The position numbers were made by a program, and so were the translations under genes. Positions 1 through 64,000 of a stretch of DNA of 64,000 nucleotides are shown piece after piece; position 1 is the stretch's first letter; the number at the start of each line of letters is the position of its first letter. The DNA comes from Lachnospiraceae bacterium (GTDB lineage: Bacteria; Bacillota; Clostridia; Lachnospirales; Lachnospiraceae): contig JALEIR010000079.1 of NCBI GenBank assembly GCA_022769665.1, positions 48,066 through 112,065 of the forward strand, written 5' to 3'. Under the pieces are notes generated by a model that saw only the letters and a program-made list of their open reading frames with translations, had not been told where the DNA came from and did not search any database.

Positions 1-604
1 TCGTAAAATCACAGGCAAAATCTTCAACGGAATGATAAATTTCGGAGTATTTATGACTGTATGAATGCATACCCAGCGTGTGGCCGCGATTCACAATATC
101 CAACAACGCTTCCCTGTCCGTTTCCGTCTCTTTTCCTACTACAAAGAAAGTAGCCTTGATATCGTATTGATCCAAAATGTCCAGAATATCATCCGTATAC
201 ACACTGGGGCCATCGTCAAAGGTTAAATATACCTTATGGCCTGCCGTTATCTCTGCGATATCTTCTGTTGATTGTTTTTCCGGATCGGGAAAAGCCTCTT
301 TTACCGGTCCGGATATTTCTCTTCCGGTCTCTCCTGAGACAGGAAGACCCTGTCCCGTAATCACAGTTTCGGCAGACAAGTCATTCAACAGTTCCTGCTG
401 ACTCTGTACCATATCGGACAGATTCTTCACCTGTAAAGTAAGGCTGTCCAGTCTTTCACTGATACTGCTCACTTTAACCAACAGAATCACACAGAGCACC
501 AACGGTACCGTTACTGCCAAAAAAAACATAAGGATAATACATTTTTTAATCCGCTGTACCCGCTGCCGTCTGGCGGCAGATGCCTGAATATTGTCATCTG
601 ACAT
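1..604 (-). CDS. Polysaccharide deacetylase (NodB-type), N-terminal membrane anchor; C-terminus runs off window start
   Basis: Minus-strand reading from ATG at 604 gives MSDDNIQASAARRQRVQRIKKCIILMFFLAVTVPLVLCVILL... then HKVYLTFDDGPSVYTDDILDILDQYDIKATFFVVG, the NodB TFDDGPS motif; open to position 1. Confidence 0.9.
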   Translation of the reverse strand, partial: MSDDNIQASAARRQRVQRIKKCIILMFFLAVTVPLVLCVILLVKVSSISERLDSLTLQVKNLSDMVQSQQELLNDLSAETVITGQGLPVSGETGREISGPVKEAFPDPEKQSTEDIAEITAGHKVYLTFDDGPSVYTDDILDILDQYDIKATFFVVGKETETDREALLDIVNRGHTLGMHSYSHKYSEIYHSVEDFACDFT

Positions 605-711
605 AATTTATTCCCATCTGATTATACTCTCACTTTTTCAAGTATAGCATATTCCACTTTTTTCGAAAAGACAAAATTCAAAAAAGGGACAAAAAAAGAA
701 ACAGTAATATA

Positions 712-879
712 TTATGCACGTTTATTTTTCTTTGCAGAAGATTCTTCCCCGCTTTTGCAACCGCAGTTACACCCCGAACAGCCGCTGCAACACTGCCCTT
801 TGCGAAATCTGCGAAGTTCGCGACGAACAATAAAAAATACCGTCATCGCAATCACAGCGATAATGATGACATCTATCAT
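712..879 (-). CDS. FeoB-associated Cys-rich membrane protein (55 aa)
   Basis: Too short for the ORF track; reads MIDVIIIAVIAMTVFFIVRRELRRFRKGQCCSGCSGCNCGCKSGEESSAKKNKRA: one TM helix plus Cys cluster; SD AGGAGG upstream. Confidence 0.85.
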   Translation of the reverse strand: MIDVIIIAVIAMTVFFIVRRELRRFRKGQCCSGCSGCNCGCKSGEESSAKKNKRA

Positions 880-954
880 AACTACCTCCTGTTCTCTGAA
901 AGTATCGTTTATTATAAATACGATATGTTTATTTTAATAAAATGTTACTTCATT

Positions 955-983
955 TTGAGATTCATTCTCATTTAAATTATACA
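955..983 (+). promoter_or_regulatory. Sigma-A-like promoter for DAHP synthase (TTGAGA-N17-TATACA), overlapped by Fur-like inverted repeat TGAGATTCATTCTCA (956-970)
   Basis: -35 TTGAGA 955-960, -10 TATACA 978-983; 7-1-7 imperfect palindrome at 956-970. Confidence 0.5.
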
Positions 984-1124
984 TTCCGGTCTTGCACCTG
1001 TCAAGACCTTGCAGGTTTTATCCGATTGTGCTATATTTGGTTACAGTTCGGATATCTGTATCAACAGGAACCGACATACAATCAAGCCGTTCCACGCGGC
1101 TCAGAAAGGATTTATCAAAACACT

Positions 1125-2153
1125 ATGAGCTTTGAGTTTGTCAAAAAACTTCCCACTCCGGCCGAAATCCGGGAACAGCTTCCCCTTCCGGAGGAACTGG
1201 CAAAAATAAAAGAGGCACGTGATGCTGAAATCAGAGATGTTCTCACCGGAAAAAGCAGTAAATTTCTGGTAATCATCGGTCCTTGTTCCGCAGATAATGA
1301 AAATGCAGTATGTGATTATGTCAATCGTCTCGCCAAAGTAAACGAAAAAGTAAAAGATAAGCTGATTCTGATTCCCAGAATTTATACCAACAAACCCCGT
1401 ACCACAGGCGAAGGCTACAAGGGTATTGTCCATCAGCCCGACCCGGAGAAAAAGCCGGACTTCCTGGCAGGACTGATTGCCATGAGAAAGATGCATATCC
1501 GCGCTATTGCCGAGACGGGACTGACCGCTGCTGATGAAATGCTTTATCCTGAGAACTGGAGATATGTATCTGATATTCTTTCCTATGTAGCAATCGGAGC
1601 ACGCTCCGTAGAAGATCAACAGCATCGTCTCACCGTCAGCGGCTTTGACGTGGCTGCCGGCATGAAAAATCCTACCAGCGGCGACCTTTCCGTCATGCTC
1701 AATTCCGTCTATGCGGCTCAGCATCCCCATTCCTTTATCTACAGAGGTTGGGAAGTAAACACGACCGGTAATGACCTTGCCCACACCATCCTGCGGGGTG
1801 CCACCAATAAACACGGCAACAATATCCCCAACTATCACTATGAGGACCTAAATCTGCTGATGGAGATGTATGGCAAAATGGATTTGAAAAATCCTGCCTG
1901 TGTCATCGATGCCAACCATTCCAATTCAGGAAAGCAGTTTGCACAACAGATTCGAATTGTTAAAGAGGTTATGCACAGCCGCAAGTTAAATGCCGATATT
2001 CACAAAATGGTGAAAGGTGTCATGATAGAAAGCTACATTGAAGAAGGTTGCCAGAAAGTGGGCGGCGGTGTTTACGGGAAGTCCATTACAGACCCTTGCC
2101 TCGGCTGGGAAGATTCAGAAAATCTGATTTACGATATCGCATCCTACGAATAG
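1125..2153 (+). CDS. aroF: 3-deoxy-7-phosphoheptulonate (DAHP) synthase, class I
   Basis: MSFEFVKKLPTPAEIREQLPLPEELAKIKEARDAEI...LVIIGPCSADNENAV...RIYTNKPRTTGEGYKG; ATG at 1125 preceded by AGAAAGGA; the ORF-track start at 942 lies upstream of the promoter. Confidence 0.95.
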   Translation: MSFEFVKKLPTPAEIREQLPLPEELAKIKEARDAEIRDVLTGKSSKFLVIIGPCSADNENAVCDYVNRLAKVNEKVKDKLILIPRIYTNKPRTTGEGYKGIVHQPDPEKKPDFLAGLIAMRKMHIRAIAETGLTAADEMLYPENWRYVSDILSYVAIGARSVEDQQHRLTVSGFDVAAGMKNPTSGDLSVMLNSVYAAQHPHSFIYRGWEVNTTGNDLAHTILRGATNKHGNNIPNYHYEDLNLLMEMYGKMDLKNPACVIDANHSNSGKQFAQQIRIVKEVMHSRKLNADIHKMVKGVMIESYIEEGCQKVGGGVYGKSITDPCLGWEDSENLIYDIASYE

Positions 2154-2162
2154 TGAAAAAAC

Positions 2163-2217
2163 AAAAAGACCGTCTGCATGTCCACAGTTCTTATCTGCGG
2201 GCATGAGCGGTCTTTTG
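2163..2217. terminator. Bidirectional rho-independent terminator between aroF and spoIIM
   Basis: AAAAAGACCG...CGGTCTTTTG inverted repeat between convergent genes. Confidence 0.7.
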
Positions 2218-2229
2218 TTATACCGTACA

Positions 2230-2838
2230 TCAAAATACTTTTAAATATCCAATCAGAATTCCCGGATTCACATACCCTTCCATCACACATCCCAAAAAGG
2301 TCAGAAAAGCAATCACACCCAGCCATCCCAATTTCTTGACAACAAAAGTTTTGTCTGCCACATGTATGTTCAATCCTCTGGAATAAATCGCCCGGTACAG
2401 GTCTTCCCCCCATCCCAGCATCATGATAATTGCCGGTATATAAAAAAGATACTGGGGAAACATACTGATTATCGCAAGAACAATTCCCTTAATCCCGTAT
2501 CGGACCGTCAGTGTTGCCAGAAAAATGCCGGAAGACATTCCGCACCAAACCGCAGCACCCATGCAGGCGACATATCCAAGGTAGGTAGTTGACAGAACAG
2601 CCAGCAGAATCAGCACTTCCATTCTCTTTCGGAACACATAACAAAAAAGAGCATTGCTGTCCACAGTCATATATTTCATCCGATACAGTGTATCTTCATC
2701 AAACAGTCCTGTATTTTCCAGCAAAATGCTCTTTCCCAGATTCATGATAAAAAATCCTGCCAGTATTCCTGCGCAAAACACAGGCACCAGCTTTTTCCCT
2801 CCCGAGGGTATTTGTTTTCCAACAATCCGCATCATCAT
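2230..2838 (-). CDS. spoIIM: Stage II sporulation protein M
   Basis: Polytopic membrane protein with SpoIIM-style sequence and C-terminal EGYVNP; downstream of NUDIX gene; start set at MMMRIV. Confidence 0.85.
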   Translation of the reverse strand: MMMRIVGKQIPSGGKKLVPVFCAGILAGFFIMNLGKSILLENTGLFDEDTLYRMKYMTVDSNALFCYVFRKRMEVLILLAVLSTTYLGYVACMGAAVWCGMSSGIFLATLTVRYGIKGIVLAIISMFPQYLFYIPAIIMMLGWGEDLYRAIYSRGLNIHVADKTFVVKKLGWLGVIAFLTFLGCVMEGYVNPGILIGYLKVF

Positions 2839-3048
2839 GCCCGCCCTTTCAGGTGACCGCACACCCCTTTCGGCTCATACATCTCCGAGCGCCTGTACGC
2901 CATACATCGCCGGAAAAATGATGATTTATGTGGGGCTGTCAAATCATTTCATAATATATGCGGTATATGTGTTCTGTATACCTCCGGCTGTTGAACGAAA
3001 ACAGACCACCGTATTGTCAGGAAATGACTGATGCATTTACCCGTGCCT

Positions 3049-3588
3049 TTACTTTACCGCCTTCTTGGCAGCATAGGTCAATATGCCGCAAATGGTCTTG
3101 GAATCCTGAATTTTACAATCAAAAATCATCTGTTTCAATTCCTCTAAGTCATAAGCTTCCACATTCAGATACTCATCCTCATCCAGATGCTGTTTTCCGG
3201 GCTTTAAATCTTTCGCAAGATAAATATCTATCTTTTCATTGCAAAATGCAACGGTCGTATAAATAGAGTTTAAAAGCTCAACTTCGTCACAGACATACCC
3301 TGTCTCTTCCTCCAGCTCGCGCATAGCCGCTTTCTCAGTCGGCTCTTCCCGTCCGTTTAATCCGCCCGCCGGAATTTCCAGGGTTTCCCGTTCCAGGGCA
3401 TTACGGTACTGGCGAACCATCAACAGCTTTCCGTCCTCACGAACCGCAACCACAGCAGCAGCTCCCTTATGATCAATCAAATCCCACTTGGCGGTATTTC
3501 CGTTGGGAATCAGCATGGTATCCTGATAATAGTCTATAATAGCCCCCTTTGCCACCAATTCTCTTTTCAGTCTCTTATATTCTTCCAT
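3049..3588 (-). CDS. NUDIX hydrolase (ADP-ribose pyrophosphatase type)
   Basis: Nudix box GGLNGREEPTEKAAMRELEEETGY. Confidence 0.93.
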   Translation of the reverse strand: MEEYKRLKRELVAKGAIIDYYQDTMLIPNGNTAKWDLIDHKGAAAVVAVREDGKLLMVRQYRNALERETLEIPAGGLNGREEPTEKAAMRELEEETGYVCDEVELLNSIYTTVAFCNEKIDIYLAKDLKPGKQHLDEDEYLNVEAYDLEELKQMIFDCKIQDSKTICGILTYAAKKAVK

Positions 3589-3591
3589 CTT

Positions 3592-4881
3592 TTATTGCAT
3601 CCTTTCCAACAGTTTCTCCACGCTCACAAGTTTTACGCACAGTACAAACAAATCTGTAGCCTGTGCCATCTCTTCCGGGGTGGGGAAAGACGGAGCAATA
3701 CGAATGTTGCTGTCTTTAGGGTCCTTTCCGTAAGGGTAGGTAGCTCCCGCGCCGGTCAGCACCACACCCGCTTCTTTGCACTTTGCCACAATAGCCTTCG
3801 CACAGCCTTCCATTGCATCAAAAGAAATAAAATATCCGCCGTTTGGCTTTGTCCAGGTACCGATACCTAAACCTGCCAGTTCCTTCTCCAGTCCATTCTC
3901 TACCGCCTCAAATTTAGGCCGCATCAAATCCGCATGCTTTTTCATATGCTCTTTCATGCCTTCGATACCCTTAAAATAACGGGCATGACGAAGCTGATTA
4001 ATCTTATCGTGCCCAATGGTCTGAACGGTCATCTGGCTCTCGATAAAATCTATATTTTTCAACGAAGACGCAATGGCAGACACACCCGATCCCGGGAAAG
4101 TAACCTTTGATGTGGATGCAAAAATGTATACCATATCAGGATTTCCTGCCTTTTCACATTCCTCCAGAATATTTAAAATTTCATCCTGCCTGTCCTCATA
4201 TAAATGATGGATACAGTAAGCATTATCCCAGAATATACGGAAATCTTCCGCTGCAGGTTTCAAATTGGCAAATCGCTTCACAACCTCATCGGAATAAGAA
4301 ATACCTGTAGGATTGGAATACTTAGGTACGCACCAGATTCCCTTGACAGCCGGATCATTGTTCACATACTTCTCTACCATATCCATGTCCGGTCCGTCAT
4401 CGTTAAGCGGTACGTTTATCATTTCAATGCCAAAATACTCTGTAATTCTGAAATGCCTGTCATAACCGGGAACAGGGCACAAAAACTTCACCTTGTCCAG
4501 TTTGCTCCAAGGTGTAGATCCGTTGACACCCTTTATCATGGAACGGGACACGGTATCATACATAATGTTCAGGCTGGAATTACCACAGACTACCACATTA
4601 TCTTTATTGACAGACATCATATTTGCCATAAGTCGCCGGCATTCTCCGATACCATCCAGGTCACCGTAATTTCGCGTATCATTTCCCAATACGGTTCTCA
4701 TATCCGAAGCACTGCTAATCACATCCAGCATTGGCATAGACAACGCAAGCTGTGAAACACCGGGTTTACCTCTGGACATATCCAGCTTTAACCCTTTTCC
4801 CTTTGCGTCCTCGAATTCTTTCTCCAACTGATTTTTCAAAGACAACAGTTCCTCTTTGCTCAATTCCTGATACGCTTTCAT
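3592..4881 (-). CDS. PLP-dependent aminotransferase, class I/II (AspC type Ic)
   Basis: LDMSRGKPG, CGNSSLNIMYD, YSNPTGISYSDE, STSKVTFPGSGVSAIASS (PLP-Lys region). Confidence 0.88.
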   Translation of the reverse strand: MKAYQELSKEELLSLKNQLEKEFEDAKGKGLKLDMSRGKPGVSQLALSMPMLDVISSASDMRTVLGNDTRNYGDLDGIGECRRLMANMMSVNKDNVVVCGNSSLNIMYDTVSRSMIKGVNGSTPWSKLDKVKFLCPVPGYDRHFRITEYFGIEMINVPLNDDGPDMDMVEKYVNNDPAVKGIWCVPKYSNPTGISYSDEVVKRFANLKPAAEDFRIFWDNAYCIHHLYEDRQDEILNILEECEKAGNPDMVYIFASTSKVTFPGSGVSAIASSLKNIDFIESQMTVQTIGHDKINQLRHARYFKGIEGMKEHMKKHADLMRPKFEAVENGLEKELAGLGIGTWTKPNGGYFISFDAMEGCAKAIVAKCKEAGVVLTGAGATYPYGKDPKDSNIRIAPSFPTPEEMAQATDLFVLCVKLVSVEKLLERMQ

Positions 4882-5041
4882 TTCTTCCTCTCATTCTGCC
4901 GCTCAGAGCGGCTTTATTTTCGTTCTATGCGCGAATATTCTGGCATATTTCCCATGACTCTTACTGGATTATTGTATACAATCATACAGTATGCTTGAAT
5001 TATCATACTACAAGATGAAAGTTTCTACAAGAGAAAAATAA

Positions 5042-5074
5042 AAAACCGTCGCACTTTTTATGTACGACGGTTTT
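5042..5074. terminator. Rho-independent terminator downstream of rny
   Basis: AAAACCGTCG ... CGACGGTTTT. Confidence 0.75.
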
Positions 5075-5114
5075 CACACTTATGAAATTTTCAAGTCAAA
5101 AACTGATATAACGG

Positions 5115-6668
5115 TTATTTTGCGTAATCAATAACGCGGCTTTCACGAATAACGTTTACCTTAATTTGTCCGGGATATTCCATTTCAGCTTCAATCTTCT
5201 TGGAAATATCACGTGCCAACAAAACCATATCGGCATCCGAAATTTGTTCCGGCACAACCATTACACGAACTTCACGACCTGCCTGAATAGCAAAAGATTT
5301 ATCTACACCTTTGAAATTGTTTGTTATTTCTTCTAACTGCTTTAATCTGCTAGTATAGGTTTCCAGTGTTTCCCTTCTAGCTCCCGGTCTTGCAGCGGAT
5401 ATTGTATCAGCAGCTTGTACAATACACGCAATCAGGGAAGTAGGTTCAACATCACCATGGTGAGATTCTACCGCGTTAATGACAACGGCATTCTCCTTGT
5501 ACTTTTTACAAAGTTCCACACCAAGTTGAATATGTGAACCTTCCATTTCATGGTCAACGGATTTACCGATATCGTGGAGCAGACCGGCGCGTTTTGCAAG
5601 TCTGACATCCAGTCCCATCTCCGCTGCCAGCAATCCTGATAACTGAGCAACCTCAATGGAATGCTTTAACGCATTCTGACCATAGCTGGTTCTGAACTTC
5701 ATCTTACCCAGCAATCTGACAAGTTCAGGATGAATTCCGTGAACACCAACCTCCAGTGTTGCGGCTTCTCCCTCTTCCTTCATCATTACTTCCACTTCTT
5801 TTTGCGCTTTTTCCACCATCTCTTCGATTCTGGCCGGATGAATACGTCCGTCCACAATCAACTTTTCAAGCGCAATTCTTGCGACCTCACGACGAATCGG
5901 GTCAAATCCCGACAGAATCACTGCTTCCGGCGTATCATCAATAATCAAGTCAACACCGGTCATGGTCTCCAGAGTCCGAATATTACGTCCCTCTCGTCCG
6001 ATAATTCTTCCTTTCATCTCATCGTTCGGAAGCTGTACGACGGAAATCGTGGTCTCAGAAACATGGTCTGCTGCACATCTCTGAATTGCCGATACCACAT
6101 ATTCCTTCGCTTTTTTGTCTGCTTCTTCTTTGGCGCGACTCTCCATTTCTTTGATCATCACAGCCGTTTCATGCTTTACTTCATCTTCAACAATTTTCAA
6201 TAAGTAGTCTTTTGCTTGTTCAGAGGTTAATCCGGAAATTCGTTCCAGTTCCTGCACACGCTGCTCATTCAGCTTGGAAACTTCTTCTTTCATTCTGTTC
6301 AAAGACTCTTCCTTCGCTGCCAAGCTCGCCTCACGCTTTTCAATAGCGTCTGCCTTTTTATCAATGTTCTCTTCCTTCTGTTGAACCCTGCGCTCATAGC
6401 GCTGTGCTTCGGCTCTTCGTTCCTTAATCTCCTTATCAAGCTCATTCTTGGTACGAATGGACTCTTCCTTAATTTCAAGAAGCGATTCGCGTTTCTTGGA
6501 TTCCGCAGTCTTCAGAGCTTCGTCAATAATTTCTCTTGCCTTATCCTGTGCACTTCCGATGGTAGACGCAGCAGATTTTTTCTGAACGGTAGATACAACA
6601 ACACCGGTAATCACTGCTGTCAAAACAACGGCTGCCACAACGATAACAGCTGTTACGACTGGCGACAT
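5115..6668 (-). CDS. rny: Ribonuclease Y
   Basis: N-terminal TM, coiled coil, KH domain [30 protein letters not shown] domain [12 protein letters not shown]. Confidence 0.97.
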
Positions 6669-6733
6669 CTACAGGAGCACCTCCTTTATTCATTTTTCAT
6701 TGTACATTCTAACAAGCAATTTACAACAGTTAA

Positions 6734-6762
6734 ATTTTAAACTCAAATCAAATTAATGTCAA
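6734..6762 (-). promoter_or_regulatory. Sigma-A promoter for rny
   Basis: Minus strand TTGACA-N17-TAAAAT. Confidence 0.6.
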
Positions 6763-6829
6763 GCATTAGTCTCAATATCTTCCAAATCTATTTCTGTTTT
6801 TTTGTTAAATTTGTGCATAATGGTATAAA

Positions 6830-7459
6830 TTAATCTGTTTCAAAAAAGAATTCTGATTTCAAAACCCTGCGCACAGCTTCTCCGGAGAATCCCTTTCTCA
6901 ACAGAAAAGCACATATTTTTTGACGTTCCTTCCAATCTGCCGTCTCAGGATTAAATTTTCTCTTTTCCAGCAGTGCATGAATCATACTCTCCTCGTCCTG
7001 TCTGCCTCCCTTGGCTTCCCATTCTTCCCATGCACGCTCCAGCGTTTCCTTGCAAATACCTTTTCCTGTCAAGTCCTGTTCAATTCTTCGTCGGCTTCTG
7101 GTACTCTCATGATCCGTGATGTAAGTAACCGCATAGCGCAAATCATCGGTATAATGAAAATCTGCCACATAGGAAAGAGCCTCCTCTATTATCTTCTCCG
7201 GGTATTGGCCTTCCCTGAGCTTATTTCGAAGCTGCTTTTCGGTATATTCTCGTTTTGTCAAAAGATTCATGGCGCGAAGCTTTGCCCTCTTTGGCAGAAC
7301 CTCCTTCATTATAGCCTCATAATCCTTTGTGGTAATTTCCTCTCCCACACTAATATGATATAAACGAAGTTCGCCTTTGTACAGGACAAAGGCGAACTCA
7401 CCATCAATCATAACCCTGCTGCGGGATTTGGACAGTTCCTCTACAGCTGTAACTATCAT
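6830..7459 (-). CDS. recX: Recombination regulator RecX
   Basis: RAKLRAMNLLTKREYTEKQLRNKLREG; immediately downstream of recA. Confidence 0.9.
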   Translation of the reverse strand: MIVTAVEELSKSRSRVMIDGEFAFVLYKGELRLYHISVGEEITTKDYEAIMKEVLPKRAKLRAMNLLTKREYTEKQLRNKLREGQYPEKIIEEALSYVADFHYTDDLRYAVTYITDHESTRSRRRIEQDLTGKGICKETLERAWEEWEAKGGRQDEESMIHALLEKRKFNPETADWKERQKICAFLLRKGFSGEAVRRVLKSEFFFETD

Positions 7460-7467
7460 ATTTTCCC

Positions 7468-8493
7468 TTATTCCTTCCGGGCGGTTTCTTCTTCGGCATT
7501 GTCAAAACCGTAATGCGCTCTGACCTTACGGCTGATTTCTTCACAGATTTCCGGATTATCCTTCAGATACTGCTTTGCATTTTCACGTCCCTGACCGATT
7601 TTGTCACCTTCATAAGCATACCACGCCCCCGACTTCACAACAATATTCAAATCCGATGCAAGATCCAAAATATCTCCCTCTTTGGAAATGCCTTCACCGA
7701 ACATAATATCAAATTCTGCTTCTTTGAAAGGGGGAGCAATTTTATTCTTAACCACCTTCACACGGGTACGGTTACCAATCACTTCACCACCCTGTTTCAG
7801 CGATTCAATACGACGTACATCCATACGCACCGAAGAATAAAACTTTAAGGCACGGCCACCTGTCGTTGTCTCCGGGTTGCCGAACATCACTCCAACCATT
7901 TCGCGGAGCTGGTTGATGAATACCACCGTACAGTTGGACTTGCTGATAACGGCAGTCAGCTTCCGCAGGGCCTGCGACATCAGTCTTGCCTGCAGTCCCA
8001 CATGACTGTCACCCATATCACCGTCAATCTCCGCCTTGGGTACCAGTGCGGCAACCGAGTCAACCACCACGATATCAACGGCGCCGGAACGCACCATGGT
8101 CTCCGTAATCTCCAAAGCCTGTTCACCGTTATCCGGCTGAGAAATGTATAAGTTGTCAATATCAACCCCGATATTTTTCGCATATACAGGATCCAGCGCA
8201 TGCTCTGCATCAATAAATCCCGCGATTCCACCCCTCTTCTGCACCTCCGCAATCATGTGCAGGGTAACTGTCGTCTTACCGCTGGACTCAGGGCCGTAAA
8301 TCTCAACAATTCTTCCTTTGGGAATTCCTCCCAATCCCAGGGCGATATCAAGACTTAAGGAACCCGTGGGAATCGTCTCCACATTCATCTGTGCGGAAGG
8401 GTCTCCCAGCTTCATAACCGCACCCTTGCCGTATTGCTTTTCAATTTGGCTGATAGCCGCATCCAACGCTTTCAGTTTTTCATCTCTTTCCAT
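7468..8493 (-). CDS. recA: Recombinase RecA
   Basis: [52 protein letters not shown]; start set at [11 protein letters not shown] with SD AAAGGAG. Confidence 0.99.
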
Positions 8494-8514
8494 CTGGAAT
8501 CTCCTTTTCGTCGG

Positions 8515-8526
8515 GAACAAATGTTC
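8515..8526. promoter_or_regulatory. LexA/SOS box, proximal (GAACAAATGTTC)
   Basis: Near match to Gram-positive SOS box GAACRNRYGTTY between recA promoter and start. Confidence 0.75.
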
Positions 8527-8537
8527 TGCCTTTTCTA

Positions 8538-8566
8538 AGAATAAAACATTTGTTCGTATTTGTCAA
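8538..8566 (-). promoter_or_regulatory. recA promoter TTGACA-N17-TATTCT with a second SOS box (AAACATTTGTTC, plus-strand 8544-8555) filling the spacer
   Basis: -35 revcomp TGTCAA 8561-8566, -10 revcomp AGAATA 8538-8543; spacer contains the palindrome. Confidence 0.75.
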
Positions 8567-8802
8567 TTGTAATTTGAATGGCATTTTCTAACTTTCTGTA
8601 CAATGACATAAAAGCACTTTTTATGTACCTTAAAACTCCCTCAAAGGCAATCACCTCCGTCTTCATCAAATTTGTTCTGAAACCTTTGGCGAATGCCGGA
8701 ATAAAAAGACATGCAACTGCGGGACAATTTGCCCCACAGTCACGCAGATTCATAAAAGTATCAGACATAAAAAGTTTAACATAACGCCGCCGTTTAGGCA
8801 AC

Positions 8803-10071
8803 TTAATCTTTTTTCCCGAAGGTGACCTTGCTGAAGTATTCCAGAATACAGTCTCGCATCAGAACCAATGCAGCGGAGACGGCAGACTCTCTCACCTTAG
8901 TACGGTTTCCCGAAAAGCGGTACTTCTTCACCGTAACCTTCCCCTTCACATTGCATGCAATATATACCAGTCCCACCGGTTTCTCCTCTGTTCCGCCGTC
9001 GGGACCCGCAATACCCGTTACTGCAACAGAGACATCCGCTTTTGTCAGCAGTACTGCTCCCTTTGCCATTTCTTCCGCCGTCTGTTCACTGACTGCGCCG
9101 TATCTTTGAAGTGTCGTTTTTTTCACCCCGACAAATCGGCGCTTGGATTTATTGGAATAAGTTATCACGCCGGACTTATATATGTCAGACACTCCCGGTA
9201 CATTGATAAGTCTTGCCGAGAGAAGTCCTCCCGTACAGGATTCCACACAGGTAACGGTCAAATCATTAGCCTGCAGCAGATCAACCACGGCCTTCTCCAA
9301 CGTTACATCCTGCTCTGTAGAATAAATGTTATTACCAAAACGGTTCTTTAATTCCTTGACTACCGGCTTAATCAGCTTCATCGCCGCTTTTTTATCCTCT
9401 GCTGCGGCAGTGACACGAATGTGTACTTCACCGGTCTTGGCATAAGTGGCAATTGTGGGATTTGTCTGGGTATCAATCAAATCCTTTACCATTGTCTCTG
9501 CCCTGCTCTCACCCACACCGCATATTTTTACGGTCTGGGAGCAGATAACCCTGGATGTCAGTTTCGTCAAATAAGGTTCCACGCTCTCTTCAAACATGGG
9601 GCAAAGTTCTCCGGGAGGTCCCGGTAGAAGAATCACTTTGGCCTCTTTTGTCTCCATGATGGCACCGGGTGCCGTACCGTTATGGTTATCCATGACAATA
9701 CACCCTTCCGGCAGCATAGCCTGCTTCCAGTTATTATCGGTAGGTTCAATACCCTTTTCTTCGAAGTACTTTTTGATTGCCTTTTTGCTGGGTTCATGCA
9801 GCACAAGTTGTTTCCCGCAAACCTTTGCCGCAACCTCTTTTGTCAGATCATCCTCCGTAGGTCCCAGCCCGCCCGACAAAATCACAATGTCCGATCGCTC
9901 CATGGCCGTCTTCAACACCATGGTCAATCGCTCCTCGTTATCGCCCACCACCGTCTGGAAGTAACATGAAAGCCCCAATCCTGCACATTTTTCAGCAAGA
10001 TATGCTGCGTTGGTATTCACAATATTTCCGAGCAGTATTTCTGTTCCCACACAGATGAATTCAACCGTCAT
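8803..10071 (-). CDS. cinA: Competence/damage-inducible protein CinA (nicotinamide-nucleotide amidase)
   Basis: MTVEFICVGTEILLGNIVNTNAAYLAEK...LSGGLGPTEDDLTKE; C-terminal VESCTGGLLSARL and TGIAGPDGGTEEKPVG. Confidence 0.97.
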   Translation of the reverse strand: MTVEFICVGTEILLGNIVNTNAAYLAEKCAGLGLSCYFQTVVGDNEERLTMVLKTAMERSDIVILSGGLGPTEDDLTKEVAAKVCGKQLVLHEPSKKAIKKYFEEKGIEPTDNNWKQAMLPEGCIVMDNHNGTAPGAIMETKEAKVILLPGPPGELCPMFEESVEPYLTKLTSRVICSQTVKICGVGESRAETMVKDLIDTQTNPTIATYAKTGEVHIRVTAAAEDKKAAMKLIKPVVKELKNRFGNNIYSTEQDVTLEKAVVDLLQANDLTVTCVESCTGGLLSARLINVPGVSDIYKSGVITYSNKSKRRFVGVKKTTLQRYGAVSEQTAEEMAKGAVLLTKADVSVAVTGIAGPDGGTEEKPVGLVYIACNVKGKVTVKKYRFSGNRTKVRESAVSAALVLMRDCILEYFSKVTFGKKD

Positions 10072-10090
10072 TTGTTTTTCTCCTCGTAAA

Positions 10091-10666
10091 TCATTTCTGC
10101 TCTTTCATTACATCCTTGTTCTTCACAAGATAATCCACCAGGGAAATCACAGTCAGCGCCAGTGCAATCCACATGACAATATCCGTGAGAATCCGGATCC
10201 AGGAAAACATGGCTCCCAGATTTGCAATCATCAGACAGACCATCACCATTTGAAAGGTTGTCTTAAACTTTCCCCAATAGCTTGCGGCAATCACCACATT
10301 ATTATCCGATGCAATCAGGCGAAAACCGCTGATAATAAACTCCCGGCTGATAATAATGATGACTACCCACGCAGGAATACGCCCCATCTCCACCAGGGCA
10401 ATCAACGCGGCGCAGACCAACAGCTTATCTGCCAACGGATCCATAAACTTACCGAAATTTGTCACAAGATTGTACTTGCGTGCAATTTTCCCGTCTATCA
10501 AATCAGTAAGACTTGCCACAATGAAAATCGCCAGCGCTATCATGTCGGGAATCAAAAGATTTTGTCCGAACCACCCCGCTTCGCCACCCAGCAGAATCAC
10601 CACAAACGGCACAATCAGAATCATTCGGAAAATTGTCAGTTTATTGGGCAAATTCATTTTATTCAT
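10091..10666 (-). CDS. pgsA: CDP-diacylglycerol--glycerol-3-phosphate 3-phosphatidyltransferase
   Basis: CDP-alcohol phosphotransferase motif DLIDGKIARKYNLVTNFGKFMDPLADKLL. Confidence 0.95.
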   Translation of the reverse strand: MNKMNLPNKLTIFRMILIVPFVVILLGGEAGWFGQNLLIPDMIALAIFIVASLTDLIDGKIARKYNLVTNFGKFMDPLADKLLVCAALIALVEMGRIPAWVVIIIISREFIISGFRLIASDNNVVIAASYWGKFKTTFQMVMVCLMIANLGAMFSWIRILTDIVMWIALALTVISLVDYLVKNKDVMKEQK

Positions 10667-11987
10667 GATATATTTCTCCTCTTAAATCATATTCGTTGGA
10701 ATCCGTGACAAGCACTTTCACAAAATCCCCCGTCATCAGAGTTGCCGTTGTATCCAGAAACAGATATCCGTCCACATTCGGTGCATCGCGATAGGTTCTG
10801 GTAACGTAAACATCCTCGTCAGACACCTTTCCCTCCACCATGACCTCCAGCACTCTGCCCACCATATTTTCCGCCTTTTCAAAGGCAACGGCCTGTTGCA
10901 GTTCCATCAATTCATCCCTGCGGGCTTCCTTGATTTCCTCCGGTATCTGGTCCGGCATTTCCGCTGCCTTCGTATCCTCCTCCTGGGAATAGGGGAATAC
11001 GCCCAGCCTGTCAAACTCCATCTCATTGACAAATCGATACAACTCCTCGAAATCCTCCTGAGTTTCTCCGGGGAATCCGCTGATTAAAGTGGTGCGCAGG
11101 CAGATATCGGGAATCCGTTCACGCAGCTTTCCGATCCACTGTCTCAGCTCCTCCTGATTGGTACGACGCCCCATACGTTTCAGTACCTTGTCCGAGGCAT
11201 GCTGAATCGGAATGTCCAGATAATGACATACCTTGGGCTCCGTGGCGATGGTTTCAATCAACTCATCCGTTATTTCTTCCGGATAACAATAAAGGATCCG
11301 AATCCAGTAGATGTCACTGATTTTTGCCAGCTCACGAAGCAGCTTCGGAAGACACTTTTCTCCATATAAATCAACACCGTACAGTGTTGTTTCCTGCGCT
11401 ACCAGAATCAGCTCTCTTACCCCTTTTTCACCCAGTATCTTTGCCTGCTCAACAAGTTCCTCCATGGGAATACTTCGATAATCTCCCCGAACCTTGGGAA
11501 TAATACAGTAGGTACAACGCTTATTGCAGCCTTCCGCTATTTTCAGATAAGCAAAGTGTCCTCCCGTTGTCAGGACTCTGTCACGGGCAAAAGGCGGTCT
11601 GCAGTTCAAATCCCGATAATGATTCTGTCCTTTTCCGCCAAGTACTTCTTCCAATGCCTCCGCAATTTCCTCAATGGCCATAGTACCGATAACGGCATCC
11701 ACTTCGGGAATTTCCTTCTGAATCTCTTCACGGTAGCGCTGAGCCAGACAGCCGGCTGCAATCAGCGCTTTTATCTGTCCGGATTTTTTCAACTCTGCCA
11801 TCTCCAGAAGCGTATTGATACTCTCCTCCTTGGCATCTCCGATAAAGCAGCAGGTATTGACAACCACAATATCCGCATCGTTCTCGTCATCCGTAAAGGA
11901 ATAACCCTTCTGCCGTAACATACCCAGCATCATCTCGGAATCCACCAAATTTTTGTCACAGCCCAGGGATACAAATAAAATATTCAT
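10659..11987 (-). CDS. rimO: Ribosomal protein S12 methylthiotransferase RimO
   Basis: MNILFVSLGCDKNLVDSEMMLG, radical SAM CNKRCTYCIIP, TRAM-type C-terminus. Confidence 0.97.
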   Translation of the reverse strand: MNILFVSLGCDKNLVDSEMMLGMLRQKGYSFTDDENDADIVVVNTCCFIGDAKEESINTLLEMAELKKSGQIKALIAAGCLAQRYREEIQKEIPEVDAVIGTMAIEEIAEALEEVLGGKGQNHYRDLNCRPPFARDRVLTTGGHFAYLKIAEGCNKRCTYCIIPKVRGDYRSIPMEELVEQAKILGEKGVRELILVAQETTLYGVDLYGEKCLPKLLRELAKISDIYWIRILYCYPEEITDELIETIATEPKVCHYLDIPIQHASDKVLKRMGRRTNQEELRQWIGKLRERIPDICLRTTLISGFPGETQEDFEELYRFVNEMEFDRLGVFPYSQEEDTKAAEMPDQIPEEIKEARRDELMELQQAVAFEKAENMVGRVLEVMVEGKVSDEDVYVTRTYRDAPNVDGYLFLDTTATLMTGDFVKVLVTDSNEYDLRGEIYHE

Positions 11988-12008
11988 AAAAATCTTGCCC
12001 CATACATA

Positions 12009-12035
12009 AAGTAGCTGGCAATTTACCAGCTACTT
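12009..12035. terminator. Intrinsic terminator/hairpin between rpoZ and rimO
   Basis: AAGTAGCTGG caattta CCAGCTACTT perfect 10-bp stem. Confidence 0.6.
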
Positions 12036-12043
12036 CATTTTTC

Positions 12044-12277
12044 CTATTCTTCGTCTCCCAGAATCTTTATCTTGCCTTGGTTCAGTTCTTCTACCGCAAT
12101 GGAAAGGGGTTTCTCTCCCTTGCCGTCCACAAGAGGTTCTTCACCGGCAATAATCTGTCTTGCGCGCTTTGACGTTGCCATAACGATGGAATAACGGCTA
12201 TTAACAACCGGTGCCTCTCCGGGCTCCACCTCACTGTTTACTACTTTCATTAAATCGGAATAAGACGGATGTAACAT
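12044..12277 (-). CDS. rpoZ: DNA-directed RNA polymerase subunit omega
   Basis: MLHPSYSDLMKVVNSEVEPGEAPVVNSRYSIVMATSKRARQI; start overlaps the gmk stop. Confidence 0.93.
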   Translation of the reverse strand: MLHPSYSDLMKVVNSEVEPGEAPVVNSRYSIVMATSKRARQIIAGEEPLVDGKGEKPLSIAVEELNQGKIKILGDEE

Positions 12278-12912
12278 TATTTTGCTCCTTTCGCGAAATC
12301 TTTCAATTCCTCTCTGATTTCTTTTATCATTTCCTGGCATCTGACAGGTGCTCTGCGCGATGCATCCACCAGACGGTGAATTTCCTCTACACACTCATCC
12401 AGATTGTCATTTACTACTATATAATCATAGGCTTCAATGCCTTCTGATTCCTCTGTTGCACGTGCAAGGCGCTGTGCGATTACCTCAGCGCTCTCCGTTC
12501 CTCTCCCTTCCAGCCTGCGCTTCAGTTCTTCCGCACTTGGCGGTGTCACAAACACCAGCAAACTGTCAGGGAACTTTTCTTTGATTTTCAGTGCGCCCTG
12601 AATCTCTATCTCCAAAATGACATTTTTGCCGGCAGCCATCTGCTCCTCCACGTAAGCTCTGGGAGTTCCGTAATAGTTGCCGCAATACAGAGCGTATTCA
12701 ATCAGACCGTTATCTACGATGGTCTCTTCAAATTTTTCCCTTGTGGTAAAAAAGTATTCCACTCCGTCCCGTTCACCCTCTCTGGGTGCTCTTGTTGTCA
12801 TGGAGATGGAAAGTGCGTATTCATTATACTTTTTTAATAATGCTTTTACAAGCGTTCCTTTTCCGGCACCGGAAAAGCCGGACAAAACAATCAGGATTCC
12901 CTTTTGCTTCAT
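12277..12912 (-). CDS. gmk: Guanylate kinase
   Basis: GILIVLSGFSGAGKGTLVKAL...SISMTTRAPREGERDGVEYFF. Confidence 0.98.
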   Translation of the reverse strand: MKQKGILIVLSGFSGAGKGTLVKALLKKYNEYALSISMTTRAPREGERDGVEYFFTTREKFEETIVDNGLIEYALYCGNYYGTPRAYVEEQMAAGKNVILEIEIQGALKIKEKFPDSLLVFVTPPSAEELKRRLEGRGTESAEVIAQRLARATEESEGIEAYDYIVVNDNLDECVEEIHRLVDASRRAPVRCQEMIKEIREELKDFAKGAK

Positions 12913-12931
12913 TCTCACACTTCCTCCAACA

Positions 12932-13210
12932 TCAGTCTAGCTCCTCCGCTGTACATCCGTCAGGACTGTCCTGTCCCGACTGTACACGCCCCGCCACAGT
13001 CTCCGGCAAAAGTGCCGAGAGCACCACCTGACTGTTTTCCATGACCAGAACGGATTTTGTCTTTCGGCCCTGGGTGGCATCGATTGCCATTCCCTTCTCC
13101 TTTGCATTCTGCACCAACCGTTTGATGGGAGCGGATTCCGGACTGACAATTGCGATTATTTTTGCGGAGTTGACAATATTGCCGAATCCGATATGAATCA
13201 ACTGCGTCAT
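12932..13210 (-). CDS. remA: RemA family extracellular matrix regulator (DUF370)
   Basis: [54 protein letters not shown]; located between yicC and gmk. Confidence 0.92.
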
Positions 13211-13240
13211 ATGCTGCCTTTCTTTAAGCCATGCCTTTTG

Positions 13241-14119
13241 CTATTCAATGTTTTGAATCTGCTCGCGGACCTTTTCAATCTCTGTTTTCAACTCAATGGC
13301 ACAGTTGGAAATTTCCAAATCATTTGCCTTTGACAGGGTTGTATTTGCCTCGCGGTTCATCTCCTGGGCAATAAAATCCAGCTTTCTTCCGATAGAGCCA
13401 CCCTCTAAAAGTGCATTTTTTGTCGTCTCAATATGACTGCGGAGCCTTACGATTTCCTCATCCACACACACCTTGTCCGCAAAAATCGTCACCTCGGTCA
13501 GAAGCCTGCTTTCATCCACAGTATTATCGCCTAAAAGCTCCTTCACCTTCTCCTCCAGCCTGCGGCGGTATTCCGTTACAATCTGAGGAGACCGCTCCGC
13601 GATAAAATCAACCAGCTTCAGCATACCGTCCAGCTTTTCAAGCAGGTCGTCCTTCAGATGCTCTCCTTCCGTAATACGGCTCTCCACAAACATCTTTGCC
13701 GCCCCGTCCACAGCTTTCTTCAGCTCCTTCCAGAGCTCCTCCTCGTCTACACCCGCTTCCTCCATCGTAAATACCTCGGGATATTTGGATAATGTAGACA
13801 CGCGGATGTCATCGTCCAGTCCGAAATCTGCTGCCATCTGACGCAGATAAGTCAGGTACTCTTCTGCCAGTTCTTTATTGTAACGAACCGTGGAAGTATT
13901 CTCGGAAAGATCCTCGTAAGTAATAAATACATCCACCTTACCTCTGGCGATATAATTTTTGAGTTCACTTCGAATAGCAGACTCAAAAAAGTTCAGAGAT
14001 TTAGGCATTTTTATGTTTACATCCAGATAGCGATGATTTACAGCCTTCATCTCTACCGTGAATTTCCGATTGTTCTCGGCGACCTCACATCTGCCGAAGC
14101 CGGTCATACTTTTTATCAT
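13241..14119 (-). CDS. yicC: YicC/YloC family endoribonuclease
   Basis: MIKSMTGFGRCEVAENNRKFTVEMKAVNHRYLDVNIKMPK...; C-terminal KLDFIAQEMNREANTTLSKAND. Confidence 0.95.
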   Translation of the reverse strand: MIKSMTGFGRCEVAENNRKFTVEMKAVNHRYLDVNIKMPKSLNFFESAIRSELKNYIARGKVDVFITYEDLSENTSTVRYNKELAEEYLTYLRQMAADFGLDDDIRVSTLSKYPEVFTMEEAGVDEEELWKELKKAVDGAAKMFVESRITEGEHLKDDLLEKLDGMLKLVDFIAERSPQIVTEYRRRLEEKVKELLGDNTVDESRLLTEVTIFADKVCVDEEIVRLRSHIETTKNALLEGGSIGRKLDFIAQEMNREANTTLSKANDLEISNCAIELKTEIEKVREQIQNIE

Positions 14120-14342
14120 CAATTCTCCTATCCGGGCAATGAACCCATATTGCCGCATACTGCATTTTATTATAGAATAAGTTTTTGGAAGCGTCAAGGG
14201 TGAAGGGGTGGCTTTTTCCGGATAAGTTTGATATACTGTAACAGTTCAGCCCGGCGCTTTTATTGCAGAAGGCTGAAGTACGGCAATATACAGAGAATGC
14301 AGTAAAAGAAATTAAGTGATAACAGAATCGAGGAATAAGACC

Positions 14343-16145
14343 ATGGCCTTTGACGGTGTAACGATAGCAAACGTAGTAAGTGAATTGAAAAAAGAATTGA
14401 TTGGGGGCAGATTGTATAAAATTGCCCAGCCTGAGGAGGATGAGCTTCTGTTAACAATCAAGCAGCCTTCCGGTCAAAAGCGCCTCTTCATCTCTGCAGG
14501 GGCCTCCCTGCCTTTGATTTATCTGACAGAGAACAATAAACCAAGCCCCATGACCGCTCCCAACTTCTGTATGCTCTTGAGAAAGCATCTCCAAAACGGG
14601 CGCATCACTGACATTTCCCAACCCGGCCTGGAACGGATTGTGCATATTCAGGTGGAACACCTGGACGAGATGGGCGATCTGCGCCATAAGACATTAGTTA
14701 TTGAAATCATGGGCAAGCACAGCAACATTATTTTCTGTAATGATGACAATATGATTATTGACAGCATAAAGCGGGTCTCCGCCGCAGTCAGCTCTGTCCG
14801 TGAGGTTCTGCCCGGGAAGCCGTACTTTGTGGCACACACACAGGATAAACTGGATGCCCTGACTGTCGGTTACAGCGAATTCCGCGAAGCTCTTTCCGCC
14901 AAATCCCAGCCGGTCTTTAAAGCTCTCTACAGCAGCTTCACCGGCATCTCCCCCATTCTTGCCCAGGAACTTTGTTACGAAGCGGGAATTGACGGAGAAC
15001 AACCCACTGCCGCTTTGGAAGATACCGGATTTCAGTCTCTTTTCCGGGCATTATCCCAAATGGCATCAGCCATCCGGGAAGAGCGTTTTGTTCCCAATAT
15101 TGCCTATACAAACGGAAAACCGGTGGAATTTTGCGCCCTGCCCCTGACTATGTATGGTTTTTCCTCCCCATGTTCTGCTGTCGGCAGCGCTACAGACCAT
15201 TCAGTCTGTAAAAACTCCTGTGATTATACCGTCACCTTCGACTCCATGTCTTCCCTGTTGGAGAACTATTATGCGGAAAAGAATACCATCACCCGGATTC
15301 GCCAAAAGTCTTCGGATTTGCGCCGAATTGTACAGACGGCTCTGGAGCGGAATGTTAAAAAATATGATTTGCAAATGAGGCAAATCAAGGATACAGAGAA
15401 ACGGGACACCTACCGTATTTACGGCGAATTGTTGAACACCTACGGCTACAATGTCGAGCCAGGCGCAAAGTCCCTGGAGGCTTTGAACTACTACACCAAC
15501 GAGACAGTGAAGATTCCCTTAGACCCTACCCTTTCTGCCACCGAAAATGCAAAAAAGTATTTTGATAAATACGGCAAGTTGAAGCGGACCTACGAGGCTC
15601 TCTCCCAGCTGACCGAAGAGGTAAAGGCAGAAATTGACCATCTGGAATCTGTCTCAACAGCTCTGGATATCGCTCTCCACGAGGAAGATTTGGCTGAAAT
15701 AAAAGAAGAACTTACCGAGAGCGGCTATATCCGCAGAAAAGGCGGTACGAAGAAGCAAAAAATGACCAGCAAGCCTTTTCATTATATCAGCAGCGACGGC
15801 TTCCATATATATGTGGGGAAAAATAATTATCAGAACGATGAACTGACCTTCAGGTTCGCCACCGGCAACGACTGGTGGTTTCATGCAAAAAAAATGCCCG
15901 GCTCCCATGTAATTGTGAAGCTGGGCAATGCAGAAGAACTGCCTGACCGAACCTTTGAAGAAGCAGCACGCCTGGCAGCCTACTATTCCAAGGGACGTGA
16001 TCAGGAGAAGGTGGAAATCGATTATATCCAGAAAAAGCATGTCAAAAAACCTGCGGGAGCCAAGCCCGGGTTTGTGGTTTATTATACCAACTTTTCCATG
16101 GCAATTGACAGCGATATTTCCGGAATAAAACAGGTGGCGGATTAG
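14343..16145 (+). CDS. rqcH: NFACT-family RqcH (Rqc2 homolog, former fibronectin-binding protein A)
   Basis: MAFDGVTIANVVSELKKELIGGRLYKIAQPEEDELLLTIK...; NFACT-R GNDWWFHAKKMPGSHVIVKL. Confidence 0.93.
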   Translation: MAFDGVTIANVVSELKKELIGGRLYKIAQPEEDELLLTIKQPSGQKRLFISAGASLPLIYLTENNKPSPMTAPNFCMLLRKHLQNGRITDISQPGLERIVHIQVEHLDEMGDLRHKTLVIEIMGKHSNIIFCNDDNMIIDSIKRVSAAVSSVREVLPGKPYFVAHTQDKLDALTVGYSEFREALSAKSQPVFKALYSSFTGISPILAQELCYEAGIDGEQPTAALEDTGFQSLFRALSQMASAIREERFVPNIAYTNGKPVEFCALPLTMYGFSSPCSAVGSATDHSVCKNSCDYTVTFDSMSSLLENYYAEKNTITRIRQKSSDLRRIVQTALERNVKKYDLQMRQIKDTEKRDTYRIYGELLNTYGYNVEPGAKSLEALNYYTNETVKIPLDPTLSATENAKKYFDKYGKLKRTYEALSQLTEEVKAEIDHLESVSTALDIALHEEDLAEIKEELTESGYIRRKGGTKKQKMTSKPFHYISSDGFHIYVGKNNYQNDELTFRFATGNDWWFHAKKMPGSHVIVKLGNAEELPDRTFEEAARLAAYYSKGRDQEKVEIDYIQKKHVKKPAGAKPGFVVYYTNFSMAIDSDISGIKQVAD

Positions 16146-16156
16146 TCCGCCACCTG
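16131..16156 (-). terminator. Perfect 11-bp-stem terminator for the Rpn gene, embedded in the last codons of convergent rqcH
   Basis: CAGGTGGCGGA-TTAG-TCCGCCACCTG; on minus strand followed by TTTTATT and located just past the Rpn stop. Confidence 0.8.
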
Positions 16157-16157
16157 C

Positions 16158-16328
16158 TTACCGATTCATTTTATTAATGATAGCTTCCAGTTTGCGTACC
16201 TTCTCTTCCAGAGCATCCGCTCTGGCCTTCTCGCGCTCTGTATTTGCCCGTTCTTCTTCTCTGCCTTCTTCTCTGCCTTCCGCCCGTCCTTCTTCTCTCA
16301 TATCATCGTCATGCAGTAATTCTTTCAT
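16158..16328 (-). CDS. Candidate intragenic small ORF (RpnS-like C-terminal product, 56 aa) nested in frame in the Rpn gene
   Basis: Minus strand AAAATGGAGGTCAGAGTATATGAAAGAA: GGAGG, 9-nt spacer, ATG; product MKELLHDDDMREEGRAEGREEGREEERANTEREKARADALEEKVRKLEAIINKMNR. Confidence 0.4.
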   Translation of the reverse strand: MKELLHDDDMREEGRAEGREEGREEERANTEREKARADALEEKVRKLEAIINKMNR

Positions 16329-16952
16329 ATACTCTGACCTCCATTTTTCGTTGCGCAGTCCCGCTTCAACGGCCTTTTGAAGCTTCCCTGTCAGCTCATC
16401 CATCGGTTTCCCTGTCATTATGTATCGGAACAAAGCCTGCATATCCTCCGGTATTTCATCTCCCTGACAAGTACAGTTGAAGAAATACTTCACCGTCCCA
16501 TCCTGCAATGCCAGTTCCGGTACCTCATCACATCTGTTCCGGAAGGTGTACTGCGGCAAGTCCTCCCCGAAAGGGTCGAAGGTACAGATGAATAAAATGT
16601 TCGTTTCCGGTAAGGTTCGGTACGACTGTTTCTTTTTCAGGTGGTCCGCATCCATCGAAGCCTGGTAAAACCGGCTCCGTCTGGGCAAGTCATAATCCTC
16701 GGGTCTTCTATGGTTCAGGTTCTGCATCTCCGCGTCGTAGACTGCTTCCCCGGCTCTGGTGTAAATATCCAGTCGGATAGGCTTTCCGTCCATTGCATAG
16801 CGGAATTCCCGTTGGGGCTCAATCCCTTCCAGCTCTCCCACCAGTTTTCCCAGCAGGCATTCCAGAACCTCTCTGCACAGCCCGCTGTCCTCCATGACCT
16901 TGCCGAACATGAAATCGTCCGACAGTCTCAGTTCCTCATAGTTTTTTGCCAT
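16158..16952 (-). CDS. Rpn family recombination-promoting nuclease / putative transposase (PD-(D/E)XK)
   Basis: MAKNYEELRLSDDFMFGKVMEDSGLCREVLECLLG...RLDIYTRAGEAVYDAEMQ...RSRFYQASMDADHLKKKQSYRTLPETNILFICTFDPFG; SD AGGAGGAGA. Confidence 0.93.
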   Translation of the reverse strand: MAKNYEELRLSDDFMFGKVMEDSGLCREVLECLLGKLVGELEGIEPQREFRYAMDGKPIRLDIYTRAGEAVYDAEMQNLNHRRPEDYDLPRRSRFYQASMDADHLKKKQSYRTLPETNILFICTFDPFGEDLPQYTFRNRCDEVPELALQDGTVKYFFNCTCQGDEIPEDMQALFRYIMTGKPMDELTGKLQKAVEAGLRNEKWRSEYMKELLHDDDMREEGRAEGREEGREEERANTEREKARADALEEKVRKLEAIINKMNR

Positions 16953-17178
16953 ATAGTCTCCTCCTGTGCTCCGGCAGGAGGCCATGGCATAAAAAGATTC
17001 ACTTTCTTTTTTGGCTCCTGCCTAATGATTGTTTGAAATATAAGCAGGAATCTAAAGAAATAAAAAGAATTAGATAGATAATGAATCCGTTTAGAAATAA
17101 CTGCTTATGCACGGATTATAACATAATTATTCCTCAATGACAATACGCTATATTCTTGCTAAATCATCTTTGGATTGC

Positions 17179-18960
17179 TTAGCAGTAATACTGCATGATA
17201 TACTGTAGTTCTGTCTTCCCCCTGTAGGTATTCTTTCCCAGCTGGTAAACTGCCGACACCGCAAACCGGGCTCTTCCCGCATAGAGTGCTTCCTCACTTC
17301 CCGGTCCGTACTTGCCGTTCAGAAATGCTCCAAATTTCACCAAGTCACCGAAATACACAAGCTGCCTTCTCTCTCCCTGCGTGGTTTGCACCGTAAACCG
17401 GGCAGAGTTTTTGTTCACACCCACCTTACAGCCGGATAAGAAAATCAGATTTTTCTGAGCAAACAACGGCTTGGGATTCCCCACACCAAAGGGTTCCAGA
17501 AGCTCCAGTTCGTCTGCCAATTCTCCGTTTCCTTCATAATCTAACGGCAGGGGAACGTCAATATGTACCTTAGCCACGAAATCCTCATCCTGTAATGTAC
17601 ACCTTTCGTTCAACTCACGCCTGAGTGCCTCAATATTTTTCTCCTCCATAGACAGCCCTGCCGCCATGGCATGTCCGCCGAATTTCGTGAAATACCGGCT
17701 CACCTCCGTCATGGCATGATACATGTGATAACCCTCAACGGAGCGTCCGGAGCCTTTGACTCCTTCTTCTCCACGGGTCAAAAGAAAGACGGGATGATTG
17801 TATCTCTCCCGGATTCGTCCGGCAATAATACCCGCCAGGCTTTCATGCACTTCAGGCAGAAAAATCACCATCACCTTGTCCTGTTCCATATGATGTTCCG
17901 CAATATACTTTTCCGCCAGCTCCACACCCTTTAATGTCAGATTCTTTCGACTGTCATTTAAGTCCTTCAGCTCTCTCGCCGCACGCATGGCATCCACCTT
18001 GGTAAAACTCTGAAGCAGTTCCAGCGCCCGTTTGGCTGTATCCAGCCGTCCGGTGGCATTCAGGCAGGGACCGATAATAAAGCCAAGATGATAGGCATTT
18101 AACCTTGCCGGTTCAATTTGATTGACCTCCATCAAGGCCCTCAGTCCCTGATTCTGCGTATTCTTAAGCCGTTTCAACCCCTCCTTCACCAGAATCCGGT
18201 TTTCGTCCTTAAGCTCCATGACATCGCACACGGTAGCCAACGCAGCAAACTGAAGCAGTTCCTCCATGGCTTTCCCCAAACCGGGATTCCCGGTCTTTTC
18301 TGCCAACGCTCCTATCACTTTATAGGCTACCACACCGCCGCAGATACCCGGGAAAGGGTAACCGCACTGCTCCTGTTTAGGGTCGATAACCGCCCGGGCA
18401 GGCGGCAGGATTTCTCTGCGGATTTCTCCTCCATCCTCTGTCTGTTCCATCCGGAAAGGTACCTCATGGTGATCCGTAACAATCACGCTGATTCCGTAGG
18501 ATGCAGCCGTCTCAATCTGCGCAGCAGCCGCAATTCCGTTATCACAGGTAATAATCAGATTCACTCCATCCCGCTTTGCCTCATCAATCAGGCTGTCATT
18601 CAAGCCATAGCCGTCATGAATCCGATGAGGAATCGCTGTATCAACCCGGGCGCCGTATATCTGTAAACCTTTTGTTAAAATATAGGAGGAGCAGATACCG
18701 TCCACGTCGTAATCGCCGATGACACGGATATGCTCCCCCTGTTCCACCGCTTCCATGATGATTTCTACTGCCTTCTCCATATCCTTCAAAAGCCATGGAG
18801 AATAGCAATCTTCCAATGTGCCGTACAGGAATTTTCTGATTTCTCCGTCCTCTGTCAGATCTCTGTTTCTCAATATTCTCGCCAGTACAGGGCTGATATG
18901 AAACTCCTCAGCCCATTTGTCAAAATCTGCTCTTTTGGCAGCCACATACCATTTTTCCAT
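17179..18960 (-). CDS. recJ: Single-stranded-DNA-specific exonuclease RecJ
   Basis: VIGDYDVDGICSSYIL, VTDHHEVP, ATVCDVMEL, GHAMAAGLSM DHH/DHHA1 motifs. Confidence 0.95.
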   Translation of the reverse strand: MEKWYVAAKRADFDKWAEEFHISPVLARILRNRDLTEDGEIRKFLYGTLEDCYSPWLLKDMEKAVEIIMEAVEQGEHIRVIGDYDVDGICSSYILTKGLQIYGARVDTAIPHRIHDGYGLNDSLIDEAKRDGVNLIITCDNGIAAAAQIETAASYGISVIVTDHHEVPFRMEQTEDGGEIRREILPPARAVIDPKQEQCGYPFPGICGGVVAYKVIGALAEKTGNPGLGKAMEELLQFAALATVCDVMELKDENRILVKEGLKRLKNTQNQGLRALMEVNQIEPARLNAYHLGFIIGPCLNATGRLDTAKRALELLQSFTKVDAMRAARELKDLNDSRKNLTLKGVELAEKYIAEHHMEQDKVMVIFLPEVHESLAGIIAGRIRERYNHPVFLLTRGEEGVKGSGRSVEGYHMYHAMTEVSRYFTKFGGHAMAAGLSMEEKNIEALRRELNERCTLQDEDFVAKVHIDVPLPLDYEGNGELADELELLEPFGVGNPKPLFAQKNLIFLSGCKVGVNKNSARFTVQTTQGERRQLVYFGDLVKFGAFLNGKYGPGSEEALYAGRARFAVSAVYQLGKNTYRGKTELQYIMQYYC

Positions 18961-19064
18961 CTTTCAATCCGTACCTCTTCGCAGTCTTCCCAACATTCAG
19001 GCACTATAAGCAAACATGCTATAGACGCCGGAACCTTTTCCATTTCAATCAATCTGTTATACAT

Positions 19065-20726
19065 TTACTTCAGCAATCTGCATTTCTTCGCAACTTTTAC
19101 CAGAAGATACCCTTTGGGAAATCCTCTCAGTTCCTGCTCTGTCACACCCCGAAAGACCAGTAACAATACAAAGTAAATACATGCTCCCAAAAGGATAGCC
19201 GGAATTACCGCAATGGATGGAGACTTTGTAAGCAGCAACAAGCCCTCATACACCGCCCATGCAAAGCCGCCCATAAATACCGCGGCAAGAAGCGGTATCA
19301 GGAAGGTATGAACAATTTCCTGTCGGTATCCTGCTGCCCTGCGCACCGATATCTGATTCAGGATGCAGATTACCGCTGAATAAACCGTATTGGCAATGGC
19401 TATGCCGTACAGTTCCAAATCAGTATAGAACAATAGAACAATGGCTGTCACCGTCTGAATCACCAGCGCAACACCGGCGTTGATAATGGGCGCATTCAGC
19501 TTTCCCAGCCCCTGCAGTATCTGGCTGCTTAAAGTAGACAACGCATAAAAGATAACAGAAATCGCCAAAGTCATCAAAAGCCTTGTGGCAAGGTCCTCCG
19601 CCTCCCGGGTAGTATTCTCGAACAACAACCCCGTCACAGGTCTCGCCAAAACAAAAAGACCCACTGCACAGGGAATGGATATAAGCATTGTGGTCTTTAT
19701 AGCCACGCCGATTTTCTCCCTTGCCCCTTCCATATCTTTCGCCGCCACAAGCTGGGATACTGTGGGAATCATGGCTGCCGCCATGGCGGAAGCAAAAGCT
19801 ATGGGAATATTGGAAATGGTAAGCGCCTGACCGGAAAAAATTCCCCACCGCGCCGAGATATCCATGGTTCCCATATCCCGCATTCCCGGCCAAAGCTTCG
19901 TATAAATACCGGTGTTAACCGTACTGCTCAGATTATAAACTGCTGTACTCAGAATAAACGGAGTAACCACTCTTGTTATCATTTTCAAAATCTCGCCGTA
20001 GGAATCTACCTCATGATGTTTATCCTTCTTGACGCGTCTGTCAATCAGATTCTTATTTAAACCGTAAATTCCCAACATAAACAGAAGTGCTACCAGCACG
20101 CCGACTCCCGTACCCATGGCACTTCCCACAGCACCCTGAGTTGCTCTTGTCATTCTTGAGCTCTCATCTGCCGGCATCTCCAGCGTTCCAAAGGTATGCC
20201 TGATTAACAGATAAGCCGCACCGATACTGACAACTGCATTTGCAATCTGTTCCAGTATCTGGGATACGGAAGTCTGGGCCATACTCTTATGGGCCTGAAA
20301 ATAGCCTCTCAACACTCCTAAAATTCCATAGATAAATATAGTAGGCGCAAAGACGCGTAACACCGGAACTGCCTCCGGTGCTACAAACAGTCCGGCACCA
20401 AAGTACAAAAACAGGCTGGCAATACCTCCTACCACCAGCACATAACCCAGCGCACATTTAAAAATTCTGTGGGCATTCCGATACTCCTTCACCGCCAGCT
20501 TCTGGGCAATCACTTTGGAAATCGCCGCGGGAATACTGTAGGAAGAAATCAGCAGAACGATGGTATAAAAGGCATATGCCGCATGATAATACCCCATACC
20601 TTCATTGCCGATGACACGCTGTAAAGGGCTCCTGTAGAGGAGCCCTATTATTCTGCTGACAATTCCGGCTGCCGCCAGAATCCCGGCCTGCATGATAAAA
20701 TTGTTCTTTGCACTGTTATCCTTCAT
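19065..20726 (-). CDS. Polysaccharide biosynthesis / MVF-type flippase (SpoVB-like)
   Basis: MQAGILAAAGIVSRIIGLLYRSPLQRVIGNEGMGYYHAAYAFYTIVLLISSYSIPAAISK...; polytopic. Confidence 0.9.
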   Translation of the reverse strand: MKDNSAKNNFIMQAGILAAAGIVSRIIGLLYRSPLQRVIGNEGMGYYHAAYAFYTIVLLISSYSIPAAISKVIAQKLAVKEYRNAHRIFKCALGYVLVVGGIASLFLYFGAGLFVAPEAVPVLRVFAPTIFIYGILGVLRGYFQAHKSMAQTSVSQILEQIANAVVSIGAAYLLIRHTFGTLEMPADESSRMTRATQGAVGSAMGTGVGVLVALLFMLGIYGLNKNLIDRRVKKDKHHEVDSYGEILKMITRVVTPFILSTAVYNLSSTVNTGIYTKLWPGMRDMGTMDISARWGIFSGQALTISNIPIAFASAMAAAMIPTVSQLVAAKDMEGAREKIGVAIKTTMLISIPCAVGLFVLARPVTGLLFENTTREAEDLATRLLMTLAISVIFYALSTLSSQILQGLGKLNAPIINAGVALVIQTVTAIVLLFYTDLELYGIAIANTVYSAVICILNQISVRRAAGYRQEIVHTFLIPLLAAVFMGGFAWAVYEGLLLLTKSPSIAVIPAILLGACIYFVLLLVFRGVTEQELRGFPKGYLLVKVAKKCRLLK

Positions 20727-20728
20727 AA

Positions 20729-22174
20729 TTACCCTATCAGCCAGTCGTACATTTCCTGATATTTCTTTGCGGAAACCTCCCAGGAAAAATCGGATGCCAT
20801 CGCTCTGTCAATCAGCTTGTTCCATTCCCGCTTTCTGTCGTAATAGATGCGCTCCGCATAGCGTACCGTATTCAACATTTCATGAGCATTATAGTTTTTA
20901 AAGCTGAAGCCTGTTCCGGTACTTTCATATTCATTATATGCCTGGACTGTATCTTTCAGTCCACCTGTCTCACGGACAATAGGAATAGTCCCATAGCGCA
21001 ACGCCATCAGCTGGCTTAAGCCGCAGGGTTCAAACAGGGAGGGCATGAGAAACGCATCGCAGGAAGCGTAGATTTTATGGGACAACGCATCCGAATAATA
21101 AATATTGGCGGAAACCTTGTCACCATACTTCCAGTCAAAGTGACGGAACATATTTTCATAGCGCTCCTCACCTGTACCCAACACCACAAACTGAATGTCA
21201 TCCTGACACAGTTCATCCATCACATAGGCTATCAAATCAAGCCCCTTTTGATCCGTCAACCGGGAGACAAGACCTATCATCATCTTTTTATCATCCTGAC
21301 GAAGTCCCAGCTCCTGCTGCAGAGCACGCTTGTTTTTCACCTTTTCCTTTCGGAAATTTACGGCATCGTAATTCTTTACAATATATTTATCCGTCTCGGG
21401 ATTGAATTCATTATAATCAATACCGTTGACAATTCCTCTCAAGTCCCCGCTTCTTGCCCGAAGCAACCCATCCAGTCCCTCACCGTAAAACGGAGTCTTA
21501 ATCTCCTCCGCATAAGTATTGCTTACGGTGGTTACCGCATCCGCATAGACGATACCTCCCTTCAACAGATTGGCATCCTTGTATGCTTCCAGCTTATCCG
21601 GTGTAAAATAATACTCCGGCAGTCCGGTAATATTACGAACGGTTTTGGTATCCCATTTCCCTTGGAATTTCAGATTATGTATCGTGATTACCGATTTCAT
21701 TCTGCGGAAAAACTCTCCCTCACGGAATCTCTCCTTCATATAAACAGGAATCAGACCGGTCTGCCAGTCATGACAATGAATCACATCCGGCTGAAAACCG
21801 ATTACCGGAAGAGCGGAAAGAACCGCTTTGGAAAAATATGCATATCGCTCTATTTCCCAGATGGGAGAATCACTGTAAACCTTGGACCCGCAAAAATAGT
21901 ATTCATTATCAATAAAGTAATAATGAACACCGTCCACTTCCGCCTCCAGGATTCCCACATAAACCCTTTTCCAGTTGAAATCCATGTAGAAATGATTGAC
22001 ATATTGCATCTTATCCTTCATTTCCTGCTTCATACAGGCGTACTTCGGAATGATAACCCTGACATCAAAATACTGCTTGTCAATGCATTTCGGCAGAGAA
22101 CCCACAACATCTGCCAAACCGCCTGTCTTTATAAAAGGAACACCTTCCGACGCTGCAAAAAGAATCTTTTTCAC
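20729..22174 (-). CDS. glgA: Glycogen synthase (ADP-glucose), GTG start
   Basis: VKKILFAASEGVPFIKTGGLADVVGSLPK (KxGGL motif), VIHCHDWQTGLIP, PSLFEPCGLSQLMALRYG; SD GGAGGG before GTG. Confidence 0.96.
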   Translation of the reverse strand: MKKILFAASEGVPFIKTGGLADVVGSLPKCIDKQYFDVRVIIPKYACMKQEMKDKMQYVNHFYMDFNWKRVYVGILEAEVDGVHYYFIDNEYYFCGSKVYSDSPIWEIERYAYFSKAVLSALPVIGFQPDVIHCHDWQTGLIPVYMKERFREGEFFRRMKSVITIHNLKFQGKWDTKTVRNITGLPEYYFTPDKLEAYKDANLLKGGIVYADAVTTVSNTYAEEIKTPFYGEGLDGLLRARSGDLRGIVNGIDYNEFNPETDKYIVKNYDAVNFRKEKVKNKRALQQELGLRQDDKKMMIGLVSRLTDQKGLDLIAYVMDELCQDDIQFVVLGTGEERYENMFRHFDWKYGDKVSANIYYSDALSHKIYASCDAFLMPSLFEPCGLSQLMALRYGTIPIVRETGGLKDTVQAYNEYESTGTGFSFKNYNAHEMLNTVRYAERIYYDRKREWNKLIDRAMASDFSWEVSAKKYQEMYDWLIG

Positions 22175-22277
22175 TGTAAGCCCTCCATGATTTCCGGGCA
22201 GCCACTCTGCCCCTTTATGGGCATTATACCTCATTATTTCCGCCATGGAAAGTGTTTCTTTTTTAACAAGCAAAAGA

Positions 22278-22796
22278 CTATTCTCTGTAGGAAAGCCTGA
22301 TTCTGTCCGCAATCAGAGCAATGAACTCGGAATTGGTTGGTTTTCCCTTCCCCGTATCAATCGTATAACCGAATAAGGCATCCAGGGTTTCCATTCTTCC
22401 CCGGCTCCATGCCACCTCGATAGCATGTCTGATTGCCCTCTCCACTCTGCTTGGTGTGGTCTGAAAGCGCTTTGCTATGGTGGGATATAGAATCTTCGTG
22501 ATAGAGCTTATCATTCCCGGGTCCTCCACGGACATCATGATTGCTTCCCGCAGATACTGATAACCCTTGATATGTGCGGGAACACCTATTTCATGTATCA
22601 TGTCGGTTACATCCTGCTCCAAATCTCTGACAATCTCCTTTTGTTTTGTTGTCTCTTTTGCTGTACGATTGCTGTCAGGCTTTGCGGAAGGAACCGTAAT
22701 CATGATTTGAAATTCCTTGTCTCCGTTCATCAAATCCCCTAAAATCTTGTATATTTTTTCGTTATCTTTCGCGGTTTCAATGTTTAACTGTTCCAT
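22278..22796 (-). CDS. Spo0A C-terminal (output) domain protein lacking a receiver domain
   Basis: [107 protein letters not shown]; only ~60 aa precede the domain; SD GGAGG. Confidence 0.93.
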
Positions 22797-22841
22797 TAAA
22801 CTACCTCCAAACTCAAGAAACTCTAAAATTCGTACTTTTCC

Positions 22842-22871
22842 ATTATAAAAGAAAAAAGTTTGATACTTCAA
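22842..22871 (-). promoter_or_regulatory. Sigma-A-like promoter for the Spo0A-C protein (TTGAAG-N18-TATAAT)
   Basis: Minus strand TTGAAGTATCAAACTTTTTTCTTTTATAAT. Confidence 0.55.
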
Positions 22872-23039
22872 CACCAAACCATCGCGCTTTTCGCGCTCCT
22901 GCGCCAAAAAAAGAAAGAAGACGAGTCTGTTTCTCTCTATTTTACATATTCCTTCGAAAGGTCACGGGATTTTCATCCGGAACTTTCATCCCTTGACAAC
23001 CCATTCAAAGGAAGGCAAAATACATAGTAACAGTTCAGT

Positions 23040-23104
23040 CATAAAATGCAGTCGAATGTGCGAGGGTGCTTGCACACAAAGCACATTCTGATCTGCATTT
23101 TATG
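23040..23104. repeat. Long imperfect inverted repeat upstream of holA
   Basis: CATAAAATGCAGTCGAATGTGC (23040-23061) pairs with GCACATTCTGATCTGCATTTTATG (23081-23104); loop holds GTGCTTGCAC. Confidence 0.75.
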
Positions 23105-23145
23105 AGCGGAACGCCTTCATATGAAATAAAAGATGAGCTGCGAAT

Positions 23146-23179
23146 GCAGCGTCGGATGCGAAGCAGCGTCGGATGCGAA
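23146..23179 (+). repeat. Two tandem copies of a 17-bp direct repeat GCAGCGTCGGATGCGAA
   Basis: Seen directly: gcagcgtcggatgcgaa gcagcgtcggatgcgaa. Confidence 0.9.
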
Positions 23180-23218
23180 GCAGACGCTTTTATGAATAAA
23201 GAACGAGAGGACACCGCA

Positions 23219-24193
23219 ATGAGACAGATAGCCGAGGATATCAAACAGAATCATTTTAAGCAGATGTACCTGCTCTACGGGGAGGAGCGCTACCTCCGCA
23301 GGCAGTATAAGGACAGGCTTCGGAAGGCTCTCTGCGCCGACGGTGATACCATGAACACACATTTTTACGAAGGGAAGGATATCCCTGTAGGTGAGATTAT
23401 CGACCTTGCAGAAACTCTTCCTTTTCTGGCGGAGCGCCGTGTCATTTTCATCACGGACAGCGGCCTGTTTAAATCCGGCGGAGAAAAGCTTGCAGAATAT
23501 CTGACCGCGCCCAACGAATCCACCTTCTTTGTTTTTACGGAAAGTGAAATAGACAAGCGCAGTAAACTTTATAAAACAGTACAATCCAAGGGCTATGCCG
23601 CGGAATTCGGCACACAGGATGAGAACACACTGAAACGTTGGATTACCGGAATCTTGGCAAAGGACGGTAAAAAGATTTCGGAAAACACGATTCAGCTGAT
23701 TCTCTCCAAAACAGGAACCGACATGGATAATATACAGACAGAGCTGGAAAAGCTTGTGTGTTACTGTATGGACCAAGAGGTCATCACTGCTGAGGATGTG
23801 GAAAGCATCTGTACCACCCGTGTCAGCAACCATATTTTTGACATGGTGAATGCAATTGCGGACAGAAAACAGAAAGATGCGTTGGAGCTCTACTACGATT
23901 TGCTGGCTCTGAAAGAGCCTCCCATGCGAATCCTCTTTCTCATTGCAAGGCAATGCAATATGTTGTTGCAGACAAAGGAACTGAAATCCCGCGGTCACGA
24001 TAACCGGACCATAGGCACCAAAATCGGAGTCCCACCCTTCGTGGTTCAAAAATATATTAACCAGGCTGCCAAATTCAAGACATCCACCCTGCGTAATGCT
24101 GTACAGAAATGCGTTGAAGCTGAGGAAGCCGTAAAGAGCGGACGCATGAACGATATGATGAGCGTGGAAATATTAATTTTGTCAGTATTGTAA
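23219..24193 (+). CDS. holA: DNA polymerase III subunit delta
   Basis: MRQIAEDIKQNHFKQMYLLYGEERYLRRQYKDRLRKAL...MRILFLIARQCNMLLQTKELKSRGHDNRTIGTKIGVPPFVVQKY. Confidence 0.92.
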   Translation: MRQIAEDIKQNHFKQMYLLYGEERYLRRQYKDRLRKALCADGDTMNTHFYEGKDIPVGEIIDLAETLPFLAERRVIFITDSGLFKSGGEKLAEYLTAPNESTFFVFTESEIDKRSKLYKTVQSKGYAAEFGTQDENTLKRWITGILAKDGKKISENTIQLILSKTGTDMDNIQTELEKLVCYCMDQEVITAEDVESICTTRVSNHIFDMVNAIADRKQKDALELYYDLLALKEPPMRILFLIARQCNMLLQTKELKSRGHDNRTIGTKIGVPPFVVQKYINQAAKFKTSTLRNAVQKCVEAEEAVKSGRMNDMMSVEILILSVL

Positions 24194-24256
24194 AGTTCAG
24201 CATTTTTCTGCGAAAGCCCGGGCGGACAAGTATCGAACAAATAAAGCAGAAATCTC

Positions 24257-24286
24257 TTGAAAAAACAACCCAATTCTACTTATAAT
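24257..24286 (+). promoter_or_regulatory. xpt promoter TTGAAA-N18-TATAAT
   Basis: -35 24257-24262, -10 24281-24286. Confidence 0.55.
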
Positions 24287-24344
24287 ATAGGCATCCCATT
24301 GCAGAGACAATGAGAAAACAATCGAAAGAGGAGACAGTACGGCA

Positions 24345-24920
24345 ATGAAATTACTTGAGGAACGCATTCGAAAGGATGGAACAGTGAAAGCGGGAAATGT
24401 GCTGAAGGTAGATTCTTTTTTGAATCATCAGATGGACATCGATCTGTTCAATGAAATGGGAAAGGAATGGGCTCGTCTGTTTGCAGGTTGTCCGATTACC
24501 AAAATTCTGACGGTGGAGGCTTCCGGTATCGGAATCGCCTGTGTAGCAGCCCAACACTTTCATGTACCTGTTGTTTTTGCCAAAAAGACACAGTCGTTAA
24601 ATATCGACGGCGAAGTTTATTCAACAAAAATTCAGTCATTTACCCATAAAAAAATTTATGATGTCATCGTCTCCAAAAAATTCATCACCCCGGAAGACCA
24701 TATTTTGATCATTGACGACTTTCTTGCAAACGGATGCGCTCTGGAGGGACTGTTGGAAATTGTCGGCGAAGCAGGTGCAACCGTAGAGGGAATCGGTATT
24801 GCGGTGGAAAAAGGATTCCAGAAAGGTGGCGATTTGATTCGTTCCAAAGGAATCCGGGTAGAATCTCTGGCAATCGTGGAGAGCATGGATGCCGAAACCG
24901 GAGAAATTTCATTTCGATAA
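24345..24920 (+). CDS. xpt: Xanthine phosphoribosyltransferase
   Basis: [31 protein letters not shown]...[18 protein letters not shown]. Confidence 0.95.
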
Positions 24921-24952
24921 AAGTCGAAAAACAAAAAATCTTTAACCTTCTC

Positions 24953-24982
24953 TTGACAAGAAATGTTACAGATGTTTATACT
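24953..24982 (+). promoter_or_regulatory. Promoter TTGACA-N18-TATACT for the BMP lipoprotein operon
   Basis: Direct match upstream of 25087 ATG. Confidence 0.6.
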
Positions 24983-24999
24983 GACTAGTGTTGAGAACA

Positions 25000-25036
25000 G
25001 GCAATGGGGTTGTATGGGATATCATACTGCCCTTTT
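25000..25036 (+). terminator. Candidate leader attenuator hairpin followed by T-run
   Basis: GGCA-atggggtt-GTATG-ggatat-CATAC-TGCC-CTTTTT. Confidence 0.4.
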
Positions 25037-25086
25037 TATGTTAATCTCACCAAAACCCGAAAATGGGAAAAACAGGAGGAAATTTT

Positions 25087-26304
25087 ATGAAAAAGAAAGT
25101 TCTAAGTTTACTGGCTGCTATGGCCTTAACCGTTAGTACTTTGGCAGGATGCGGAGCATCCGACACCAATGCTTCCACCGGCAACGCAGCAACTTCCGAT
25201 TTAAAGGCAGGTTTTATTTTCCTGCACGATGAAAACTCTACTTATGACCTGAACTTCTTAAACGCAGCAAAGGAAGCCTGCGAAAAACTTGGTGTTGAGT
25301 ATGTTATTAAAACCAACATCCCTGAAGGACAGGAATGCTATGAAGCTGCATGTGAGCTGGCTGATGCAGGTTGCAATTTCATTTTTGCAGACAGCTTTGG
25401 ACATGAGGATTACATGATTGAGGCAGCAAAGGAATATCCCGAAATTCAGTTCAGCCATGCAACAGGAACCAAGGCTCATACCGAGAACCTTGACAACTAT
25501 CACAATGCATTTGCTTCCATCTATGACGGTCGTTATCTTGCCGGTATTGCAGCAGGCATGAAGTTAAACGAAATGATTGAAAACGGCAAGATTGCAGCCG
25601 AAAACGCAAAAATCGGTTATGTTGGTGCTTTCACCTATGCAGAGGTTATTTCCGGTTATACTTCTTTCTTCCTTGGTGCCCGTTCTGTCTGCCCTACCGT
25701 TACCATGGAAGTAACCTTCACCGGTTCCTGGTATGACGAGACCGCCGAAAAAGAAGCTGCAAACAAGCTGATTGAGAACGGTTGCGTATTGATCAGCCAG
25801 CATGCAGATTCCATGGGCGCTCCTACCGCTTGTGAGACAGCAGGTGTACCCAATGTTTCCTACAACGGAAGCACAGCAAGCGCATGCCCTAACACCTTCC
25901 TTGTTTCATCCAAGATTAATTGGGCTCCCTACTTCGAGTATGCTCTGACCAGCATTGCAAACGGTACTGCCATTGCTACCGACTGGTGTGGTTCTCTTGA
26001 GACCGGTTCTGTTGAACTGACCGACCTTGGTACCGCTGTAGCCGCAGGCACTGCAGAAGCAATCGAAGCTGCCAAGGCTGACCTGATTGCCGGAAATGTA
26101 CATGTATTTGATACCACTACCTTTACAGTAGGCGGTGCTGCACTTAACAGCTATATGGCTGACGTTGATACCGATGCAAACTACGAGGGTGACCATGAAG
26201 TAGTTATTGACGGCTATTTCCATGAGTCCGGTGCTGATTTCCGTTCCGCTCCTTACTTTGATGTACAGATTGACGGAATCACTCTTCTGGATAGTGCATT
26301 CTAA
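25087..26304 (+). CDS. BMP family ABC transporter substrate-binding lipoprotein
   Basis: Lipobox LAGCG; DLKAGFIFLHDENSTYDLNFLNAAKEACEKLG...FGHEDYMIEAAKEYPEIQFSHATG; upstream of YufOPQ-like genes. Confidence 0.93.
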   Translation: MKKKVLSLLAAMALTVSTLAGCGASDTNASTGNAATSDLKAGFIFLHDENSTYDLNFLNAAKEACEKLGVEYVIKTNIPEGQECYEAACELADAGCNFIFADSFGHEDYMIEAAKEYPEIQFSHATGTKAHTENLDNYHNAFASIYDGRYLAGIAAGMKLNEMIENGKIAAENAKIGYVGAFTYAEVISGYTSFFLGARSVCPTVTMEVTFTGSWYDETAEKEAANKLIENGCVLISQHADSMGAPTACETAGVPNVSYNGSTASACPNTFLVSSKINWAPYFEYALTSIANGTAIATDWCGSLETGSVELTDLGTAVAAGTAEAIEAAKADLIAGNVHVFDTTTFTVGGAALNSYMADVDTDANYEGDHEVVIDGYFHESGADFRSAPYFDVQIDGITLLDSAF

Positions 26305-26349
26305 TCTTTATTTTTTAGCCATGCAATTGTGCATATGAAATGATTGCAG

Positions 26350-26387
26350 AGGGCGGCACAGCGATTTTCGCCGCGCCGCCCTTTTTC
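26350..26387 (+). terminator. Intercistronic hairpin with T-run between BMP lipoprotein and ATPase
   Basis: AGGGCGGC...GCCGCCCTTTTTC. Confidence 0.7.
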
Positions 26388-26459
26388 TATTGGGCTGAAC
26401 AATTACTCGGCAGAATAGAAAAAGGACGGATTCGTCAATAATCGGAAAGGGGTTAAGCA

Positions 26460-27992
26460 ATGGAAACCAAAACAGCCGCAGTTTCAATGAAAAACGTCTC
26501 AAAAACCTTTGGTTCCGTGATTGCCAACGATAAGGTAAATCTGGATATTTACAAAGGAGAAATTCTGGCTCTGCTGGGAGAAAACGGAAGTGGAAAGACA
26601 ACCCTGATGAATATGCTTTCCGGTATTTATTTCCCGGATGAAGGTCAGATTTTTATCAACGGAAAGGAAGCAGTCATCAAATCGCCCAAAGATGCACTGA
26701 GCTTAGGGATAGGTATGGTGCATCAGCATTTTAAACTGATTGATGTACTGTCTGCTACCGAAAATATAATTTTGGGGCTTCCCGGAAAACTGAATCTGAA
26801 AGAAGCTTACCGGAAAATAGAGGAAATCTGTAACAAATACGGGTTTGAAGTAAATCCCAAGCAGAAAATATATGATATGTCTGTCTCCCAGAAGCAGACT
26901 GTGGAAATCGTCAAGGTACTTTACCGTGGCGCGGATATTCTGATTTTAGACGAGCCTACGGCGGTGCTTACTCCTCAGGAGACAGAAAAACTGTTTCACG
27001 TACTGCGAAAAATGCGGGATGACGGCAAGGCGATTATCATTATCACACATAAGATGCACGAAGTAGAATCCTTATCCGACAGAGTCGCAGTACTTCGTGA
27101 CGGAAAATATGTCGGAAGTATGGCAACCAAGGATACCAATGTAACAGAAATGACCAACATGATGGTCGGACATGCTGTGACTTTAAATATTGAGAGACCG
27201 GACCCTGTAAATCCTAAGCCCCGAATTGAGGTGCAGGGACTGACTGTTCGCAATGAAGAAGGTATTTTGAAGCTTCAGGATGTCAGTTTTACCGCCAACA
27301 GCGGAGAAATATTGGGAATTGCCGGAATTTCGGGCTGTGGACAAAAGGAGCTGCTGGAGGCCATTGCCGGCTTGCAGGTTACGGAATCCGGTACAATCAG
27401 TTATGTGGACGACGACGGAACCAGGGAAATGCTGATTGGTAAGGACCCTCTTAAAATTGCGGAAATGGGCGTTTCATTGTCCTTTGTTCCGGAAGACAGA
27501 CTGGGCATGGGACTGGTAGGTAATATGGATCTTACAGACAATATGATGCTCCGTTCCTTCCGCCGTGGTCATACTCCCTTTACCGACCGTAAACCGCCAA
27601 AACAATTGGCAACGGATGTCGTAAAGAACCTGGAGGTCGTAACACCGGGCATAACCACTCCTATCCGCAGGCTCTCCGGGGGAAATGTGCAGAAAGTATT
27701 AGTCGGACGTGAAATTGCTTCCGCTCCTACCGTACTGTTAACCGCTTATGCCGTACGCGGTTTGGATATCAACTCTTCTTATACCATATATGAATTGATT
27801 AACGAACAGAAGAAAAAGGGTGTTGCCGTCATTTTTGTCGGTGAGGACTTGGATGTGCTGTTGGAGATATCCGATCGGATTATGGTTCTCTGCGGAGGAC
27901 AGGTCAGCGGCATTGTAGATGCACGTAAAACAGATAAAAATCAGATTGGAATGATGATGACCAGTATAGGAGGCAGCGAGAACCATGAATGA
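26460..27992 (+). CDS. ABC transporter ATP-binding protein, double NBD (nucleoside/BMP type)
   Basis: GENGSGKTTLMNMLSGIYFPDEGQI, LDEPTAVLTPQE; degenerate second NBD with LSGGN. Confidence 0.95.
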   Translation: METKTAAVSMKNVSKTFGSVIANDKVNLDIYKGEILALLGENGSGKTTLMNMLSGIYFPDEGQIFINGKEAVIKSPKDALSLGIGMVHQHFKLIDVLSATENIILGLPGKLNLKEAYRKIEEICNKYGFEVNPKQKIYDMSVSQKQTVEIVKVLYRGADILILDEPTAVLTPQETEKLFHVLRKMRDDGKAIIIITHKMHEVESLSDRVAVLRDGKYVGSMATKDTNVTEMTNMMVGHAVTLNIERPDPVNPKPRIEVQGLTVRNEEGILKLQDVSFTANSGEILGIAGISGCGQKELLEAIAGLQVTESGTISYVDDDGTREMLIGKDPLKIAEMGVSLSFVPEDRLGMGLVGNMDLTDNMMLRSFRRGHTPFTDRKPPKQLATDVVKNLEVVTPGITTPIRRLSGGNVQKVLVGREIASAPTVLLTAYAVRGLDINSSYTIYELINEQKKKGVAVIFVGEDLDVLLEISDRIMVLCGGQVSGIVDARKTDKNQIGMMMTSIGGSENHE

Positions 27993-29088
27993 GAAAAAGA
28001 AAGAACCGCTTTTTCATATAGTGAAAAGAGATGCTCTTCCCTGGTATCAATCTATGGGGATTCGTGCTCTGGCAATCGTCCTTGCGCTGATTCTGTGTGC
28101 TGTTGTGACTACTCTCACCACCGGAACCAATCCGATTGAAGTTTACAAGTCCATAATTATCGGTGCCTTCGGAACAGCCAGAAAAACATGGATTACTCTC
28201 CAGAATATAGCTATTTTGCTTTTAATCTCCCTTGCACTGACCCCTGCTTTTAAGATGAAGTTCTGGAACATCGGCGGAGAAGGTCAGGTACTGATTGGCG
28301 GGTTGGCTGCTGCTGCCTGCATGATTTGCCTGAATGAAAAACTGCCCAATGCGCTTGTAATACTCTGCATGGTGATTGCCAGCATTGTTGCCGGTGCCGT
28401 TTGGGGTTTTATCCCCGCTTTCTTTAAGGCAAAGTGGAACACCAATGAAACTCTTTCCACACTGATGCTGAATTACATAGCAACACAATTAGTTGCATTT
28501 TTCACCATCGTCTGGGAAGTACCGAAAGGCTCCGGAAAAATTGGTATCATCAATCAGAATTCCAATGTGGGATGGTTGCCCCAGATTTTCGGTTCCAAAT
28601 ATCTGCTGAGCATCCTGGTCGCTGCGGTTATCACCGTATTTATGTATATTTATTTGAATTACAGTAAGCAGGGATATGAAATTTCTGTTGTGGGTGAAAG
28701 CGTAAACACCGCCAAATATGTTGGTATCAAAGTGGAAAAAGTAATCATCCGTACCATGCTGCTGTCCGGCGCAATATGCGGTCTGGTCGGTCTGTTATTG
28801 GTTGGTGGTATTAACCATACCATCACCACCACGATTGCAGGCGGACAAGGCTTTACAGCCGTACTGGTATCCTGGATGTCCAAATTTAATCCGCTGACCA
28901 TGATATTTTCCAGTTTCCTGATTATCTTTATGGACCGTGGAGCCAGCGAAATTTCCACCAACTTCGGACTGAACCATTCCTACTCGGACATCCTGACCGG
29001 AATCATTCTGTTTTTTATCATCGGATGCGAGTTTTTTATTACCTATAAGATTCAGTTTATCAAGAAGCATAAAAAGGAGGAACAGTAA
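27985..29088 (+). CDS. ABC transporter permease (nucleoside/BMP type)
   Basis: Overlaps upstream ORF; FWNIGGEGQVLIGGLAA motif; polytopic. Confidence 0.93.
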   Translation: MNEKKKEPLFHIVKRDALPWYQSMGIRALAIVLALILCAVVTTLTTGTNPIEVYKSIIIGAFGTARKTWITLQNIAILLLISLALTPAFKMKFWNIGGEGQVLIGGLAAAACMICLNEKLPNALVILCMVIASIVAGAVWGFIPAFFKAKWNTNETLSTLMLNYIATQLVAFFTIVWEVPKGSGKIGIINQNSNVGWLPQIFGSKYLLSILVAAVITVFMYIYLNYSKQGYEISVVGESVNTAKYVGIKVEKVIIRTMLLSGAICGLVGLLLVGGINHTITTTIAGGQGFTAVLVSWMSKFNPLTMIFSSFLIIFMDRGASEISTNFGLNHSYSDILTGIILFFIIGCEFFITYKIQFIKKHKKEEQ

Positions 29089-29090
29089 TC

Positions 29091-30092
29091 ATGTGGAACT
29101 TCTTACTTGCATTTATACCGAGAGCAATTGTACAAGGAATTCCTCTTCTGTACGGCTGTACCGGAGAAATCGTTACAGAGAAATCCGGTAACCTGAATTT
29201 GGGAATTCCCGGTGTCATGTATGTTGGCGCCATCAGCGGTGTCATCGGTTCCTTCTTCTATGAGAAATCTGTATCCGGTACTTCGGCCATGAATCCGTTT
29301 CTGGCCGTACTGATTCCCATGGTATGCTGTTTGTTGGGATCCCTTTTGATGGGACTGCTGTATTGTTTTCTGACAGTTACTCTGCGGGCAAATCAGAATG
29401 TAACCGGTCTTGCCATGACTACCTTCGGCGTAGGCTTTGGTAACTTCTTTGGCGGTTCTTTGATTAAACTGGTTGCCAGCGATGTACCTTCCATTGCACT
29501 AACCTCAACCAGCAGTTATTTCAGCAAAGCGCTCCCTTTCGCGGGAAAGCTGGGCTGGTTTGGAAAGTTGTTTTTATCCTACGGTTTTTTGGCATACCTG
29601 GGTGTTATCATTGCCCTGGTGGTTTCCTATGTTCTGAATCATACCCGTGCAGGCTTACATTTAAGGGCTGTGGGGGAAGGCCCCAGCACCGCTGACGCAG
29701 CCGGAATCAATGTGACGAAATATAAGTATACCGCCACCTGCGTTGGATGTATGATTGCCGGTTTGGGCGGCCTGTATTATGTAATGGATTATGCCTGCGG
29801 TGTATGGTCCAACGATGCTTTCGGTGACAGAGGATGGCTTGCGATTGCCTTGGTTATTTTCACCATCTGGAGACCCAATATTGGTGTTCTGGCATCCTTC
29901 CTGTTCGGCGGACTTTATATTTTGTATCTCTATATTCCTACCGGTATGGACCATATGGAGTTCCAGGAATTGTACAAAATGATTCCCTATGTGGTTACCC
30001 TGGTCGTTCTTGTAGCTACCAGCATACGCAGCAAGCGGGAGAATCAGCCCCCGGCAAGCCTCGGACTGGCATATTTCAGAGAAGAGCGGTAA
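29091..30092 (+). CDS. ABC transporter permease (nucleoside/BMP type)
   Basis: IPLLYGCTGEIVTEKSGNLNLGIPGVMYVGAI...GDRGWLAIALVIF. Confidence 0.93.
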   Translation: MWNFLLAFIPRAIVQGIPLLYGCTGEIVTEKSGNLNLGIPGVMYVGAISGVIGSFFYEKSVSGTSAMNPFLAVLIPMVCCLLGSLLMGLLYCFLTVTLRANQNVTGLAMTTFGVGFGNFFGGSLIKLVASDVPSIALTSTSSYFSKALPFAGKLGWFGKLFLSYGFLAYLGVIIALVVSYVLNHTRAGLHLRAVGEGPSTADAAGINVTKYKYTATCVGCMIAGLGGLYYVMDYACGVWSNDAFGDRGWLAIALVIFTIWRPNIGVLASFLFGGLYILYLYIPTGMDHMEFQELYKMIPYVVTLVVLVATSIRSKRENQPPASLGLAYFREER

Positions 30093-30132
30093 GCACACTT
30101 TCCACCGTAAATCACTTTCATTTCATTGCGCA

Positions 30133-30158
30133 AAAAGGGCCGCTTATGTGGCCCTTTT
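30133..30158. terminator. Terminator at end of nucleoside transporter operon
   Basis: AAAAGGGCC gcttatgt GGCCCTTTT. Confidence 0.75.
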
Positions 30159-30303
30159 ACATATCAATATGTAATAGGCGTCCGGTATAAATAACTCAGG
30201 ATACGAAGTTACATATTGCTCACACGTTATTTTTAGGGTAACTACTTCGTTAGCAGATAGAATAGGCAAGGTGTCGTTAACAATGTCAGAGACAACGCCT
30301 TCT

Positions 30304-30624
30304 TCAGATGATTCGAATCAATACCATGTATACAGCTGTTCCGGCAACAATACTGATAAATGTACTGTGCTTCCACTTATAGCTGGCAGCTACCACCAGT
30401 ACCGCAATCAATCCCGGAATACCGTTTCCCACAAAATCATTCTTAACACTCCGCAGACAATACACAATCAGGACCGCCATAATCGCGGAGGGCAGTATTG
30501 CCCCGAGACGGCTCAACCATTCCGGCATTTTTCGTTTCCCGTGAAAAAGTAAAAAGGGCAATGCGCGAAGTCCGAAGGTTATCAGTGCAGATACAAAAAC
30601 TGCAAACAAAATATATACTGTCAT
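30304..30624 (-). CDS. azlD: AzlD family branched-chain amino acid export protein
   Basis: Small polytopic LITFGLRALPFLLF...MPEWLSRLGAILPSAIMAVLIVYCL; 4-bp overlap with azlC. Confidence 0.88.
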   Translation of the reverse strand: MTVYILFAVFVSALITFGLRALPFLLFHGKRKMPEWLSRLGAILPSAIMAVLIVYCLRSVKNDFVGNGIPGLIAVLVVAASYKWKHSTFISIVAGTAVYMVLIRII

Positions 30625-31318
30625 TTCTCTTTTGCCGCCTTCCGTATTTTTTCACTGTTGTAAAGGACCAGAAGCGCTGAAACTCCAATCAGGGCCGGCA
30701 GCATGAATCGGCTCTCCCCAAAAACGAACAGACAAATAAGTCCCATGACAATTCCCGCCAAAGCAGGGAAATGGGTATCCGCCTTTTCCCACTGTTCTAT
30801 AAAAATAATGACAAACAGGGCTGTCATACAAAAATCGATGCCGTCCATGGAAACCGGAATCAACTGCCCCAGGACACTGCCTGCTACGGCGCCAATCACC
30901 CAATAGCTCTTGGAAAGAATCGCAACACGAAACATAACCTGTTGCTTCTCTTTCTCCGGAAGCTCCAACGTACAATTGACCGCATAGGTCTCATCTGTCA
31001 TGGTATGCATCATATAAAGCTTGCGCCGTCCCATTTTACTGAACTCATCCACAAATGTCAGGCTGTAAAAGGTCTGTCTGCTGTTCATAAAGAATGCAGT
31101 CAACGCAATGGTCAGTATCGATGCTCCGGCTGACATCAAGGTTGTCAGTACGAACTGAAATGCTCCTGTATAGACTGTCACACTAATCAGCAGGGAATCA
31201 TACCACGGAAACCCCGCCTCATTCATCAAAAGCCGTATGCCATTCCCACAAACAGATAACTGCACATAATGGGGACAGATTTTACAAACGCGTATCGAAA
31301 TATTTCTTTTTTGCTCAT
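30621..31318 (-). pseudogene. azlC: AzlC family branched-chain amino acid exporter, frameshifted near its N-terminus
   Basis: MSKKEIFRYAFVKSVPIMCSYLFVGMAYGF ends at TGA 31226-31228; homologous continuation LMNEAGFPWYDSLLISVTVYTGAFQF is in another frame; one extra T at the run (plus AAAA 31228-31231) would restore the frame. Confidence 0.8.
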
Positions 31319-31328
31319 CTGTTTCTTT

Positions 31329-32024
31329 TCAATGCACATATCGTGCATTGTATTCCTCATTGATTTCTTTAATCTCTTTCTTACCATCAATATAATTCTG
31401 GTAGATATCCCATGGAGTTCCTCCACCCAACCAGCAGGAAGAACAATTCTCGCATCCCCCACCGCCGCAATCCAAAGCTTTCCTTACAATCTCTTCTCGT
31501 TCTTCTTTGGTTGTATCCTTGATCAAAAGGCTCTTCATTTTTCGGTTCCTTTCCATGTAAACAGACGTTAGTCCTGCATCATCCGTCAGATACTCAGGCA
31601 TCGGCTTACGCTCAAATCCCAATCTCTCATACAAAGCGATTGCCTTCCCGTTATCCGGATTGGGGTCTACCCATACCTTTTCCGCGCCGTTCCGAAAAGC
31701 CTCCTCCATTGCATAGGAAAGAGCCTTGGTTGCAATGCCTTTTCCTCTCGCAAATGAGAACAACTTGATATCCATCGCTGCACTGTTTCCATGCTGGCAA
31801 TCGATTTCATAAAATGTTTCGCCACAATAAAGGTCTTCTTCAAAGATAGAATAATGATTCACCATTGGCCTTGCTGACGATATCCACCGGAACCAATGAT
31901 TCATCTCCTCATCTGTCTTGTGTAATCCATCCGGAAATCCCACAAACTTCATAACATCTCCGTCTGCCCACAATTCTTTCACATTGGATAAATCATTTAT
32001 CGTTGTTTCTCTTATTGTAATCAT
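31329..32024 (-). CDS. GNAT N-acetyltransferase fused to a C-terminal Cys-rich small domain
   Basis: MITIRETTINDLSNVKELW...RGKGIATKALSYAMEEAFRNGAEKVWVDPNPDNGKAIALYERLGF then in-frame MKSLLIKDTTKEEREEIVRKALDCGGGGCENCSSCWLGGGTPWDIYQNYIDGKKEIKEINEEYNARYVH. Confidence 0.85.
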   Translation of the reverse strand: MITIRETTINDLSNVKELWADGDVMKFVGFPDGLHKTDEEMNHWFRWISSARPMVNHYSIFEEDLYCGETFYEIDCQHGNSAAMDIKLFSFARGKGIATKALSYAMEEAFRNGAEKVWVDPNPDNGKAIALYERLGFERKPMPEYLTDDAGLTSVYMERNRKMKSLLIKDTTKEEREEIVRKALDCGGGGCENCSSCWLGGGTPWDIYQNYIDGKKEIKEINEEYNARYVH

Positions 32025-32168
32025 TTCATCAAATTCTCCTTCCTGACAACTCATATATCAGGGCAAATATCTTAAGTACCGGATGAAAGTCTTTTTTGAT
32101 TATAACATATCCTTCTTGATAATGTTAAGAAATATATGTAACAGGCAAGTCGGTTATGTAGACAGTTT

Positions 32169-32954
32169 CTATAGAAAATACTGTGTTACTATTCGTTCAG
32201 CTTCATTAATACTGAAAGGATGCTCCTGTGTCTCATAAGACAAAATTAGACTAACGGACGGAATAATCCCATTCTCACAATAGATTTTGAATTTTTTACA
32301 AGCATGGTTGATATATTCAGCATTATCCATCATACCAAAATGTTCCCAGTAAAAGAATTCTCCCGTCTTAGGATGTCTTATAGTGAAATCGGGATACAGA
32401 ATAGTACCTTCCAGTACAATTTTTTCCTCATATCGAAACGGTATACCTTCTGCAAACAGGACGCGATCAATCATTGCTTCTGATTTGGACCGAAGCATTT
32501 TCCCCTGGGTTCCTTTTATCAACAATTTTTCGGGATAATTTTGGCATCGTTCATAATCGGCATTCCTCCACTCCTCCAGTTCTTTACTTCTTGAAGCGAA
32601 TTCACCCGCAAGCAATCGCTCATATTCCGGATGTAACAATATTTGTTCTGCTCGGTCCGCTTCTGTCGATGCGGCAACACAAACATATGCTTCACAAGCC
32701 TCCAACTCGCATTGTAAATCCTTATGTTTTGATTCATAGTACTTTTTCAGTGCCAATTTTTCAGCAAGCTCCAGCTCTTTCCGCGCAAGATATTGAGATT
32801 TACCTTGATTGCTTAAATACCATTTGTAGCGAGTCTCATTTTTGGCACAAATTAAATCTCCTTCCGGAAGTTGCCTCTGAAGTGATTCGAGTTCCATCAA
32901 TTCTTCCTTAATCCTGTTAATTCTAGCTTTCACAATATCATAATTCTGAAACAT
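32169..32954 (-). CDS. Uncharacterised protein: N-terminal coiled coil, C-terminal predicted PD-(D/E)XK-like nuclease fold
   Basis: SKSEAMIDRVLFAEGIPFRYEEKIVLEGTILYPDFTIRHPKTGEFFYWEHFGMMDNAEY: E...PDF...xEH pattern. Confidence 0.65.
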   Translation of the reverse strand: MFQNYDIVKARINRIKEELMELESLQRQLPEGDLICAKNETRYKWYLSNQGKSQYLARKELELAEKLALKKYYESKHKDLQCELEACEAYVCVAASTEADRAEQILLHPEYERLLAGEFASRSKELEEWRNADYERCQNYPEKLLIKGTQGKMLRSKSEAMIDRVLFAEGIPFRYEEKIVLEGTILYPDFTIRHPKTGEFFYWEHFGMMDNAEYINHACKKFKIYCENGIIPSVSLILSYETQEHPFSINEAERIVTQYFL

Positions 32955-32986
32955 ATCCTTACTACTCCCTTCTTTTACTTTATGCA

Positions 32987-33118
32987 GGGTATCGCTCGCT
33001 CTTCTTGCCCTCTCATACCCCGCTCGCCTTCCACGGCGGGGTATCGCTCGCTCTTCTTGCCCTCCCATACCCCGCCTCTTCTCTCCCACGGGGTATGGTT
33101 TGCTTAGGGGCGGGGTAT
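32987..33118. repeat. Tandem palindromic/direct repeat cluster
   Basis: 37-bp unit GGGTATCGCTCGCTCTTCTTGCCCTCYCATACCCCGC at 32987-33023 and 33039-33075 (52-bp offset), plus further GGGGTATGG / CCATACCCC segments to 33118. Confidence 0.9.
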
Positions 33119-33125
33119 GGCAGTT

Positions 33126-34220
33126 CTATTTGGACCATACATACCCCCTAAGTCTCACATCGTCATTCTTTGTCTCAACTATAACTGCGCCACATTGATC
33201 AGTCCGATAAGCACTCGTTCCAACTGCTTCCAACCTTTCCAGTGTCTCCTCATGTGGATGTCCGTATGTATTATTTTCACCGCAGGAAATTATCGCTACC
33301 TTGGGCTGAATTTGTTCCAGAAACTCCGAAGAAGTAGAATTTCTGGAACCATGGTGTGCCACCTTCAGAATTGTCACATCGGAAATGTCTCTCTCCGCCA
33401 AAGCCTCCGTCAAGGCTTTCTCCCCCTCCCCTTCCACATCTCCGGTGAGTAACAGACGAAAGGAACCAAAGTCTGTAAAAACGCACAGCGAATAAGCATT
33501 CGCGTTATCGGACGAATAGTCTCTTTCGGGATGAAGACAGAGAAACTTCGCATTGCCGCTTTCCCAGCTCTCTCCGGCAGCAAGGTATGCCAACCGGATT
33601 TGTTTATATGTGCCGGCATCCACATTGTCTGCTACTCCATCTATTGTACTTCTTCTGTTCTCGCCTGCCTTTTCTTCTGATTTATTATCATCTCTTCCGT
33701 CTGTTGATTCAGTTTTATTGTCACTTGCCGCAGTTATCAGTTCCCCAAACTGTTCAAGTTTTGCTCCGTTTTCTACCGCAGGTAAAACCAGTTGTTTCAC
33801 TTCTATGTAATTTTTCTCTGCAAACTCCAGCAATTCCAAAATTCCGTTCATATGATCCGTATCCGGATGAGAGACAAAAACAGCGTCCAGCTCGGAAATC
33901 CCGTAGTATTTCAGGCAGGGCAGAAGAACATATTTGCCCACGCTGCTTCGGCTGCTGCTCCCGCAGTCAAAAAGATATGTGTCACCGGACGCTGCCTGCA
34001 CAAGGCAACAGTCTCCCTGTCCCACATCCAAAAATATGACCCTGTCCCGGGATGCAGGTCGAACCGCCAGAATCAATATTGCAGTAATAAGAGCTATGTA
34101 CTTTATATTCCTTTTTAATCGGGCGAAGATTAACTTGTGAACAATCTGTCTTCTCCTTCTCTGTTCACCTCCATTGACTGCATTAATTGTGTTTTCTTTT
34201 ATTATGAGATCTTTCCACAT
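33126..34220 (-). CDS. ComEC/Rec2-type metallo-beta-lactamase fold protein (separate C-terminal module of ComEC)
   Basis: VIFLDVGQGDCCLVQAASGDTYLFDCGSS...AVFVSHPDTDHMNGI...KVAHHGSRNSTSSEFLEQIQPKVAIISCGENNTYGHPHEETLERL; start GGGAGGGAAAAATG. Confidence 0.9.
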   Translation of the reverse strand: MWKDLIIKENTINAVNGGEQRRRRQIVHKLIFARLKRNIKYIALITAILILAVRPASRDRVIFLDVGQGDCCLVQAASGDTYLFDCGSSSRSSVGKYVLLPCLKYYGISELDAVFVSHPDTDHMNGILELLEFAEKNYIEVKQLVLPAVENGAKLEQFGELITAASDNKTESTDGRDDNKSEEKAGENRRSTIDGVADNVDAGTYKQIRLAYLAAGESWESGNAKFLCLHPERDYSSDNANAYSLCVFTDFGSFRLLLTGDVEGEGEKALTEALAERDISDVTILKVAHHGSRNSTSSEFLEQIQPKVAIISCGENNTYGHPHEETLERLEAVGTSAYRTDQCGAVIVETKNDDVRLRGYVWSK

Positions 34221-34320
34221 TTTTCCCTCCCTCTCCCCTTTGTTCATTTTCAACCTTTCTCCACTCCTTCGGGAGTCTCCGCTTCAACCCACTTCTCTTT
34301 TTCGCCCTGTTTCTTTTGGT

Positions 34321-34370
34321 CCTGTTTCCTTTCGCCCTTCTTCCTTTCACCCTTCTTCCTTTCGCCTTTC
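34321..34370. repeat. Low-complexity purine/pyrimidine 15-bp repeat (CCTTTCRCCCTTCTT)
   Basis: cctttcgcccttctt cctttcacccttctt cctttcgcctttctc between the two comEC ORFs. Confidence 0.8.
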
Positions 34371-34381
34371 TCTTCTTGTTT

Positions 34382-35860
34382 TCATCTCACTCCGTTTCTT
34401 CTTGCCCTTCTTTTTTCTGCTTCTTTTCGTTTCTCCAGTTCCCTTCTTCTCTCCTCACACAATACTATCCCGGTCAATATTCCGTAGTACAATACCACCT
34501 GCCACACATGAGGCCGCCCCGGATTCCATGTATGGAAGGGTAATTTGTCAAAAAACGTGCACAGGAATTCATAGCCTTGCAGAATAAAACTGTCAACCTT
34601 GGAAGCAAAACCCATTCCCGGAATCAGGCTTAAGAACCCTGCTGCCAAAAGAGGCTTCATCAACGGAAGTATCAAAAGATTTAAGAAAACAGAATACACC
34701 GGAATCTCATAATAATTCCAAAGCTGTATCGGTAGTGTGACGAGTGTGATGGACAGACTTGCCATGTATGATTCCTGCAGTTCCCCCGCAAATTTTCTCA
34801 TCCAGATTTTCCATTGTTTTTCCCCATAATACCGCGCTCCAACCTTCTTCCTCTCCCTGCCGGCCAGTGCCGGATAAACCGAACCGATTCCCAGCACAGA
34901 AGAAAAAGACAACAAGAAGCCGGCGTTTTGAAGATAATAAGGATTTTTTATTACCATAGCCGCAGCCAGGATTCCCAGTGCTGTCAGCATATCATAACTC
35001 CGCCCCAGGATTTCCGCTCCCATCCTCAGCAGATACATACCGATTGCCCGGCACGCTGAAACCGAAAAACCTGCCAGCATACCGTAAAACAGCAAGATAG
35101 CACTTCCTCCTATTGCTGCAGGAATAATGGGTAATCCTATTTTTCTTAACAGCTTGTATAAACCCATGCCGATAATCGTAATATGAAGCGAAGAAATACT
35201 CAAAATATGCAGGATTCCGTTTCTCTTATACAAATTCTTTATATCTGCTTCGAGCTCTGACTTGTCTCCTAAAAGCAAAGCGCACATTACCCCCGCCTGT
35301 TCTGCCGGTAAAATGCGATTCAGTCTTGCACGAAGGTACTGCTTCAGCCGGTAAGCCGCCTCCCGCACATACCAACGCTTACCGTCCTTTGCTAATATCT
35401 CCGCCTTTCGCAGTCTTCCTCCCACACCAAGAGAGCGGTAATAGACGGCTGAGTCAAATTCACCGGGATTTCCCGCAGAAGAAAAAGGCGCAAAGGTCCC
35501 CCTTACGACAACATTGCTTCCCAGCGTGATCGTGTCGACATCCTCCGAAAGTTCACAAATCAGTTTTTGTTGAAACCGAATGCTTTGTTCAATTGAATTA
35601 CTTTGTTCAAATGGAATAATTTGTTCCGAATTACCTGAATTTTGAAATAGATTTTCCGAAAAATAAAAGGTTACTGATTGTAACCGGATTTCTTGTTCGT
35701 CCTTAAAGCATACCTGCCCTGTAGCATACAATATCATACCCGGATTTGGCTGTTGTGCTGAAAAGTCTGCAGCAGGGGAACTGTCCCACCCGCCTGCTGC
35801 CAGCTTCATCCAGGCTATCACTACCAGGAGCAGAGTCACCGCAAACAGCGGTCTTCTCAT
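34382..35860 (-). CDS. comEC: ComEC/Rec2 competence channel membrane module (N-terminal OB + Competence domain only)
   Basis: CALLLGDKSELEADIKNLYKRNGILHILSISSLHITIIGMGLYKLLRKIG; ends before any MBL domain; SD GGAGG before ATG 35860. Confidence 0.9.
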   Translation of the reverse strand: MRRPLFAVTLLLVVIAWMKLAAGGWDSSPAADFSAQQPNPGMILYATGQVCFKDEQEIRLQSVTFYFSENLFQNSGNSEQIIPFEQSNSIEQSIRFQQKLICELSEDVDTITLGSNVVVRGTFAPFSSAGNPGEFDSAVYYRSLGVGGRLRKAEILAKDGKRWYVREAAYRLKQYLRARLNRILPAEQAGVMCALLLGDKSELEADIKNLYKRNGILHILSISSLHITIIGMGLYKLLRKIGLPIIPAAIGGSAILLFYGMLAGFSVSACRAIGMYLLRMGAEILGRSYDMLTALGILAAAMVIKNPYYLQNAGFLLSFSSVLGIGSVYPALAGRERKKVGARYYGEKQWKIWMRKFAGELQESYMASLSITLVTLPIQLWNYYEIPVYSVFLNLLILPLMKPLLAAGFLSLIPGMGFASKVDSFILQGYEFLCTFFDKLPFHTWNPGRPHVWQVVLYYGILTGIVLCEERRRELEKRKEAEKRRARRNGVR

Positions 35861-35994
35861 ATATACCTCCAATCCATATAAACATTCATCATTACATTCC
35901 TTTGAATAACAAAAGATCATGTCATACCCAAAGGGCCGAAATGCTTGTCAAACCATATTTAATGTCATAGCACCAATCATGCAAAAACTTATCT

Positions 35995-36903
35995 TTACAT
36001 ATCCCTCGTCGTCACAATATCCAGATTTCTCTCAAAAGTCGTCGATGTAAACGAAGACGGTACTTCACCGTTGATCAGAATCTGAACCTTGTTGATACTG
36101 CTCAATTCTACCAATGAATTGACAATGGAATAAATAGAAACATCCGTAGAAACATTTCCCTGAACCGTTAGGAAATTTTCATCCAGGTTCACATAGCAGA
36201 TGCCGTCCTTCGTCATAACACTTATAATCTTTGTTGCAGGGTTGATACTGGGATACAAGCCCTCTATCGTTGGTCCTGCAATCAACTCCTCCACCACAAA
36301 CCGCTCCAGCGGAGTATTTGTGGAATAATGCTTCTCCCTGTATGCCGCAATCAGATTGGTTCCGTCTTCGCTGGCAAAATACAGCTTTACCCTAACTTGT
36401 TCATAGGTATTAATTTCATTGCCGTCGTTATTGATAAACTGCTCGGCATTCATCCAGCCTACGAGGCTTCCCATACTGTCATACAGCTGATTTCCCTCTA
36501 CCGTAATTCCAACATAGGTCACATTGTCCAGCTGGGTCAACGTACGCACGATTGCTGCGCGCACCAGAATCTCCGTTATGTCAGGGAGTTCCAGATAAGC
36601 TGCATCCACATCCAGCTGTACCTTTCCTTCCTCACATCGCACACCCAAAAGCTGAAACCCCATGGTAAGAGGAGCCTTGTATTCCAGTTTTTCGGGATTG
36701 GTGGAAAGGCACTGAATCAGTTCGTCCAACTGCTCCGCCGGTTCCGTACACTCCATGGCATGGGAATGTACTTCCACCTTCGTTTCCGAATTACTGACAT
36801 AATAAACCTGTAAAATATTCTCTTCGTCATCCTTTTGTTCCCCGCAAGCCGCAAGCATCAATCCAAAGAGAATCGCCAACAGGAATCCAACTGTTTTTCT
36901 CAT
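35995..36903 (-). CDS. GerMN-domain lipoprotein (GerM-like, two repeats)
   Basis: Lipobox MLAACGEQ; two GerMN-like segments incl. VKLYFASEDGTNLIAAYREKHYSTNTPLERFVVEELIAGPTIEGLYPSINPATKII. Confidence 0.88.
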   Translation of the reverse strand: MRKTVGFLLAILFGLMLAACGEQKDDEENILQVYYVSNSETKVEVHSHAMECTEPAEQLDELIQCLSTNPEKLEYKAPLTMGFQLLGVRCEEGKVQLDVDAAYLELPDITEILVRAAIVRTLTQLDNVTYVGITVEGNQLYDSMGSLVGWMNAEQFINNDGNEINTYEQVRVKLYFASEDGTNLIAAYREKHYSTNTPLERFVVEELIAGPTIEGLYPSINPATKIISVMTKDGICYVNLDENFLTVQGNVSTDVSIYSIVNSLVELSSINKVQILINGEVPSSFTSTTFERNLDIVTTRDM

Positions 36904-38414
36904 TGCAATTCCTCCCGCTTCTGAACTGATTGACCGTTATTACCGGCAATATAAGTCAGGGGAATTCTCACCGTAAAACTGGTGCCTTCACCCTCCACGC
37001 TGGTCACGGTTATAGAGCCACGGTGCATCAACACGGCATTTTTCGTAATAGCCAGTCCGAGCCCTGTTCCGCCGATTTCTCTGGAATGAGACTTGTCCAC
37101 ACGGAAAAATCTCTCATAAATATGGGGCAGAGATTCCTCCGGAATACCCATGCCTGAGTCACTGACACAAAAGGTAAAATACTGATGGTCCGCGTCCAGT
37201 TCCACCTTAACCCACCCGTGTTCCTTGTTATATTTAATAGCATTTTCCACCAGATTGGTCATAATCAGTGTCATCTTTACTTCATCCACCTCAGCAACCA
37301 CGGGACGCATGCTCTCAAAGACTACCTCCACATCCTTCTTTCGGGCAATGGGCCGCAGTCTCTTTAAGATAAGCTCTGTCAGGTCATTAATATTCAAGGA
37401 TACAATGTTCAGCTCCTGAACCTTCTTGTCCATCTTCACAAGTGCCAGCAAATCTGTAATAATCTGATTTTCACGATCAATTTCCGACACAATATCTTCC
37501 ATGAATTCCCTATACAGCTCCGCCGGAGCGTTATCCTGCGCCAGCAGTGAATCAGCCAGTACCTTGATGGAAGTCATGGGAGTTTTCAGCTCATGGGACA
37601 CATTTGCCACAAACTCCTGTCTGGAATCATCTAATGCTTTCATTCGACGCAACACCTGATTAAAGGCATCCACAATATGCACTGTCTCCACATAGTCCGG
37701 TACGGAAATCGCCTCATCACTGTAGCCCGCTTTCACTTCATTGATTGCCTCCGTAACTCTGTTAAACGGGCGAATCAGTACGCGGGAAAGAATGATTGCC
37801 AGCGCAACAATGCCAACCAGCATCAGATATTCCAGAATCATTGCCTTACGACTCAGCACCTCCATGGTACTGACAATGGCATCATTGGAAATACTGGTCA
37901 GCATTACACCTACAATCGTGCTGGAACCGTCCTCAGAGCCATTGTTGTTTACAATGGGAGTAGTCATCTCTATGTAGCCATGATCCTTGTCATAATGGGA
38001 CATGCTCTCTCCCCGCAGACATCGAATCACTTCCTCGGATATAATTGTCTTCCCCTCACTGATTCCGTAAGTATCCTTGACCACCTTTAGCGCAGAATTA
38101 ATCACCATAACCCTGCCTTCGTAGAGATTGGAAATCATCTCAAGCTCCGCGTTGATAACCGCCCTGGACTGCTCATCTGCTTTATCCGTATTAAAGTAAT
38201 TATTGCTGACCAGATGATTGCCCACAATCAGGAGCTGGTTCTGAACCGTTGCCACACGCTGTTCCACACTCCGCTCCTCATAGTTCGTGAGAATACCGTA
38301 TCGCATCAGCACACCGGGGATAACGCCCACTGCCAGTATAATGATAAAAATGCGCGCCTGCAGGCTGCGCAGAGAGATAAAATTCTTCAGTTCTCCCCAA
38401 ATTTTTGCCAACAT
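36900..38414 (-). CDS. Sensor histidine kinase (HAMP, HisKA, HATPase; WalK-like)
   Basis: EFVANVSHELKTPMTSIKVLADSLL, NLVENAIKYN, GGTGLGLAITKNAV; ATGA overlap with GerMN gene. Confidence 0.95.
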   Translation of the reverse strand: MLAKIWGELKNFISLRSLQARIFIIILAVGVIPGVLMRYGILTNYEERSVEQRVATVQNQLLIVGNHLVSNNYFNTDKADEQSRAVINAELEMISNLYEGRVMVINSALKVVKDTYGISEGKTIISEEVIRCLRGESMSHYDKDHGYIEMTTPIVNNNGSEDGSSTIVGVMLTSISNDAIVSTMEVLSRKAMILEYLMLVGIVALAIILSRVLIRPFNRVTEAINEVKAGYSDEAISVPDYVETVHIVDAFNQVLRRMKALDDSRQEFVANVSHELKTPMTSIKVLADSLLAQDNAPAELYREFMEDIVSEIDRENQIITDLLALVKMDKKVQELNIVSLNINDLTELILKRLRPIARKKDVEVVFESMRPVVAEVDEVKMTLIMTNLVENAIKYNKEHGWVKVELDADHQYFTFCVSDSGMGIPEESLPHIYERFFRVDKSHSREIGGTGLGLAITKNAVLMHRGSITVTSVEGEGTSFTVRIPLTYIAGNNGQSVQKREELQ

Positions 38415-38428
38415 TTTATGATTTCCTT

Positions 38429-39157
38429 TTATTCATTCAAAAAATAATAGCCCACACCCCACTTGGTATGTACATATTTCGGCTCACTGGGATTCTGTTC
38501 AATCTTTTCACGCAGTCTTCTGATATGCACATCCACCGTCCGTACGTCCCCGGGATAATCTGCGCCCCAAACCAGCTGCAGCAGGCTTTCGCGGCTGTAA
38601 ACCTTGTTGGGATTCAGCATCAGAAGTTCCAGGACCTCAAATTCCTTGGCAGTAAGGCCGATTTCCTTTCCGGCAATATAGGCTCTCCTGCCTTCGCAGT
38701 CCAGCTTCATATCTCCGCTTTCCACCACCTTTGGATTTTCTGCAGGTTCTCCCATAACTCGTCTGGGCTCCGTTCTCCTCATGATGGCCTTGATGCGCGC
38801 TTTCACCTCCAGAATGTTGAAAGGCTTCGTTATATAGTCATCGGCACCGTATTCCAATCCCAAAATCTTATCCATGTCGTCACCCTTTGCAGTAAGCATG
38901 ATTATGGGTACATTGGAAAACTCACGAATCTGTTGACAGACCTCAAAGCCTGTGAGCTTTGGCAGCATGATATCCAAAAGAATAATATCATACTGATTGT
39001 TTCGGGCATATTCCAGCGCTTCCTCACCGTCATAAGCACAATCTACCTGCATGTTATCCTGTTCCAGGCTGAAGCGGATTCCCTTAACAATCAGCTTTTC
39101 ATCATCTACCACCAACGCTCTCTTTCCCACCATATTCTTTACCTCACATTCTGTCAT
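38429..39157 (-). CDS. OmpR/WalR family response regulator
   Basis: RALVVDDEKLIVKGI...DIILLDIMLPKLTGFEVC...winged helix DVRTVDVHIRRLREKIE. Confidence 0.96.
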   Translation of the reverse strand: MTECEVKNMVGKRALVVDDEKLIVKGIRFSLEQDNMQVDCAYDGEEALEYARNNQYDIILLDIMLPKLTGFEVCQQIREFSNVPIIMLTAKGDDMDKILGLEYGADDYITKPFNILEVKARIKAIMRRTEPRRVMGEPAENPKVVESGDMKLDCEGRRAYIAGKEIGLTAKEFEVLELLMLNPNKVYSRESLLQLVWGADYPGDVRTVDVHIRRLREKIEQNPSEPKYVHTKWGVGYYFLNE

Positions 39158-39741
39158 TTTACCGTTATCAGATCACGGATTTTATTGTATACGCTTGTCT
39201 TGATGCCGGATACCTTCATAATATCCTCGCAGTTCTCAAAAAGTCCGGAAGTTTCCCTGTAACGAATGATATCTGCTGCCCGTGTTTCTCCGATTCCCGG
39301 CAGAGTACAGAGTATTTCTGCATCGGCCGTATTGATGTTGATTAATTTCTCACAGCTGCCTTCCGACTGCAAATCTGTTATAGATTCCTCAACATTAGGG
39401 AAATACAGTTTTTCTCCATCGGATACCTTTGCAGCCAGATTTACATAGTCAATGGCAGCATTTACATCAAAACCTCCTGCTGCTTCCAATGCATCTGCCG
39501 CACGGCTTCCTTCCGGCAGATATACCACCCCGGGATTTTTCACGGCTCCACACACATAAACACAGATTTCGGTAAAAGCTTCCTGTACATCGGTCTCCAA
39601 CCCTTCTGTCTCAATACCGGAAACCGGAAACTCCTCTTTTCCGATCAGCAGCACATCTTCCTTCCCGGAATCGCATCCGCACATCAGACAACACAAAATA
39701 AGGCTGCAACATGCAACCCGCATTATTCTTTTTATCACCAT
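39154..39741 (-). CDS. comEA: ComEA-type SLBB + helix-hairpin-helix protein, lipoprotein N-terminus
   Basis: CVYVCGAVKNPGVVYLPEGSRAADALEAAGGF; ININTADAEILCTLPGIGETRAADIIRYRETSGLF; 4-bp overlap with response regulator. Confidence 0.9.
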   Translation of the reverse strand: MVIKRIMRVACCSLILCCLMCGCDSGKEDVLLIGKEEFPVSGIETEGLETDVQEAFTEICVYVCGAVKNPGVVYLPEGSRAADALEAAGGFDVNAAIDYVNLAAKVSDGEKLYFPNVEESITDLQSEGSCEKLININTADAEILCTLPGIGETRAADIIRYRETSGLFENCEDIMKVSGIKTSVYNKIRDLITVK

Positions 39742-39834
39742 AGTCCCTCACTTTCAGGGATTGCCTCTCTATGCTGATTGACCTTATTGTAATGGAATCA
39801 GAATATTTTTACAAGTAACTTTTCCAAAAATTCA

Positions 39835-40266
39835 TTACTTCCACTTGAAAATAATTATCCCAATGATTGCCACTGCCATACCGATTGCTTTTCTCCATTC
39901 CCAGGCCTGTTTTTCCACACCAAACCACCCCAGAAGTTCAATCATATATGCCACCAAAAGTTGTGCAACGACAATCAGCATTACAGCTCGGGCAGGCCCC
40001 AGCATATCCATGCTCTTGATAACGGTATAAGTGATGAAAGCACCGATGGCACCGCCAAGAAGCATATACTTGGGTTGTACCCGTAATACACCCATAAGGT
40101 TACTCCTGTCCGTACATAACCACGCGCCAAGGCATACCAGCAGAGCAGTGAACTGCACAAAAGCGCTTGCAACCCAGATGGTTGATGCTTTGGTAACCTG
40201 CGTGTTGAAAACACCCTGTATGCTCATTAATGCTCCCGAAATCAATGCAATAAAAAAACCAATCAT
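39835..40266 (-). CDS. DMT-type small transporter (DUF606/YdcZ family)
   Basis: MIGFFIALISGALMSIQGVFNTQVTK... four/five TM helices. Confidence 0.85.
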   Translation of the reverse strand: MIGFFIALISGALMSIQGVFNTQVTKASTIWVASAFVQFTALLVCLGAWLCTDRSNLMGVLRVQPKYMLLGGAIGAFITYTVIKSMDMLGPARAVMLIVVAQLLVAYMIELLGWFGVEKQAWEWRKAIGMAVAIIGIIIFKWK

Positions 40267-40333
40267 GAGATACACTCTTCCTTTCCTTTTCTTATCAGTG
40301 TATCCTGTGATTGGTTATTTTATGCGAATTTGA

Positions 40334-41734
40334 TTACTGTATGGAATCCGACTGGAAGGATAACAGAAGCTTAAGTTCCTGCGTCAGCGCCGTTACATCT
40401 CCTCCGTCCCAAACCTTTGCAAACAGTCTCTCCAACAACAGCCAGTAATTTCCGGTTTCCATCATCTTAGGCAGCGGTACACTTTCCGCATACTCCATCT
40501 TGAAAATCTGCAGTGCTCCGTTGTCTGTATCGGCAGAAAGATTTGCTGACACTTTTCCGGTCTTCTCATATAGTGAATCTGCACACTCATCCACCAGATA
40601 TGCGGCAAATTTGTTTGCCAGCTCCTTATGCTGCGAATAGCCGTTGACTGCCACCGTATATGTCACAGACATGGAACGGCTTTGAAGCTCACCGCTCACA
40701 TCAGGCATCATCGCAATACCATAGTCAAAATTCAGAGTTCCCTCCTGCCTTGCTGTCTCCAACTTGTTTACCACATCAGTTGTAGCAATGGTAAACACGG
40801 TTTTACCGTCCATGAAATCCTGAATCACCGAGTCATAATTCACCGTATCGGATTCAATAAAGAAAAATTGATTCAACGCCTTGTAAACTTCAAGGCAGTT
40901 GATGGTTTCGGGGTTGTCAATACTGATATTGCTCTTATCATCCCCTGCATCTCCACCCACAATCATATAATTTCCCACAATCCAGTAATTGTAAAAGATG
41001 TCCGATACATCCCATTTCATAATACCTTCCACGCCTTCCGGGACATCAAAGGTATCGGCTATATTCAGAATATCATCCACGGTCTTCGGAATGGCTTCCT
41101 GAAAATATTCCTCTGTCTTTTCCGCCAACAGTTCCTCATCCACCCGGATTCCGTCAGAGCTCTCCGAAGGCTCCTCATCCTCGCTTCCGTCTCCCAGCAG
41201 CTCCTTTTGGGCTGCCTGGGATGCCCATTGCGCCAGATAGGTTTCATTATATAACAATGCACTGGTCTCAAAGGAAAGAGGATATGCCACCTGTTTTCCG
41301 TGATAGGATACGGAATCCAATGCAGCAGCCGGAAAATGTTCTTCATTGCAAACACCTTCCACATCATTTATCTCCACCGCAAGTCCGGATAAATATGCCT
41401 TTTCCAGAGAATCATGGCTGATAATATAAACGTCCGGAAGCTGCTCTTCCCGCACGGAAGCCTTGTTCAGTGCCTCAAGGTACTCACTGTCAGAGGTCAA
41501 CACGGGAATCACATGTACTCCCTCTCTTTCTCCGAATGAAACCGCAGCGCTGTTTACAAAATTCGTCATAGATTCATCGGAATACCAAAAATAAATGGTA
41601 TCCTGTCTGTCAAACCAGGACAGATGCCTGCCGTCCTCCTCTGCAGTTCTCATCTCCAACGTACTTCCGTAAAAAACAGCGACAGCCATAGCCAGTACGG
41701 CTGCCACTGCTATCAGTCTTTTTTTTAAATGCAT
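40334..41734 (-). CDS. Extracellular solute-binding protein (sugar-type), orphan
   Basis: N-terminal signal; TIYFWYSDESMTNFVNSAAVSFGEREGVHVIPVLTSDSEYLEALNKA...PDVYIISHDSLEKAYLSGLAVEI. Confidence 0.75.
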   Translation of the reverse strand: MHLKKRLIAVAAVLAMAVAVFYGSTLEMRTAEEDGRHLSWFDRQDTIYFWYSDESMTNFVNSAAVSFGEREGVHVIPVLTSDSEYLEALNKASVREEQLPDVYIISHDSLEKAYLSGLAVEINDVEGVCNEEHFPAAALDSVSYHGKQVAYPLSFETSALLYNETYLAQWASQAAQKELLGDGSEDEEPSESSDGIRVDEELLAEKTEEYFQEAIPKTVDDILNIADTFDVPEGVEGIMKWDVSDIFYNYWIVGNYMIVGGDAGDDKSNISIDNPETINCLEVYKALNQFFFIESDTVNYDSVIQDFMDGKTVFTIATTDVVNKLETARQEGTLNFDYGIAMMPDVSGELQSRSMSVTYTVAVNGYSQHKELANKFAAYLVDECADSLYEKTGKVSANLSADTDNGALQIFKMEYAESVPLPKMMETGNYWLLLERLFAKVWDGGDVTALTQELKLLLSFQSDSIQ

Positions 41735-41758
41735 ACCTTTACTCCTGCGTGATACCTC

Positions 41759-42946
41759 TTAAACAATGCATGTGTCCAAAATAGAAATCATTTCATCCAC
41801 ATTTTCCTTCGTTATCACGAGAGGCGGCACGAAGCGGATAATATTTGCTCCGGCATTAATCAGAATCAATCCCTTATCCATGGCGCTGTTGATGATATCT
41901 CTCACGGGGCGGTCAAATACCAGCCCCTGCATCAATCCGGCACCTCGTCTTTCCACAATGCAACTATGCTTTGAAGCAAGTTCATCCAGACGTTTTTCCA
42001 GATAGGGAGCTACCTCTCTCACATTCTCTATTATATGGTTCCGTTCGAATAAATCAAGCACTTTTTCCACCGCAGCGCAGGCAAGCGGGTTTCCGCCATA
42101 GGTTGTACCGTGGTCTCCGGCTTCCAGAGAATGCTGTCCGACCTTCTCCGTCATGAGAAATGCTCCCACAGGGACACCGCAGCCCACAGCCTTTGCCGTA
42201 GACATAATATCCGGCTTCACACCAAATTTCAGCCAGGCAAACATATAACCCGTTCTTCCCATACCGCATTGAATTTCGTCCAAAATCAACAGAATATCCC
42301 GTTCATCACAGATGGAGCGGATTTCCTTTAAGAACTCCTCTTTTGCAGGTACCAGGCCACCCTCACCCTGCACTGTCTCCAGGATAATGGCACAAGTTTT
42401 GTCGGTCAGCTGCGCCTTTACGCTCTCAATGTCATTATAATCCGCAAATTTGATGTTTCCGATTAACGGTTCAAAGGGTTCACGGTACTTTGCATTTCCC
42501 GTGACAGCCAAGGCTCCCATGGTTCTGCCGTGAAAAGAATGATTCATGGCAATGATTTCGTGATCCGTACTTCCATCCTTAAGGTATGCATATTTGCGGG
42601 CAGCCTTTAAAGCGCCCTCCACTGCCTCCGCACCGGAATTGGTAAAAAATATCCTGTCCATTCCGGAGGCTTTCTTTATCTTCTTTGCCGCTTCAATGGC
42701 AGGCACATTATAGTAATAATTGGAGGTATGAATCACCTTGTCAATCTGGTTCTTCAGTGCATCATTGTATTCCCTGTTATTATATCCCAGTGCGAACACG
42801 GCAATACCCGCACAGAAATCCAGATATCTCTTTCCCTCTATATCATAAAGGTAAACGCCGTCTCCCCTGTCCAATACCAGTTGATAACGATTATAGGTGT
42901 GAAGCAGGGCGCTTTCCGCCTCTTCAATATATTCCTGCATACTCAT
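41759..42946 (-). CDS. argD: Acetylornithine aminotransferase
   Basis: GKRYLDFCAGIAVFALGYNN, FFTNSGAEAVEGALKAAR, LDEIQCGMGRTG. Confidence 0.95.
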   Translation of the reverse strand: MSMQEYIEEAESALLHTYNRYQLVLDRGDGVYLYDIEGKRYLDFCAGIAVFALGYNNREYNDALKNQIDKVIHTSNYYYNVPAIEAAKKIKKASGMDRIFFTNSGAEAVEGALKAARKYAYLKDGSTDHEIIAMNHSFHGRTMGALAVTGNAKYREPFEPLIGNIKFADYNDIESVKAQLTDKTCAIILETVQGEGGLVPAKEEFLKEIRSICDERDILLILDEIQCGMGRTGYMFAWLKFGVKPDIMSTAKAVGCGVPVGAFLMTEKVGQHSLEAGDHGTTYGGNPLACAAVEKVLDLFERNHIIENVREVAPYLEKRLDELASKHSCIVERRGAGLMQGLVFDRPVRDIINSAMDKGLILINAGANIIRFVPPLVITKENVDEMISILDTCIV

Positions 42947-43005
42947 GTCGTTTCCTCATTTCCGAGAACATAGTTTATGTGAGCGATTGAGCCGTTCTCT
43001 GCTCT

Positions 43006-43932
43006 CTAATCGTTTTCCGTGCAGAACCGGTCTCTCTTTTCTCCCGTTGCCAGATTATCATCATCTGCGATAATTGCTGTTCCGATACCCTGCTTAGTGA
43101 AGATTTCCAACAACAGACAATGCGGTACTCTGCCATCCAGAATATGTACTCTTCTGACACCGTTTTTAATGGCAGAAGTACAATTATTCAGCTTAGGAAG
43201 CATACCTCCGCCGATAAAACCTCCGGATATCAATTCCTCGGCTTCGCTGGCTGTCAGCCTGGAAATGAAGGTAGACTTGTCATTGATATCCTTGTAAAGC
43301 CCCTCAATATCCGTTAAGAATGCCAGCTTTTCGGCATTGACAGCTTTCGCTATGGCACAGGCTGCATCATCCGCGTTGATGTTGTAGGTAGCAAAATTCT
43401 CGTCCATTCCGATAGGTGCAACAATGGGAAGGAAATCCTTCTCCAACAAATCATAGAGCACCTTGGGATTGACCTCCGTAATTTCTCCCACATAGCCGAT
43501 GTCCTGTCCGTCGGAGTACTTTTTCTCCACTTTCAAAAGGCCGCCGTCCTTACCGCTGATACCTACAGCCTTGACTCCAAGCTCCTGCACCATGGATACC
43601 AGGCTTTTATTCACCTTGTTCAATACCATCTCCGCAATTTCCATGGTTTCCTCATCGGTGACACGAAGACCGTTTACAAACTTTGCCTCCTTGCCGACCT
43701 TGCCCACCCAGCGGCTGATTTCCTTGCCGCCGCCGTGAACAATAATTGGCTTAAAGCCCACCAGCTTCAAAAGCGTCACATCCTTGATGACATTCTTTTG
43801 CAGTTCTTCATTGCTCATGGCGCTGCCGCCGTACTTCACAACAATAATTTTACGGTTAAAACGTTGTATGTAGGGAAGTGCTTCGATGAGAACTTCAGCT
43901 TTCTGCAATACTTTTTCCATGTCCTTTTCCAT
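43006..43932 (-). CDS. argB: Acetylglutamate kinase
   Basis: [46 protein letters not shown]. Confidence 0.97.
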
Positions 43933-43983
43933 GATAAAGATTCCTTTCTTATGTCGGTTTATTGCTGACTCACCCTTGTCCCG

Positions 43984-45207
43984 TCAGCTCCGGTAGTCCG
44001 CATTGATTTTTACATAGTCATAGCTTAAGTCACAGCCCCACGCAGTAGCCTCTGCTTCTCCCATGTGCATATCTGCCAGCACGGTCACCTCCGGATCGGA
44101 GAGAATCTTCGTTGCCTCCTCCTCGCTGTAGTCAAGCGCTGTACCGTTGCCGAAAATATGGATTTTTCCGCTTTTACTCTCGAAATACAAATCCACATTT
44201 TCCGGGTCAAACTTTGCGCCGGAATAGCCCAATGCACAAAGGAAACGTCCGAAATTGGCATCATGTCCGAAAATTGCCGCCTTGGAAAGGGATGAGCATA
44301 CGACGGATTTTGCCAGGGTTCTTGCATCTTCCTTGCTCGCAGCCCTCACAACCTTCGCCTCAAACAGACAGGTTGCACCTTCTCCGTCCCCCGCCATCTT
44401 TCTTGCAAGGAAAACGGTAATATAATCCAATGCCTCACAAAAAGTCTTGTAATCCTCACCCTCTGCCGTAATTTCATCATTTCCTGCCTGACCGTTTGCC
44501 AGCACTAACAGCGTATCGTTGGTAGAGGTATCTCCGTCCACGGAAATCATATTGAAGGAATCCACCACAGCGGCACTGACAGCTTTTTGAAGCATGGTCT
44601 TGGAGATATTGATATCAGTGGTCACGAATGCCAGCATGGTGCACATATTGGGGTGAATCATTCCGGAGCCCTTGCACATGGCACCCAGTGTCACGGTCTT
44701 ACCGCCGATTTCGATTTCCACTGCAATCTGCTTATGTACAGTGTCTGTCGTCATGATAGCCTTTGCGGCATCCAGCCCGGACTCAGGCGACGCGGATTTG
44801 GCAATTGCAAGCTTCTGAATTCCCGCACTGATTCGATCTATGGGAAGCTGCATACCGATGACACCGGTGGACGCTACCAGAACGGAATCTGTGGGAATTC
44901 CCAAAAGTTCTCCCGCACACTTTGCCTCCGCTTTACAATAATCCAGCCCCTGTTTGCCGGTACATGCGTTTGCAATACCGGAATTCACAACAACAGCCTG
45001 TGCATACGGTGACTCATCCACAACTTTTTTATCCCAAAGTACGGGTGCAGCTTTTACAATATTTGAGGTAAAGGTTCCGGCCACTTTGCAGGGAATCCGG
45101 CTGTAGACCAGTGCCATATCCTTTCTGTTCTGATACTTTATCGCAGCTTCCACACCTGCTGCCTCAAAGCCCTTTGCCGCGGTTACACCGCCATCGATTA
45201 TCTTCAT
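43984..45207 (-). CDS. argJ: Bifunctional glutamate N-acetyltransferase / amino-acid acetyltransferase ArgJ
   Basis: VVNSGIANACTGKQGLDYCK, GMIHPNMCTMLAFVTTD, GDTSTNDTLLVLANG. Confidence 0.97.
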   Translation of the reverse strand: MKIIDGGVTAAKGFEAAGVEAAIKYQNRKDMALVYSRIPCKVAGTFTSNIVKAAPVLWDKKVVDESPYAQAVVVNSGIANACTGKQGLDYCKAEAKCAGELLGIPTDSVLVASTGVIGMQLPIDRISAGIQKLAIAKSASPESGLDAAKAIMTTDTVHKQIAVEIEIGGKTVTLGAMCKGSGMIHPNMCTMLAFVTTDINISKTMLQKAVSAAVVDSFNMISVDGDTSTNDTLLVLANGQAGNDEITAEGEDYKTFCEALDYITVFLARKMAGDGEGATCLFEAKVVRAASKEDARTLAKSVVCSSLSKAAIFGHDANFGRFLCALGYSGAKFDPENVDLYFESKSGKIHIFGNGTALDYSEEEATKILSDPEVTVLADMHMGEAEATAWGCDLSYDYVKINADYRS

Positions 45208-45318
45208 TTTACTCCATTCCTTTCTGCCACAATCATTTTCCCGTTGTTTTTATCTATCCTGTCTGCTCCGGTGTTTGTTCCGATTTCAGGTTTTCCGGCA
45301 CGGTACACCATATTTCAT

Positions 45319-45783
45319 CTATTGGTTAAATGCCGTTATGTTCGCCTCGTTCAACGTAAAATCATAATAATTCAAATCTTCCCGCTTTGTCCAGCCGATG
45401 GTCCTCCAGAAAGCATTTCCTACATCATTTTTCGTAAAAGCAATCAGACTTACCTTGTTAATTTCTTCTGCTTTCAGTGCGTTCATACAGTGTACCACCA
45501 TGGCTTTTCCGATGCCCATGCGTCTGTAATCCTCTCTCACACATACATGGTAAAGACAGCCTCTTCTACCGTCATGTCCGCAGAGAATGCCACCCACGAT
45601 ATCACCGTTCTCCGCCACTGCCACAACGCTGGTATAAGGATTTCTCTTTAAGAAGCGTTCCACACCCTCCCTGGAATCGTCAATGCTGCGGATGCCAAAT
45701 CCGTGAATGGTCATCCAAAGAGCCTTCAATCCGTCATAGTCCTCCGCTGTCATCGTCCTGATGGTATATGTTTTCGTGCTCAT
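45319..45783 (-). CDS. GNAT family N-acetyltransferase inside arg cluster
   Basis: IRTMTAEDYDGLKALW...CVREDYRRMGIGKAMVVHCMNALKAEEINKVSLIAFTKNDVGNAFWRTIGW. Confidence 0.9.
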   Translation of the reverse strand: MSTKTYTIRTMTAEDYDGLKALWMTIHGFGIRSIDDSREGVERFLKRNPYTSVVAVAENGDIVGGILCGHDGRRGCLYHVCVREDYRRMGIGKAMVVHCMNALKAEEINKVSLIAFTKNDVGNAFWRTIGWTKREDLNYYDFTLNEANITAFNQ

Positions 45784-45825
45784 ATTTCCTTCCTCTCACT
45801 CATGATATCTGATGTTGCTTCAATA

Positions 45826-46884
45826 CTATGGGAAACAGGGGACCATTTCCAGGCCCTCGCTCTCCGGAAGTCCGAACAGTAGGTTCATGTTCTGAACCGC
45901 CTGCCCGGCTGCCCCCTTTACCAGATTATCCAACGCACCCATCATGATAACCCGTCCGGTACGCTCATCGATTACAAAATTGATGTCAACATAGTTGCTG
46001 CCCTCCACCCATTTTGTCTCAGGGCATACCCCCTTCTCCAGAACACGGACAAATTTTTCCTTTTCATAATACTTGTCATATACCGCTTTGATTTCCTCGT
46101 AAGCTGGCAGACTGCCGTCCTCTTTTTTCTTCAATTTCGCGTACTCTGTAGCAAGAATTCCTCTGTTCATGGGCACAAGATGCGGCGTAAAATTGATGGT
46201 AACTTTACAATTTCCCGCAAAGCCCAGCTGCTCCTCAATTTCGGGAGTATGCCTGTGATTTGCCACTCCGTACGCCTTCATATTTTCATTGACCTCACAG
46301 AACAGGTTCGCTACTTTTGCTCCCCTTCCTGCTCCCGACGTACCGGATTTTGCATCCACAATCAGGGTGTCCACATCAATCAACCCTTCCTTTACCAGAG
46401 GATAAGCCGTCAATATAGAGCACGTGGTATAACAGCCGGGGTTGGCAACCAGTCTCGTCTTGTCTGTAATTTTGTCACGGTTGATTTCACAAAGTCCGTA
46501 TATTGCCTCCTTAATAAACTGCGGAGACTTATGCTCAATGCCGTACCACTTCTCATACACCGCCACATCCTTGATGCGGTAGTCTGCAGACAGGTCTACG
46601 ATTTTTACCTTTGACAGAATCTCCTCGGTGAGAAGCCCTGCCAGAAAGCCTTGGGGCGTCGCGGTAAAAATCACATCCACCTGCTCCGCCAGCTCAGCAA
46701 GATTGTCGTCTTTGCAGACATCCTCTACAATTTGAAACATATTCTGATACACTTCGTAATATTTCTTGTCTATGTAGCTTCTGGAGCCATACCAGACAAT
46801 CTTTGCATCTTGGTGGTTCATCAGAATTCTCACCAATTCACCACCGGCATAACCTGTCGCTCCGATAATTCCTACCTTTATCAT
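45826..46884 (-). CDS. argC: N-acetyl-gamma-glutamyl-phosphate reductase
   Basis: MIKVGIIGATGYAGGELVRILMNH...NPGCYTTCSILTAYPLV. Confidence 0.97.
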   Translation of the reverse strand: MIKVGIIGATGYAGGELVRILMNHQDAKIVWYGSRSYIDKKYYEVYQNMFQIVEDVCKDDNLAELAEQVDVIFTATPQGFLAGLLTEEILSKVKIVDLSADYRIKDVAVYEKWYGIEHKSPQFIKEAIYGLCEINRDKITDKTRLVANPGCYTTCSILTAYPLVKEGLIDVDTLIVDAKSGTSGAGRGAKVANLFCEVNENMKAYGVANHRHTPEIEEQLGFAGNCKVTINFTPHLVPMNRGILATEYAKLKKKEDGSLPAYEEIKAVYDKYYEKEKFVRVLEKGVCPETKWVEGSNYVDINFVIDERTGRVIMMGALDNLVKGAAGQAVQNMNLLFGLPESEGLEMVPCFP

Positions 46885-47057
46885 GATAGTAACCATGCCT
46901 TTCCGTACCCGCAGGCTTTCTAAAGCGCCCCACACAGGTACATGTTTTCTGATAATTTGTGGCCTTATGCCGGTCTATCTCTCCGATTCGTACCGGGTTA
47001 TTTTGCCATCTTTATGTTATCATACCACTTTTTGTATAAATGTCCACTACTTTTTTC

Positions 47058-47142
47058 ATTTTTATGCACCTTTATAAATATTGTATGTTTATTTATGCAT
47101 TTAATATTGAATAATCATGTTTTTAATGCATATTTATAAAAA
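47058..47142. promoter_or_regulatory. AT-rich cluster of ARG-box-like motifs between argC and argG
   Basis: tttTATGCAcctTTATAAAt, TATGtttattTATGCAttta, aaTGCATAtttATAAAa spaced over 85 bp. Confidence 0.4.
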
Positions 47143-47146
47143 CAGC

Positions 47147-47175
47147 TTGCATTTACATTTTTTCTGTTGTATAGT
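47147..47175 (+). promoter_or_regulatory. argG promoter TTGCAT-N17-TATAGT
   Basis: -35 47147-47152, -10 47170-47175. Confidence 0.6.
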
Positions 47176-47208
47176 GTACTCAACATATTTTACGGAGGTT
47201 ATTTCATT

Positions 47209-48432
47209 ATGAAAGAAAAAGTAATTCTTGCTTATTCCGGCGGCCTTGATACAACCGCTATCATTCCCTGGCTGAAGGAGAACTTTGACTACGAAGTTAT
47301 CTGTGTCTGCGTTGACTGCGGTCAGGCAGAGGAATTGGACGGTTTGGAAGAAAGAGCGAAGTCCTGCGGTGCTTCCAAGCTCTACATTGAGAATGTTATT
47401 GACGAGTTCTGTGACGATTACATTGTTCCCTGCGTACAGGCAAACGCAATCTACGAGAACAAATATCTGCTGGGCACCTCTATGGCAAGACCTCTGATTG
47501 CCAAGAAACTGGTTGAGATTGCCCGCAAGGAAGGTGCCACCGCCATCTGCCACGGCGCTACCGGAAAAGGCAATGACCAGATTCGTTTTGAGCTGGGCAT
47601 CAAGGCGCTGGCTCCCGATATCAAAATTATCGCAGCATGGAGAAATGACAAGTGGACCATGGATTCCCGTGAATCCGAGATTGAATACTGCAAGGCTCAC
47701 GGTATTCACCTTCCCTTCTCCGCAGATTCTTCCTACAGCCGTGACCGTAATATCTGGCACATCAGCCATGAAGGTCTGGAACTGGAAGACCCTGCAAATG
47801 AACCGAACTATGATCATCTCCTCGTTCTGGGAACTACACCCGAGAAAGCGCCCGACGAAGCCGAATATGTGACCATGACCTTTGAAAAAGGCGTTCCCAC
47901 TTCCGTCAACGGCAAGAAGATGAAGGTTTCCGAAATTATCACCGTTCTCAACGAATTGGGCGGAAAGCACGGTATCGGAATTGTAGACATTGTAGAAAAC
48001 CGTGTTGTCGGCATGAAGTCCCGTGGCGTGTATGAAACACCCGGCGGAACCATTCTCATGGAGGCTCATCAGCAGCTGGAGGAACTGATTCTGGATCGCG
48101 ATACTTACGCTATGAAAAAGGAAATGGGCAGCCGTTTTGCAAGTCTGGTTTACGAAGGGAAATGGTTTACTCCTCTCCGTCAGGCAGAGCAGGCTTTCAT
48201 CGAAGAGACACAGAAATATGTAACCGGCGAAGTTAAATTCAAGCTCTACAAGGGCAATATCATCAAGGCCGGTACCACATCTCCCTACTCTCTGTACAAT
48301 GAGAGCATTGCATCCTTCACCACAGGTGAACTTTACAACCATCACGATGCGGAAGGTTTCATCAATCTGTTCGGACTCTCCTGCAAAGTTCGCGCAATGA
48401 AGATGCAGGAACAAGGTGAAGAGTTGTTCTAA
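47209..48432 (+). CDS. argG: Argininosuccinate synthase
   Basis: [53 protein letters not shown]. Confidence 0.98.
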
Positions 48433-48443
48433 GGCGGTAGAAT

Positions 48444-48713
48444 ATGCTGTATAAAATACTCATCATATATTTACTTATCATTAATATTATAGGTTTTGTC
48501 TTGATGGGAATTGATAAACAAAGAGCCATCCGGGGTGCCTGGCGCATCTCGGAGGCTTCTTTGTTTCTGACGGCTTTTCTGGGTGGAGCTCTTGGCTGCA
48601 CCCTGGGCATGCACCAATTCCGTCATAAGACAAAGCATTGGTATTTCCGCTTTGGGTTACCTGCCATTACCCTGGTACAAATTCTTCTGCTTTTTCTTTT
48701 TTTTAAACAATAA
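48444..48713 (+). CDS. DUF1294 domain membrane protein
   Basis: IIGFVLMGIDKQRAIRGAWRISEASLFLTAFLGGALGCTLGMHQFRHKTKHWYFRFGLP. Confidence 0.9.
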   Translation: MLYKILIIYLLIINIIGFVLMGIDKQRAIRGAWRISEASLFLTAFLGGALGCTLGMHQFRHKTKHWYFRFGLPAITLVQILLLFLFFKQ

Positions 48714-48792
48714 ATATGGTATAATTTTTGTGAGCAGAAAACCAAGTGGCGCCGAATGATTGATGTATTATCGGACGAAAGGATGAAACACT

Positions 48793-49503
48793 ATGCATAT
48801 TGCGCTTTGTGATGACAATGTAGCCGACCGAAAACAATTTGAACGTTTGGTAAAGCGGGAATCTGACCGGCGGGCCGCAACAGATGGAACCTTGTTTGTG
48901 GATTCTTTCGGAAATGCCGACTCTCTTCTGACGAATCCCATGCAGTATGATGTATTCTACATTGACATGTGCAAAACTCCGAATATCACAGGTGCCGATG
49001 TGGTAAAATCCCTAAAGGACAAGGGAGTAAATGCCCCCATTGTCATGTGCTGCTCCAATATCAATTACAGAGAACAGGACTTTCCGGAGAATGTTATCTT
49101 TCTGGATAAACCCATTAAAGCTGACGAACTCAGTGCAAGCATTGATCATGCCCTGAAAATTATGGAACAAGCTGTTCCGCTGATTGAAATCCGGGTAGAA
49201 AAGGAAACCCGATATATGACAGAGTCGGACATAATGTATGCCGTGGAACGCGGAAGAATGCTGGACATCTTTTTGCAGGACGGAAGTATGATTTCCATTC
49301 TCGACAATGCTCAGAATCTCTTTTCCCAATTGGAAGGATTTCCTGTATTTTTTTCTCCCGGTATGAAGGTTGTTTTAAACGGCAGATACATAGAACAAAT
49401 TGGTTTTTATAAGGTTACCATGCGTGGTGGAAGAACTTTTCATGTTTCTCACGGATGCATGGCATACGCAAAAAAAATGTTCAATGAATTTCATCCCTGC
49501 TGA
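48793..49503 (+). CDS. LytTR-family response regulator (no adjacent kinase)
   Basis: MHIALCDDNVADRKQFERLVK...; C-terminal LytTR-like region IMYAVERGRMLDIFLQDGSMISILDNAQNLFSQL. Confidence 0.9.
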   Translation: MHIALCDDNVADRKQFERLVKRESDRRAATDGTLFVDSFGNADSLLTNPMQYDVFYIDMCKTPNITGADVVKSLKDKGVNAPIVMCCSNINYREQDFPENVIFLDKPIKADELSASIDHALKIMEQAVPLIEIRVEKETRYMTESDIMYAVERGRMLDIFLQDGSMISILDNAQNLFSQLEGFPVFFSPGMKVVLNGRYIEQIGFYKVTMRGGRTFHVSHGCMAYAKKMFNEFHPC

Positions 49504-49527
49504 AATTCGCGTCGTAAACGTACATTC

Positions 49528-49575
49528 AAAAGCCGCAACATCACACTCATGTAAGGGTGGTGCTGCGGCTTTTTT
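49528..49575 (+). terminator. Terminator after LytTR regulator
   Basis: AAAAGCCGCA...TGCGGCTTTTTT. Confidence 0.75.
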
Positions 49576-49580
49576 GATTA

Positions 49581-49724
49581 TCAGTTAAATATGGAAATTC
49601 CGTGTCTTATTTTGCGAAACACCTTATAGAAGATAACCGCAATAAGAGAAATAACAATGTACATTGTGGAGACAAATCCGGCAACTCCTCCAATGATGAT
49701 AATAATCCATAATCCGATATTCAT
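49581..49724 (-). CDS. Small single-pass membrane protein (47 aa)
   Basis: MNIGLWIIIIIGGVAGFVSTMYIVISLIAVIFYKVFRKIRHGISIFN; below ORF-track cutoff; ATGA overlap with upstream ORF stop. Confidence 0.6.
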   Translation of the reverse strand: MNIGLWIIIIIGGVAGFVSTMYIVISLIAVIFYKVFRKIRHGISIFN

Positions 49725-49882
49725 GCTTCTTCACACTCCTTTTCCCCTGTCTCCTCTTTTTCTTCCGGGTTTCTCTTTTTACCGCCCAGCTCGTATATAC
49801 AGCCTAAGATTCCACCGCCGATTGCGATAATCATCATGACTGCAAAGACTATTTTTTCTACCATATCTTTTCTGCCATGCAT
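49721..49882 (-). CDS. Small membrane protein, hypothetical
   Basis: MHGRKDMVEKIVFAVMMIIAIGGGILGCIYELGGKKRNPEEKEETGEKECEEA; stop overlaps next start (ATGA); start uncertain. Confidence 0.55.
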   Translation of the reverse strand: MHGRKDMVEKIVFAVMMIIAIGGGILGCIYELGGKKRNPEEKEETGEKECEEA

Positions 49883-49983
49883 TGATGCATGGTCCTCCCC
49901 TTCGCTCAAAATTACATTTATCATTTTTTGCACGCAAAATAGACGCTTTCTTTCAAGCGTTTCCTCAGGCAATCATATGGCAA

Positions 49984-50391
49984 TTATGCTTTTTTCCCGT
50001 CCTTGTGGTGAATATACTTAAGAGTTCTGTGCCTGTATTGATTGTCACAGGCCGAATAAAGAAAAACAGACTTTTCCCGAATATAAAATCTAAAAAGAAG
50101 TACTGAGGGTATCAGGCAAAGAAACAGCCACCAAACCGGTCTGGTTCCGGTCGAAAAACGTGTGGAAGCGCGAAGCACAATCAAATCCTCCAGCTGACTG
50201 AATACGCTGTGCTCACGATATAAAACCGTTTCCTGTCCGGAACTTACTTTCTGAAAGCTTACACTACTGATTGTTACACATTCCAAAGGGGAATCCATGT
50301 GGATTTCATCCACATGCATCCCCATAGCAAACAATAATAATGTTATGAGCAGGCATAAAGTCCTGTGGTAAAAGACATTTTTTCCACTCAT
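49984..50391 (-). CDS. Hypothetical membrane protein with two predicted TM segments
   Basis: MSGKNVFYHRTLCLLITLLLFAMGMHVDEIHMDSPLECVTISSVSFQKVSSGQETVLYREHSVFSQLED...RPVWWLFLCLIPSVLLFRFYI. Confidence 0.6.
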   Translation of the reverse strand: MSGKNVFYHRTLCLLITLLLFAMGMHVDEIHMDSPLECVTISSVSFQKVSSGQETVLYREHSVFSQLEDLIVLRASTRFSTGTRPVWWLFLCLIPSVLLFRFYIREKSVFLYSACDNQYRHRTLKYIHHKDGKKA

Positions 50392-50517
50392 TTCTACTCC
50401 CGACTGTTCCCGTTCATTTTTGTTATGCTGTTCCAAATACTCTCTTGGAAATCTAACACCAATATAGCACATTTTCCCGAAAATACAACTCAATGATTGA
50501 AAAAACAAGCTCTTTCA

Positions 50518-51360
50518 TTACGCAGTCACAATGATTCCGCCATCGTTAGCATACATACTGCTGATTCCCCTGGTATTTAAGATAATGACTTTCGTAAACC
50601 GAGTTTTTGCCAAAAGCAGTTTTTTCATCAACTCCGCTTTTTCAGGCGCATTACAATGACTGATAATCAGGCACCTTTCTCCTACATTCCGCAAATCTTC
50701 CACCAACAGATCTCCCAACCTTGCCAGCGCCTTTTTCATGCCGATACACTGGGATTTCTGTACAATCTTTCCCTTACATCCCGCCATAATGGGCTTTATA
50801 TTGAGCGTAGAAGCCACCAACGCCTTCACCGTCGAAAGTCTTCCGTTCTTACGTAATGTTTCCAGATTGTCTAACACAAAATAAGTAAAGACATGGTTAC
50901 GGAACTGCTCCGTCTTCTCCACAATTTCTTCAAAAGGAAGTCCGGCTTCTTCCAGTTCCATGATTTTCAATACAATCTGAGTCTCACCACAGCTTGCGGA
51001 TTCCGAATCAAACACATGGATTTCCTTTTCACCGTACTCCTCCTGATATAGCTTCACTCCCAACATGGCACTGTTATAACTTCCGCTGAGTTGGGAGGAA
51101 AGAGTCACAACATAGACACGGTCAGCATCCGTTTTGAAAGAATCCATATAGCGTTCCGGTGACGGGCAGGCAGACCTGGGACATACGGGAGACGCCGCCA
51201 CCTTGCTCAAGAAATCCGCCTGGTCAAAATTTTCATCATCCATCATATGATAGTCTCCCACAAACAGCTCCAGCGGTACCCTCTGCAATCTTTCATCCTT
51301 CAACAATTCTTCAGGCAGTTCACAACAACTGTCTACCACAATCTTATAACTATAACTCAT
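50518..51360 (-). CDS. DegV family fatty-acid-binding protein
   Basis: MSYSYKIVVDSCCELPEELLKDERLQRVPLEL...VYVVTLSSQLSGSYNSA...NLETLRKNGRLS. Confidence 0.95.
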   Translation of the reverse strand: MSYSYKIVVDSCCELPEELLKDERLQRVPLELFVGDYHMMDDENFDQADFLSKVAASPVCPRSACPSPERYMDSFKTDADRVYVVTLSSQLSGSYNSAMLGVKLYQEEYGEKEIHVFDSESASCGETQIVLKIMELEEAGLPFEEIVEKTEQFRNHVFTYFVLDNLETLRKNGRLSTVKALVASTLNIKPIMAGCKGKIVQKSQCIGMKKALARLGDLLVEDLRNVGERCLIISHCNAPEKAELMKKLLLAKTRFTKVIILNTRGISSMYANDGGIIVTA

Positions 51361-51572
51361 AATGTCCTCCACATCCGCCAGTTTTATTTTAGAGTATCGA
51401 AAACTTTTACACATGGTTTTCATTACCACATCAATACTAGCATACCATTACCGGTTTGTAAAGTATTCATCCACCATTTTTCTTTCCGGTGCAACACTTC
51501 CTTGTATACAATTTGTCTTTTTTATACTATACTAAAAAAGGAATCAACATACTTTCAGAATAGAGGAAATAT

Positions 51573-52106
51573 ATGACAGCAGTTCAAATAACTTCCATGA
51601 AAGACTTTATGAATAAGCTTTTACTATCGGATACTTTCGACTGTTTTCTGCTGGAGGAAGCGGTCGTAGGCACTGCCAATACCTTCACCATAGACGGACA
51701 TATCAACAAAGAGTTTTTTTCAGGTGAAAATACAGAAATTTCATCCTCCGCCAAAGCTTCCGACAACAAGGAACCTCCAACCTCCGGCAGGGACTTTCGT
51801 CCCTGGAGCGAAATAAAAGGCTTGTGCTTTGACCTGATAAAGGGAAAACGTACTCCCCTATTTTTCCGCTTTGTATTACAACTGATGCCGGAAAAAGCTG
51901 CCGCTCTTTTGGAGAGGGAGAACTGTGATGTGGATTCTTCCCAGATTAAAGCTCTTGTTTTGAATATCCGTTACGACGGAACAAAAGCCGTGTTGACCAC
52001 AGGTATCTCCTTCCATACCTTTGTCATGTCAAAGGAACCCGATATCATCTGGGACAAAGCATTGTTAAAATATCTGGATGGTAACGGAATTGAATATTCA
52101 AATTGA
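51573..52106 (+). CDS. Hypothetical protein (possibly DUF5721; recalled, not verified)
   Basis: MTAVQITSMKDFMNKLLLSDTFDCFLLEEAVVGTANTFTIDGHINKEFF...; clean ORF with preceding SD AGAGGAAA. Confidence 0.7.
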   Translation: MTAVQITSMKDFMNKLLLSDTFDCFLLEEAVVGTANTFTIDGHINKEFFSGENTEISSSAKASDNKEPPTSGRDFRPWSEIKGLCFDLIKGKRTPLFFRFVLQLMPEKAAALLERENCDVDSSQIKALVLNIRYDGTKAVLTTGISFHTFVMSKEPDIIWDKALLKYLDGNGIEYSN

Positions 52107-52175
52107 AAAATGAATCTGTCGGTGCTATGATGATTTCGGCTTAAATTTTATTTGTCTGACAGGAGATGACGGAAA

Positions 52176-54215
52176 TTGCAAACACAGCAGAAGTATCTGA
52201 AACAACTGGATGTTTCCTGGTCCTACAGGCTGGCAAAAAAAATGGAGCTTATCTGCTCTAACCCCAAGCTCGGCTATCGAACCGCAGGCTCTGTCGCCGA
52301 GCTCGCTACCGGGGACATGCTGGCTGATACAATGAGAGATATCGGCTTTCCGAAAATTTATAAGGATGCCATAACTGTAGATTCCTGGGAATTTCAAAAA
52401 GCTGAGCTGACCTTCCGCGACTGTAACGGAACCGGAAGAACAGTACAGCTGGGTGCTTATCAGACGCAATTTGTGACAGACGGCCCGCAAAAATACGCGC
52501 TCATCTATCTTGGAAAAGGTACAAAATTTGACTATGAAAACGTTGATGTTAAGGGCAAGCTGGTGTTGACCGATATCAACCAGCGTGACGAATGGTGGAT
52601 TAACTATCCGGTTTATCAGGCATACTTAAAAGGTGCGGCTGCCGTAATTGCTGTACAGTCCGGCGGCTATGGCGAAGTAGATGATGCGGCTTTAAATGCA
52701 CAGGATATTGCCGGACCCTGCGAGGCTCCTGCTTTTTCCATTTCCCGCCGGGATGCGGCCGCTTTAAAAAAAGTATTGAACGAAGCAGGAGAAACAGAGG
52801 TATTCTTTGATGCCGTGTCACAAGTGCAAAAGAATCAAACCACCTACAATATCGTAGGAGAAATACCCGGCAGACACGCCGAACGCCGGATTATGCTTTC
52901 GGCTCATTATGATTCCTATTTTGATGGATTTCAGGATGATAATACTGCTATTGCCATGATGCTCTGCATCGGAAAGACCTTGTTGGAAATCGGCTATCAA
53001 CCGGAAAACACTCTGATTTTCTGCGCTATGGCTGCTGAGGAATGGGGTGTCATAGATTCACAGTTCGACTGGTCCACAGGTGCCTACGAACAGGTATTTA
53101 CCGTGCATCCCGAATGGCGCGGAAGCGTCATTGCGGATTTGAACTTTGAACTGCCGGCTCTGGCTCACGGAACCCGCGCCAGGATCCGCAGTACCAGAGA
53201 ATATGTTCCCTTTCTGGAAAGCTTTTTGGAGGAACTGCCGACACTGACCCCTGCTTATCCGGAGGAGACACGGATAACAGCCCCCATAGAGACCTGGTCT
53301 GATGATTTTTCCATTGCGATCGCAGGAATTCCGTCCATGGTCAACGATTTTACCGGTGGCAGTTTTATGGAAACCAATTATCATTCCCAATTCGACAATG
53401 ATGATTATTACGATGGAGACGTCTATCGGATGCATCACGAGCTGTTCGGACTTCTCTTGCTGGCTTTCGACAAGACAGCGGTAGCACCATTGTCTTTTTC
53501 GGATGTTTTGACCGAAGCCGGCAGACAGTTGGATATCGCCTGCTGCGAAATGTGCAATGCAGACGGTCAAATTTTTCTGGACACTTTACAGGTTGCAGCC
53601 GAGGCAGGTCAAATCGCATATCAAAAGATAGAGGAAATAAACCGGGCATATCTGAAACTCAAAGAAGAAAACCATTTGTCGGAAGCCGAAGATCTGTTTT
53701 TCAGGTACCGCACCATGGAGCAGGCGCTCCTCGCCGCTTTTCAAAAGGAACAGGATACCTTTGTCCGTATAGATTGGCATGGCAATGTTTTGTTTCCCCA
53801 CCGTATTCTGCAGGATCATCTTCAGTTGCTCTCCGGAGCTGTTAAAGACTTAAAGGAAAACAAAATTTCTGTTGCCTTGCGCAAACTTTATCAGATAGAC
53901 AATAATTCTTATGCCTTTTCCTTTGAGAAAGATGTCTACGAACATTTTACGGAAAATAGCCTGAACCAGCCAAAGGACCGCTTGAAATGGGGATATGGAC
54001 GGGTTATCGGCCACGAAGATTTATTTGACGTGGTATCCGGCCTTCTGGACAAAGAAAAAAGCAATACTTTCGACTGTTCTGCCGAAATTACTTTTCTGGA
54101 AAATGCTTACGACAGACAAACGGTTCTGTACCGGAATGAAATCATTAAAATGACAGAAGCAACAAAGGAAATACAGCGGCTATTTACGGAAGCCGGAAAG
54201 GATTTTTATGACTAG
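52176..54215 (+). CDS. M28 family zinc peptidase with PA domain (TTG start)
   Basis: RIMLSAHYDSYFDGFQDDNTAIAMML and MAAEEWGV motifs; PA-like insertion before the peptidase domain. Confidence 0.85.
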   Translation: MQTQQKYLKQLDVSWSYRLAKKMELICSNPKLGYRTAGSVAELATGDMLADTMRDIGFPKIYKDAITVDSWEFQKAELTFRDCNGTGRTVQLGAYQTQFVTDGPQKYALIYLGKGTKFDYENVDVKGKLVLTDINQRDEWWINYPVYQAYLKGAAAVIAVQSGGYGEVDDAALNAQDIAGPCEAPAFSISRRDAAALKKVLNEAGETEVFFDAVSQVQKNQTTYNIVGEIPGRHAERRIMLSAHYDSYFDGFQDDNTAIAMMLCIGKTLLEIGYQPENTLIFCAMAAEEWGVIDSQFDWSTGAYEQVFTVHPEWRGSVIADLNFELPALAHGTRARIRSTREYVPFLESFLEELPTLTPAYPEETRITAPIETWSDDFSIAIAGIPSMVNDFTGGSFMETNYHSQFDNDDYYDGDVYRMHHELFGLLLLAFDKTAVAPLSFSDVLTEAGRQLDIACCEMCNADGQIFLDTLQVAAEAGQIAYQKIEEINRAYLKLKEENHLSEAEDLFFRYRTMEQALLAAFQKEQDTFVRIDWHGNVLFPHRILQDHLQLLSGAVKDLKENKISVALRKLYQIDNNSYAFSFEKDVYEHFTENSLNQPKDRLKWGYGRVIGHEDLFDVVSGLLDKEKSNTFDCSAEITFLENAYDRQTVLYRNEIIKMTEATKEIQRLFTEAGKDFYD

Positions 54216-54843
54216 CAAACAACTTTATCAGGTACAGCCGGAAGATTTGCCGAAACTGGAAGAACTTTTAACCAAATGTTTTTCTCTTGACCCTCTCTAT
54301 GAAGAATTGATTCCGGACGAAAATGTGCGAAAGCGTCTCATGCCGGAGCTGTTTACCTGTGATATGACGGAATTCTACGAATCCTGTGAAATATTTGCAG
54401 ACAGTAAAGAGCTCAACGGTATATTGGTTGTCTCGGACGAAACAGAACCGTATCACTTGCTGAAATACTACCTTAATGATGTGCTGGCCTCTCTGCGCAC
54501 GGACGGATATTTGATTAAAGAGGATCATTCCCTGAAAACTCTTTTCAATTTCATACTGGGACGGGATTATCTGAACTCTGCATGGACCGACCAGCTGCAT
54601 CAGAAAAACAGAATGCATATCATCTATCTTGCGGTAGATCCTGAAATGCAACACCACGGAATTGCGGCTGCGCTGGTGGAAGAAGCCATCCGCTATGCCG
54701 ACGGGCATAAAATGATGATTTCTCTGGAAACCCATAATCCCAAGAATGTAGCTTTTTATCAGCAATTCGGATTTAAGGTGTTCGGTGTAATGGAAAAACA
54801 CTTTAAACTCAAACAGTATTGCCTGATTCGGGAAGCACAGTAA
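54208..54843 (+). CDS. GNAT family N-acetyltransferase
   Basis: IIYLAVDPEMQHHGIAAALVEEAIRYADGHKMMISLETHNPKNVAFYQQFGFKV. Confidence 0.9.
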   Translation: MTSKQLYQVQPEDLPKLEELLTKCFSLDPLYEELIPDENVRKRLMPELFTCDMTEFYESCEIFADSKELNGILVVSDETEPYHLLKYYLNDVLASLRTDGYLIKEDHSLKTLFNFILGRDYLNSAWTDQLHQKNRMHIIYLAVDPEMQHHGIAAALVEEAIRYADGHKMMISLETHNPKNVAFYQQFGFKVFGVMEKHFKLKQYCLIREAQ

Positions 54844-54851
54844 GCAGATCG

Positions 54852-55205
54852 CTATTTCATTTTTGATTTAAAGAAAAAACTGGCAATATAGCCAAAAATC
54901 AAAGCCGCTGCGGTTCCCACCGCTCCGGCTTTAAAACCGCCGGCAAAAAGTCCCAAAAATCCCTGCTCCTTCACCGCTTCCTTTACACCTTTCATCAGCA
55001 CATTTCCAAAACCCAGAAGCGGTACGCTTGCTCCTGCTCCCGCGAACTCCTGAAAGGACTCATACCACCCGAATACGCTGATGACTGCTCCGGTCACCAC
55101 CAGGAGCACCATAATGCGCCCCGGCATCATCTTTGTTTTCTCCATCAGAATCTGCACAAGAGCGCATATCAATCCGCCTACCCAAAACGCATTTACATAA
55201 TCCAT
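54852..55205 (-). CDS. spoVAE: Stage V sporulation protein AE (SpoVAEb-like)
   Basis: MDYVNAFWVGGLICALVQILMEKTKMMPGRIMVLLVVTGAVISVFGWYESFQEFAGAGASVPLLGFGNVLMKGV. Confidence 0.9.
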   Translation of the reverse strand: MDYVNAFWVGGLICALVQILMEKTKMMPGRIMVLLVVTGAVISVFGWYESFQEFAGAGASVPLLGFGNVLMKGVKEAVKEQGFLGLFAGGFKAGAVGTAAALIFGYIASFFFKSKMK

Positions 55206-55303
55206 ACGGCATACTCCTTTACATCTTCTCCACAGCCTGTCTCCCGTTTGGGGTCATAACCGCTGTAGTGAAGTTTTTCTTAGTTTCTGCTGCTTTTGCT
55301 TTT

Positions 55304-56239
55304 TTATGTATTTTCCGTCTCTTTCTTTTTTAAATGAAACCATTTTGCCGGAAGCTGTACCAATATGACTGCCCCAAAAACGAGAATGCAGCCCGCAATC
55401 TGTCTCTCCGTCATCGTCTGATCGGTCTTTAAAAAACCTATCTTATATGCAATCCACCCGGAAATCGTGGCGAACACAGATTCCAGACTGAGCAAAAGTG
55501 CTGCCACCGTAGGATTCACACCGTTCTGCCCCACAATCTGCAGCGTATAGGCCACACCACAGCTTAAAACTCCTGCGTACGCAAGCGCCCCTGCACCGCC
55601 CTGCAACTGTTGCCATGTTGGATTTTCCAGCACAAATGCACCTCCGGTGCAAAGGAATCCACAGACCGCAAACTGAATACAAGAGATAATTACCCCATCT
55701 GTCTTCGGCGAAAAATAGTCCACAAGCAAAATATGTGCCGTAAACACAATGGCACAGAAAAATACCAGAAGATCACCTGTTCCCAGCACCAGGCTCTCCG
55801 TCATACACAGCAGATACATTCCGGCAGCCGCCATTACCGCTCCGATCCAGACAATACCCGGAACCTTTCTACGGAAGAAAACACCGGCGATAGGCACAAA
55901 GATAATATAAAGGGTAGTGATAAATCCCGCTTTTCCCACGGTTGTATATTGTAACCCATACTGTTGAAGGGTACTGGCCACAGTAAGTGCAAGTCCACAG
56001 AAAAACCCCGCCTTTACCGTAATATTCCAATCAATTTTCTTATTCTTCGTCCCCCGGATTCTGTCCCGAATCAGGATATAACTCAGCAATACAACGGCTC
56101 CAATCAGAGAACGGACACCGTTGAAGGTAAGCGGTCCCATATAATCCATACCCTTACTTTGGGACACAAACGCCATACCCCAGATAAATGCTGCCAACAG
56201 TAAAAGAAGACTGTGTCCGAGCTTTTTATTTTCTTTCAT
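55304..56239 (-). CDS. EamA/DMT family transporter
   Basis: LLLLLAAFIWGMAFVSQSKGMDYMGPLTFNGVRSLIGA... ten TM. Confidence 0.93.
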   Translation of the reverse strand: MKENKKLGHSLLLLLAAFIWGMAFVSQSKGMDYMGPLTFNGVRSLIGAVVLLSYILIRDRIRGTKNKKIDWNITVKAGFFCGLALTVASTLQQYGLQYTTVGKAGFITTLYIIFVPIAGVFFRRKVPGIVWIGAVMAAAGMYLLCMTESLVLGTGDLLVFFCAIVFTAHILLVDYFSPKTDGVIISCIQFAVCGFLCTGGAFVLENPTWQQLQGGAGALAYAGVLSCGVAYTLQIVGQNGVNPTVAALLLSLESVFATISGWIAYKIGFLKTDQTMTERQIAGCILVFGAVILVQLPAKWFHLKKKETENT

Positions 56240-56297
56240 TGTAAATATCTGTCCTTTCCCACTGTCGCTTATCTGCCGAAAGCAGACAGTAGTCTTT

Positions 56298-56804
56298 TTA
56301 TTCTTCATTCAATATCTGTTTGGCAATCTCCGCCACGATTTCCCGCAGCATCTTTCCCTCACACGAAATCACCACATGGGCATATTGTTCATAGAGCGGA
56401 ATCCTCTCCGCGTATAAATCTCTCAAGGTTTGGCCCGGTTGCAGGGTAACACCTCTGGCATTTAAATCTCCCAGACGGGCTTCTATTTCTTCATAGGGCA
56501 GTTTTAGGTATACCACAGTGCCAATCTCCCGCAGATGTTCCATGGCTCCCGCTCCGTAAACGGCACTTCCGCCTGTTGCGATGACGCTTTTATGAAGTGT
56601 CAACGAAGCATTCACATCATTTTCAAGCTTCCAAAAGCCCTCTACTCCTTTTTCTTCAATCAACTCATGGAGCAGCTTTCCATATCTCTCCTGAATCACC
56701 AAATCGGAATCCACAAAACTGTAGCCCAGTCTTTTTGCCAGAACCACCCCCACCGTACTCTTTCCCGCACCGGGCATGCCGATTAGTACAATGTTATCCT
56801 TCAT
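56298..56804 (-). CDS. aroK: Shikimate kinase
   Basis: MKDNIVLIGMPGAGKSTVGVVLAKRLGYSFVDSDLVIQ...VIATGGSAVYG. Confidence 0.95.
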   Translation of the reverse strand: MKDNIVLIGMPGAGKSTVGVVLAKRLGYSFVDSDLVIQERYGKLLHELIEEKGVEGFWKLENDVNASLTLHKSVIATGGSAVYGAGAMEHLREIGTVVYLKLPYEEIEARLGDLNARGVTLQPGQTLRDLYAERIPLYEQYAHVVISCEGKMLREIVAEIAKQILNEE

Positions 56805-56890
56805 ATTCTATATATCCTCCATTATGTGTATCACAGTCTTCATCTCATTATAGACGAAACATCTTCAGCTTCGCAAATCGACATAACAAA

Positions 56891-56910
56891 CGCCGCTCTT
56901 TCAAGCGGCG
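56891..56910 (-). terminator. Hairpin downstream of ridA
   Basis: CGCCGCT ctttca AGCGGCG; minus strand followed by TTTGTTAT. Confidence 0.5.
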
Positions 56911-56947
56911 CTGCCTACTCTCAAAAAATCCTCTTCGCTATGATTAC

Positions 56948-57322
56948 CTACACTTCCGCAATCACTTCAACCTCGCAAAGTACATTCTTGGGTAATGTCT
57001 TTACAGCCACACAGCTTCTGGCAGGCTTCTCGGTAAAGTATTTTGCATAGACTTCGTTGAAAGCCGCAAAATCTCCCATATCCGCCAAAAAGCAGGTTGT
57101 CTTTACAACTCTTGTATAGTCGGTACCCGCCTCAGCCAGCAATGCACCAATATTTTTGCATACCTGTTCAGCCTGTGCCGAAATATCTCTGCCTTCTATT
57201 TCGCCTGTGTCCGGATTGATGGGAATCTGTCCGGATGCAAAAAGCATGCCGTTTACAATGATGCCCTGAGAATAGGGTCCGATTGCCGCAGGTGCCTTGT
57301 CTGTTGAAATTTTTCTTAACAT
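56948..57322 (-). CDS. ridA: RidA family protein (reactive intermediate/imine deaminase)
   Basis: MLRKISTDKAPAAIGPYSQGIIVNGMLFASGQIPINPDTGEI...RSCVAVKTLPKNVLCEVEVIA. Confidence 0.96.
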   Translation of the reverse strand: MLRKISTDKAPAAIGPYSQGIIVNGMLFASGQIPINPDTGEIEGRDISAQAEQVCKNIGALLAEAGTDYTRVVKTTCFLADMGDFAAFNEVYAKYFTEKPARSCVAVKTLPKNVLCEVEVIAEV

Positions 57323-57394
57323 ATGTCTGCCTCCTTTTTCGGCTGTCTGCACATCGCTGACAGTACATGAATTGTCACGGTTACTTTGTGATAC

Positions 57395-57646
57395 TTACTT
57401 CGTCATATCCACTTCCGGCTCGTCAAACTCCGCTGTCACATAAAAGCCTCTGGAATTTTCTATTACATCTGTCACAACGCCTTCCCGGCTAATCAGCCGA
57501 TACCGGAAAGGAATATTTGCGGACATGGCAAGGGAAGGGTCGATTACATAATAATAATTACTGGGCAATACGCCCTCCGTAACCGTAATCTTCTGTCCTG
57601 CCTCCAGCAGTCCGGGCCGCTCCATCTTAAACTCCATTTTTCTCAT
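57395..57646 (-). CDS. Hypothetical protein (~83 aa)
   Basis: MRKMEFKMERPGLLEAGQKITVTEGVLPSNYYYVIDPSLAMSANIPFRYRLISREGVVTDVIENSRGFYVTAEFDEPEVDMTK. Confidence 0.6.
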   Translation of the reverse strand: MRKMEFKMERPGLLEAGQKITVTEGVLPSNYYYVIDPSLAMSANIPFRYRLISREGVVTDVIENSRGFYVTAEFDEPEVDMTK

Positions 57647-57793
57647 TTTTAAGTCTCACCCCGGTTCTTAAATACCCGAATTAAGACATATTGTATCAAC
57701 ATCAGTCCCCGATTGCAAGATAAATCGAAGGGTTTCTTCAAATCTGTAATCCACGAACTGTCTCTCAATGAAAGTGCATAAATAAGATGTGCT

Positions 57794-58768
57794 CTAGGAT
57801 TTTATCTCTCCTACAAGATAATCCCGTAATCTTTTTAGGTCAGCCTCAGGAAGCATGTGTTCCTCACCTTCAAACCACACTTTCATTGCAAGTTCCGGCA
57901 GATACTTCAAGTCCTCCGGAACAGTATTGATCATCCAAAGACCGCCCTCATATTTTGACAATATTCTTTTCTCCTTTTTAAAGGATAAAATTCTACCCAG
58001 TATCAAAACATTGCTTGTAAGGTATCTGGCATCATAATCATGAAAATCATAATCCTCGATATCAGCACTGATTGCCGACCAGAAATCTTCATCCGAAACA
58101 TCCGCAAATACTTCCTGTATTTCCTCTCCATACAGCACTATGCCACATTGCTTAAGTAACTTGATATAGCCGGTTACATCTGCATCAGGAAATTCATGGT
58201 CTGCCACATACACCTCAGTATCCGGATTTCGAAACCTTTCAAGATATTTCTCAGTCCAGAAATCACTGTAATGAAATACACAGTTCCCCGGTGTCTTCCA
58301 ATTTTTTGCATCAATCTGTTTCACTGCGGACATCTCAAGAGGACGCGGACTTCTATCAATTTCTATGATATCCCCGGCGATTTCAAGTTTCGTTACCACT
58401 TCAAGGGAGTCCCTGACAACCACAAGTATATCAATATCTCCTGAATTCGGATGAAATGCATTAAGTGCAATTGAGCCATGTAAATATACACCAATCAAAT
58501 TATCACCTAAATGCCTTCTCCAGATATCCACGACATTGTTAATCTGATTCAATATCTCAAATGGTAAATCTTTGTATCCAAGCAAATTACTCATAACATA
58601 GTAACCCCCATTCCGTTTTTCATTCACCCACAACACTTGTATCATTGCATCTGTAGGATGCTGTCCATAAATCCATCTGGCATGAATATTCATGTCTTTT
58701 GTATGCGTAATTACTTCTATATATTTCTCTCTTACCACGGCAAGATCGCTAGCCAAAACCAACTGCAT
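57794..58768 (-). CDS. Aminoglycoside nucleotidyltransferase-like protein (AadA/DUF4111 type) with N-terminal GNAT-like remnant; alternative start at 58594
   Basis: LIGVYLHGSIALNAFHPNSGDIDILVVV nucleotidyltransferase motif; residues 1-49 REKYIEVITHTKDMNIHARWIYGQHPTDAMIQ resemble a GNAT N-terminus. Confidence 0.8.
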   Translation of the reverse strand: MQLVLASDLAVVREKYIEVITHTKDMNIHARWIYGQHPTDAMIQVLWVNEKRNGGYYVMSNLLGYKDLPFEILNQINNVVDIWRRHLGDNLIGVYLHGSIALNAFHPNSGDIDILVVVRDSLEVVTKLEIAGDIIEIDRSPRPLEMSAVKQIDAKNWKTPGNCVFHYSDFWTEKYLERFRNPDTEVYVADHEFPDADVTGYIKLLKQCGIVLYGEEIQEVFADVSDEDFWSAISADIEDYDFHDYDARYLTSNVLILGRILSFKKEKRILSKYEGGLWMINTVPEDLKYLPELAMKVWFEGEEHMLPEADLKRLRDYLVGEIKS

Positions 58769-58817
58769 ATTTCCTCACTTCCCCTAAAACATACAAATTC
58801 GCCATTCTGTCAATTAC

Positions 58818-58867
58818 GAGTCATGGGGACATCGAGTCACGAGTCATGGGGACAGGTCCCTTGACTC
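58818..58867. repeat. REP-like palindrome downstream of MATE gene
   Basis: GAGTCATGGGGACAGGTCCCTTGACTC (58841-58867), preceded by partial copy GAGTCATGGGGAC (58818-58830). Confidence 0.8.
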
Positions 58868-59062
58868 TCCCCTTTAACTCTCTGTTCACCTTCAACATCT
58901 TTCACAAAACTCTTACCTTTTCTTTTCCACTATAATCACATGATTACTTGCCCCTAATATGGATTCTTCACGGGAAGATATGCAACTGTCAAATTAATGA
59001 GAAAAAACAGCCCTGTATAACGTCCCTCACTAAAGATTTATCGTCACGCAGAGCGTCCCCAA

Positions 59063-60451
59063 TCATGCTACCGTCAGATTTTTCACCCAGCGCTCTTTCT
59101 TCAGCCAGATGTAGGCTGCTATTACCTTCAAAATGTCCACAGACTTTACAAATATATACATTGCGACAGGACCTATTGGTGTTAAAAGTGCAATCAGGAA
59201 TGTCGACGGGATGATAATCAAAGTTCCGATTCCGTCAATCCACATCCCCATTTCCGTATCTCCTCCTGCCCGGGAGACGGCAAACTCTGTATTGTTGAAT
59301 ACCCACAACGGCATAAACAGAGCCATAAAAGTTACCATATCTCTGCAGATTGCCTGGGATGCGGCACTGAGGGAGCCAAATACAACAGGAATCAACAGTG
59401 TTGTCGCAAGGCCAAAGAAGCATACACCGATGCCGAACAGGATGGAGCCGGAGAATAACCACGTTTTCTGCTTTCTTGCCTCATCCAACCTGCCTTCGCC
59501 CAGAAGCTTTCCGATGATTACTCCCGTAGCTGTGTACACTCCGCTGAATGCCACGAAATACAAATTTGCGATGGCAAAGCTGGAGCTCATTCCGGATACA
59601 ACATCCGCCCCACCGCGGCCGTTATAAAGCGCTGTCGTTACTGTTTCGGACGCCACCCAGATTAACTCCGAAAAAATAATCATTCCGCCCTTTTTCAGAA
59701 TATCCCGGAACAATTTCCAGTCAATGCTTCCAAATGTCTTAAGGGTAATCAGGAAAGGCGGCTTCGTCTTTGCCACATAAATCAAGTAAATCAACATCTC
59801 AATTACACGCGCAATAATCGTTGCAACAGCTGCTCCTCTTACCTCAAGTCTGGGTGCTCCCAGATTGCCGTAGATAAACACCCAGTTGAAAAAGGTATTA
59901 ATCAGAGTTGCCGCTACAGATATCAACAACGGAGCTTTCACCCGCCCGATTTCTCTTAGGGAAGATGCCAATATGGATGAGATTACCATCGGCAAACCGA
60001 CAAATCCCATGAGGAACATATATTGTTCTCCCTGATCAAGTATCAGGTCAGCCTGTGTATTACCCATAACCATCAGGCTTAACACTGTACGCGGTATAAT
60101 CATGCTTACAATAATATAGATAATAAAGGCGGCTCCGGTTACAATGATTTTAAAACAGAGCGCCTGCTGCATCCCATGCTTTTCTTTTGCACCAAAATAC
60201 TGGGTAAGGAAGATTCCTCCCGCGGCACAAATGGCATTTGTCAATACCATGAAGACAAATAAAATCTGTCCGGCAATATTAACACCGGACATTTTCACAT
60301 CGCCCAGTCCGGACACCATAAAATTATCAATCAAAGACACCAGATTCTGTATCAGACTCTGCGCCATTATAGGCAGTCCGATTGCCAGTGCTGATTTATA
60401 GAAGGCTGCCGGACCGAACCATCGATACTTTTCCTCTTTTATTTTGTTCAT
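59063..60451 (-). CDS. MATE family efflux transporter
   Basis: ALAIGLPIMAQSLIQNLVSLIDNFMVSGLGDVKMSGVNIAGQILFVFMVL... 12 TM. Confidence 0.95.
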   Translation of the reverse strand: MNKIKEEKYRWFGPAAFYKSALAIGLPIMAQSLIQNLVSLIDNFMVSGLGDVKMSGVNIAGQILFVFMVLTNAICAAGGIFLTQYFGAKEKHGMQQALCFKIIVTGAAFIIYIIVSMIIPRTVLSLMVMGNTQADLILDQGEQYMFLMGFVGLPMVISSILASSLREIGRVKAPLLISVAATLINTFFNWVFIYGNLGAPRLEVRGAAVATIIARVIEMLIYLIYVAKTKPPFLITLKTFGSIDWKLFRDILKKGGMIIFSELIWVASETVTTALYNGRGGADVVSGMSSSFAIANLYFVAFSGVYTATGVIIGKLLGEGRLDEARKQKTWLFSGSILFGIGVCFFGLATTLLIPVVFGSLSAASQAICRDMVTFMALFMPLWVFNNTEFAVSRAGGDTEMGMWIDGIGTLIIIPSTFLIALLTPIGPVAMYIFVKSVDILKVIAAYIWLKKERWVKNLTVA

Positions 60452-60468
60452 ATACTCTTTTCCCTTCC

Positions 60469-60496
60469 GAGATTATGGGGACAGGTCCCGTGGCTC
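60469..60496. repeat. REP-like palindrome upstream of MATE gene
   Basis: GAGATTATGGGGACAGGTCCCGTGGCTC; shares ATGGGGACAGGTCCC with 58846-58860. Confidence 0.8.
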
Positions 60497-60526
60497 CTTT
60501 CGGGTTCATATTGAGTCATCTCTTAT

Positions 60527-61216
60527 CTATCCGGAAAACTCCTTCATTTCTATTCTATCCCATTGACGATTCTCACACCAATACACTTTCCTCTCAGTTG
60601 CATCAAAAACCATCGACACAACTGTGGGACAAACTATTTGCGAACAAGCTTTTAGTATGTCGAAGCAATCTCGTACATTAAAAGTTTCCGTAGCCTTTGA
60701 AAGCATCTCTTCCGCTGTTCGATATCGATCCACTCCCATCCATGGGTGCTTTTCACTCTCCCCTTTGAATGGTGAGAAATTCGTAAGTACCACAAACTCT
60801 GGTTTCTCATAATACTTATAGCCCTGGCCCGGAATAATATGTAGCACATTTCCTTTTGCATTAGAGAGTGCCGACATAAATGTTACTCCCGGTATGCTAT
60901 AAACCATGCTACTTTCAGCAATCGATTTTATCTCTTCAAAAGTTTTCTTCTGTAGTAATAAGTCGATATCAAGCATCATCGAAATGGGGGCATCTGCTTT
61001 TGGATTACTTCTTTCATCATATGGATGACACGTAGGCATTCCCACAAAATCTCCTCTTGAATTTGCACCAAATAAAGGTAGCCATCCTTCCTTTTTATCA
61101 TATATTTCAATATAAACACCGTCATCGGTAGCTCTGACCCTATGTATCATATCAAGAATATCCAAATTCCATCCTACCAATGTTTTTCCTTTATTTATCA
61201 CAAAACTCGTACACAT
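60527..61216 (-). CDS. Ntn-hydrolase-like protein (choloylglycine hydrolase / acyl-CoA:6-APA acyltransferase superfamily)
   Basis: MCTSFVINKGKTLVGWNLDILDM: Cys2 candidate nucleophile after Met; LVGWNLD resembles the C59/AAT signature. Confidence 0.7.
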   Translation of the reverse strand: MCTSFVINKGKTLVGWNLDILDMIHRVRATDDGVYIEIYDKKEGWLPLFGANSRGDFVGMPTCHPYDERSNPKADAPISMMLDIDLLLQKKTFEEIKSIAESSMVYSIPGVTFMSALSNAKGNVLHIIPGQGYKYYEKPEFVVLTNFSPFKGESEKHPWMGVDRYRTAEEMLSKATETFNVRDCFDILKACSQIVCPTVVSMVFDATERKVYWCENRQWDRIEMKEFSG

Positions 61217-61280
61217 AAACTCCTCCCCAAAATCCATTTCTATCAAAACTATTGGTTCTGCTGCACACACTGAATATGAA

Positions 61281-61493
61281 TCATAGACCTATGCCGGTGT
61301 TATTATCAAAAGAGGTCCCAATCGCGGTACCCAGGCACATTCCAAGACACATCCCCTCTGCTCCGTAATCGTCGCTCTTACTTTCATTCTTCCTTTTCCT
61401 TGCAGCACTTCTGGCAACAAATATGGCCAATAAAAGTCCCATTGCAATCCACGGCAAAGCCGCCCGAATAAACTCAAGTATGTTTTCCATCAT
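61281..61493 (-). CDS. Small membrane protein with glycine-rich C-terminus
   Basis: MMENILEFIRAALPWIAMGLLLAIFVARSAARKRKNESKSDDYGAEGMCLGMCLGTAIGTSFDNNTGIGL. Confidence 0.65.
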   Translation of the reverse strand: MMENILEFIRAALPWIAMGLLLAIFVARSAARKRKNESKSDDYGAEGMCLGMCLGTAIGTSFDNNTGIGL

Positions 61494-61535
61494 TCATCCT
61501 CCTTCAATTGATATAATGTCCCAGTGACTTTCCGA

Positions 61536-62456
61536 CTAATTGCCTCTTTTCCAATAATTCCAATGTATCCCCTTCCCATAACCGATCTTTTCATAGAAAG
61601 GATCTCCTCCGCCGGTCATATGTGTTGCGCCCAGCGCTTTCATGGTATGATAGTGTTTTGAAAGTGCAGCAGATGCAAGCCCTATCTTTCGATATTTTGG
61701 AATTGTACAAAGCGGCTCCATATACGCAAGTTTGTTTTCCGGTACCCACCACATTCCGGAAAAACATGCATATTCCTCATTCTCATCTGCAATAATTATG
61801 TCATACTGATGTGTGGAATGAGGTGATGGCGCAAGAATAGAACCTATCACCCCCTTGAATGATTTTTCAGGAGTCCATTCAAAACTGTTATCCTGAATTT
61901 CCCAATTTTCAAAAGGGCCCTTTTCTCCATGGTTAAAACCATACCAGAAACATTTTGCCAACTTAACCGGATCAGTTTTTGCCGGTTCTACAAAATGAAA
62001 GCCATCCGGAATTTCAAAATTCAGTTCGTTCTTAAAGTCAAACTCTCTGTCTTCATAATCAAACACATTTCTGAATCCTCGTTTTGCCGCAGCTTCCATC
62101 AGAAATTCCTGTCCGTTAAATAAAATGAATTGCTGCTTATTATCGAAGTTCGGCATATTATGAATTGCATAATCAATCATTTCGTCCGCAAGATATTCGT
62201 AACCCGGACGAACCTTGAAATAAATATCCGTCACCGGTGCTTCATTAAATACGAAAGCTACAATCCTGTCGCCATCAAACCAAAATCGATTTAAATACTG
62301 ATAAGAAGTATCCATCCACGATGATTGTATCGCGTACTCAAAAAATGGAGCTGCTACTCCGCCACCTCTGTCCTTGTCATATATTTCCACAAAAAAATCC
62401 CAAACAAGATTTATATCTGTTAAAATCTGAAATTGTTTTGTAGTAATATTACTCAT
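61536..62456 (-). CDS. GNAT family N-acetyltransferase
   Basis: LAYMEPLCTIPKYRKIGLASAALSKHYHTMKALGATHMTGGGDPFYEKIGY. Confidence 0.88.
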   Translation of the reverse strand: MSNITTKQFQILTDINLVWDFFVEIYDKDRGGGVAAPFFEYAIQSSWMDTSYQYLNRFWFDGDRIVAFVFNEAPVTDIYFKVRPGYEYLADEMIDYAIHNMPNFDNKQQFILFNGQEFLMEAAAKRGFRNVFDYEDREFDFKNELNFEIPDGFHFVEPAKTDPVKLAKCFWYGFNHGEKGPFENWEIQDNSFEWTPEKSFKGVIGSILAPSPHSTHQYDIIIADENEEYACFSGMWWVPENKLAYMEPLCTIPKYRKIGLASAALSKHYHTMKALGATHMTGGGDPFYEKIGYGKGIHWNYWKRGN

Positions 62457-62539
62457 CTTTGCAATAACCTCCCATTCTAAGAACGATACAAAATTATATT
62501 TTTGCAAATTCACCATTCACATGAAGTACCAGTCCAAAT

Positions 62540-63142
62540 TTACCTCCACGGTTTCACTCCATCCAGCCATCCCCTGCTTTTCCAATATTCTTTCTCGGAA
62601 GGTGATGCTCCCCAGTCAGCCTTTTGCATTCCTCCATAAAACCAGAAAAGAATAAGGGATTTGATACCAACTTTCACTGTTTTTTCCCCGGACAATTTTG
62701 AAGCCAACCGGTCCATATCCTTTTCGATTTTTTCTTTCTTCTTATCAGGCACCATATTCCAGTTCATTGCATTGACACTGATTCCATATCTGGTTACTTC
62801 CGGAATTCCCCAATTCAACAGATTATTTGCAACCAGCTTATTTGCCTTACCGGCACCTGCTCCTGCTGCAGTTGAGATTACAACCGCACGTTTTTTGAAC
62901 ATTTCCTCATATGGCTTATGTGTTAACCAATTTGTAAAAAACAAATCCAGAAATGCCTTCATAGGTGCACTTGGCATCATGCAGTAATTAGGTGTTGTCA
63001 ATATCAGAAGGTCGGCTGCTTTTATTGCGTCATCAATTGGTTTTTTATCTTCCCAAAACGGACACTTTTCTCTACTTTCAAGACAGCCGTAACACCCTGT
63101 GCAAAAATGATTTAAGTCCTTTGGCAGGAAAAATTCTTTCAC
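62540..63142 (-). pseudogene. Flavodoxin-family NAD(P)H oxidoreductase, probably 5'-truncated
   Basis: Begins at EFFLPKDLNHFCTGCYGCLESREKCPFWEDKKPIDDAIKAADLLILTTPNYCMMPSAPMKAFLDLF; the usual N-terminal GSPRK FMN-binding strand is absent and an in-frame TAG lies 9 codons upstream of the GTG. Confidence 0.65.
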
Positions 63143-63191
63143 TTCCCATATCCATATTGATAGCAGCTACCTGCAAACCTTTCTTTCACGC

Positions 63192-63731
63192 CTAATATGT
63201 AATCGGTGTCCTAAACAGTGCACTCAATATACAATCCGCCACGAACACAACGAAAAGCACCAGACAGACAATGCGAACGATTTTGGTATTTATCCTTCTA
63301 ACCATGCTCTCCGCTTTCGGTTCCAGCAGATAGTGGAACACAAGCCCCATAACGGCAAAACTCATCACACTGCGCAAGCAGATGATTCCATCAATGTTCC
63401 ACAGCAATCCTCGGTAATCCCAAAGACGCATTCCGAAAAACCGGATGGAGATAACGCCAATGACGTATTCAACAACACCGGTGACCACAGCACAAAGGAA
63501 AAACAGCAAAGCCGGATGCTTCTTCATTGGTTTTATGGCATAAATTCCTAAGGCGCCAATCCCGTAAATAGGTAGCCAGGGACCATACAGAATTCCCCTA
63601 TTCCGCAACATACCTTCTGTGAACCAATAGAAGATTTCCTCGTAAATCCATCCCGCCAGACAACCGATCAGGAAGATTAAAAATAAGTAACACTGGCGAT
63701 TTATTATCTCCGTTTTTCTCTCTGTATACAT
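63192..63731 (-). CDS. Putative ABC transporter permease / CmpB-like membrane protein (COG4905-type)
   Basis: LIGCLAGWIYEEIFYWFTEGMLRNRGILYGPWLPIYGIGAL...EYVIGVISIRFFGMRLWDYRGLLWNIDGIICLRSVMSF. Confidence 0.88.
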   Translation of the reverse strand: MYTERKTEIINRQCYLFLIFLIGCLAGWIYEEIFYWFTEGMLRNRGILYGPWLPIYGIGALGIYAIKPMKKHPALLFFLCAVVTGVVEYVIGVISIRFFGMRLWDYRGLLWNIDGIICLRSVMSFAVMGLVFHYLLEPKAESMVRRINTKIVRIVCLVLFVVFVADCILSALFRTPITY

Positions 63732-63871
63732 GCACTTCTCCTTTTCTCTTTTGAAATATCTTACTATGGATTCCTTCTCTACTTGCCATTTTCTTCTGAA
63801 AATGCTGCACCCCTTCCGATATTACTGTATGATGCCAAAGGGCTCTCTTCGTGGCAGAAGAACCGTCCCTG

Positions 63872-64000
63872 TCAGCAAGTGGCTCCCTCCTCTGCATACA
63901 CCTTTGCAAAGTGTTCAAAATGTTTTCTGATTTTATAAAGCACCTCTTCTTCTCTCTCCGGCTGTCTGTCATACATATGAATCAGAAGAGAAACCGGTGC
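63872..64000 (-). CDS. C-terminal fragment of a CDS running off the window end
   Basis: Minus strand in-frame APVSLLIHMYDRQPEREEEVLYKIRKHFEHFAKVYAEEGATC stop (43 codons). Confidence 0.45.
   Translation of the reverse strand, partial: APVSLLIHMYDRQPEREEEVLYKIRKHFEHFAKVYAEEGATC

Follow-up and report, generated by a model that had tools for sequence, protein, structure and literature searches.

The window, by which we mean the whole 64-kb stretch of DNA analyzed here, carries on its minus strand an open reading frame of 264 codons, rpnL, that is preceded by a promoter and a structured 5′ leader and that contains an internal translation start (Table 1). The host had been taken for a gut Clostridium in the first-pass annotation, but the closest relatives point to a Lachnospiraceae-type bacterium, not to Clostridium sensu stricto. 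The predicted protein RpnL passes the cut-off of the NCBIfam model for the Rpn family, TIGR01784 (69.4 bits; cut-off 52.1), and matches Pfam PDDEXK_2 weakly, under that model's own cut-off (E = 5.6e-5). Residues D62 and E75 are invariant among the relatives that possess this region, the position of Q77 is mostly occupied by Q or E, and all of the conserved catalytic residues are present in the window gene, a full-length copy with promoter and leader. An AlphaFold2 model based on 49 aligned homologues has a mean pLDDT of 91, and its top Foldseek neighbours in the PDB are PD-(D/E)XK enzymes, with McrC ranking first at weak significance (E = 0.011); a sequence search of the PDB with the Rpn family profile gave no match. 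No PADLOC model matches the gene, and the phage and plasmid collections contain only distant Rpn relatives. The genes adjoining rpnL are housekeeping genes and do not form a defence island; this setting and the lack of a PADLOC match both weigh against a toxin-antitoxin reading. Directly past the rpn stop codon lies a hairpin that, from its sequence, is likely to be a terminator common to rpnL and the convergent gene, and which is absent from the output of a stricter terminator scan. Low-scoring Rfam matches in the window, such as one to CsrC, fall on this hairpin far under the gathering score and were rejected.

Table 1. Positions of the features of the rpnL locus, numbered along the window
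Feature	Position	Strand	Basis
rpnL, full-length Rpn PD-(D/E)XK nuclease (proposed toxin); ATG at 16952, stop ends at 16158	16158..16952	-	TIGR01784 match
Catalytic core codons: D62 16769-16767, E75 16730-16728, Q77 16724-16722	16722..16769	-	Alignment conservation
rpnS, 56-aa in-frame C-terminal peptide (proposed antitoxin)	16158..16328	-	Sequence, start-codon conservation, AlphaFold2 helix
Internal start codon ATG, codon 209 of rpnL	16326..16328	-	109 ATG, 2 GTG, 1 ATA, 1 CTC in 113 homologues
Internal Shine-Dalgarno GGAGG, 9-nt spacer to ATG	16338..16342	-	Synonymous scan and AGG excess
12-nt repeat, 3.8 copies (EGRA/EGRE four-residue units)	16253..16298	-	Tandem Repeats Finder
5′ leader RNA of rpnL, four neighbouring mutually exclusive pairings	16953..17109	-	43 aligned leaders
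Leader segments	A 17107-17101; B 17050-17041; C 17023-17015; D 16980-16973; rpnL SD 16965-16960	-	
Sigma-A-type promoter TTGTCA-17-TATAAT, TG before -10	17115..17143	-	11/12 consensus matches
Hairpin CAGGTGGCGGA...TCCGCCACCTG, then TTTTATT on the minus strand	16131..16156	.	Read from sequence

The first-pass annotation had claimed a GGAGG sequence and an ATG within this gene that would yield a 56-residue in-frame C-terminal peptide, and this proved exact, the coordinates being confirmed from the sequence; the frame comprises 56 codons from the internal ATG to the stop codon that it has in common with RpnL. The accompanying claim, that this start is as good as those of most genes in the vicinity, also held when start strength was compared with controls drawn from open reading frames throughout the window. 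The Shine-Dalgarno (SD) duplex energy is -10.0 at the internal start and -10.3 at the start of rpnL itself, against a median of -7.9 for the gene-start proxy, and energies of -10 or below occur at only 2 of the 330 in-frame internal ATGs within long open reading frames of the window, the rpn site included. Elsewhere in the window, at 59251 on the minus strand, a long open reading frame also has an in-frame internal ATG preceded by a very strong SD (-10.3), from which a 62-residue C-terminal product would be made.

Relatives were collected from 80 loci in GTDB species genomes, from 101 genomes within the same genus group, and from further stretches, and yielded 120 distinct open reading frames that were extracted and aligned, with 113 being scorable at the internal-start site. 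Conservation of the SD and ATG in close homologues, which had been put forward as a check on the proposed start, is strong: ATG or GTG occupies the start position in 111 of 113 homologues, both replacements by valine being GTG, and GGAGG at exactly 9 nt from the start is found in 84, with a comparable core at a spacing of 7-10 nt in 25 more. The remaining four homologues have no recognizable SD core, and two carry ATA or CTC as the start, exceptions that we weighed against the toxin-antitoxin reading. When upstream codons were redrawn from the synonymous codons of the same gene, a procedure that models shared ancestry incompletely, the mean SD energy at the site was -6.07 ± 0.24, compared with the native value of -9.24 (z = -13; 113 homologues), and a divergent subset of 21 sequences with less than 45% mutual identity gave -5.89 ± 0.50 versus -9.08 (z = -6.4). 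For the arginine whose codon completes the SD, AGG is used in 87 of 92 genes, versus a share of 24% among the other arginine codons of these genes (binomial 2e-47), and in 12 of 13 members of the divergent set (binomial 4e-8); at eight other conserved arginine columns the AGG share is only 16-38%. This codon ranks first of 151 columns for synonymous constraint (z = 14.6, runner-up 11.3). The second-strongest signal in the family alignment lies at rpnL codon 93 (Ser, AGC; z 11.3), where the existence of two serine codon blocks may be the source, and the third-strongest at codon 122 (Ile, ATC; z 8.5).

A purely protein-level explanation would hold that a conserved WRxEYM motif is encoded by codons that happen to read GGAGG...ATG, and it draws on the facts that Y208 and M209 are more than 90% conserved and that the tryptophan is always TGG. 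In homologues where the peptide has changed (to MEV, WEV, WEG, MGG, or LEE), however, different codons, even ones read in a different frame, have usually re-formed the SD, such that TGG-AGG (WR) is replaced by ATG-GAG-GTC (MEV), TGG-GAG-GTG (WEV), or CTG-GAG-GAA (LEE) at a spacing of 8 or 9. This persistence of the SD after replacement of both W and R, together with the synonymous tests, refutes protein constraint on WRxEYM as the sole cause, and we regard that explanation as barely credible. Because protein constraint alone is insufficient, these comparisons indicate that the ribosome site itself is under selection, and that the internal start is a selected feature of the gene and not a chance occurrence.

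SD-like codons are able to slow ribosomes, and the site falls at the start of a predicted long helix, such that the sequence might instead be maintained as a programmed ribosome pause at a domain boundary, or as some other mRNA or DNA element. A pause, however, needs neither a start codon nor a fixed spacing, whereas nearly all homologues have ATG or GTG here, both valine replacements having taken the form GTG, and most have a spacing of 8-9 nt; in addition, separate RpnS frames that retain the SD exist (L054 and L035, described below). We therefore consider a role of this kind very unlikely and favour use of the site as a translation start. In other Clostridia, a strong internal SD and start were observed approximately 100 codons from the end of Rpn genes (L175, L176, L177, L178, L191, L193), at a position that differs from the Lachnospiraceae site. 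As other sampled Clostridia Rpn genes are without one, internal starts appear to be common but not universal in the class.

The peptide downstream of the internal start is predicted to be helical, with AlphaFold2 modelling residues 202-263 of RpnL as one long helix. The first-pass annotation had envisaged an inhibitor composed of an EGRE repeat and a coiled coil. The repeat is indeed located where the discovery paper on RpnS places specificity repeats: four-residue repeats 8-20 residues past the internal Met set RpnS specificity in E. coli (Zhong et al., 2023; PMC10327210), and the EGRA/EGRE units begin approximately 11-12 residues into RpnS, their number varying among close homologues. As to the fold, the AlphaFold2 model presents a single helix and not the compact three-helix bundle that is a property of RpnA-S, a difference that counts against the toxin-antitoxin reading. 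Since the C-terminal domain is described as highly variable (Zhong et al., 2023; PMC10327210), we do not treat the bundle as family-defining. The C-terminus of a paralogue in the same genome contains 5.6 copies of a 21-nt repeat encoding 7-residue DAQEARA units (L004 6310-6427), and these heptads, which parallel the four-residue repeats already published, likewise vary in copy number among close homologues. An RpnS modelled as a single long helix that varies by both 4- and 7-residue repeats looks to be new.

Seven nuclease-damaged or truncated copies retain the ATG and an open C-terminal frame, five of them with GGAGG and two (L164 and L165) with a weak SD. A deletion between residues 48 and 98 has removed the nuclease core of the same-genome paralogue (G000:C29, L004 5756-6485) and shifted its frame, yet GGAGG-9-ATG persists, followed by an open C-terminal frame of 87 codons. 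In L149/L170, the leader runs directly into the terminal portion of the gene, with the internal start preserved; in L164-L166, frameshifts interrupt the nuclease part while the C-terminal frame stays open; and in L035, a truncated copy with the internal start (1712-1933) sits beside a complete rpn gene. In L054, RpnL is cut short by an insertion immediately before the internal SD, and RpnS is left as a separate frame with its own SD. This small insertion (approximately 3630-3730) bears a strong hairpin (CTCCCCCGATC...GATCGGGGG) and splits the gene between RpnL and the internal SD. RpnS thus occurs as a separate gene in relatives (L035, L149, L054). Retention of the start in broken copies fits an antitoxin that is kept after its toxin has been lost, but is only suggestive in this respect, as the nuclease is the larger target and first lesions are expected there; for this reason, we dropped the broken copies as proof of antitoxin selection. 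The ongoing decay evident in this lineage, in which the same genome holds a copy with a deleted nuclease core, could also be taken to mean that the window gene encodes an inactive or domesticated nuclease in which the internal start is an ancestral relic. The integrity of the window copy, which is full length and possesses every conserved catalytic residue, the promoter, and the leader, renders this highly improbable, and a presumably functional nuclease gene with a selected internal start is the reading that we retain.

The promoter is conserved upstream of the rpn genes of relatives, and is followed by a leader of approximately 155 nt, of which we extracted 43 examples from the window, the paralogue, and relatives. 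Within this leader, neighbouring segments have the potential to pair as A:B, B:C, C:D, and D:SD, the last involving the SD of rpnL. In 42 leaders, each of these native pairings is stronger than its partner-swapped counterparts, with 0 of 2000 swaps reaching the native value, whereas the non-neighbour controls A:C (P = 0.82) and B:D (P = 0.24) are not stronger than swaps; this test, too, models shared ancestry incompletely, and the control segment pairs share that ancestry. For the combination of A:B and C:D, 97% of cells in the alignment are paired, versus 36-60% for slid versions, and covariation counts agree; for B:C, examined in a narrower alignment set, the figures are 94.8% versus 33-52%, with little covariation. 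A covariance model built on the A:B and C:D stems finds the leader in 44 of the 101 genus genomes, mostly before Rpn-like genes of several subfamilies. Among six downstream proteins tested, two pass the curated Rpn or PDDEXK_2 cut-off and three match these models weakly, the sixth having a single match, to a YhgA-type model, that is likewise weak. In 20 new leaders from outside model building, the native pairings were again stronger (A:B, P = 0.0006; B:C, P < 0.0002; C:D, P = 0.0018; D:SD, P = 0.0010), and the controls A:C, B:D, and C:SD were not significant.

These pairing patterns suggest that the leader is apparently a switch that gates the rpnL ribosome site and is common to several Rpn subfamilies in Lachnospiraceae. 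The leader, considered by itself, resembles translational attenuators and riboswitches, in which successive segments pair as 1:2, 2:3, 3:4, and 4:SD, but differs from them in that no Rfam family matches it (18 sources) and no conserved upstream leader peptide was recognized. The literature searched contained no RNA motif linked to these nucleases. The leader is thus apparently undescribed so far and may constitute a new RNA class; its repeats may also have a role at the DNA level.

Two further occurrences of the leader were noted at other kinds of gene. At L130 1500-1640 (G000:C55:27218-27356, minus strand), a leader near-identical to that of the window up to segment C lies directly before a gene for a TetM-like ribosomal-protection GTPase. 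A general antibiotic-resistance attenuator was considered on this account and rejected, as the match ends after C and extends to neither D nor the rpnL SD, so that this leader looks like the relic of a lost rpn copy. At L147 1503-1930, the gene behind the leader is not rpn but a short DUF4160-like one; the leader there looks intact, D and SD included, and may have been captured by another small gene.

An arrangement of this type has experimental precedent. In E. coli, an internal start gives rise to RpnS, which binds to RpnL and suppresses both its cleavage of DNA and its toxicity (Zhong et al., 2023; PMC10327210), the inhibition having been observed both in vivo and in vitro (PMC10327210). 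The first-pass annotation had placed this precedent in Enterobacteria, which is correct for E. coli but too narrow: a C. difficile rpn gene expressed in E. coli also makes RpnS, and mutation of its ribosome-binding site and start abolishes the product (PMC10327210, SI Fig. S2C-D), thus providing a Gram-positive precedent. The window gene resembles both the C. difficile rpn gene, in being a Gram-positive rpn gene whose internal start gives RpnS, as predicted for the window gene, and E. coli RpnA-E and RpnP2 (PMC10327210; PDB 7TH0), in which an Rpn nuclease gene likewise contains an internal ribosome-binding site and start that yield the C-terminal tail, four-residue repeats follow soon after that start, and stand-alone RpnS copies occur beside or in place of the full gene. 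In contrast to the E. coli genes, it belongs to a distant subfamily, its RpnS is predicted to be a single long helix instead of the three-helix bundle of RpnA-S, its close relatives have extra 7-residue repeats, it possesses a structured 5′ leader of a kind unmentioned in the main text of PMC10327210, and a consensus scan of the coding strand within the gene found no sigma-A-like promoter.

Small C-terminal products of internal starts need not be inhibitors. Cas11d, which arises from an internal start of the large cas10d gene of type I-D Cascade, helps its complex, whereas inhibition is the effect expected for RpnS here. It is conceivable that the internal start is used and that the short helix, which is a plausible oligomerization surface, is built as a structural subunit into a hetero-oligomer without which the nuclease would be inactive, comparable to Cas11d for Cas10d, and the sequence evidence, which bears on the start only, is silent on the sign of the effect. 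Yet in the sole system tested, RpnS acts as an inhibitor of RpnL, both in vivo and in vitro (PMC10327210), and nuclease-damaged copies keep the RpnS frame, which a subunit that is useless without its nuclease need not do. We consider an activating subunit unlikely. The RpnS-like antitoxin proposed at the outset gains support from selection on the SD and ATG and from the C-terminal frames kept by broken copies, with antitoxin activity being attributed by analogy with E. coli. We judge it probable that the window gene is an RpnL/RpnS toxin-antitoxin gene-within-a-gene, a kind already known from RpnS production and inhibition in E. coli and from RpnS production by the C. difficile gene (PMC10327210). 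By the same analogy, RpnS would be produced in this organism and would inhibit RpnL.

Under the mechanism that we propose, translation of the full open reading frame would yield RpnL, a PD-(D/E)XK DNA nuclease expected to be toxic when free, while ribosomes initiating at the internal GGAGG-9-nt-ATG would produce RpnS, the 56-residue C-terminal helix. RpnS would pair with the same helix in RpnL, and the resulting mixed complex would hold the nuclease inactive. As the prediction for RpnS is only that of a helix, a mixed coiled-coil pair represents the simplest model; we infer this mode of helix pairing, as well as an anti-phage action of the system. The 4-residue repeats, and in relatives the 7-residue repeats as well, could set the register so that only a cognate partner fits. 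In the leader, A:B together with C:D would leave the rpnL SD free, whereas B:C together with D:SD would hide it, and RpnS would escape this gate through its own SD. The ratio of RpnL to RpnS would then rise in response to a trigger that makes the leader refold from B:C and D:SD into A:B and C:D. How RpnL is released from RpnS is a question that was left open by the discovery paper (PMC10327210). In its fullest form, our proposal is that Lachnospiraceae Rpn constitutes a two-layer toxin-antitoxin module within one transcript, in which the intragenic antitoxin is translated from a separate ribosome site and the leader switches that of the toxin, that this switch is the missing release mechanism, and that the leader is a new class of cis-regulatory RNA extending across the Rpn superfamily. 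We give this larger proposal about an even chance of being correct.

Beyond the known kind, the present analysis finds the internal start to be under selection across a clade, predicts a helical RpnS that in relatives carries heptad repeats, and describes both a leader RNA and the recurrence of copies that have lost the nuclease. The comparative evidence at the nucleotide level indicates that the internal RpnS start is selected across a large clade of gut bacteria, and the RpnL/RpnS model would thereby be general, extending beyond the few genes tested, with the leader RNA offering a concrete candidate for how RpnL is released from RpnS.
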